Assembly: GCA_015660645.1 (NCBI GenBank)
Contig: DQKS01000101.1
Location: 1-40,328 of the forward strand
Direction of reading: 5' to 3'
DNA length: 40,328 bases
From: Gammaproteobacteria bacterium
Lineage (GTDB): Bacteria > Pseudomonadota > Gammaproteobacteria > Magnimaribacterales > Magnimaribacteraceae
Shown: positions 1-40,328 of the stretch, piece by piece
Position numbering within the stretch: the first letter of the stretch is position 1
Layout of the letters: every line of letters begins with the position of its first letter
Notes under the pieces: model-generated
What the model was told of the DNA's origin: nothing
Database searches by the model: none
Seen by the model: only the letters and a program-made list of their open reading frames with translations
Made by a program: the position numbers and the translations under genes

Positions 1-108
<108 letters not shown>

Positions 109-273
109 TTAATTAATTGTATTCATAATATTTAACTTTTAATAAATAGCTTATAAGCACTATTAATTTGAATAAAAGATTAGTTATTAATAATAAATAT
201 GCAACTTCTATGCCAAATAGAAGGAATCTATAATAGATAGTACTTTAAAGGGAATTTTAGTATTTTAGATATC

Positions 274-297
274 AAAAAAAGCACTAAATTAGTGCCT
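274..297 (-). terminator. Rho-independent terminator downstream of waaA
   Basis: Minus strand GGCACTAATTTAGTGC followed by TTTTTTT: 6-bp stem (GCACTA/TAGTGC), 3-nt loop, 7-T tract. Confidence 0.75.
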
Positions 298-406
298 ATT
301 AAATGTGTCTGCTCTAATAAAGAGCTACGAAATTTATAAATTAATATTAATACATCAACTGAGTACTGATCTAGAAATTAATGCTCCTGAGAGAGTATAT
401 AAATTA

Positions 407-1693
407 TCATGAAATGTTCTTAAGGAAAGGTTGAAGTTTTTCTTCTATTGTTTGGAGAGCCCCCCTATTCTTAAGAAAAATTTCTTTTGCAGATCTACTT
501 GCAGAAACTCTTTCTTTCTCATTCTCAATGTACTTGATAAAAATTGAAGCGATTTCAGAACTTTGATTTACTATATTTAAAGCTTTTACTGATTGGAGCT
601 GATTAGCTATCTCTTGAAAGTTTCTCAAGCTTGGACCTGATATTAATGGTAATCCAAGCGAGGCTGGCTCTAAAAGATTCTGCCCACCGTGATCAATTAG
701 ACTTCCACCAACAAAAGCTGCATCAGAAATAGAGTAAAGAAAATTTAGCTCTCCCATGGTATCACCAAAGAGAATGTTAATTTTTGGAGTTATATCTTCT
801 TTTTTAGAACGTTGAGCAAATGTTAATCCGCTACCTCTTAAAATTGAATGAACCTTTTTAAATCTCTCAAGATGTCTAGGCACTAATATAAGAAGAGCCG
901 TTGGAAATGAAGACAAAATAATTTTAAAAGCTGCAATAATTGCTGTTTCTTCGGTGTCGTGGGTGCTTGCTGCTATCAGAGTTGGTCTTTGTTTTCCTTC
1001 TATTGACCATTCAGATCTTATAGATTCTACAATACTATTCATTTCCTCAGCTATATTCTGATCAAACTTTAAATTGCCACAAAGAGCAATGTTTATATCA
1101 TCAGAAAGACTTATAAACCTTTGTTTATCAGATTCAAATTGTGCCAAAATTAAATCTATACTTGAGATAGTGGGTGAAATCAAAGAAACAAAAGGTAAAT
1201 ACTTATCTCTAGACTTTTTAGACAAACGGGCATTAACCAACACCGTGCTTATACCTCTTTCTTTACAACAATTTATAAGGTTTGGCCATATCTCTGTCTC
1301 TAAAATAATCAGAATCTTTGGGTTCCAATTATTTAGAAATCTACCAATGCAAGAAGGTAAATCTAAAGGAAGATATTGATGTTTTATTCTGCTTCCTATT
1401 CTTTCAAGAAGTACATCAGATCCTGTCGGAGTGGAGGTTGTAACCAAGAACTCAGCAAGAGGATGACTTTCCATTAATTTTCTTAGAAGTGGTATAGATG
1501 CATTCACCTCACCAACAGAGACAGCATGGATCCATATAAGGTCCTTGCCTTGTGTAGGAGATAAATGACTTAGACCCAACCTCTCATTCCACCTTAATAA
1601 ATATGAACTATTTGAAAATCCTCTTATAAATAGTCGAAAAAAATAGATAGGACTTAAAATATAAAACAAGACTGTATAAGTAAATCTTGGCAT
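407..1693 (-). CDS. waaA: 3-deoxy-D-manno-octulosonic acid (Kdo) transferase
   Basis: 428 aa; IWIHAVSVGEVNA, TTSTPTGSD, LETEIWPNLI and GGSLIDHGGQNLLEPA motifs typical of WaaA/KdtA. Confidence 0.95.
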   Translation of the reverse strand: MPRFTYTVLFYILSPIYFFRLFIRGFSNSSYLLRWNERLGLSHLSPTQGKDLIWIHAVSVGEVNASIPLLRKLMESHPLAEFLVTTSTPTGSDVLLERIGSRIKHQYLPLDLPSCIGRFLNNWNPKILIILETEIWPNLINCCKERGISTVLVNARLSKKSRDKYLPFVSLISPTISSIDLILAQFESDKQRFISLSDDINIALCGNLKFDQNIAEEMNSIVESIRSEWSIEGKQRPTLIAASTHDTEETAIIAAFKIILSSFPTALLILVPRHLERFKKVHSILRGSGLTFAQRSKKEDITPKINILFGDTMGELNFLYSISDAAFVGGSLIDHGGQNLLEPASLGLPLISGPSLRNFQEIANQLQSVKALNIVNQSSEIASIFIKYIENEKERVSASRSAKEIFLKNRGALQTIEEKLQPFLKNIS

Positions 1694-1750
1694 CTGCCTA
1701 TGCTAACATATGGAAATCACAAGAAACGACCAAATTATTATTAGAATTTT

Positions 1751-2713
1751 ATGATTATTGTTACCGGCAGTAATGGTTTTATAGGTTCAAACCTCATCTC
1801 CCAATTAAATAAGATTGGAAAAAATGACATCTTGGCAGTTGATGATCATTCCAATAAAGAGCTGAAAAAAAATATAATGGATTTGTCTGTCTCACAGCGC
1901 ATTGGCATAGAAGAATTTCTTGATATGATCTTGAAGGGTGAATTCAAGGCAAAAAAAGTTACCTCTATTTTTCATCAAGGTGCATGTTCCGATACCCTGG
2001 AATGGGATGTTGATTACATGTTAAAAAACAATTTCAGCTATTCAAAAGTTTTACTAGATTTTGCTGAACAAGGCAATATTCCCTTTTTCTATGCTTCATC
2101 CGCTTCTATTTATGGAGCAGGAACAGTGTTTTCAGAGGAAAAAGAAAATGAAAATCCCGTTAATCTCTATGCCTACTCAAAATACTTGTTTGATCAACTG
2201 GTAAGAAATCGTTTAAAAAAAGGTAGCTCTCAGATTGTTGGAATGCGCTATTTCAATGTATATGGTCCCCATGAATCTCATAAGGGACATATGGCGAGTG
2301 TTGCCTATCATTTACACCAACAACTTAAAAAAGGAGATAATATAAAGCTTTTCAAGGGATCGGATGGATTTGAGGATGGTGAACAGAGAAGAGACTTTAT
2401 TCATGTGGATGATGTTATAAAAGTTAATATTTGGTTTCTTAACAATCAAAATATTTCTGGAATATTCAATGTTGGTACCGGAAAGAGCCAAACGTTTAAC
2501 GAGGTTGCAAACGCGGTAATAGATTGGAATAAAAAAGGGTCAATTCAATACATTTCGTTTCCTGAAAAACTTATTGGTTCTTACCAAAGTTTTACTGAAG
2601 CTGACCTTTCGAACTTAAGAGAAGCTGGTTACAAAGAAAATTTCATGGACGTAGAAACAGGCATTAAGAAGTATCTGGATGTTTTGGAGGACTGGTCAAA
2701 AAATGAGTATTGA
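1751..2713 (+). CDS. hldD: ADP-L-glycero-D-manno-heptose 6-epimerase
   Basis: 320 aa SDR; IIVTGSNGFIGSN, HQGACSDTLEWD, YFNVYGPHESHKGHMASV and DGEQRRDFIHVDDV motifs. Confidence 0.95.
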   Translation: MIIVTGSNGFIGSNLISQLNKIGKNDILAVDDHSNKELKKNIMDLSVSQRIGIEEFLDMILKGEFKAKKVTSIFHQGACSDTLEWDVDYMLKNNFSYSKVLLDFAEQGNIPFFYASSASIYGAGTVFSEEKENENPVNLYAYSKYLFDQLVRNRLKKGSSQIVGMRYFNVYGPHESHKGHMASVAYHLHQQLKKGDNIKLFKGSDGFEDGEQRRDFIHVDDVIKVNIWFLNNQNISGIFNVGTGKSQTFNEVANAVIDWNKKGSIQYISFPEKLIGSYQSFTEADLSNLREAGYKENFMDVETGIKKYLDVLEDWSKNEY

Positions 2714-3683
2714 TAAAGGACAGAAATATTCCGTAAATCCCTCTTTTAAAATAACTTTACTTCATCCCAAATATCTCTTTACGTGGTTGAGTTTTGGCAT
2801 CCTTTTTATGCTTTCTTTTCTTCCGCTTAATTTACAATTAAATATTGGAAAACTCCTTGGTGTATTTCTACATTTAGTTAGCCCCAACAGGAGAAAGATA
2901 GCAGAAACTAATCTTAAACTTTGTTTCCCAGAAAAATCTAATGAAGAAATCCGCGATCTAGTTCTAAATAATTTCAAAAATATAGGAATAGGAACTTTTG
3001 AAATAGCTCTTGCTTGGTGGTCTTCAGACCGCAAGATAAGGAATCTAAATATTACTTTCAAAAATAAAGAACTTTTTGAGAAGGCAGAAAGAGAAGGTAA
3101 AGGCATGCTTGTATTGGCCCGTCATTCCACTCATATTGAACTAGATGCAAGGCTTCTTTGTCTTGATCTTAATTTTGGAGGGATGTTTAAAGAACAGACT
3201 AATCAAGTCTTTAATTATCTTATGATTCGATCTAGAAATAAATACGCGCAACCTGTCTTTACCAACCATGAAGGCAGAATAGCAATCAATTCGGTAAGGG
3301 ATGATGTTAAATTAATCTACGCTAGTGATCAAGATTACGGAAAAGAAGTATCAGAATTTATTCCTTTTTATAAAATTAAAGCTGCTACTGTTTCTTTGCC
3401 AGCACACCTTTCTAAAAGTGGAATAAAAGTTGCTTTAGTCGACATACGGAGAAAAAAGAATGGGTACGTCTTAGAAGCATTCGAATTACCACCTTGCGAC
3501 AATGAATATAAATTCCTTCTTCAAATGAATCAATATTACGAAAAGATTATCTCTAAAGCTCCTGAACAATTTCTTTGGATGCATAGACGATTTAAAACAA
3601 GACCTTCAGGTGAAAAATCTTTTTACTCTAAATGGAAGAAACGAGATCGTAGAAGAGAAAAAATTAGAAACAAAAGAAATTAG
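2703..3683 (+). CDS. Lipid A biosynthesis lauroyl/myristoyl acyltransferase (LpxL/HtrB family)
   Basis: H-x4-E motif (HSTHIE), QDYG, and C-terminal APEQFLWMHRRFKTRP. Start taken as ATG 2703 (overlapping hldD by 11 nt) rather than the longer ORF start at 2679. Confidence 0.92.
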   Translation: MSIDKGQKYSVNPSFKITLLHPKYLFTWLSFGILFMLSFLPLNLQLNIGKLLGVFLHLVSPNRRKIAETNLKLCFPEKSNEEIRDLVLNNFKNIGIGTFEIALAWWSSDRKIRNLNITFKNKELFEKAEREGKGMLVLARHSTHIELDARLLCLDLNFGGMFKEQTNQVFNYLMIRSRNKYAQPVFTNHEGRIAINSVRDDVKLIYASDQDYGKEVSEFIPFYKIKAATVSLPAHLSKSGIKVALVDIRRKKNGYVLEAFELPPCDNEYKFLLQMNQYYEKIISKAPEQFLWMHRRFKTRPSGEKSFYSKWKKRDRRREKIRNKRN

Positions 3684-3685
3684 AG

Positions 3686-5104
3686 TCAACTTTGTTTAAT
3701 TTTTTTTATTTTATCACTGGAAGATAATCCCTTTATCAGAGGTATAGTTTTAACTTCACCCCCGTCTCGAATAACAGAGCTTGCTCCAACTATTTCTTCA
3801 GTAGAATAATCAGCCCCCTTTACAAGTATGTTGGGCTTTAAAAATTCTATAAGTTTCAAAGGAGTTTCTTCAGAAAAAGAGACGACATGGTCTACACATT
3901 TTAAAGCTTGGATCAACGTCATCCTCTCTTCTAAAGGATTTATTGGCCTGTCTTTGCCTTTAAGTTTTCTAACTGAACTATCATTATTAATTCCAACAAT
4001 TAATTTATCACCTAATTCCTTAGCAGCCTCTAAATAAGATACATGCCCTGCGTGGAGAACATCAAAACAACCGTTGGTAAAAACTACTTTCAAAGAGTCT
4101 TCACGAGCCTCTTTACATAACCGTTTCAGCTGTGTCTTAGTCGAAAAAATAGAGTCTGCTTTAAAAAAATGCTCCAGTTCACTTATTCTGGGTGTAGCAG
4201 TACCTGATTTACCAACAACTACACCAGCCGCAATATTTGATATCTTTACAGAATCATTAAGATTAAAACCGCAAGCTATTGAAGCTGCTAGGCTAGCTAT
4301 CACAGTATCTCCAGCTCCCGATACATCAAATACTTCTTGTGCTTGTGTAGAAAAATCAGACCTTTTTATTTTTCCTTCTTGCTTTTCAATTAAAGTCATC
4401 CCTTCTGCTCCCCTGGTAATCAAAAGAGCGTCTAATTTTAAATCTTTGATGAGGTTCTTCGCTTTTAAAGTTAAGTCCGATTCATCACTAACTCCTCCTA
4501 CAGCATTAGAAAACTCTAAATAATTTGGGGTAATAATATTGGCGCCTTTATACTTGGAAAAATTATTCCCTTTAGGGTCAACAAGGGTATAAAGGTTTTT
4601 TTTATTGGCTTGCTTAATTAGAAGAGGAATATCTCTTAAAGTGCCTTTCTCATAGTCTGAAAGAATAAGAACTGAGGCCTTCGTAGTTGAGATTAATTTA
4701 CTAAAAAGATTTCTAGTATTAGTCCAATCTTCTTCAGAAAATTTCTCTTCCGAATCAACTCTTAGAAGTTGCTGCCGCGAGGCTAAAATCCTAAGTTTAG
4801 AAATTGTTGGAAATTTAGAAGTTATAAAAAAGCCTTTTATATTTCTTTCTTTTATAAGACTTCTTATTTCCTTGGCTGCTTCATCTTTCCCTACTACACC
4901 TTGCAACCATACTTTTGATCCCAAGGCTGAAATATTTGATGCAACATTAGCAGCTCCACCTAACCTCCTTTCTTCAAATTCTGGTCTTAAAATAGGAACA
5001 GGGGCTTCAGGAGAAACTCTATCAACATTACCATGAATATATTTATCTAGAATGATGTCTCCTATTACTAAAACATTGGCTTTTTTTAATAAATCTAAAT
5101 TCAT
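3686..5104 (-). CDS. hldE: Bifunctional D-glycero-beta-D-manno-heptose-7-phosphate kinase / heptose-1-phosphate adenylyltransferase
   Basis: 472 aa; N-terminal PfkB-type kinase (GGAANVA, DVSGAGDT) and C-terminal nucleotidyltransferase (FTNGCFDVLHAGHVSYL, VGINNDSSV). Confidence 0.96.
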   Translation of the reverse strand: MNLDLLKKANVLVIGDIILDKYIHGNVDRVSPEAPVPILRPEFEERRLGGAANVASNISALGSKVWLQGVVGKDEAAKEIRSLIKERNIKGFFITSKFPTISKLRILASRQQLLRVDSEEKFSEEDWTNTRNLFSKLISTTKASVLILSDYEKGTLRDIPLLIKQANKKNLYTLVDPKGNNFSKYKGANIITPNYLEFSNAVGGVSDESDLTLKAKNLIKDLKLDALLITRGAEGMTLIEKQEGKIKRSDFSTQAQEVFDVSGAGDTVIASLAASIACGFNLNDSVKISNIAAGVVVGKSGTATPRISELEHFFKADSIFSTKTQLKRLCKEAREDSLKVVFTNGCFDVLHAGHVSYLEAAKELGDKLIVGINNDSSVRKLKGKDRPINPLEERMTLIQALKCVDHVVSFSEETPLKLIEFLKPNILVKGADYSTEEIVGASSVIRDGGEVKTIPLIKGLSSSDKIKKIKQS

Positions 5105-5125
5105 TTCTTCTTCCTAATAATTATT

Positions 5126-5141
5126 TACTCATGAATGAGTA
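5126..5141. promoter_or_regulatory. Inverted repeat TACTCAT-GA-ATGAGTA in hldE / methyltransferase divergent intergenic region (candidate operator)
   Basis: Perfect 7-bp inverted repeat with 2-nt spacer, read directly from the sequence. Confidence 0.4.
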
Positions 5142-5178
5142 GACATGGTCAATGGCTGTAATAAGAATTTCATAGATT

Positions 5179-5838
5179 ATGCACGCATGCTCTCATATTT
5201 TTGATAGCATTTCTCCTCTAATTATGAAATTACCGATAGACCCTAATTCAATAAAAGGTTTTCTTGATCACGAAGAAGGCATGGCCCTTTTTAATAAAGC
5301 TCTTATTTATACAAAACGCGGGCCTTGTTTAGAAATTGGAAGTTATTGCGGCAAGTCTGCTCTTTACATTGGATCTGCAGCAAAAGAAAACAACCAAACA
5401 TTATTTTCTATTGATCATCATCAAGGATCTGAAGAGCAACAACCAGGAGAAGAATACTTCGATCCAGATCTAATTAATGATTCAGGAAAAGGAATAAATA
5501 CCCTTCCTTACTTTCTAGAAACTATTAAAAGAGCTAAATTAAAAGACACCGTTTCTCCGATCATATCTTCGTCAGAAGAAGCTTCAATAAATTGGCAACA
5601 AGACTTAGCAATGGTCTTTGTAGATGGAGGGCATAGTCTAGAAGCAGCTATGGCAGACTATTTTTTATGGCATAAGCATCTAATTCCAGGTGGTTTATTG
5701 GCAATTCATGATGTTTTTCCTAACCCTGAAGACGGAGGAAGGCCTCCGTTTGAGATATATACTCTCGCTAAAGAAAGTGGATACTATAAAGAATGGCCGA
5801 TGATTAAATCTCTAGCATTTTTAGAAAAGTTAGAATAA
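5179..5838 (+). CDS. Class I SAM-dependent methyltransferase (Methyltransf_24-like)
   Basis: CLEIGSYCGKSALYIG (SAM-binding), LAMVFVDGGHSLEAAMADYFLW, GGLLAIHDVFPNP. Start may instead be ATG 5224 (MKLPID). Confidence 0.82.
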   Translation: MHACSHIFDSISPLIMKLPIDPNSIKGFLDHEEGMALFNKALIYTKRGPCLEIGSYCGKSALYIGSAAKENNQTLFSIDHHQGSEEQQPGEEYFDPDLINDSGKGINTLPYFLETIKRAKLKDTVSPIISSSEEASINWQQDLAMVFVDGGHSLEAAMADYFLWHKHLIPGGLLAIHDVFPNPEDGGRPPFEIYTLAKESGYYKEWPMIKSLAFLEKLE

Positions 5839-5842
5839 TTCA

Positions 5843-7000
5843 TCAAATAAGGCCTTCTTCTTTTAACCACTCTAGAGATACTCTTACAGCCTCTGAGAGT
5901 TCATCTTTCTGACCAAAATAATAATGATTTGCACCCTTTACAATGTGTAGTTTTTTTCTTTCATGAATAATGGAGTTATATAACCTCTGATTATGACTAG
6001 GCGGGCAAGCATCATCAGCAGAATTCCCAATTACAAGAGTAGGAATGCTAGTGTTTCTTCCACATTTCTCGCCATCTGCCTCACTTAGCTCGTATGAAAA
6101 CTGAGACAACCAGCTTCTAATGCTTGAAAACCTTGAAAGACCAATTGGACTGTCATTGACTACCTTAGGATCGCCTAAATAACACCACCCAGCTTTTCTA
6201 TCATTAGGTTCTAACTCAGGATCAAGCCAGCGTGGGTCTGCCATGGTACCGTGGACAACGAACCCATATTCTTTTGTCGGATCTCCTTTAAAAGAATCTA
6301 GCTTAGCCAAAGCCCATGATGTTATTTTTTTATTTCTTTCGATTTGCCTCTTGCGATATTCAATCATGTATTCTTTTGAGTAAGGTGGTTGATTGGGATT
6401 TAGAGGATCATATAAGTTAAATTCTTTATCTCTTTTATTTGGTTGGGATTCATCTGTTATAGATGGATCCAGCCATTCAGTAAGAGTGGTCGCACGGCTG
6501 CAATGTGCTGCTAGAAGCATTAAACCATCTGCCTTTGGTAAATTTGCTTCTCTAAGATTTGGAGGATCGCCGGCTGGTGTAGAATCTAATGAAGGGTTTT
6601 CGGCTTGTGATTGATAAAAAAGAGAAAGAGAGCCTCCTCCACTCCAGCCAGCTAGAACTACTTTTTTGTATCCTAATTTATCTTTTACCTCTTTTATACA
6701 AGCAGCCAAATCAAGAACTACTTTTTCCATAATAAGACCGCTGTCCACTCCTCTGTATCTGCTATTGCAAAATATAACAGGAATACCTGACTTTGCTAAA
6801 GCTGTAGGCATGGGTAAGTATGCACCACCAGCACCAGCTGGGTGCATAAAAACAAGCGCTGTATCAGTTATTGGCTTTTCTGGTTTTAGATAATTTGCTT
6901 CAAGAAAGATTGAATTTTCTGCACCAGCATAAGTATCTTTGAATGCTGCTTTTTCTTGATAAACAATAGCCAGCGGTAGGCGTTGATAATTACCAATCAT
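5843..7000 (-). CDS. Alpha/beta hydrolase
   Basis: GWSGGG nucleophile elbow, HPAGAGG oxyanion region, C-terminal NSADDACPP and GANHYYF (Asp/His). Confidence 0.8.
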   Translation of the reverse strand: MIGNYQRLPLAIVYQEKAAFKDTYAGAENSIFLEANYLKPEKPITDTALVFMHPAGAGGAYLPMPTALAKSGIPVIFCNSRYRGVDSGLIMEKVVLDLAACIKEVKDKLGYKKVVLAGWSGGGSLSLFYQSQAENPSLDSTPAGDPPNLREANLPKADGLMLLAAHCSRATTLTEWLDPSITDESQPNKRDKEFNLYDPLNPNQPPYSKEYMIEYRKRQIERNKKITSWALAKLDSFKGDPTKEYGFVVHGTMADPRWLDPELEPNDRKAGWCYLGDPKVVNDSPIGLSRFSSIRSWLSQFSYELSEADGEKCGRNTSIPTLVIGNSADDACPPSHNQRLYNSIIHERKKLHIVKGANHYYFGQKDELSEAVRVSLEWLKEEGLI

Positions 7001-7605
7001 CCTTTAATAATATTCGATGCCTTTAACCGTTCAATAAGGTCTTTTGTTAGAACTTTCCGTTCATCTAGAAACTTCTTATTAGTTCGTTCTTCTTTCTTTA
7101 AGCGTGTTTTTTCTGTCCACTGCTTTAAATTGCTATGGGCATTCTTGGTATCCTCGCCCATAATCTGATCATATTCCTTGTCGCGACAAGTTATTTCTAA
7201 GTTAATTCCATTAGGATCATAAAAATAGATTGAGTGAACAAATTCATGATTTATAGGATCAGAAACATTGCCTATATACTCATCTAGATGCTCTTTCCAT
7301 TCCATCATTTCTTTATAAGTAGATATTTCAAATGCAACATGCTTTTTAAAACCACTAGTTAAAGAAAAATCTGATTCATTAAGTTCGTCAGGAATATCAA
7401 AAAAAGCAATATGATCTCCGTTCCCCATTTCAAAGAATAGATGCATATACTCTAAAGGTTCTCCCCTACCTGGCGAAGATTCAAAATCTAACGCAGCCAC
7501 GAGCTTAAACCCCATTACATCTTCATAAAACCATCTTGTTTGTTCAGCATCTCTGCATAAAAATGCTAAATGATGAATATTGTTAGGACTATTCAGTTCT
7601 TTCAT
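6997..7605 (-). CDS. VOC family (glyoxalase/extradiol dioxygenase-like) protein
   Basis: NIHHLAFLCRDAEQTRWFYEDVMGFKLV N-terminal betaalphabetabetabeta; IYFYDPNGINLEITC C-terminal ligand Glu. Confidence 0.88.
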   Translation of the reverse strand: MKELNSPNNIHHLAFLCRDAEQTRWFYEDVMGFKLVAALDFESSPGRGEPLEYMHLFFEMGNGDHIAFFDIPDELNESDFSLTSGFKKHVAFEISTYKEMMEWKEHLDEYIGNVSDPINHEFVHSIYFYDPNGINLEITCRDKEYDQIMGEDTKNAHSNLKQWTEKTRLKKEERTNKKFLDERKVLTKDLIERLKASNIIKG

Positions 7606-8623
7606 AATCTCGATCTCCCCACTCCTCTAAAAACAACTTACTGCCTTTAGTAAACTCAAAAAGGCTATCGGCTGCAAGAAGAACTGCACCAGCAGTCCAG
7701 GTTGGCTTTTCCACCGGCCAATACTTATCGTCAGTATAAACATAGCCTGTCCAATATAAATTATCTTTTTTATCTTTAAATTGATGAAGCCAACTAAAGA
7801 CTTCCTTTGCTTTCTTAATTTCTCCTATTGATACCAAGGCCACAACAAGTTCTGAGCTCTCTGCAATAGTCACCCAAGGTTCTTCTTGAACACACTTACA
7901 TCCTATTCCATCTACGATAAATTCATCCCATCTGCTTGCTATTCTTTTATTAGCGTCTTCATTTATAACTATCCCGCACATAACTGGATAATACCAATCC
8001 ATACTATATCTACTTTTACTCTTCCAGCTTCTATCGAATCGCTGAGGATTATCTAGTAAGCAAATCTTAAGTAATTGCTTTCCTTTTACGAGATGTTTGG
8101 GGTCATATTCTAATACTTTATAAATAGAAATTGCGCAGTCTAAACTCTTATAAATTGAACTACAGGCAGTTATCAAAGAATCATCTAAAATTTTATTATT
8201 TTCTTTAGCCCACTGAATATCTCCAAAACTAGTTTGCAAAGAAATAACAAAATTCATTGCTAAATCTAACGTGGGAAACATTTCTTCCAAAAAGCATTTA
8301 TTCTTAGTTATTAAATAATGGTGCCAAAGACCCGTTGCAATATAGGCAGAAAAATTAGACTCTTTTCTTTGGCAAGAGGGTTTCCCATTTCTATATTCAG
8401 CAAACCAAGATCCATCTTCTTCTTGATTTTCTTTTAACCAAGTAAATGCTAATTTTGCTTCTTTTTCTTTACCTCCAATAATAAGACCCATCCCGGCTTC
8501 TATATGATCCCAAGGATCCAACTTTTCGTTTGTTTCCCAGCAAATAGAACCGTCTAGAGATTGAACTTCCAGAATATAATTTAAAGAATCCTCATAAAAA
8601 TTGAGGCTATCTGATTTAATCAT
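7589..8623 (-). CDS. Prenyltransferase-like / alpha-alpha toroid repeat protein
   Basis: 344 aa; repeated toroid-type segments (LEVQSLDGSICW, LKENQEEDGSWFAEY, VISLQTSFGDIQWA) and aromatic-rich C-terminus. Confidence 0.65.
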   Translation of the reverse strand: MIKSDSLNFYEDSLNYILEVQSLDGSICWETNEKLDPWDHIEAGMGLIIGGKEKEAKLAFTWLKENQEEDGSWFAEYRNGKPSCQRKESNFSAYIATGLWHHYLITKNKCFLEEMFPTLDLAMNFVISLQTSFGDIQWAKENNKILDDSLITACSSIYKSLDCAISIYKVLEYDPKHLVKGKQLLKICLLDNPQRFDRSWKSKSRYSMDWYYPVMCGIVINEDANKRIASRWDEFIVDGIGCKCVQEEPWVTIAESSELVVALVSIGEIKKAKEVFSWLHQFKDKKDNLYWTGYVYTDDKYWPVEKPTWTAGAVLLAADSLFEFTKGSKLFLEEWGDRDYERTE

Positions 8624-9332
8624 TTAGTGGTTTTCTAAAATACATAACGACGCTTTTACCTATGAGAGGCTGCAAAATAAACTCTAATACTCTTGTTAAG
8701 AGTGGTTTTTTCATTAAGTCCCAAACTAAAAACTTGTGGTATTGCTTAATTAAAAAGGAATTTTCTCTGCTGGTCCAAAATAAACATTGAAGCCACCAAT
8801 AAGGCGAGTGTAAACCATGGGCCCAGTGAAAACTCATATAGGACATCCCTTCACTCGTAGCCAATTTTTTTAAAGTATTGTGCTTAAATATTCTTACATG
8901 ACCTCCTGGCATCTCTTGATATCCTTTTGACAGTCTCCAGCAAACCCATTCTGGGAAAAATCTTGGAACACTTAAAGCAAGAATACCTCCCGGTTTCAAG
9001 ACTCTTATTAATTCTTTAATAGATTCTTTTGGAGAATCAACATGTTCAAGAACCTCCGAGCAAATTACTGCATCATATGTGCCCTCCAAAAAAGGTAATC
9101 TTACAATGTTAGCAACTCCAAAAAGACAGGAAGAGTTATTATCTTCTTCTATCGGAAAATCCTTCAACCTTTCTCTTGCAATATTGAGATCTTTTATAGA
9201 AAGATCAAAACCAAAAGCGTTGATACGTTGATCAACAAACAAACCAATTGTATGTCTTCCTTCACCACACCCCATGTCCAAAACAGAACTGCCAGCTTCT
9301 AATTCTAGGTCATCAAAGCGAATAGTTTGCAT
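8616..9332 (-). CDS. Class I SAM-dependent methyltransferase
   Basis: VLDMGCGEGRHTIGL, VICSEVLEHVDSPKESIKELIRVLKPGGILALSVPR. Confidence 0.9.
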   Translation of the reverse strand: MQTIRFDDLELEAGSSVLDMGCGEGRHTIGLFVDQRINAFGFDLSIKDLNIARERLKDFPIEEDNNSSCLFGVANIVRLPFLEGTYDAVICSEVLEHVDSPKESIKELIRVLKPGGILALSVPRFFPEWVCWRLSKGYQEMPGGHVRIFKHNTLKKLATSEGMSYMSFHWAHGLHSPYWWLQCLFWTSRENSFLIKQYHKFLVWDLMKKPLLTRVLEFILQPLIGKSVVMYFRKPLND

Positions 9333-10561
9333 TAATTAGTTTTGAAATTATTTATTGCTTCTCTAAAAATCTTTAAGTATTGTTTAGCTGATCCCTGCCA
9401 GGCAAATTTATCTTCCATTCTTTTTCTTCCTAGGCGCGAGTATAGCTCTTGTTTATCTGGATTTGAAAAGAGGTCAATAACAGCTCTTTCTATTTCTTCA
9501 CTAGATCCAGATTCAACTATAATTGCTGCATCTCCTATGACTTCTTTCAAGCCGCCCGAAGAGGTAGAAATGAGAGGAACCCCACATGCCATAGCTTCTC
9601 CTGCACCAAATCCAAATCCTTCGTATAGAGAGGGTATAACTGCTATCTCGGCGGAAGAGTAAATTTCTACTACCTCTAATTCGGTGAGTTCAGAATGAAA
9701 GAAAATTCTATCGTTCAAATTTAAATTGGAAATTAGTTTTCTTATACCCCCCTTAGGAGGCCTGCCAATAACTTGAAGGTGAGTATCAGGAAATTCTTTT
9801 ATAATTTTTGGTAAAGCACTAATTAGATATTTTAACCCTTTAAGTGGTATGTCAGCACTTGCAGTAGTTACTATGCGATTTGTATGAATTTTTTTTCCTA
9901 CTCTATTCTTGAAAGTCTTAATATCTATCCCATTCAGAACAACCTCAATAGAATTTGGATTTACCAAGAATTCTTCTATTACATCATGTTTAGACTGCAT
10001 TGAAGGACAGACAATCTGACGCAACCTGGGTGCAACCTTTTTCTGCATCTTAAGGAAGCCATGCCATCTATTTGTTGAGAGTCTCTCTTTCCAATTCCTA
10101 GCATTCTCTAATGCAATTTTATGGTCTCTAGTTATTGGATGATGAATTGTAGTTACTAAAGGCAAACTCTTTTGTATATCTAATAGAGAATAACAAAGGG
10201 ACTGATTATCAAGCAGAACATCAAATTTAATTTCTGTTCCTCTTAAGTAAGCTTCTAATCTTTTACCAAACACATAAGGCTCCGGGAACCCTCCAGATAA
10301 TATGCCAAGCCATTCTATTAGGTCTAATGGAGAAAAAAGAAACCTTAACCTAAACGCCTTAACTCTACTTTCAACAGAGAATAAATCTAAACTGGGTATT
10401 TTAATAAGTTCAATTCCTTTTGATAGCTGCGGATAAGGAGGACCGGAAAGAATATAAACTTCATGCCCAAGTTTATGTAAAGCGTTACTTAAATGCTTTA
10501 CATAAATCCCTTGCCCTCCCGAAAAGGGATGGCTCCTGTAACTGAGTAGAGCTATCTTCAA
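9332..10561 (-). CDS. Glycosyltransferase family 4 protein
   Basis: GGQGIYVKHLSNALHKLGHEV N-terminus; TASADIPLKGLKYLISALP; PSLYEGFGFGAGEAMACGVPLIST. Confidence 0.92.
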   Translation of the reverse strand: MKIALLSYRSHPFSGGQGIYVKHLSNALHKLGHEVYILSGPPYPQLSKGIELIKIPSLDLFSVESRVKAFRLRFLFSPLDLIEWLGILSGGFPEPYVFGKRLEAYLRGTEIKFDVLLDNQSLCYSLLDIQKSLPLVTTIHHPITRDHKIALENARNWKERLSTNRWHGFLKMQKKVAPRLRQIVCPSMQSKHDVIEEFLVNPNSIEVVLNGIDIKTFKNRVGKKIHTNRIVTTASADIPLKGLKYLISALPKIIKEFPDTHLQVIGRPPKGGIRKLISNLNLNDRIFFHSELTELEVVEIYSSAEIAVIPSLYEGFGFGAGEAMACGVPLISTSSGGLKEVIGDAAIIVESGSSEEIERAVIDLFSNPDKQELYSRLGRKRMEDKFAWQGSAKQYLKIFREAINNFKTN

Positions 10562-10567
10562 TTTTTT

Positions 10568-12073
10568 TTAAGAATTATTTAATAATCTCTTGGAAAGAAG
10601 ATCATGTATTTTATCTGAATTTAATAAACTTCTTAAAATTCTTTTAATATCTCTTTCTCTGCTATTTTTGATTAAAAAAGAAAGATTTCTTTTCTTTGAA
10701 ATATCTAGATCAAAAGTTAAAAGTTTATTCTTATAAAAAAAGAAATTTAAACTTTTAGCATCACCATGATTAAAACCTATCCAAAGAAGTCTTTTAAAAA
10801 AAGCATGTATTTTAGCTACTATCATCAAAGCATTATCATCACTTTGTGAGGCTTCATCTAATCTAAGTCCTTCTAAAGACACCGAAATAAGGTATGAATC
10901 CAAAGTTGTAAATATATTATATTCTTCATACACACAAACAATCTCAAAAGTATTAAGTCCTGCTGCTCTGAACCAATGACTAGCTATCCAGGAATTATAA
11001 GCTCTGCTCTTTGATAAAATCTTTCTTGCAATATGGAACAAACTCTTCATTTGATATTTTTTAATAAAAAATTTCTTATCGTTAATATAAATACTAACTA
11101 TTCGATGACCCTGTTCATTCTTTATAATATCCCCTCTGTTCATAAAGTAACCGAGGTTTGTTACAACTTCTTTCATTTCTTTTGTCAAAAATGCTTTCTT
11201 AGCAATCCATCTAGATCTCCCAGTATCTTCCCTAAAATAACTAGAATTAGGCAATTGTTTTTTTTTCGAAGAAATACTAATTTCTTTTAATAGTGGTGTC
11301 ATGTACATAGAAAAAGCTCTTTTTACAGATTTTTTTACAAAGAAAGAATGCTTTTCTAAAACCTTCTTTATTGGTAAATTAAAATAAGAACATAAAAATC
11401 TATAAAGATCCCTTTCACTTAAACCAAAACCCAATGCCGAATGAAAAAGACCACCTATATCTTTTTCTAACCATCTTCTAGGAACAACTGACCTGAGTTG
11501 AGCTCTATGCAAGTCTATTAGATAAATATCCTTTGTTACATCTAAGTTAATATCCACAAGGAAATGGCATAAGTAGTAATCCTTATGATTTACTCCGCCG
11601 TCATGCATTTTTTTTGAAATTTTAGCAATTCTTTTGATAAATTCTCTTTTGACGCTGGTTTTTAATAATTGAAATTTTTCTAGCTTTAATGCTTCCTCTA
11701 AGGAAATAGTATTTTCTAAAGATCTAGTTATAAGGAAGGATTCTGAATTCGCAGGGTTAAGGCCTCGATAACAAATTGCTGCTACTTCAGGGCATTTGAT
11801 ATTTAAACTATTTAATCTATTGATTGCTTTCCACTCTCTCTTAGCGCCAATAGTTGGCAACCTAAACTTTAATAGATTTTTAAATATTTCCGTCCACCCA
11901 ATTCCTCCATGATATTTAATAAAATAACTTACCCCTTGATAACTAAATTCTTTAGTTATTCTATTTGCAGTCTCCCTAAAAACTCTTCCTTCTATCTTCC
12001 TGGCAATCTCATAAACATCTCCTTTAGAAAAAAGATCATTTATGTTTTTGTCTAAGAAAATAGTTGTATTCAC
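10568..12073 (-). CDS. Double-domain lipopolysaccharide kinase (WaaP-like N-terminal domain plus second InaA/Kdo-kinase-like domain)
   Basis: 501 aa. N-terminal kinase: KYHGGIGWTEIFKNLLKFRLPTIGAKREWKAI, GVNHKDYYLCHFLVD, YLIDLHRAQLR. C-terminal half has its own VSIYINDKKFFIKKY, FNHGDAKSLNFFFYKN and LLTFDLD. Confidence 0.82.
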   Translation of the reverse strand: MNTTIFLDKNINDLFSKGDVYEIARKIEGRVFRETANRITKEFSYQGVSYFIKYHGGIGWTEIFKNLLKFRLPTIGAKREWKAINRLNSLNIKCPEVAAICYRGLNPANSESFLITRSLENTISLEEALKLEKFQLLKTSVKREFIKRIAKISKKMHDGGVNHKDYYLCHFLVDINLDVTKDIYLIDLHRAQLRSVVPRRWLEKDIGGLFHSALGFGLSERDLYRFLCSYFNLPIKKVLEKHSFFVKKSVKRAFSMYMTPLLKEISISSKKKQLPNSSYFREDTGRSRWIAKKAFLTKEMKEVVTNLGYFMNRGDIIKNEQGHRIVSIYINDKKFFIKKYQMKSLFHIARKILSKSRAYNSWIASHWFRAAGLNTFEIVCVYEEYNIFTTLDSYLISVSLEGLRLDEASQSDDNALMIVAKIHAFFKRLLWIGFNHGDAKSLNFFFYKNKLLTFDLDISKKRNLSFLIKNSRERDIKRILRSLLNSDKIHDLLSKRLLNNS

Positions 12074-12163
12074 AGATTTTTTATATTTACTATTAATATT
12101 CTATCTCGTAATCAAGTTAAGAGTGATTTATAGGAATCTTAAACTGAGATAAAATAATCTAAT

Positions 12164-12865
12164 ATGTCTATTTTTACAAAAACAAAACAAAGAATTAGAA
12201 GAAGAAAGCTTACTAGACTTGGAGTTATACCATCTTTTTGTAAAAACTCTAAACTCTTTGGGGGAGATCACGGATGGGTAATAGATGAATCCAAAATCAA
12301 AAGTGATAGCGTGGTATATTCAGTTGGAGTAGGTTCAAATATTGATTTTGATCTAGCTCTTATAAATGAATTTAATGTAGTAATTCATGCTTTTGATCCA
12401 ACTCCTAGATCAGTTGAATGGGTAAAGAATCAATCTTTGCCAGATAATTTTAAATTCTATCCTATGGGTTTGGCAGCTGAAAATGGAACCATGAATTTTT
12501 TTCCGCCTGCTAGAGCATCTTCCACTCATTTTTCTCCAGTAAAAAGATATGATGAAGATGATAAAGACCTAATAACGGCGCCAGTAAAAAATCTACAAAC
12601 TATAGCTTCTGAACTGAATCATAATTTTATAGATCTTCTAAAAATGGATATAGAAGGAGCAGAATACGAAGTTATCGACTCCCTTCTCTCAAATGGAGTG
12701 TCAATTAACCAAATATTAATAGAATTTCATCATATGTATAAAGGGATACCTATAAATAAAACTATTCAAGCAATTAGAAAGTTAGAGAAGATGGGTTTTG
12801 AGCTATTTAATATTAGTCAAAGGACTTACGAGTTTTCTTTTCTTAAGAAAGATTTATCTAGTTAA
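12164..12865 (+). CDS. FkbM family methyltransferase
   Basis: VVYSVGVGSNIDFD, HAFDPTPRSVEWV, LLKMDIEGAEYEVIDSLL, QILIEFHHMYKG. Confidence 0.88.
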   Translation: MSIFTKTKQRIRRRKLTRLGVIPSFCKNSKLFGGDHGWVIDESKIKSDSVVYSVGVGSNIDFDLALINEFNVVIHAFDPTPRSVEWVKNQSLPDNFKFYPMGLAAENGTMNFFPPARASSTHFSPVKRYDEDDKDLITAPVKNLQTIASELNHNFIDLLKMDIEGAEYEVIDSLLSNGVSINQILIEFHHMYKGIPINKTIQAIRKLEKMGFELFNISQRTYEFSFLKKDLSS

Positions 12866-13889
12866 AAATTTCTTTACTTAAATCTAATAAACTTTCTAAG
12901 ACTTCTGATGGATGAATCATTGAAAGACTAGGATGATAGCCTTCTTCTAGTCTTCCTTTTCTTGTTTTTTCAAAACCTTCTATTTTCTGTATTATCTTTG
13001 CTTTCTTAGAGAGAGGGGGAGTAAATTTTGGTGAAGTAGGCCCATATAATGCTAATAATTTTACATCTACTGCAGCTGCTATATGCATTAAGCCTGAATC
13101 ATTTGTCAATACCAAGTCACTTACTGATAATAAATCTATAGCTTCTTCAATCTTAGTAAGCCCGGTAAAATTAAATAAAAGTTCTCTATCATTCTTAGGA
13201 ACCTGATCTTCAATTGTTTTAGATATTACTGTGTCATTTTTAGACCCCAAAATGAAAACTTGCCAATTCTTGGATAAATAATCTTTAATAACTTCTGCAA
13301 AATAATTAGCAGGCCAACGCTTGGACGGTCCGAACTCAGCACCCGGACAAATAGTTAAAGTTTTATTGTGTTCATCAAAACCAAAGTTTTCTGATAATTT
13401 TAATAAATTTAAAGAATCAACTCTTAAAGACGGCAAGGGAATTTTATAATCCTGCTTATCCAATGCGTCACCTGAGAGACATGCAAATTTCTCTATCATA
13501 AGCTTATTTCTATCTTTATTGACTCTTCTAATATCATTGATAAAACCAAATCGCACCTCACCTAACCACCCTGTTCTTCTTGGAATATTTGAAAAAAAAG
13601 GTATGAAGGATGACTTTAAAGAATTAGTTAGAATTATTGCTTGAGTATAAGATTTCTCTCTCAAACTCCTTCCAAATTTTATTCTATCTTTAATTCTTAC
13701 CTCCCCATGACCAAATGGTGAGCAAATTAAATTCTCAACTTCATCCATCCTATTAAGAATACCCAAAGACCATTGAGGGGCTAAAACGTCTATTTTATTC
13801 TCAGAATTAGAACCTTTAATTATTTTGTATAGGCTCTGTGCCATAACAGAATCACCTACCCAGGATGGGGCAACAATTAATATCTTCAT
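12858..13889 (-). CDS. waaF: ADP-heptose:LPS heptosyltransferase II
   Basis: GT9; MKILIVAPSWVGDSVMAQSLYKII, CPGAEFGPSKRWPANYFAEV, LVLTNDSGLMHIAAAVDVKLLALYGPTSP. Confidence 0.94.
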   Translation of the reverse strand: MKILIVAPSWVGDSVMAQSLYKIIKGSNSENKIDVLAPQWSLGILNRMDEVENLICSPFGHGEVRIKDRIKFGRSLREKSYTQAIILTNSLKSSFIPFFSNIPRRTGWLGEVRFGFINDIRRVNKDRNKLMIEKFACLSGDALDKQDYKIPLPSLRVDSLNLLKLSENFGFDEHNKTLTICPGAEFGPSKRWPANYFAEVIKDYLSKNWQVFILGSKNDTVISKTIEDQVPKNDRELLFNFTGLTKIEEAIDLLSVSDLVLTNDSGLMHIAAAVDVKLLALYGPTSPKFTPPLSKKAKIIQKIEGFEKTRKGRLEEGYHPSLSMIHPSEVLESLLDLSKEIFN

Positions 13890-13906
13890 TTAAAACTTAA
13901 CCGCTC

Positions 13907-14827
13907 TTATCTTACATAACTATGCCAGTTTGAGTTCTCATCTCTGAGTCCTCTGACTTGGTCAAAATAAGTAGATTGTAGAATTTCTGTAATTGGTCCT
14001 CTAGAACCATTTCCTAGAGATTCATTGTTTACAGAGTTTATGGGTACAACTTCAGCTGCAGTTCCCGTAAAAAAAGCTTCGTCACTTTCTAAAACATCAT
14101 GAAGCTTAATTTTTTTAATTTCTACCTCCATTCCCATATCTTTTGCAAGCTGAATAATTGTTCTTCTTGTTATGCCGTCCAATGAGGCTTCTAAATCCGG
14201 CGTCTTCAGAATTCCATTTTTGACTATAAAAAAATTCTCTCCACTGCCTTCTGCAACATTTTCTTCTTCATCCAACATTAAGGCTTCGTCGAAACCAGCC
14301 TCTAAGGCTTCATTGAGAGCAACTATTGAATTTACGTAATTTCCATTAACTTTTGCAGAAGAAACAGGGTTCCTAACCTGTCTCTTATAAGAAGAAACCT
14401 TTACTTTAATACCCTTCTCTTTAGCTTCTGGTTCCATATAAGAAGGCCATTCCCAAGCCGCAACCATAGTATGCACTTTAAGATTATCTGCCCTCAATCC
14501 CATTCCTTCAGAGCCATAAAAACACATAGGTCTAATATAAGACTCTTCAAGATTATTTAAATTTACAACATCAATATGAGCATTGTTTATAGTTTCTTTG
14601 GCATACGGTATTTCCATATTGACGATACCAGCAGACTTAAAGAGTCTATCGGTATGATCTTGAAGCCTAAATATGGAAGGACCTTTTGGAGTGTTATATG
14701 CTCTTACGCCCTCAAAAACACCCACGCCATAATGAAGAGTGTGAGTTAATACATGCACATTGGCCTCTCGCCAATCTACCATTCTTCCATCTAGCCAAAT
14801 AGAACCTTGATTTTTTGATAGGTCCAA
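13907..14827 (-). CDS. ilvE: Branched-chain amino acid aminotransferase
   Basis: IWLDGRMVDWREANVHVLTHTLHYGVGVFEGVRAY, KVNGNYVNSIVALNEA, DEALMLDEEENVAEGSGENFF. Confidence 0.95.
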   Translation of the reverse strand: MDLSKNQGSIWLDGRMVDWREANVHVLTHTLHYGVGVFEGVRAYNTPKGPSIFRLQDHTDRLFKSAGIVNMEIPYAKETINNAHIDVVNLNNLEESYIRPMCFYGSEGMGLRADNLKVHTMVAAWEWPSYMEPEAKEKGIKVKVSSYKRQVRNPVSSAKVNGNYVNSIVALNEALEAGFDEALMLDEEENVAEGSGENFFIVKNGILKTPDLEASLDGITRRTIIQLAKDMGMEVEIKKIKLHDVLESDEAFFTGTAAEVVPINSVNNESLGNGSRGPITEILQSTYFDQVRGLRDENSNWHSYVR

Positions 14828-14940
14828 AATATTCCTCTAAGTATTAAAAAGCTTATTTTATCTATAAATAACTTAATTCCTAGATTAATTAACCTTCATA
14901 AATCTATATAATTACAATAACCTCTTAATAATCAATAAAC

Positions 14941-16308
14941 ATGACTCTAAATAAAAATATTTTCCGAGCCAACGATATAAGGGGTATTGCCTACGAAGAT
15001 CTTAATGAAGATGTAGTTGTAGGATTAGGAAAAGCCCTTGGATCGCTGACACTAAAATCAGATGGTAATGAGTTTTTAGTAGGTAGAGACGGTCGAAACT
15101 CTAGTCCAGACATGTTTAAGTGGCTTACAAGAGGAATAATGCAGTCTGGTTGTAACGTAATCAATATAGGTATCGTTCCTAGTCCTGTATTATATTTTGC
15201 AACTCATAAATTGGACTGCTCTAATGGTGTAATTATAACTGGCAGTCATAATCCTTCTGAATATAACGGTTTCAAAATAATTATTAATGAAAAATCTCTG
15301 CTGAGTAACGAGATACAGCTTATAAAGACGATAATTGAAAAAGAACTGTTTGAAAAGGGTCTGGGATCTATTAGAGATATTAGTATCTTAGAAGAATATC
15401 AACAAAACATTATCAATGATATATCTTTAAAACGTCCTTTGAAGATAGCTATAGACTGCGGTAATGGTGCAGGAAGTGTACATGCGAAGGACACTTTCGA
15501 AAAATTAGGATGTAAAGTTCATGACCTTTATTGCGAGCTAGATGGAGACTTTCCTAATCATCACCCCGATCCTTCACGGCCTGAGAATTTAAAAGACTTA
15601 ATAGATTTAGTTGTTGGATCCAACTTAGATATTGGACTCGCTTTTGATGGTGACGCCGATAGACTAGGTGTAATTTCTCCTTCAGGAGAAATAATCTACC
15701 CTGACATGCAAATGATAATTTTCTCAGAAAATATATTAAATTCTTCTCCCAACTCAAAAATTGTCTTTGACGTTAAATGTTCAAACCTTCTTTCTGAATC
15801 AATCACACAAAAAAATGGCATTCCCATAATGTGCAAAACCGGTCATACTTTTATTAAAGAAGCCATAAGAAATGAGTCAGCTCTCTTAGGTGGAGAAATG
15901 AGCGGACATATATTTTTTAATGATAGATGGCCTGGCTTTGATGATGGAATCTATGCCGCAGCGAGGTTGCTTGAAATTATTTCTGAAAGGAAAGAAAGCA
16001 ATTATCTATTTGATAAACTTCCACACCTTTGTTCAACACCAGAAATTAACCTATATTCTTCGGACGATGAGAAATTTAAAATCGTAGAATCTTTTAAGAA
16101 AACCTATAATTTTCCGGAAGCTAATTTAATCGACATTGATGGTGTAAGATTAGAATTTCCTGATGGATGGGGATTACTCAGAGCATCTAATACCTCTCCT
16201 GTTCTTGTTTTGCGTTTTGAGGCTAATTCAGAAGAAGCCTTGGATCATATTAAACATAAATTTAAACAAGTTCTTGAAGAAATTAAATACAATTTTGAGG
16301 ATTTTTAA
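14941..16308 (+). CDS. Phosphomannomutase/phosphoglucomutase (AlgC-like)
   Basis: FRANDIRGIA, ITGSHNPSEYNGFK phosphoserine loop, AFDGDADRLGVI metal loop, GGEMSGHIFF. Confidence 0.93.
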   Translation: MTLNKNIFRANDIRGIAYEDLNEDVVVGLGKALGSLTLKSDGNEFLVGRDGRNSSPDMFKWLTRGIMQSGCNVINIGIVPSPVLYFATHKLDCSNGVIITGSHNPSEYNGFKIIINEKSLLSNEIQLIKTIIEKELFEKGLGSIRDISILEEYQQNIINDISLKRPLKIAIDCGNGAGSVHAKDTFEKLGCKVHDLYCELDGDFPNHHPDPSRPENLKDLIDLVVGSNLDIGLAFDGDADRLGVISPSGEIIYPDMQMIIFSENILNSSPNSKIVFDVKCSNLLSESITQKNGIPIMCKTGHTFIKEAIRNESALLGGEMSGHIFFNDRWPGFDDGIYAAARLLEIISERKESNYLFDKLPHLCSTPEINLYSSDDEKFKIVESFKKTYNFPEANLIDIDGVRLEFPDGWGLLRASNTSPVLVLRFEANSEEALDHIKHKFKQVLEEIKYNFEDF

Positions 16309-16310
16309 AG

Positions 16311-17174
16311 ATGGGTATTACTAGAAAACAAGCTGAAAATATTGCTTCAGTGCTTAGCGAAGGGATGCCTTATATCCAAAGATTCTATGGAAAGATAATA
16401 GTAGTCAAATACGGTGGCGCTGCCATGTCTGATGAATCTCTTAAAAATGGATTTGCTAGAGATATTGCACTGATGAAGTTAGTTGGCATGAAGCCAGTGA
16501 TTGTACATGGTGGCGGTCCACAAATTGCCAGAGAACTAATAAAAGCCGGTGTCATCTCTGATTTTCAATCTGGACATAGGATCACAGATAAGGCAACAAT
16601 GGCTGTGGTAAAGAAAGTTTTAGGCATTCAAGTAAATAATGAAATATCTAGTCTTATCTCAAAATCTGGTGCGCAATCTAAAGGATTAAACTTTAAAAAC
16701 TCTAAAATAGTTAGGGCATCAAAGTTAATCAATGAATCTGGATTAGATTTAGGTCTTGTAGGACAAGTCGACAAGATAAATACGAGGGAAATAAAAAATC
16801 TAATCTTACAAGATATCATTCCGGTCATTTCTCCAATAGGGCTTGATAGAAAATCCCAATATTTAAATATAAATGCGGATTCTGTGGCAGGTAAAGTTGC
16901 TGAATCATTGAGAGCTGAAAAATTAATTCTTCTTACAGATGTTAAAGGTATAACTGATAAAAAAGGCAAGCTGTTGTCGAAAATTAGTTCAGCTAAAGCA
17001 AATAAAATCTTAAAGAATGGTATAGTCAAAGATGGAATGGTACCTAAACTAATAGCAGCAGTAGAAGCTGCAAAAAGTGGCGTTAGTTCAGCCCATATAA
17101 TTGATGGCAGAGTTCCTCATGCTGTAATGTTAGAAATATTAACTAAAGAAGGTGTGGGTACATTAATCTCTTAA
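16311..17174 (+). CDS. argB: Acetylglutamate kinase
   Basis: IVVKYGGAAMSDESLK, VIVHGGGPQI, LNINADSVAGKVAESL, HIIDGRVPHAVMLEILTKEGVGTLI. Confidence 0.96.
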   Translation: MGITRKQAENIASVLSEGMPYIQRFYGKIIVVKYGGAAMSDESLKNGFARDIALMKLVGMKPVIVHGGGPQIARELIKAGVISDFQSGHRITDKATMAVVKKVLGIQVNNEISSLISKSGAQSKGLNFKNSKIVRASKLINESGLDLGLVGQVDKINTREIKNLILQDIIPVISPIGLDRKSQYLNINADSVAGKVAESLRAEKLILLTDVKGITDKKGKLLSKISSAKANKILKNGIVKDGMVPKLIAAVEAAKSGVSSAHIIDGRVPHAVMLEILTKEGVGTLIS

Positions 17175-17180
17175 AAAATC

Positions 17181-17765
17181 ATGAGCCAGCTTAAACCTAG
17201 ACAACTAGATATCATGCAAAGTTTAGCTAAAATGTTGAGTAAAAAAGGGCCTGTGAAAGTAACTACAGCGCTGCTGTCTCAAGAATGTGGTATTACAGAA
17301 GCAGCAATATACCGACACTTCCCAAGTAAAAGAAAAATTTATGCGGGTCTAGTAGATTTTTGTGAGCAAAGCTTGTTTGAACTTATAAGCAATATCAATA
17401 AATCTAGCGATGATTATTTGATCAAGGTAAAAAAAATATTACTGTTGTTAATTTCGTTTAGTGAGAAAAACCCAGGCTTAGCTAGATTGTTGACCAGAGA
17501 GGCCTTCTCAGTAGAAGAATCGATGTTAGATGAAAGAATTATTCTCTTATTCTCCAAAATTGAATTACAAATTAAACAGAATTTACAAAAGTACGAGCAA
17601 GAAACAAAGAAAAAGCTTTCTCTATCAACTGCGGCTTCCGCAAACTTGCTTCTAGCAACTGCGGAAGGATTAATACAACAATTTGTAAGATCTGGGTTTG
17701 AAACAACCGCCCCTTCTAGGGCTTCAGATCAGATTGAATTATTGCTTTCGGCGCTTAGTAATTAG
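17181..17765 (+). CDS. slmA: Nucleoid occlusion factor SlmA (TetR family)
   Basis: 194 aa TetR HTH (VTTALLSQECGITEAAIYRHFPSKRKIYAGL) with SlmA-like C-terminus; placed after argB. Confidence 0.87.
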   Translation: MSQLKPRQLDIMQSLAKMLSKKGPVKVTTALLSQECGITEAAIYRHFPSKRKIYAGLVDFCEQSLFELISNINKSSDDYLIKVKKILLLLISFSEKNPGLARLLTREAFSVEESMLDERIILLFSKIELQIKQNLQKYEQETKKKLSLSTAASANLLLATAEGLIQQFVRSGFETTAPSRASDQIELLLSALSN

Positions 17766-17770
17766 TTAAC

Positions 17771-20116
17771 TTAAGGACTATTTTCTTCCAAGTAATATTC
17801 AAACATAGAATTATTTGAACTATCAGAGGATCTTTTTCCAGAAGTCTTATCTATCTTTACAACTACAATCCCTTCTGGAGGAGAAGAATTATTTAAAGGT
17901 ATGTCTTCCAAATTATTTCCTATGAAATCCATCCATATAGGTAAAGCAATAGAAGATCCATATTCTCTATTTCCAAGGCTCTGAGACTTATCAAATCCTA
18001 CCCAAACAGTTGTCACTAATGAATCATTAAAGCCCGTAAACCAGGTGCTTTCTGCTTCATTAGTGGTGCCTGTTTTACCGGAAAAATCATTTCTGCTAAG
18101 TTCTGATATTTTACTAGCAGTTCCTCTTCTGCCAGCTTCTTGAAGTATATCTTTTATAATAAAAGCTACCCTTTCATCTATAACTTGAATTGATTCTTGT
18201 ATCTCTTTTTTTTCGAAAATAATTTTGCCCGACCTATCAACTATTTTATTAATAAAATATGAATCTATGTTCTTTCCACCATTAGCAAAAACACCAAAAG
18301 CAGTAGCATTCTTAAGGGGGCTCAAAGAAGCAGTTCCTAATGCTAAAGATAAGTCAGCAGGTAATCTACTTTTATCAAACCCAAATTTCTCGGCATATGT
18401 TCTAGCTTTCTCTACCCCTAATTCTCTCAACAGTCTAATAGAGACTAAGTTTCTACTTTGCAACAAACCTTCTCTTAATCGAGTTGGACCATAAAATTTT
18501 CCACTTGCATTCTTTGGGCGCCATTTATCTTCTAATGCAATATCTTCAAATACAATTGGAGCATCATTTATTAGAGATGAAGCTGTAAAATTATCTGCAA
18601 AGGCTGCTGCATAAAGAAAAGGCTTAAAATTAGAACCTAATAGAGGAGAAGATTGACTTACTCTATCAAATTGACTTAAAAAGAAGTCATAGCCTCCCAC
18701 CCAAGCTTCGATGGCTCCACTTTGTGGATCTAAAGATACTAAAGCAGCTTGAACTTCAGGTACTTGAGTTAGAGTAAGACTATCTTTTGATAATCCTCTC
18801 TGAATCCAAACCAAATCAGCATTTTCTAAAAGATCGGCGAACGCTTTTGGTCTTGAACCTCTTCTATTTTCATTTATGTACGGCCTTGTCCAATTTAAAT
18901 CTTCAGACCATTTCAAGATATATACCGTTTTATCAAAGCTCATTACTTTAAGATCTTCTTCTATGTCTACTACCAACACAGGAAATCTAGTTTGAGTATT
19001 ATTTAAACCATCAAGCATTTTAAGGGCCTCTTCAAAGGGGTCTAATTCTTCGTCTTGATTTAATTCGATAAAATTTAGTCTCTCATCTTTTGAAAGCAGG
19101 AAAAAATCTTCCGGGAATAAATCTAAATAATTTTCTGGATCTCTGAATCCATGCCTTTTGTCATAAATCTCCAAACCTCTCTTAACTGCTTCATTTGCTG
19201 TATTCTGCTTCTTAGAATTAAGAGTTGTAAAAACTTCATAACCTTCTTTGTAAGCATCTAGACCATACTCTTGGATCATAGACCTTCTTATTGATTCAGC
19301 TAAGTACGGAGCTGTCACCTCTGAAACAAGACCATGATAGATGGCTGTTAATGGAGCTTTTACAGCTAAATCATATTGTTCTGGATAAATAGAACCTAGT
19401 TCTAACATTCTCCCAAGAACCCAGTTTCTTCTTGCGAGCGCCCTTTTAGGATTGACCAAAGGGTTAATACTAGAAGGCGCCTTAGGAAGTGATGCGATCA
19501 TGGCCCATTGGGCTAGATTTAATTCTTTAATAGATGTTCCATAATAAACTTCGCTGGCAGCTGCTATTCCATAAGCCCGGTTACCAAAAAAAATTCTATT
19601 CACATAGAATTCAAAAATTTCTTCTTTGGAGTAAGTTTTTTCAAGTCTATAAGCTAGAAATATGTCCTTTATCTTTCTAAAAATATTTATATCTCTGCTA
19701 GTAAGATAATTACCAGCAACCTGCATTGTTATAGTACTGCCCCCTCCTTGAACTCTGCCAGATATAGCCAACCTATATAAAGATCTAACCAACCCCAAAT
19801 AACTAACGCCTGAATGATTAAAAAAATCATCATCTTCTGCAGCTAACACTGCATTTACATAATAACTAGGAATGGCTTCAAACTTCAAAGCCGTTCTTCT
19901 CTTTTCTCCAAACTCTCCAATTAATTTTTTATCTGCTGTAAAGATCTTTAAAGGAATTTGCAGTTCAATACCTCTTATTTTTTTTTCATCAGGCAGCTTG
20001 CTATCCATATACAAATTTAGACTGACAATAGCCATAAGAAATAAGCTCATAAAAAGAAGAAAAAGTCTTATTAAATAGTTGTTCAAAAAATTTGTGCTAA
20101 TTTTCATAAATCTCAT
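17771..20116 (-). CDS. mrcA: Penicillin-binding protein 1A (bifunctional transglycosylase/transpeptidase)
   Basis: GT51: AVLAAEDDDFFNHSGV, GGSTITMQVAGN; transpeptidase: GSNFKPFLYAAA, SRN, SGKTGTTNEAESTWFTGF. Confidence 0.94.
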   Translation of the reverse strand: MRFMKISTNFLNNYLIRLFLLFMSLFLMAIVSLNLYMDSKLPDEKKIRGIELQIPLKIFTADKKLIGEFGEKRRTALKFEAIPSYYVNAVLAAEDDDFFNHSGVSYLGLVRSLYRLAISGRVQGGGSTITMQVAGNYLTSRDINIFRKIKDIFLAYRLEKTYSKEEIFEFYVNRIFFGNRAYGIAAASEVYYGTSIKELNLAQWAMIASLPKAPSSINPLVNPKRALARRNWVLGRMLELGSIYPEQYDLAVKAPLTAIYHGLVSEVTAPYLAESIRRSMIQEYGLDAYKEGYEVFTTLNSKKQNTANEAVKRGLEIYDKRHGFRDPENYLDLFPEDFFLLSKDERLNFIELNQDEELDPFEEALKMLDGLNNTQTRFPVLVVDIEEDLKVMSFDKTVYILKWSEDLNWTRPYINENRRGSRPKAFADLLENADLVWIQRGLSKDSLTLTQVPEVQAALVSLDPQSGAIEAWVGGYDFFLSQFDRVSQSSPLLGSNFKPFLYAAAFADNFTASSLINDAPIVFEDIALEDKWRPKNASGKFYGPTRLREGLLQSRNLVSIRLLRELGVEKARTYAEKFGFDKSRLPADLSLALGTASLSPLKNATAFGVFANGGKNIDSYFINKIVDRSGKIIFEKKEIQESIQVIDERVAFIIKDILQEAGRRGTASKISELSRNDFSGKTGTTNEAESTWFTGFNDSLVTTVWVGFDKSQSLGNREYGSSIALPIWMDFIGNNLEDIPLNNSSPPEGIVVVKIDKTSGKRSSDSSNNSMFEYYLEENSP

Positions 20117-20132
20117 TTGATCCAGGTTTCGT

Positions 20133-20138
20133 TATAAT
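20133..20138 (+). promoter_or_regulatory. Candidate -10 element (TATAAT) of aroK
   Basis: Perfect TATAAT ending 6 nt before the aroK ATG; no good -35 at 16-18 nt spacing. Confidence 0.5.
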
Positions 20139-20144
20139 ATATTA

Positions 20145-20654
20145 ATGCGTATCTTTTTGATTGGTCCAATGGCATCTGGCAAAACAACTATAGGTAAGAA
20201 ATTATCTAAAAGCTTAGAAATTAACTTTATTGATATTGATCGAGAGATTGAAAAGCAATTAGGTGCTGAAATATCATGGATTTTCGATATAGAAGGTGAA
20301 AGAAAATTTAGAGAACGTGAAAATGAAATGCTCCAGAAAGTCTGCCAGGAGCAAGATTGTATTATTTCTACTGGTGGTGGAGTTGTAATTAGAAAAGACA
20401 ATCGGAAACTATTAAAAGATTCTGGTCTGGTAGTTTATCTAGAAGCATCAGTTCAAACTCAATTAGAAAGAACCCTGCTGGATAAATCAAGACCTCTGCT
20501 AGATTCTGAAGACAAAGAATCGATTTTAAGAAATTTAAAAGAACAAAGAGAACCCTTATATAGAGAAGTTGCAAATATCACTATAAAAGAAGGCGAGAGA
20601 AGTCATAATGATATTCTTCATGAAATTCTTAAAAGAATAAAGAAATATAAATAA
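20145..20654 (+). CDS. aroK: Shikimate kinase
   Basis: IFLIGPMASGKTTIGKKLSK Walker A; DIDREIEKQLGAEISWIFDIEGERKFRERE; STGGGVV. Confidence 0.95.
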   Translation: MRIFLIGPMASGKTTIGKKLSKSLEINFIDIDREIEKQLGAEISWIFDIEGERKFRERENEMLQKVCQEQDCIISTGGGVVIRKDNRKLLKDSGLVVYLEASVQTQLERTLLDKSRPLLDSEDKESILRNLKEQREPLYREVANITIKEGERSHNDILHEILKRIKKYK

Positions 20655-20658
20655 AACC

Positions 20659-21738
20659 ATGCAAACTGTAAATTTAGACTTAACTACCAAGTCATACAAT
20701 ATCAAAATTGGAAGTGAAATTATTAACTACAGCAATTTAGAAAAATTTGTATCACATAAAGAAGTTCTTCTTATACATGATTCTGCTATTAGTGAAGCTC
20801 TGATTATCAAATTTAAAAAATTGATAAATGAAGAAACTCTAAAACTAGAATCTATAAAAATAAATGCTAATGAGCAAAATAAATCCCAAGAGACACTATC
20901 TAAAATACATTCAACTCTGATAGAAAATAAATTTAGCAGGGACTGCTTAATCATTGGTATAGGAGGAGGTATTGTCTGCGATATTTCTGGTTTTGCAGCT
21001 GCAACTTACCAAAGAGGGGTAGATTTTTTTCTAATACCAACCACTTTGTTGTCCCAAGTTGATGCATCGGTGGGAGGAAAAACAGCAATAAATCATCCAA
21101 AAGGGAAAAATATGATTGGAGCCTTTCACCAACCTCTCGGGGTGTTAGCTGATTTAGCATTCCTAAGCACTCTTCCGAAAAGAGAAATAAGCTGCGGGTT
21201 GTCGGAGATGATAAAGCATGGTCTTATCCGTGATATCGGTTATTTTTCATGGCTAGAAGAAAATATTGAACAAATAATTGAACTAAATTCCGAAGTAACT
21301 GAAGAAGCCGTCAGTAGATCTATAAAAATCAAAGCAGAAATTGTTAGAGAGGATGAGAAAGAAAAGAATATTAGAGCTTTACTTAACTTTGGTCATACTT
21401 TTGGTCATGCGCTTGAGTTAATAGGAGATTTTAAAAACTATAATCACGGAGAAGCCGTAGCTATAGGAATGATTATGGCCCTTGAAATGTCTGTAAGAAT
21501 TGGAAATATTACTCAGCAAGATTGTGAACGAGTAAAGCAGTTACTTAATCGAGCTAAAATAGATACCAAAATAAGGAAAACTATAAATTCTTTAGACCTC
21601 TATGAATGCATGTTAGGAGATAAGAAAAAAAGAGGAAATGTATTAAATCTAGTAGTTCTTGAGAATTTGGGTCAAGCTAAGAGTGTTAAAGGTATTGAGA
21701 AATCTCTAATATTAGAAATTATAGACTCTTGCCTATAA
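20659..21738 (+). CDS. aroB: 3-dehydroquinate synthase
   Basis: GGGIVCDISGFAAATYQRGVDFFLIPTTLLSQVDASVGGKTAINHPKGKNMIGAFHQP; LNFGHTFGHALE; HGEAVAIGM. Confidence 0.97.
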   Translation: MQTVNLDLTTKSYNIKIGSEIINYSNLEKFVSHKEVLLIHDSAISEALIIKFKKLINEETLKLESIKINANEQNKSQETLSKIHSTLIENKFSRDCLIIGIGGGIVCDISGFAAATYQRGVDFFLIPTTLLSQVDASVGGKTAINHPKGKNMIGAFHQPLGVLADLAFLSTLPKREISCGLSEMIKHGLIRDIGYFSWLEENIEQIIELNSEVTEEAVSRSIKIKAEIVREDEKEKNIRALLNFGHTFGHALELIGDFKNYNHGEAVAIGMIMALEMSVRIGNITQQDCERVKQLLNRAKIDTKIRKTINSLDLYECMLGDKKKRGNVLNLVVLENLGQAKSVKGIEKSLILEIIDSCL

Positions 21739-21819
21739 TTTTTTTTTACTTTCCTGAATACTAATCAGAGGGTAAAATACCTGTACCTGCGCACCTAAGA
21801 CACAAATTAGAAAATATTT

Positions 21820-21848
21820 CACAGCATTTTTATGTTGTGGAATTTTTT
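21820..21848 (+). terminator. Hairpin plus T-tract between aroB and gltB (terminator or leader attenuator)
   Basis: CACAGCAT-TTTT-ATGTTGTG (8-bp stem with one G-U) followed after GAA by TTTTTT. Confidence 0.5.
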
Positions 21849-21871
21849 GACCTCTTAATTTAAGTGAATAG

Positions 21872-24800
21872 ATGAAAGAAGATTTTAAAAGACCTTATAA
21901 ATTTGGACTTCCTCCGAAGACAGGTCTCTATGATCCTCAATTTGAGAAAGATTCATGTGGCGTTGGTCTTGTTGCAAATATCAAAGGCATTCCTTCTAGA
22001 GAAATAATGGACAACGCCTTCCAGGTAAATTCTAATATGGATCACAGGGGAGGATGTGGGTTTGAAGAAAATACTGGAGATGGTGCCGGGATCTTAACGG
22101 CAATTCCAGATGGTTTCTTCCAAAGAGAAGGTAAAAGACTAAATTTTTGCCTCCCACCCGAAGGCTCTTATGCAGTAGGAAATATATTTTTACCTCAGTC
22201 GGATGATCAAAGGAAATTTTGTAAAGACCTAATCAGGTCAGTAATTAATGAAGAAAATCAGAATTTTATTGGTTGGAGAGAGGTTCCTGTTGATGCTAAA
22301 AAAGCTGATGTAGGACCTGCTTCCCTCAAAGCACAACCTCATATAGAACAGTTGTTCATCGGTAAAGAAGATTCAATAAACCAAGAAGAATTTGAAAGAA
22401 AGTTATTCTTAATAAGAAAGAAATTCAGCCATCAATTAAGGGGTCATCATAATTTAAATGAGGCAGGGCTTTTATATGCATGTAGTCTTTCTTCAACAAT
22501 TATCGTTTACAAGGGCATGCTAACTCCAACGCAACTCTTTCCCTTTTACCCAGACCTTGAAGATAATAATTTTCAAACTCACCTAGCTATGGTTCATTCC
22601 CGCTTTAGCACAAACACATTTCCGTCGTGGGATAGAGCACAACCAAATAGGTATATGTGCCATAACGGAGAAATAAACACCTTAAAGGGCAATATTAACT
22701 CCATGAAAGCTAGACAAGGGTTATCACAAAGTGAATCTTATGGACCTAAACTAAAAGATTTATTTCCTATTGCAGAACAAGACTGCACTGATTCTGGAAC
22801 TTTTGATAATATCCTAGAATTCTTGATTCTTACTGGTAGAACACTCCAAGAATCAGTCATGATGATGATACCTGAAGCCTGGCAATCTGATATTAACATG
22901 CCAGATGAGAAGAAAAATTTCTACGAATATGCTTCCTCCCAGATGGAGCCTTGGGATGGTCCTGCATCTATAGTTTTCACAGATGGAAAATGCGTTGGAG
23001 CAGTACTTGATAGAAATGGTTTAAGGCCTAGCAGGTTCTATATTACAAAAAATGACAAGGTAATAATGGCTTCAGAAGTTGGTGTATTAGACATAGACCC
23101 TGATGAAGTATTAATAAAAGGGAGACTTCAGCCTGGAAAAATGTTCCTAATTGATTTTGAGCAAGGACGCATGATTCCTGACGAAGAGATAAAATCAGAT
23201 ATCTGCAAATCAAAACCCTATGGAAAGTGGGTCTCTGAACAAATTATTGACCTTAAAGCTCTAAAGAAATCTGAAGATAACATAGAATTTATAGAGAAAG
23301 ATCTTATTTCTAGGATGCAAGCTTTTGGGTATACAACGGAAACCATGCAATTCATGTTGATGCCTCTTGTGACAGAACTCAGAGACCCTTTAGGCTCTAT
23401 GGGTAATGATGCAGCACTAGCCTGCTTATCCGATAAACCTCGCTTAATGTTCGATTACTTCAAACAACTCTTTGCACAAGTTACAAATCCAGCAATAGAT
23501 TCGATAAGAGAAGAAGTAATTATGTCTTTAGAGTGCTTAATTGGTCCTGAGGGTAATTTATTATCAACGAAAGCTGAAAATGCACACAGGCTAAGATTAA
23601 AAAATCCTATTCTGTCTAACATAGAATTAAACAGTATAAAAAACTTAAATCAATACGACTGGAAAACTAAAGTTATAGACATAACTTATCTTAAAAAAGA
23701 TGGTTATAAAGGCTTGTTAAAGACTATTGATAAAGTTTGCGAAAAATCCGAATTAGCAATTGATGAGGGTTTTTCGTTCATTATTTTATCAGATAAAAAT
23801 CTCTGCAAAGAACGTCTTGCAATAAGTTCATTAGTAGCTTGCTCAAGCGTTAATCAACATTTGGTAAAGATTGAAAAGAGAACAAAAACTGCCCTAGTAA
23901 TTGAAACTGGAGAAGCAAGAGAGGTCCATCATCACTGTCTCTTGTTTGGGTATGGGGCTGATGCTATAAATCCCTATCTTGCTTTTGAAGCACTTTGGCA
24001 ATCAAAGCAAGATGGGTTGCTTCTATCGGAAGATATCACTTCTTATGAAGAGCTAATTAAAGCTTATAAAAAAGGAGTCAAAAAAGGAATCTTAAAGGTT
24101 ATGGCTAAGATAGGCATATCTACACTACAGTCATATAAAGGAGCGCAAATATTTGAAGCAGTAGGTCTATCAGATGAAATAATAAACCGAGCTTTTCCAG
24201 GCACAGCAAGTAGAGTTCAAGGAGTTAATTTTGAATCCTTGTCTAAAGAAGCAGAAAGGAGACACGAACTAGGATACCCAAAGAAAGATAGTGGAAAAGT
24301 ATCTATTTTACCAAACCCTGGAGACTACCATTGGAGAAATGGTGGAGACTCTCACATGTGGGACCCCAAAACTATTTCTAGCCTACAGATTGCTGCTAGA
24401 AACAATGATGAAAGTGCTTATTGGGACTTTGCAAAACATGCTAACGAACACACTACGAGAGATAGCGCATTGAGAGGTCTTCTAAAGTTTTCCTCAAAAA
24501 ATAATCCCATTGATATAAACAAAGTTGAGTCAGAATCAAAAATAGTTAAAAGATTTGCTACTGGAGCCATGAGTCTAGGATCTATATCTACAGAATCCCA
24601 TGAAGCTCTTGCCATCGCTATGAATGAACTTGGAGGTAAATCTAACACAGGAGAAGGGGGAGAAGATCCTATTCGCTTCAAAACTCTAGATGATGGGATT
24701 TCGAAAAGATCTGCTATCAAGCAGGTAGCTTCAGGAAGATTTGGTGTCACGATGTGGTATCTAACAAATGCAGATGAATTGCAAATTAAGATTGCACAAG

Positions 24801-26440
24801 GTGCAAAGCCTGGTGAAGGTGGTGAATTACCAGGGAAAAAGGTTGATGACTATATAGCTAAAATACGACATTCTACACCAGGAGTAGGTTTAATAAGCCC
24901 ACCTCCACATCATGATATTTACTCTATCGAAGATATAGCACAGCTTATTCATGATTTAAAAAATGCTAATAGAGAAGCAAGAATTAGTGTAAAACTTGTT
25001 TCAGAAGTAGGAGTTGGAACAATAGCTTCTGGAGTTGTAAAGGCAAAAACAGACCATTTAGTTATTGCAGGTCATGATGGCGGAACCGGGGCGTCACCAT
25101 GGACCTCGATAAAGCATGCTGGTCTTCCATGGGAACTAGGAGTTGCAGAAACTCATCAAACACTAGTTATGAATAATTTAAGATCAAGAGTAGTCCTACA
25201 AACTGATGGCCAGCTAAAAACCGGCAGAGATGTAGCCATCGCAGCTCTTCTAGGAGCCGAAGAATTTGGTTTTGCAACTGCCCCACTTATAACTCTGGGC
25301 TGTATTATGATGAGAAAGTGTCATTTAAATACCTGTCCTGTTGGCATAGCAACCCAAGATAAAGATCTTAGAAAGAAATTTGATGGTAAACCAGAGAATG
25401 TCGTGAATTACCTCTTTATGGTAGCAAAAGACCTTAGGCATATTATGGCTGATCTTGGATTTAGATCAGTAGAAGAAATGATAGGAAGAGTTGATTGTCT
25501 TGAAGCTGATAAAGCCATAGATCATTGGAAAAGAAATGGATTAGATTTTTCAAAGATACTTCAACCAGCAGAAAAGATTTTTGAGAATACAGAAGTTTAC
25601 AATACTCAATATCAAGACCACGGTCTTGATAAGGCATTAGATAATATTCTTATTAGAAAAAGTAGAGATGCCATTGAAACAGGATCAAAAGTCACTTTCG
25701 AAGAAAGAATAGTAAATACCAACAGAGTTGTTGGAACAATGCTCTCAAATGAAGTTGCGAAGGTATGGGAAGATAAAGGACTCCCAGAAGACACAATTAA
25801 CATCAAACTTAATGGAACTGCAGGTCAAAGCTTTGCTGCTTGGTTGGTTAAAGGTATTACAATGACCTTAGAAGGAGACGCAAACGATTATGTTGGAAAA
25901 GGCCTTTCAGGAGGGAAAGTTATCATATATCCACCTAAAAAAAGTTCCTTTAAAGCTGAAGATAATATTCTGCTTGGCAATGTAGCTTTATACGGAGCAA
26001 CTGGTGGTGAAGCTTATTTTAGAGGTATTGCTGCTGAAAGATTCTGTGTAAGGAATAGTGGCGCAACTGTTGTAGTAGAAGGTATTGGAGATCATGGCTG
26101 CGAGTACATGACTGGAGGAAGAGCAGTAATTCTTGGTCCTACAGGAAGAAACTTTGGAGCAGGTATGAGCGGAGGAGAAGCTTTTGTATATGATCCAAAT
26201 AAAGATTTTGCAAGGAAATGTAATCTAGCTACTTTTGAACTAGAAGATTTAAAAAATAAAAATGACCTTACTGACTTAAAAGAATTAATAGAAAAGCACT
26301 TTAAATATACGGGATCGAAAGTTGCAGAAAGTCTACTTGACGACTGGGGCAATCAAATCAACAACTTCATAAAAGTAATGCCTACTGATTACAAAAGAGT
26401 TATTGAAGAATCTAAACAGACTCAAAGAGAGGCCCTCTAA
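21872..26440 (+). CDS. gltB: Glutamate synthase (NADPH) large subunit
   Basis: 1522 aa; N-terminal DSCGVGLVANIKG amidotransferase after a short propeptide; HSRFSTNTFPSWDRAQPNRYMCHNGEINT; GHDGGTGASPWTSIKHAGLPWELG; 3Fe-4S cysteines in LGCIMMRKCHLNTCPVGIATQ. Confidence 0.98.
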   Translation: MKEDFKRPYKFGLPPKTGLYDPQFEKDSCGVGLVANIKGIPSREIMDNAFQVNSNMDHRGGCGFEENTGDGAGILTAIPDGFFQREGKRLNFCLPPEGSYAVGNIFLPQSDDQRKFCKDLIRSVINEENQNFIGWREVPVDAKKADVGPASLKAQPHIEQLFIGKEDSINQEEFERKLFLIRKKFSHQLRGHHNLNEAGLLYACSLSSTIIVYKGMLTPTQLFPFYPDLEDNNFQTHLAMVHSRFSTNTFPSWDRAQPNRYMCHNGEINTLKGNINSMKARQGLSQSESYGPKLKDLFPIAEQDCTDSGTFDNILEFLILTGRTLQESVMMMIPEAWQSDINMPDEKKNFYEYASSQMEPWDGPASIVFTDGKCVGAVLDRNGLRPSRFYITKNDKVIMASEVGVLDIDPDEVLIKGRLQPGKMFLIDFEQGRMIPDEEIKSDICKSKPYGKWVSEQIIDLKALKKSEDNIEFIEKDLISRMQAFGYTTETMQFMLMPLVTELRDPLGSMGNDAALACLSDKPRLMFDYFKQLFAQVTNPAIDSIREEVIMSLECLIGPEGNLLSTKAENAHRLRLKNPILSNIELNSIKNLNQYDWKTKVIDITYLKKDGYKGLLKTIDKVCEKSELAIDEGFSFIILSDKNLCKERLAISSLVACSSVNQHLVKIEKRTKTALVIETGEAREVHHHCLLFGYGADAINPYLAFEALWQSKQDGLLLSEDITSYEELIKAYKKGVKKGILKVMAKIGISTLQSYKGAQIFEAVGLSDEIINRAFPGTASRVQGVNFESLSKEAERRHELGYPKKDSGKVSILPNPGDYHWRNGGDSHMWDPKTISSLQIAARNNDESAYWDFAKHANEHTTRDSALRGLLKFSSKNNPIDINKVESESKIVKRFATGAMSLGSISTESHEALAIAMNELGGKSNTGEGGEDPIRFKTLDDGISKRSAIKQVASGRFGVTMWYLTNADELQIKIAQGAKPGEGGELPGKKVDDYIAKIRHSTPGVGLISPPPHHDIYSIEDIAQLIHDLKNANREARISVKLVSEVGVGTIASGVVKAKTDHLVIAGHDGGTGASPWTSIKHAGLPWELGVAETHQTLVMNNLRSRVVLQTDGQLKTGRDVAIAALLGAEEFGFATAPLITLGCIMMRKCHLNTCPVGIATQDKDLRKKFDGKPENVVNYLFMVAKDLRHIMADLGFRSVEEMIGRVDCLEADKAIDHWKRNGLDFSKILQPAEKIFENTEVYNTQYQDHGLDKALDNILIRKSRDAIETGSKVTFEERIVNTNRVVGTMLSNEVAKVWEDKGLPEDTINIKLNGTAGQSFAAWLVKGITMTLEGDANDYVGKGLSGGKVIIYPPKKSSFKAEDNILLGNVALYGATGGEAYFRGIAAERFCVRNSGATVVVEGIGDHGCEYMTGGRAVILGPTGRNFGAGMSGGEAFVYDPNKDFARKCNLATFELEDLKNKNDLTDLKELIEKHFKYTGSKVAESLLDDWGNQINNFIKVMPTDYKRVIEESKQTQREAL

Positions 26441-26442
26441 TT

Positions 26443-27894
26443 ATGGGTAAACCCACTGGTTTTAAAGAATTTTCTAGAGCGGTTGAACCCTATAGACCTT
26501 CCAACGAACGCATTCTTGACTTCAAAGAAATCTATACGAAGCATGATGATAAAAAATTAGGAGTGCAAGCTGCAAGATGTATGGATTGTGGCGTTCCTTT
26601 TTGTCAGTCAGGGGAAGGCTGTCCTGTCTATAACCTGATTCCTGAATGGAATGACTTGGTTTATCAAGATAGATGGGAAGAGGCATTTGATCTATTAATG
26701 AAGACGAATAATTTTCCTGAGGTAACTGGAAGGGTTTGTCCTGCAGTTTGTGAAGGTGCTTGTGTTCTAGGTATTACAGAAAGTCCGGTAGCTATAAAAA
26801 ACTTAGAATTTGCTATTGCAGATAAAGGATTTCAAAATGGATGGCTCAAACCTAACATCCCTTCTACTAGAACCGGTAAAACAATTGCTATTGTAGGCTC
26901 AGGTCCGGCAGGATTAACTGCAGCACAGCAACTTAACAGTGTAGGTCATAGTGTGAATGTCTATGAGAGAGCTGACAGAATTGGTGGATTAATGATGTAC
27001 GGCATACCAAACATGAAATTAGAAAAATCTATTCTTGACCAAAGAACTGAACAAATGAGAACCGAAGGAATACAATTTTTTACTAACGCTGATATTGGCG
27101 GAAACTCTGATAATTCAGTTGCTGTAGAAGAATTGACTAATAATAGCGACATAGTCTTGTTAACAACAGGAGCAACAAAACCTAGAGACCTCTTGATTCC
27201 TAATAGGGATGGAGAAGGTGTTCACTTTGCAATGGACTTCTTAAAAGCAAATACAAAAAGCTTACTAGACTCAAACCATAAAAATGGTGAATTTATATCA
27301 GCTAAAGGTAAAAAAGTTATTGTTATTGGTGGAGGAGATACCGGTACAGACTGCATTGGTACTTCGCTCAGACACGAATGTAAATCACTAATCAATTTTG
27401 AGATTATGGCTGAACCCCCAAAAGAGAGAGCAGAAAACAATCCTTGGCCAATATTTCCAAGAGTACATAAAGTAGATTATGGTCATGAAGAGTCCGCCGA
27501 ATTATTTGGAAAAGACCCAAGGGTATATTCTATATCTGGCAAAGAATTCTTAAGAAACGAAGATGGAACTCTTCGAGGTATAAAAACTGTTGAGGTGGAT
27601 ACTAATTTCGAAGAAGTTAAAGGAACAGACAAAGAATGGGAAGCAGATCTTATACTCATTGCCATGGGTTTCTTGGGCCCTGAACATTATATTAGTAAAT
27701 CTCTTTCTATTGATCTTGATGAAAGAAGTAACTACAAAGCCGAACATAACGTGCACCAAACTTCGAATCCTAAGGTATTTGCAGCAGGTGACTGTAGAAG
27801 AGGTCAGTCTTTGGTGGTATGGGCCATCAACGAGGGCAGGGCTTCTGCCAGAGAGATAGACTTGATTTTGATGGGTTCGACTAATTTAGAATAA
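26443..27894 (+). CDS. gltD: Glutamate synthase small subunit
   Basis: CMDCGVPFCQSGEGCPVYNLIPEWNDLVY; GRVCPAVCEGACVLGI; AIVGSGPAGLTAAQQL; VIGGGDTGTDCIGTSLRH. Confidence 0.97.
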   Translation: MGKPTGFKEFSRAVEPYRPSNERILDFKEIYTKHDDKKLGVQAARCMDCGVPFCQSGEGCPVYNLIPEWNDLVYQDRWEEAFDLLMKTNNFPEVTGRVCPAVCEGACVLGITESPVAIKNLEFAIADKGFQNGWLKPNIPSTRTGKTIAIVGSGPAGLTAAQQLNSVGHSVNVYERADRIGGLMMYGIPNMKLEKSILDQRTEQMRTEGIQFFTNADIGGNSDNSVAVEELTNNSDIVLLTTGATKPRDLLIPNRDGEGVHFAMDFLKANTKSLLDSNHKNGEFISAKGKKVIVIGGGDTGTDCIGTSLRHECKSLINFEIMAEPPKERAENNPWPIFPRVHKVDYGHEESAELFGKDPRVYSISGKEFLRNEDGTLRGIKTVEVDTNFEEVKGTDKEWEADLILIAMGFLGPEHYISKSLSIDLDERSNYKAEHNVHQTSNPKVFAAGDCRRGQSLVVWAINEGRASAREIDLILMGSTNLE

Positions 27895-27899
27895 CTCTA

Positions 27900-28766
27900 T
27901 TATTTGATCACCCTCATCAAGCCCTCCTGAACAGCAGAGGCTATTAAAACACCTTCTTCCGTATAAACACTTCCCCTATTAAAACCCCTTGCATTGCTTG
28001 CACTTGGACTATCTGTTGAGTAGAGCATCCATTTATCTGCTCTAAACGGCCTGTGAAACCACATAGCGTGATCTAAACTCGCACTTTGTACATTGCCTTG
28101 AGCAAAGCTAAGTCTATGAGGATTTAAAGAAGTACTTAAAAGCCCCATATCAGAAGCATATGCAAGAATGGCTTGGTGCAATACAACGTTATCGGGTAAT
28201 TTCGATACTGCCTTCATCCAAACATGTCGATAAGGAGGTTTTTTCTTTGGAGCTTCAAACATCCCATCTCCGGGTAAATTTCTTATCTCTATAGGTCTCT
28301 CCCTAAGAAAGAAGTCTCTGAATTTTTCAGGAACTTTATCAATCATTTTGGTTCTAACTTCCAACTCACTTGTGCATTCTTCTGGACCGGGTATATCCAT
28401 CATATCAATCTGATGTGAAGGTCCTTTCTCCTTCTTTTGGAATGACAAAGCCATATCAAAGATAGTTTCTCCTTTTTGGATAGCAACAACACGGCGAGTT
28501 GTAAAACTTCCACCATCTCTTGTTCTTTCAACATCATAGATAATTGGGTGTTCCATATCACCAGGCCTAAGAAAATAAGCATGCAATGAATGGACCAATC
28601 TTTTCTCTTCAACGGTTCTTACAGCAGCAGCTAATGCCTGACCAATAACTTGTCCTCCAAAAATACGAGGGCCTCCAATATTTTCACTTTGTCCTCGGTA
28701 TAAATTTACTTCTAGCTTTTCCAAGTCCATAAGCTTAATAAGCTTATCTAATGCTTTCTTTTTCAT
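27900..28766 (-). CDS. tesB: Acyl-CoA thioesterase II
   Basis: GPRIFGGQVIGQALAAA, VHSLHAYFLRPGD, YASDMGLLSTSLNPH, SLDHAMWFHRPFRADKWMLY. Confidence 0.94.
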   Translation of the reverse strand: MKKKALDKLIKLMDLEKLEVNLYRGQSENIGGPRIFGGQVIGQALAAAVRTVEEKRLVHSLHAYFLRPGDMEHPIIYDVERTRDGGSFTTRRVVAIQKGETIFDMALSFQKKEKGPSHQIDMMDIPGPEECTSELEVRTKMIDKVPEKFRDFFLRERPIEIRNLPGDGMFEAPKKKPPYRHVWMKAVSKLPDNVVLHQAILAYASDMGLLSTSLNPHRLSFAQGNVQSASLDHAMWFHRPFRADKWMLYSTDSPSASNARGFNRGSVYTEEGVLIASAVQEGLMRVIK

Positions 28767-28768
28767 AA

Positions 28769-29647
28769 TTATTTAAATTCTTTTGGTTCCCACCACGGAT
28801 AAAATTCCGGCATATCTTTACTTACTTTACTAGGAAAATTTGGAGATCTCTTTTCAAGAAAAGAATTTACACCTTCTTCAACATCCTTGCTCTTGCCAAG
28901 CTCATATATTGCTCTTGAATCAACTTGGTGTGCTTCCATTGGATGGTCAGCCCCGAGCATCTTCCAAAGCATATGACGTGTCATTGAAACAGAAACCGCA
29001 GAAGTGTTCTCAATTATTTCTGTGGCTATTTCCTTTGCTGCACTCAATAGATCTTCCTCTTCATGTACAGATCTTACCAATCCCCCTTCACAAGCTTCTT
29101 CAGCAGAAAACACTTTACCGGAATAGGTCCACTCTAGTGCTTTACTAATGCCAACAATTCTAGGCAGGAACCAACTCGAGGCAGCTTCAGGCACCAACCC
29201 TCGTCGAGCAAAGACAAACCCAAACCTAGCCTTATCACTCGCAAGACGTATATCCATTGGAAGAGTCATGGTTACTCCAACTCCTACTGCAGGTCCATTA
29301 ATCGCAGCTATTATAGGCTTGGGACAATCATAAATAGCTAAAGTTGTTCGACCTCCTCCATCCCTAATCCATTCTAAATTTTCTTTATCTTCTGTTTTAG
29401 GAGACCTGGGATTTTCATCTCTGTTGAATGTGGCCCCACCTGCTCCTAAATCTGCCCCCGCACAGAAACCCCTGCCGGCTCCAGTTACAATAATTACTCG
29501 TACCTCATCATCCTGTCCAGCTTCTTTAAATGCCAAAATTAATTCATCCATCATCTGACCCGTGAAGGCATTCAATCTGTCCGGTCTATTTAGAGTTATA
29601 GTTAATATTTTTTCTTCTAGTTCATAGAGAATAGTTTCAAAATTCAT
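28769..29647 (-). CDS. Enoyl-CoA hydratase/isomerase family protein
   Basis: TLNRPDRLNAFTGQM, GAGRGFCAGADLG, AAINGPAVGVGVTMTLPMDIRLAS, FARRGLVPEAASSWFLPRIVG. Confidence 0.93.
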   Translation of the reverse strand: MNFETILYELEEKILTITLNRPDRLNAFTGQMMDELILAFKEAGQDDEVRVIIVTGAGRGFCAGADLGAGGATFNRDENPRSPKTEDKENLEWIRDGGGRTTLAIYDCPKPIIAAINGPAVGVGVTMTLPMDIRLASDKARFGFVFARRGLVPEAASSWFLPRIVGISKALEWTYSGKVFSAEEACEGGLVRSVHEEEDLLSAAKEIATEIIENTSAVSVSMTRHMLWKMLGADHPMEAHQVDSRAIYELGKSKDVEEGVNSFLEKRSPNFPSKVSKDMPEFYPWWEPKEFK

Positions 29648-29654
29648 AATCTTA

Positions 29655-30452
29655 TTAGTTATTTATTGAGTGGTCCACATCATAAGCAGGCATGTCCGTA
29701 TTAGCTTCACCAACTTCTTTTGCTGGAATCCCTGCAACTGTAGTGTGCTCCCTAACATCAGCAAGAACTACACTTCCAGCAGCTACTTTCGCATTCTTTC
29801 CTATTTCCACGTTGCCTAATATAGTTGAAGAAGCACTTAACAGAGCTCCTTCCCTCACTTTTGGATGTCGATCCCCAGTCTCTTTGCCCGTACCACCCAA
29901 AGTAACTCCCTGGAAAATAGAGACATTATCTTCAACCACGGCGGTCTCCCCTATCACTACACCTGAACCATGATCGATCATTACTCCTTTTCCAATCTCT
30001 GCTGCAGGATGAATGTCTATGCCATAAACTTCCGAAGCTCTACTTTGTATAAAATGAGCTAAGGTATGTCTTTCTTCACTCCACAACCAACTCGCGACAC
30101 GATGAGATTGCAACGCCTTAAAGCCTTTAAAAAACAAGAGAGGCTCTGAAAAGTATTTACAAGACGGGTCTCTATCTTTAACGGCATTTAAATCTGATAC
30201 CGTTGCTTCTAAAATATCCTTACTAGAATTGAAGGCTTCTCTGATTATTTTTCTAATCATCATTGGCTGAACAGAGGTGTTAGAAAGATCATTTGATAAT
30301 TGGTCTGCAATAGCTGAGGAAAAAGAATTATGCTCTAAAATTGTAGAATGAAAGAAACTAGCTAAAACAGGTTCTGCTACCATTCTTTTTTTTGTTTCTT
30401 GTCTTATTAATTGCCAAACACCCTCTACATCTTTTAATTTTTGATTTTCCAT
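29655..30452 (-). CDS. cysE: Serine O-acetyltransferase
   Basis: DIHPAAEIGKGVMIDHGSGVVIGETAVVEDNVSIFQGVTLGGTGKETGDRHPKVREGALLSASSTILGNVEIG hexapeptide repeats. Confidence 0.96.
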   Translation of the reverse strand: MENQKLKDVEGVWQLIRQETKKRMVAEPVLASFFHSTILEHNSFSSAIADQLSNDLSNTSVQPMMIRKIIREAFNSSKDILEATVSDLNAVKDRDPSCKYFSEPLLFFKGFKALQSHRVASWLWSEERHTLAHFIQSRASEVYGIDIHPAAEIGKGVMIDHGSGVVIGETAVVEDNVSIFQGVTLGGTGKETGDRHPKVREGALLSASSTILGNVEIGKNAKVAAGSVVLADVREHTTVAGIPAKEVGEANTDMPAYDVDHSINN

Positions 30453-30547
30453 ATAGATATTGTACTCCAGGAGCTCATCCTTGCTGAAATTTACTAAATA
30501 GGGATAATGGGTCGCTTAAAAATAAGATAGAAAAATATAAAAATTTT

Positions 30548-31540
30548 ATGAACAATAAAATAACAGAAATAAATGACCAAACTCCAGATATTAAATTAGA
30601 TGTTAGACAGACTTTTGATATTGATATAGACCTAAAAGTACCTAGTTTTAGTAATGGAAATGAATATGTTCCAGAAATTGATAGTGCTTATCAATTTGAT
30701 AAAGATACCACTCTAGCAATCTTGGCAGGATTTTCGCACAACAGGCGAGTTATGATTCAGGGTTACCACGGTTCAGGAAAATCTACGCACATTGAGCAAG
30801 TAGCTGCTAGACTTAATTGGCCTTGTGTAAGAGTTAATCTAGATAGTCATATAAGCAGAATTGACTTACTTGGAAAAGATGCGATTGTTTTACAAGAGGG
30901 CAAGCAAATTACGGAATTCAGAGAAGGCATCCTTCCTTGGGCACTGCAAACTCCTACTGCCCTTGTTTTTGATGAATATGATGCAGGCAGACCAGATGTT
31001 ATGTTTGTAATTCAAAGGGTATTGGAAGTTGAAGGAAAGCTTACTTTGCTGGATCAAAATAAAATTATAAAACCACACCCTAGCTTCAGATTATTTTCTA
31101 CAGCAAATACTGTTGGTCTAGGCGATACAACAGGCCTTTATCATGGTACACAGCAAATTAACCAAGGCCAGATGGATAGATGGCACATAGTTTCTACTCT
31201 TAATTATCTTGATCCTGAGCTTGAATTAAGAGTAGTCCTAGCAAAAATACCTTCTATGGATACAAAATTAGGTAGAGAAGAAGCCTCCAACATGATATCT
31301 GTGGCTAACCTTTCTAGACAAGGTTTCGCCAATGGGGATATATCTTCCCTTATGTCACCACGAACCGTTATAAGCTGGGCTGAGAATAATGAAATATTTA
31401 AAGATTTAACTCGATCATTTGAGATTACTTTCTTAAATAAATGTGACGATACTGAAAAAACTATCATTGCAGAATATTATCAAAGGTGCTTTAACGAAGA
31501 ATTAGAAGACTCTATAGCCGAAGATTTAGAAGAAGGCTAG
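30548..31540 (+). CDS. cobS: CobS-like AAA+ (MoxR-type) ATPase
   Basis: MIQGYHGSGKSTHIEQVAARLNWPCVRVNLDSHISRIDLLGKDAI Walker A region; TALVFDEYDAGRPDVMFVIQRVLE Walker B; FRLFSTANTVGLGDTTGLYHGTQQINQGQMDRW. Confidence 0.9.
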   Translation: MNNKITEINDQTPDIKLDVRQTFDIDIDLKVPSFSNGNEYVPEIDSAYQFDKDTTLAILAGFSHNRRVMIQGYHGSGKSTHIEQVAARLNWPCVRVNLDSHISRIDLLGKDAIVLQEGKQITEFREGILPWALQTPTALVFDEYDAGRPDVMFVIQRVLEVEGKLTLLDQNKIIKPHPSFRLFSTANTVGLGDTTGLYHGTQQINQGQMDRWHIVSTLNYLDPELELRVVLAKIPSMDTKLGREEASNMISVANLSRQGFANGDISSLMSPRTVISWAENNEIFKDLTRSFEITFLNKCDDTEKTIIAEYYQRCFNEELEDSIAEDLEEG

Positions 31541-31552
31541 CTCTTCCCTTAC

Positions 31553-33310
31553 ATGTCACTAAAGAATCCATCACCTGAGTTAATTAAAGAAGCCGTTGCT
31601 GCTGCCACTAGGGCGTTGGCTGAGAACCCTGATTTAGAAATAAATTTTGGAGCCATTAGCTCTTTACCTAATCCACCTACTCATAAGAATGAATTACCTT
31701 CTTTTAGAGGAAAGGCAGACTCAGCTGCTTGCGCACAACTATTCAGAAAAGAAAAAATCTCTGTAGATGCTGGAACTCCAAGGCTAAATGCATTATTAGC
31801 TAATTTAGAAGATGTAAGAGTAGAAGTGCTTGGCTCAAAGAAATATCCGGGAGTAGCCACAAATCTTAAAGCTAAATTTGACGATAAATGTAAGGAATCA
31901 CAATTTCTAGAAGAAAAAGAAGATGTGCTTGAAATAGCTTTAGAAGCTTGGTTTAGGAATATACTTTTAAATGAGAAAATAAGCCCTGATTCCACTAGAT
32001 CCTTAAAACACTGGAAAAAGGAACTTCGCAATAAAGGACTGCCATTTAAAAATGCATTAGAAGAATCTTTAGAGGATCAAATAAAATTCTCTGAAACAGT
32101 AAGACAACTTCTTCATGTCTTAGAAGTTGATGATATTAAACCTCTCTCTGAAGAAGATGAACCTTCTACTGATCCTGATAATGATGATGCTCGCGAAGAT
32201 GACTCTGAAAATGAAGAAGAGATGCCAGATGAATCCGATATATCTCAAGATTCGGAAATGGAAGAAGGTACCGAAGATATTGATACTGAGATAGGAGAGC
32301 CAGAAGATGATTCAATAGTAGATGAAAATGAAGAAGTCTTAACTAATCAGTCTTGGCTTGAATCTCTAATTGAACAAACTGCTAATTTTAACTATAAAGT
32401 TTATACAAGAAGTTTTGATGAAGAATTAAAAGCAGAAGACCTGTGTAGTCCCGAAGAACTACAAAGACTAAGAAAACACTTAGACCAGCTCATGGGGCCA
32501 AGCAAAACAACCGTTTCTAAACTAGCGCATCGTCTCCAAAGATTCTTGATGGCACAGCAAAACCGCTCTTGGGAATTCAATAAAGATGAAGGAATACTTG
32601 ATTCTTCTAAATTACATAAGATTATCACAAACCCTTTAACCGCCTTAAGTTACAAAGTAGAAAAAGATACAGATTTTAGGGATACTTCTGTTTCAATTCT
32701 GGTTGATAGCTCTGGCTCTATGAGAGGTAGATCTATGACAGTTGCAGCTATTTGTGCTGACATAATCAGCACAACATTGGAAAGATGTAATGTAAAAACT
32801 GAAGTCTTAGGCTTTACTACAAAACACTGGAAAGGTGGCGAAAGTCGTAAGAAATGGATGGAAGATGGTAAACCAGAAAACCCTGGACGACTTAACGATA
32901 TAAGGCACATTATTTTTAAATCTGCAGAAACTCCTTGGAGAAGAGGACAAAAGAATTTCGGGCTCATGTTAAGAGAAGGACTCTTAAAAGAAAACGTTGA
33001 TGGAGAAGCTTTAATTTGGGCTCATGATAGGCTGGCAAGACGCCAGGAGCAAAGAAAAATCCTTATGGTAATCTCAGACGGAGCTCCTGTTGATGACAGC
33101 ACTCTTTCAACAAATAAAAACAACTTCCTAGACTTGCATCTTAGACAAGTCATACATTCAATTGAATCTCAATCTTCAGTCAGCCTTATAGCAATAGGCA
33201 TAGGCCATGATGTGACTCGTTATTATAAAAATGCGGTAACAATTCATAGGGCTGAAGAGCTTGGTGGTGCAATGTTAGAACAACTAACAGATTTATTTAA
33301 AGTTGATTAA
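31553..33310 (+). CDS. cobT: CobT-like VWA-domain protein
   Basis: Acidic linker ([28 protein letters not shown]...) followed by VWA with MIDAS ([25 protein letters not shown]), [13 protein letters not shown]. Confidence 0.9.
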
Positions 33311-33390
33311 TATCAATTTCTCTATATCCGTGTACAGTTATAGTCCCTTATTGATTAGACACTTATATCAGCAAAGCTTAAAATGCATTT

Positions 33391-34491
33391 ATGAAAATTA
33401 CTGAGATAAAAGAATGTCCTCCTGGGTTACGTTATTTTGATAAAGATAGCTTAGAAAGCAAATTACAACCCAAAGATGTAGAAGATATTATAGAAATATT
33501 TAACACGCCTCTTACTGGATCTTATAACTGGGATTACACAACTGCAGATAACAGACTTAATAAACTCTACGAACTAGGGAAAAAACTTAACTGGAACACA
33601 ACACTGGATCTGGACTGGTCTAAAGAACCCTACCCTCTCACAGATTGGGCAACTTTGCAGGAATTACAACAATTTAGAGGCTTTAAACCTTATGATGATT
33701 TAAGTGAAGAAGAAAAAATTGAATGCAGTTGGCATATACTCGCAAGCAGCTTAAGCCAAATAGTTCACGGCGAACAAGGAGCCCTATTGGTAGCATCTCA
33801 ACTAGTTTCTTGCGCTCCAACCTATAATGCAAAACTATACGCAGCTTCTCAAACATTTGATGAAGCGAGACACGTTGAAGTCTATAACAAATATTTACAA
33901 GAGAGGATTGGCTGGACATACCCAATAATGCCTGGCTTAAAATTACTTTTAGATAAAATTCTTACAGACCCAAGATGGGATCTAAAATTTATTGGTATGC
34001 AAATTATAATTGAAGGACTTGCCTTAGCAGCTTTTGAGAGACAAAGAGCTTCTGCAATGGACCCTCTCTTGAAAGATATCTTTTACTTAGTAATAAGAGA
34101 CGAAGCACGACATGTAACGTTTGGTGTTAATTACCTAGAGGAATTTATTAAGACTCTCTCAGAGGAGGAAAGGGAAGAGAGAGCAGAATTTGCTTATGAG
34201 GCCTGTGTAGTAATGAGAAATAGATTTGGGTCTACAAATGTCATGAAACATTATGGATGGAATACAGATGAAGCTGCCGAAGTTATTAATCAATCAGAAG
34301 GTTCCAGTTTATTTAATAACCTGTTGTTTACAAAGATAATGCCAAACCTTAAAAGAATAGGACTCTTAACTGATAAAGTTTCCGGAAAATATGAAGAAAT
34401 GGGGATATTAGAATTTAAAGATTTAGAAAATAGTGGAGATACAAGCTGGGAAGAGCTTTCTAAACCACTAGATTATGGAGAAATAGCTTAA
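33391..34491 (+). CDS. Ferritin-like di-iron carboxylate protein, paralog A
   Basis: Two DEARH motifs (TFDEARHVEV, IRDEARHVTF) plus upstream Glu in HGEQGALLVASQ and in IIIEGLALAAF: four-helix di-iron ligand pattern. Confidence 0.83.
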   Translation: MKITEIKECPPGLRYFDKDSLESKLQPKDVEDIIEIFNTPLTGSYNWDYTTADNRLNKLYELGKKLNWNTTLDLDWSKEPYPLTDWATLQELQQFRGFKPYDDLSEEEKIECSWHILASSLSQIVHGEQGALLVASQLVSCAPTYNAKLYAASQTFDEARHVEVYNKYLQERIGWTYPIMPGLKLLLDKILTDPRWDLKFIGMQIIIEGLALAAFERQRASAMDPLLKDIFYLVIRDEARHVTFGVNYLEEFIKTLSEEEREERAEFAYEACVVMRNRFGSTNVMKHYGWNTDEAAEVINQSEGSSLFNNLLFTKIMPNLKRIGLLTDKVSGKYEEMGILEFKDLENSGDTSWEELSKPLDYGEIA

Positions 34492-34492
34492 G

Positions 34493-35632
34493 ATGAAAAT
34501 AACTGAATTAAAAACAACTCCGACAGAACTCAGAGAATTTGACCTCCCAGAAGGCTTCAAACCCGAACATATAGAGGATATTGTTGAAATATTTAATACA
34601 CCCTTAGTTGGGTCATATAATTGGGATTATACCGATGCCGATACAAGAATTAAAAAGCTCTACGAACTAGGTAAAAAATTAAATTGGAACGGCTCTATAG
34701 ACCTGGACTGGGATAATCATATTGGCAAAGATGAATTTCCTATGAAAGCAGAATTGATAGCAAGAATGGAAGGCCCTCTCTCGATGCTTCCTGAAGATCA
34801 GAAACTCCAATACATGAGACACGATCAGGCTTGGGCACTAAGCCAGTTTCTTCATGGTGAACAGGGTGCTCTTTTAGTTGCTTCTCAATTGGTATCTTGT
34901 GCACCAACTTACCAAGCAAAACTCTATGCGGCCTCTCAAACTTTTGACGAAGCAAGACATGTGGAAGTTTTTAATAGGTACATTCAAAGAGTTCACGGAA
35001 TGGAATATCCAATTAACAAAAACCTGAAAGCTCTACTAGATAAGATTCTTACAGATCCAAGATGGGATCTTAAGTTCATTGGTATGCAGATAATCATTGA
35101 AGGTCTAGCTTTGGCTGCCTTTCAGACGACTAAAGAAACAACCAACTGCCCTCTTTTAAGGCAACTTGTCCACTATGTAATTAGAGACGAAGCAAGGCAC
35201 GTCACATTCGGGGTTAACTATCTTGAAGAATTCTTACAAACTCTGACAGAAGAAGAGTTAGAAGACAGAGCCATGTTCTGTTACGAGGCTTGTGTGATCA
35301 TGAGAGACAGAATCATAAACACTGAATTACCAGCTAAATGGTTCAATATGTCAGAAGATGACATCAGGGAACTCATCGCTAACGATGAGACGAATGATCA
35401 ATTTAGAAATTTGTTATTTACTAGGGTTTTACCAAACCTCAAGAGGATTGGCTTGTTGACTGATACAGTTAAACCTCTATACGAAGAATTAGGTCTTCTT
35501 CAGTATCAAGACTCTGATAGCGATTTTGAAATTGATTGGGCTGAGCTCAACAAACCGCTTGAAGAAGTTAAAGAGATTGACGAGCAAGCTAAAGCCGGAT
35601 TAAGTTCACACTTTCAGTCTTTAGGGTCTTAA
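34493..35632 (+). CDS. Ferritin-like di-iron carboxylate protein, paralog B
   Basis: Same ligand set (HGEQGALL, TFDEARHVEV, IIIEGLALAAF, IRDEARHVTF); starts 1 nt after the paralog A stop; long blocks identical to paralog A. Confidence 0.83.
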   Translation: MKITELKTTPTELREFDLPEGFKPEHIEDIVEIFNTPLVGSYNWDYTDADTRIKKLYELGKKLNWNGSIDLDWDNHIGKDEFPMKAELIARMEGPLSMLPEDQKLQYMRHDQAWALSQFLHGEQGALLVASQLVSCAPTYQAKLYAASQTFDEARHVEVFNRYIQRVHGMEYPINKNLKALLDKILTDPRWDLKFIGMQIIIEGLALAAFQTTKETTNCPLLRQLVHYVIRDEARHVTFGVNYLEEFLQTLTEEELEDRAMFCYEACVIMRDRIINTELPAKWFNMSEDDIRELIANDETNDQFRNLLFTRVLPNLKRIGLLTDTVKPLYEELGLLQYQDSDSDFEIDWAELNKPLEEVKEIDEQAKAGLSSHFQSLGS

Positions 35633-38088
35633 AAAAGATAAAACTGCCAATTTGCTGCAATATAAGGCTCTACCTTATCTAAAGACATGTGTCCTTGATC
35701 TTTAATGTAGCCGAAGCTTGCATATAAATTTCCATTTGAAATTGGTCTTTGGTAAATAAACTCAGCTCGGACCTCTCTCCCTGATGGAGTTAAACTTAGA
35801 TTATAATCTTCAAAAAGTACTTCTCTGTATTTTGTCCGCCCAACAGGAATTGATAATTTTATATCTGCTTCTTCCAGCTTTAAGGGTTGGGTAATTTTAA
35901 AACCAAAAGAATCAAGAGAATTTAGTAGCCCATTCTTAAAAATTCCTAAATTAAATGAAGACGAAGTAAATTTATTTATAGAGTTTATGAGGCCTGTTTC
36001 TGATAAATTTGCATGAGTCTCACCAAAAAAAACAGAACCTGTAGTATAAAATCTTGAAAAAGCATGTGAAGCTTGAACCCCTGAAAAATATGTTTGGGTT
36101 TCATCTATTGAACCATATCCTCCATTAAACGAGCTACCCAATAAACTATTTGGCTCCTTTAACAAGCCTATCTGTAAAGATAGCGAAGAATCAATAGAGT
36201 TTTCTTTAAACTCAAGAAGCAACCCTGAAGAGCTAGGTAGCTTTATGACCATAGAGTCTTGTTCTTCATGATTGCCTTTAAAATAAACCCCAGAAATAGT
36301 GGAATTATTACCTAAGCTTATACCGCCTCCTATAAAGGAACCGCTAGAAGCAAAGTCTAGAAAAGGGGATCCATAAGACGAAGATCTACCTAGAACGTTA
36401 CTGAAAGTTTTATTTGTTTCATTGTTGCCAAAAAATAATGAAGGACTTATCCCATTCCCAAGAAAATAAAAGCCAGATTTAGAAATTTCTTGTTTTAAAG
36501 AAAAATACTTCAATTTTTTATCATTTTTTGCCCACAAGCTCATAAATAAGTCATGTTCACCATAATTATTAGAAGCAAGCCCTAACATCAATTCAGTACT
36601 TCTATTAGGGCTAGTCTGAACTTCAAGGACTCTTTGAGAGGGATTTGACTGGCGAGAACTTAACCAAGCCAAAGAAGGCATTTTGTTGATATAAGTTGAA
36701 TTAAGCTTCTTAAGAAATGGAGCGCCAAGTTGATCAAAGACTACAAGATTCTTATTGGACATTGCATTTATAAACGAGTCACCGAAAGCAGGACCCAAAG
36801 TTCCAATAGATGTTCCTAGTACCGTATGTTGAAGGCCTTCTAGTGAACTGGTTACAGCAATCATTGTTTGCCCTAAAGGCTTAGTTGCAGCGTCAAGGTC
36901 CATCAAACCCTGACCATAAATTGAAGAATCAGCATAAACACCAGTCTTATTAGCTGTTTGAAACAATCTATTTAAGATTTCTGTATTTCCCAGCTGACCG
37001 CCAAAATAATCAGCTAAAAGAGCAATACCTCCGGAAACATGAGGAGCTGCCATTGATGTGCCGCTAAATGGCGCATAATAAGCAGTATCAGGTGGATCCT
37101 GAGAATAAGCACTTGTTATAGACCTACCTGGTGCTGCCAAACAGTAGTCTTTAGCAACGCCGCATAAATTAGAAAAACTGCTTATTGTGCCGTCTGGATC
37201 TACCGAAACCACAGCAACTGTATGAGTGCTCAATTCAGTTATAAGGTATGCAAGACCTCCAAACACTTCTGGACTTGAATAATCTACTCCCTGATCAGCA
37301 TAACCCCCACCATTACCCGCCGCCCAAACAAATATTGTTTTATCTGCATCTGGAATTCCTGCTTGAGCTAACACATCTATGGTTAGTGGAAAAGCCTGTC
37401 TAATGTTTTCTTCGGTGTAGTCATTAATATTGCCTTGGTAACCAAAACTTCCGTTTACAACTGTAACTTGCCTATCAATGAAATAACTTTCAAGAGTTGA
37501 CCATGAATTATCAATGGCCGAATAATCGACCGTCGAGTCAATAGTTGCAGGTTCATATTCTTCACCTGCAGTACCTAATTCTATAGAAATAAAAAATAAT
37601 TGAGCATCAAATGCTACACCATGCATACCTGTTCCATCTCTTTCACCTAAGGCTATAGCAGAAACATGAGTCCCGTGCCGTTTTTCTTCTGTTGTAGGAG
37701 ACCTTGACGAATATTCCAAGTAACTATCACTGGTTAACTTAAAAGCTCCGTCTAACTCTTGATGAGATGTATCTACTCCAGAGTCCATTATTCCAATTAT
37801 TGCACCTTCTCCCGTTGCGCCTCTAGCATAGGCTGAAGAAGCATTTATTAACGCCAATCCGTGTTGTTCAGAATACTCAGATGTACTTTCATAAGCTACT
37901 TTATCAGTTTCAAAATCACCTGAAAGAGTTATAGAACCCGAGGCTGGTAGATTTGTTGCACTAGTAATCTGGTCAACAATATTATTTGGATTCAGCGTAG
38001 GTGTGCTTGGATTGCTCCCACCTCCACCGCCACAAGAAACAACTACAAATGGAATAACAACAAAAAATTTATTTAGCTTAGAAAAAAT
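35629..38088 (-). CDS. S8 (subtilisin-like) serine peptidase, predicted lipoprotein with C-terminal beta-barrel-like domain; start extended to ATT at 38088
   Basis: Triad motifs GIMDSGVDTSH, RHGTHVSAIA, FSGTSMAAPHVSGG; ORF track start at 37857 lacks a signal. The in-frame extension reads ...KLNKFFVVIPFVVVSCGGGGGSNPSTPT (lipobox VVSC); protein ends ...AANWQFYLF. Confidence 0.82.
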   Translation of the reverse strand: MFSKLNKFFVVIPFVVVSCGGGGGSNPSTPTLNPNNIVDQITSATNLPASGSITLSGDFETDKVAYESTSEYSEQHGLALINASSAYARGATGEGAIIGIMDSGVDTSHQELDGAFKLTSDSYLEYSSRSPTTEEKRHGTHVSAIALGERDGTGMHGVAFDAQLFFISIELGTAGEEYEPATIDSTVDYSAIDNSWSTLESYFIDRQVTVVNGSFGYQGNINDYTEENIRQAFPLTIDVLAQAGIPDADKTIFVWAAGNGGGYADQGVDYSSPEVFGGLAYLITELSTHTVAVVSVDPDGTISSFSNLCGVAKDYCLAAPGRSITSAYSQDPPDTAYYAPFSGTSMAAPHVSGGIALLADYFGGQLGNTEILNRLFQTANKTGVYADSSIYGQGLMDLDAATKPLGQTMIAVTSSLEGLQHTVLGTSIGTLGPAFGDSFINAMSNKNLVVFDQLGAPFLKKLNSTYINKMPSLAWLSSRQSNPSQRVLEVQTSPNRSTELMLGLASNNYGEHDLFMSLWAKNDKKLKYFSLKQEISKSGFYFLGNGISPSLFFGNNETNKTFSNVLGRSSSYGSPFLDFASSGSFIGGGISLGNNSTISGVYFKGNHEEQDSMVIKLPSSSGLLLEFKENSIDSSLSLQIGLLKEPNSLLGSSFNGGYGSIDETQTYFSGVQASHAFSRFYTTGSVFFGETHANLSETGLINSINKFTSSSFNLGIFKNGLLNSLDSFGFKITQPLKLEEADIKLSIPVGRTKYREVLFEDYNLSLTPSGREVRAEFIYQRPISNGNLYASFGYIKDQGHMSLDKVEPYIAANWQFYLF

Positions 38089-38813
38089 TTAACACCTCCT
38101 ATTACTATCTCTCCATCTACAAGTAATTTTAACTCTGTGGCTTTGCGTTTTATAGACTTAATGTCTTTAACTTTAATCTTAAACGCCGTCACCCCTTCTC
38201 CTCTAGTGTCTTCATTTTTTATAAACTCAATACTTGTTTGATCTAAATTGATTTGATTCTTGTCTTCTGTCTTAGAGTTATTTGAAGTTAAAACAGACTG
38301 CCATCTATCCTTCATTTGAGTTGGATCAGATGATTGAATTTGTACTCCAATAATTGTCTCTACCGTTTTTGTTTCAACAAATTTTTGCCATTCTGATCCC
38401 GCCCATTTCCAACTTTCTTGTGGGTCCATAAAATCTAAAGACAAGATGGCTCCTCCTATTTGCTTTGGGTGTAAATGGATTGCTCGAGCAGCCGGATCAT
38501 CAGATTCAAAAATAATATCAACACCTTCTTGATTCACCATTTCTTTTGACTTCAAAAAATCATCTACTTGAATAATGACCATATAGCCGCCATCTCCTTG
38601 TCTTCTTTCAAGAAATCTTCCTGCGGTAGTGCCTTCTTCCACTGGACTAATAACCTCAATAAAAGTATTACCTACAGGCAACAGAGCATTTTCTAAACCA
38701 AAAAAAATAATTCCTGGATCATTAAAAGCAACTTTTATATCAAAAAGATCGCATAAATTCTTTACAACTTGGTCTCTATTTTTACAAACTAATACTAGTT
38801 GTCTTATATCCAT
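38073..38813 (-). CDS. VOC/glyoxalase-like domain protein
   Basis: MDIRQLVLVCKNRDQVVKNLCDLFDIKVAFNDPG..., NTFIEVISPVEEGTTAGRFLERRQGDGGYMVIIQVDD; resembles Glyoxalase_3-type proteins. Confidence 0.75.
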   Translation of the reverse strand: MDIRQLVLVCKNRDQVVKNLCDLFDIKVAFNDPGIIFFGLENALLPVGNTFIEVISPVEEGTTAGRFLERRQGDGGYMVIIQVDDFLKSKEMVNQEGVDIIFESDDPAARAIHLHPKQIGGAILSLDFMDPQESWKWAGSEWQKFVETKTVETIIGVQIQSSDPTQMKDRWQSVLTSNNSKTEDKNQINLDQTSIEFIKNEDTRGEGVTAFKIKVKDIKSIKRKATELKLLVDGEIVIGGVKFFLS

Positions 38814-38899
38814 TTTTCCCCTTAAATATATTCTGCTCTTATAATAATCAAATAAAAAATTCTATTAAACTATATTTTATAACAAACAAATAAATCTTT

Positions 38900-39721
38900 A
38901 TGCGCATTTCAATTGATTTTGGCATCACAGTAACTGATTCATTAAAGAAATCTACAAAAGGCTCTATCGAACATAAGATGGTTTTATCTAATTCTGAACC
39001 AAATGAATCCTTGGTGAAGAATATCTTCTCAGAACTAGATTTTGAGACCGAAGTGGAGCATATAGCCGTTACTGGTGGAAAACACGGGAATATTGGAGAC
39101 TCCATTAACGGAGTCCCTGTAGAACATATCAATGAAGTAGACGCAGTTGGGGAAGGCGCTATTCATCTTTCTGGTTTAGACAAAAGTAAATCTACAATCA
39201 TCTTAAGTGCTGGATCAGGAACAGCATGTATTTTTGCAAAAAATGGAGAATACTTACATTGTTCAGGCACTGGAGTGGGAGGAGGGACAGTTATAGGGCT
39301 ATCTAAACTTCTCTTAAACACAGTAGACCCCGAAGAAATAGGTGAACTGGCAAGTAAAGGCAACCCAAGAATGACGGACTTAATAATAGAAGATGTTGTA
39401 TCAGGACCTATAGGTCAACTGCCACCGGATACTACAGCTGTAAATTTTGGCCGGATAAGCAAGACTGATAAAAAGATATCAAGAGAAGACCTAGCCGCTG
39501 GCATTGTTAATCTTGTAGGTCAGACAGCAGCAAGAATAGCAACATCTGTTGCCATGTCATTTCAAGCAACTGAAATAGTAGTAGTTGGAAGAACACCCAC
39601 TTTTGTAAGTTTAAGAGAGGCTTTAGAGCAAGCTGCACTAATAACAAATTTTAATCCTCATTTTCCTAAAAATGGAGAATACGCTTCAGCTTTAGGCGCA
39701 ATGTTAATAGCAGAAAAATAA
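38900..39721 (+). CDS. Type II pantothenate kinase-like protein (CoaW/fumble family)
   Basis: ISIDFGITVTDS, ILSAGSGTACIFAKNGEYLHCSGTGVGGGTVIGLSKLLL, C-terminal EIVVVGRTPTFVSLREALEQ and YASALGAMLIAE. Confidence 0.8.
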   Translation: MRISIDFGITVTDSLKKSTKGSIEHKMVLSNSEPNESLVKNIFSELDFETEVEHIAVTGGKHGNIGDSINGVPVEHINEVDAVGEGAIHLSGLDKSKSTIILSAGSGTACIFAKNGEYLHCSGTGVGGGTVIGLSKLLLNTVDPEEIGELASKGNPRMTDLIIEDVVSGPIGQLPPDTTAVNFGRISKTDKKISREDLAAGIVNLVGQTAARIATSVAMSFQATEIVVVGRTPTFVSLREALEQAALITNFNPHFPKNGEYASALGAMLIAEK

Positions 39722-39751
39722 AAAAACCCTGCCAGAATTAACTAACAGGGC
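39714..39751 (-). terminator. Rho-independent terminator of the rRNA operon
   Basis: Minus strand GCCCTG-(loop)-CAGGG followed by TTTTTTTATTTTT; 5-bp GC-rich stem with long loop. Confidence 0.6.
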
Positions 39752-39761
39752 TTAAATAAAA

Positions 39762-39877
39762 GTCTGACGATGTCCTACTCTCGCATGGTCGAAACCAAAC
39801 TACCATCGGCGCTAAAAGGTTTCACTTCTGAGTTCGGAAAGGTATCAGGTGGTTCACTTTTGCTATTGTCATCAGAC
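39762..39877 (-). rRNA. rrf: 5S ribosomal RNA
   Basis: Reverse complement GTCTGATGACAATAGC...CCGAACTCAGAAGTGAAA...TAGCGCCGATGGTAGT...CATGCGAGAGTAGGACATCGTCAGAC; complementary 5'/3' ends. Confidence 0.95.
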
Positions 39878-39964
39878 ATAAACTTATAAATTCAATCATA
39901 AATAAACTAACTACAAATTATTTGGCTACTAAAATATTAGTCTCAAGAAATTACTTGATGTAAT

Positions 39965-40328
<364 letters not shown>

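Follow-up and report, generated by a model that had tools for sequence, protein, structure and literature searches.

AUU start codons are known but rare, and few natural ones have been documented outside infC. In S. aureus, AUU and AUA starts carry conserved extended Shine-Dalgarno sequences, and in reporter assays in poor medium the sites tested were about 10% as active as AUG (PMC13009471); the same source cites an AUU start for E. coli pcnB (Binns and Masters 2002). A second related arrangement is the ATGA-overlap gene pair with termination-reinitiation (PMC6728339, PMC10666635), which is the junction state in 20 of the 25 loci considered here. The window (the whole stretch of 40,328 nucleotides analyzed) belongs to SAR86, with a draft genome of 1.42 Mb in 102 contigs, and differs from those pairs in that the canonical start has been lost and the start proposed in its place is located 12 nt ahead of the overlap codon. 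Our analysis indicates that the S8 lipoprotein gene located there probably starts at AUU, with initiation driven by an extended Shine-Dalgarno sequence (Table 1). A literature search retrieved no papers on SAR86 start codons.

Table 1. Features of the VOC-S8 gene pair in the window
Feature	Position	Strand	Description	Basis
VOC/glyoxalase-fold gene	38073..38813	-	246 aa, methylmalonyl-CoA-epimerase-like; 3' end overlaps S8 start	ORF list
Extended Shine-Dalgarno AGGAGGTG	38093..38100	-	Within VOC codons Ile-Gly-Gly-Val	Duplex -13.5
In-frame TAA	38089..38091	-	Upstream bound of S8 frame	Direct reading
Proposed ATT (AUU) start codon	38086..38088	-	6 nt after AGGAGG	
CTAA	38073..38076	-	VOC stop TAA (38075-38073) and S8-frame CTA (38076-38074); equals ATGA/TTGA start site of relatives	
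Lipoprotein signal peptide (M)FSKLNKFFVVIPFVVVS	38035..38088	-	Residues 1-18	Translation
Lipobox cysteine	38032..38034	-	Residue 19, predicted lipidation site	Homolog alignment
S8 lipoprotein gene	35629..38088	-	819 codons plus stop	Frame, domain, selection
TTG	37855..37857	-	Codon 78, first canonical in-frame start codon, past signal peptide and linker	
Peptidase S8 domain	36907..37812	-	Residues 93-394, triad D102, H138, S345	Pfam PF00082, E 2.6e-40; motifs
Predicted outer-membrane beta-barrel	35641..36630	-	Residues about 487-816	AlphaFold model and Foldseek

Reading of the minus strand bore out the first-pass annotation in placing ATT directly after the in-frame TAA, and in finding AGGAGGT (38100-38094) inside the 3' end of the VOC gene, with AGGAGG 6 nt ahead of the ATT; the motif extends by one further nucleotide to AGGAGGTG. 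At the junction the VOC frame reads ATA GGA GGT GTT AAA TTT TTT CTA AGC TAA, while the S8 frame from 38088 reads ATT TTT TCT AAG CTA AAT AAA TTT TTT GTT GTT ATT CCA TTT GTA GTT GTT TCT TGT. As had been claimed for the upstream extension, ATG, GTG and TTG are all absent from the S8 frame between the TAA and the lipobox cysteine. The codon at 37857, previously given as ATG, turned out to be TTG, and the first in-frame ATG is found only at residue 101 (37788). Because of the TAA directly upstream, the start of the S8 gene is confined to the 18 codons preceding the lipobox cysteine. By a rough estimate 18 codons lack a canonical start by chance in about 40% of cases, which is not rare alone; the missing start goes beyond chance because this frame belongs to a genuine, conserved gene that, given the stop upstream, can begin only within these codons. 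Three of the 18 are one base off ATG, namely ATT (first), AAG (fourth) and ATT (twelfth, in the hydrophobic core), and the first-codon ATT is the only one of them with a Shine-Dalgarno sequence.

Several lines of evidence identify the S8 product as a real protein of exported type. In addition to the significant Peptidase_S8 domain, its best sequence match in the PDB was an extracellular serine protease (8e7f, E 3.5e-26). The lipoprotein signal peptide noted earlier in the extension was seen again; the lipobox VVSC is followed by GGGGG, and the cysteine and the five following glycines are invariant in 15 aligned homologs. Comparison with the sister species yielded a dN of 0.18 and a dS of about 1.4 (dN/dS about 0.13), a ratio that indicates purifying selection on the gene. 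Evolution is faster (dN 0.51, dS 1.25) in the 76 codons ahead of TTG 37857, which are mostly signal peptide and linker. The C-terminal third is barrel-like in the AlphaFold model, with strands mostly at pLDDT 70-92 in that part only, and Foldseek matched it to porins of the outer membrane and to the barrel of EspP (E 3e-5 to 1e-3). A Pfam search of the S8 product returned no autotransporter domain, and the full-length EprS model scored far under its cut-off (128 against 1700 bits). On these domain and structure predictions, the product is a real, predicted exported lipoprotein protease with a predicted outer-membrane barrel. Translation from TTG 37857, the first canonical codon, would preserve the S8 domain, and the gene might instead be decaying and not be translated as an exported protein. 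We consider either improbable. A downstream start would strip off the signal peptide, although the protein is predicted to form a barrel in the outer membrane, and the invariant lipobox cysteine and glycine run as well as the overall dN/dS also count against this reading.

Some variation among the S8 homologs was also observed. In one SAR86 genus HGTAV and GTSYAAP replace HGTHV and GTSMAAP (L009, L011, L012, L015 and L028, with GTSYAAP unchecked in L015), and the catalytic His and Ser appear to be retained. One homolog (L027/L056, G008:C1:141954-144235) is split into open frames of 701 and 115 aa and is possibly a broken gene. One genome contains a second, more diverged S8 homolog (L055, G032:C60:470-2866) on a separate contig, with no VOC neighbour in the fetched stretch. 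The VOC protein itself matched TIGR03081 with an E of 4.3e-14, which is under the cut-off of that model, and its match to Glyoxalase_3 was sub-threshold. The opposite-strand neighbours of the VOC-S8 pair, at 34493-35632 and 38900-39721, encode a di-iron oxygenase resembling AurF and a protein similar to Fumble (pantothenate kinase).

The junction was compared in 25 loci with a VOC-S8 pair, the window and 24 further SAR86 species. The S8-frame codon at the VOC stop was part of ATGA in 20 loci, TTGA in two, TTAA in two and CTAA in the window, so that a canonical start overlapping the VOC stop is present in 22 relatives and absent from the window. Three loci have no canonical start: the window (CTAA), its sister species (TTAA; locus L003, from the same genome as L032) and a species of a second genus (TTAA; locus L012), the other members of which have ATG. 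At least two independent losses were required by a maximum-likelihood tree. By this comparison, the S8 gene ancestrally started at an ATG or TTG that overlapped the VOC stop (ATGA/TTGA), and this codon changed to CTAA or TTAA in the genus of the window and once in another genus, removing every canonical start.

This series also bears on two alternatives that had been raised along with the ATT start. A sequence or assembly error, in the T6 run or by substitution, could hide an ordinary start in a draft of 102 contigs with a homopolymer at the site. The overlap between the VOC stop and the S8 codon is at the identical place in all 25 loci, none of which has an extra or missing T that would restore a start, and this invariant register excludes an indel or T-run error as the cause of the missing start. 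An indel would moreover disrupt the end of the VOC protein, whose last residue is the same in position in every locus (Gly-Gly-x-x-Phe-x-Leu-x-stop), whereas a hidden ATGA or TTGA would take at least two substitution errors, and the sister species and the second genus lack a start independently. An error is thus largely refuted and very unlikely. A minus-one frameshift that carries ribosomes out of VOC and yields a VOC-S8 fusion protein would fit the position of S8 in the -1 frame relative to VOC and the T-rich stretch. However, the VOC frame contains no canonical slippery heptamer (X XXY YYZ), and a slip on GTT AAA TTT TTT CTA would lead to TAA or to codons that do not match. The product would carry its signal peptide behind a 240-residue cytosolic enzyme, and in relatives the junction carries an ordinary ATG, leaving this explanation with next to no probability.

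The strength of the Shine-Dalgarno sequence was highest where the canonical start codon had been lost. The full 8-nt AGGAGGTG was present in 3/3 loci without a start and in 0/22 others (Fisher 4e-4, ignoring relatedness among the loci). Across the 25 junctions, duplex energies were tied strongest in all three no-start loci (-13.5), compared with -13.1 and -10.4 in the two TTG loci, which also have a strong Shine-Dalgarno sequence, and -5.4 to -12.6 in ATG loci, which range down to none. Judged by the codon usage of the window genome and its sister, AGGAGGTG is expected in about 5% of Ile-Gly-Gly-Val stretches, and GGAGG occurred at the same place in one of 22 VOC homologs of another SAR86 family that have no downstream S8 gene. 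The earlier suggestion of a probable ATT start is therefore supported by the start losses together with the strongest Shine-Dalgarno sequences in the same lineages, from which we infer, rather than observe, initiation at ATT. The presence of ATT and AGGAGG alone proves nothing, because VOC codons (Ile-Gly-Gly-Val-Lys-Phe) also account for the ATT position and part of the AGGAGG. Likewise, the codon at the proposed start position is ATT in 21 and GTT in four of the 25 loci, including relatives that start at ATG, but this conservation is no independent proof of use since the VOC Lys-Phe codons force ATT or GTT there in nearly all relatives. Genome-wide counts of AGGAGG-N-ATT and AGGAGG-N-ATG were not above those of a reversed-pattern control, so the motif count alone says nothing, and no consistent pattern emerged from folding the junction RNA.

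The main rival to the AUU start is termination-reinitiation at the ancestral site, where ribosomes ending VOC translation, being already in place, would restart on the overlapping CTA (TTA in relatives). All three no-start loci keep the VOC stop at the exact ancestral -4 overlap, an arrangement strongly favoured by reinitiation (PMC10666635), although the VOC protein itself may fix the position of its stop. A CTA start would give MNKFFVVIPFVVVSC, a normal short signal peptide. Two of the three positions of CTA, and likewise of TTA, do not pair with the initiator anticodon, and the codon differs between the sister species as if it were unconstrained. Among 899 genes sampled from the window genome and its sister, the aligned Shine-Dalgarno spacer peaked at 4-6 nt; at the window junction the spacer is 6 nt for ATT and 18 nt for CTA. 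As reinitiation also leaves AGGAGGTG in exactly the no-start loci unexplained, we regard it as unlikely.

For initiation at AUU, 30S subunits would be placed by the 8-nt Shine-Dalgarno duplex (AGGAGGUG), which falls within the 3' end of VOC and precedes the AUU by 6 nt, and ongoing VOC translation would open the site, favouring initiation of S8. The initiator tRNA would read AUU despite a mismatch at the third position, which would produce MFSKLNKFFVVIPFVVVSC, followed by the lipoprotein. Translation would be expected to be weak and, as for known AUU starts, sensitive to IF3. Certain points count against the AUU start. The resulting 16-nt overlap with VOC lies outside the -8 to +6 window typical for termination-reinitiation (PMC10666635), and the second-genus locus carries another near-cognate codon, ATC, 3 nt before TTA. 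The constraint that VOC coding places on the ATT/GTT and on part of the AGGAGG also weighs against it, and the Shine-Dalgarno association draws on few events because there are only two independent start losses.

A search for further non-canonical starts compared 582 kb of the window genome with 562 kb of the sister genome, a partial sample with one main ORF per place. In thirteen of 177 gene pairs in this sample, at least ten residues could be aligned before a canonical start was reached. Judged from the aligned rows, eleven of these represented conserved leaders with an ordinary start shortly downstream, and the other two were infC and S8. The N-terminus of infC has no ATG, GTG or TTG and instead shows a conserved ATA with GGAG plus 6 nt in 25/25 genomes of the SAR86 family where it was found (loci include L081, L197 at G000:C72:3871-4074, and L058-L082). 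ATA is the apparent infC start in this family, and we regard it as undisputed in the window genome, which by this sequence comparison uses non-canonical starts, but rarely. The infC AUA start is thereby documented throughout the family. A broader proposal, which we put forward tentatively and hold to be rather doubtful, is that SAR86 repeatedly trades the AUG at the stop-start overlap for an AUU fixed by the VOC Gly-Gly-Val-Lys-Phe codons. The overlapping coding sequence would then supply both Shine-Dalgarno sequence and start, and through the AUU the surface protease would be kept at a low level and would respond to IF3 in concert with infC (AUA).

S8 is most likely a well-supported new example of an AUU start, not a new mechanism. 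The 25-locus series records the loss of a start codon where two genes overlap, together with a strong ribosome-binding site in exactly the lineages concerned, and so offers an evolutionary path to a non-canonical start that can be tested. With regard to the protein, the subtilase autotransporters NalP, SphB1, Ssp and EprS resemble the S8 product in combining an S8 passenger with a C-terminal outer-membrane barrel (predicted here), and differ in that the barrel of the S8 product has no Pfam autotransporter family assignment. NalP and SphB1 are lipoprotein members with a lipobox, as in the S8 product. With regard to the start, infC with its AUU or AUA codon differs from S8 in that its start is a known autoregulatory device of IF3. 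To our knowledge, E. coli pcnB is not overlapped by codons of an upstream gene, unlike S8. As cited in PMC13009471, pcnB is, like S8, an ordinary chromosomal gene, and it is limited by its AUU start. The S. aureus genes cvfC1 (AUU) and ccpN/infC (AUA) share with S8 the combination of a non-canonical start and an extended Shine-Dalgarno sequence, but the host is a Firmicute, cvfC1 is first in its operon and the starts were mapped experimentally, whereas that of S8 is deduced (PMC13009471). The AUU start of Borrelia burgdorferi pncA/BBE22 was shown experimentally and belongs to a cytosolic enzyme, unlike S8; as for S8, annotation picks the next canonical codon downstream and trims the N-terminus (PMC13398362). 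In the case of S8, gene finders limited to ATG, GTG and TTG would cut the protein behind its export signal.
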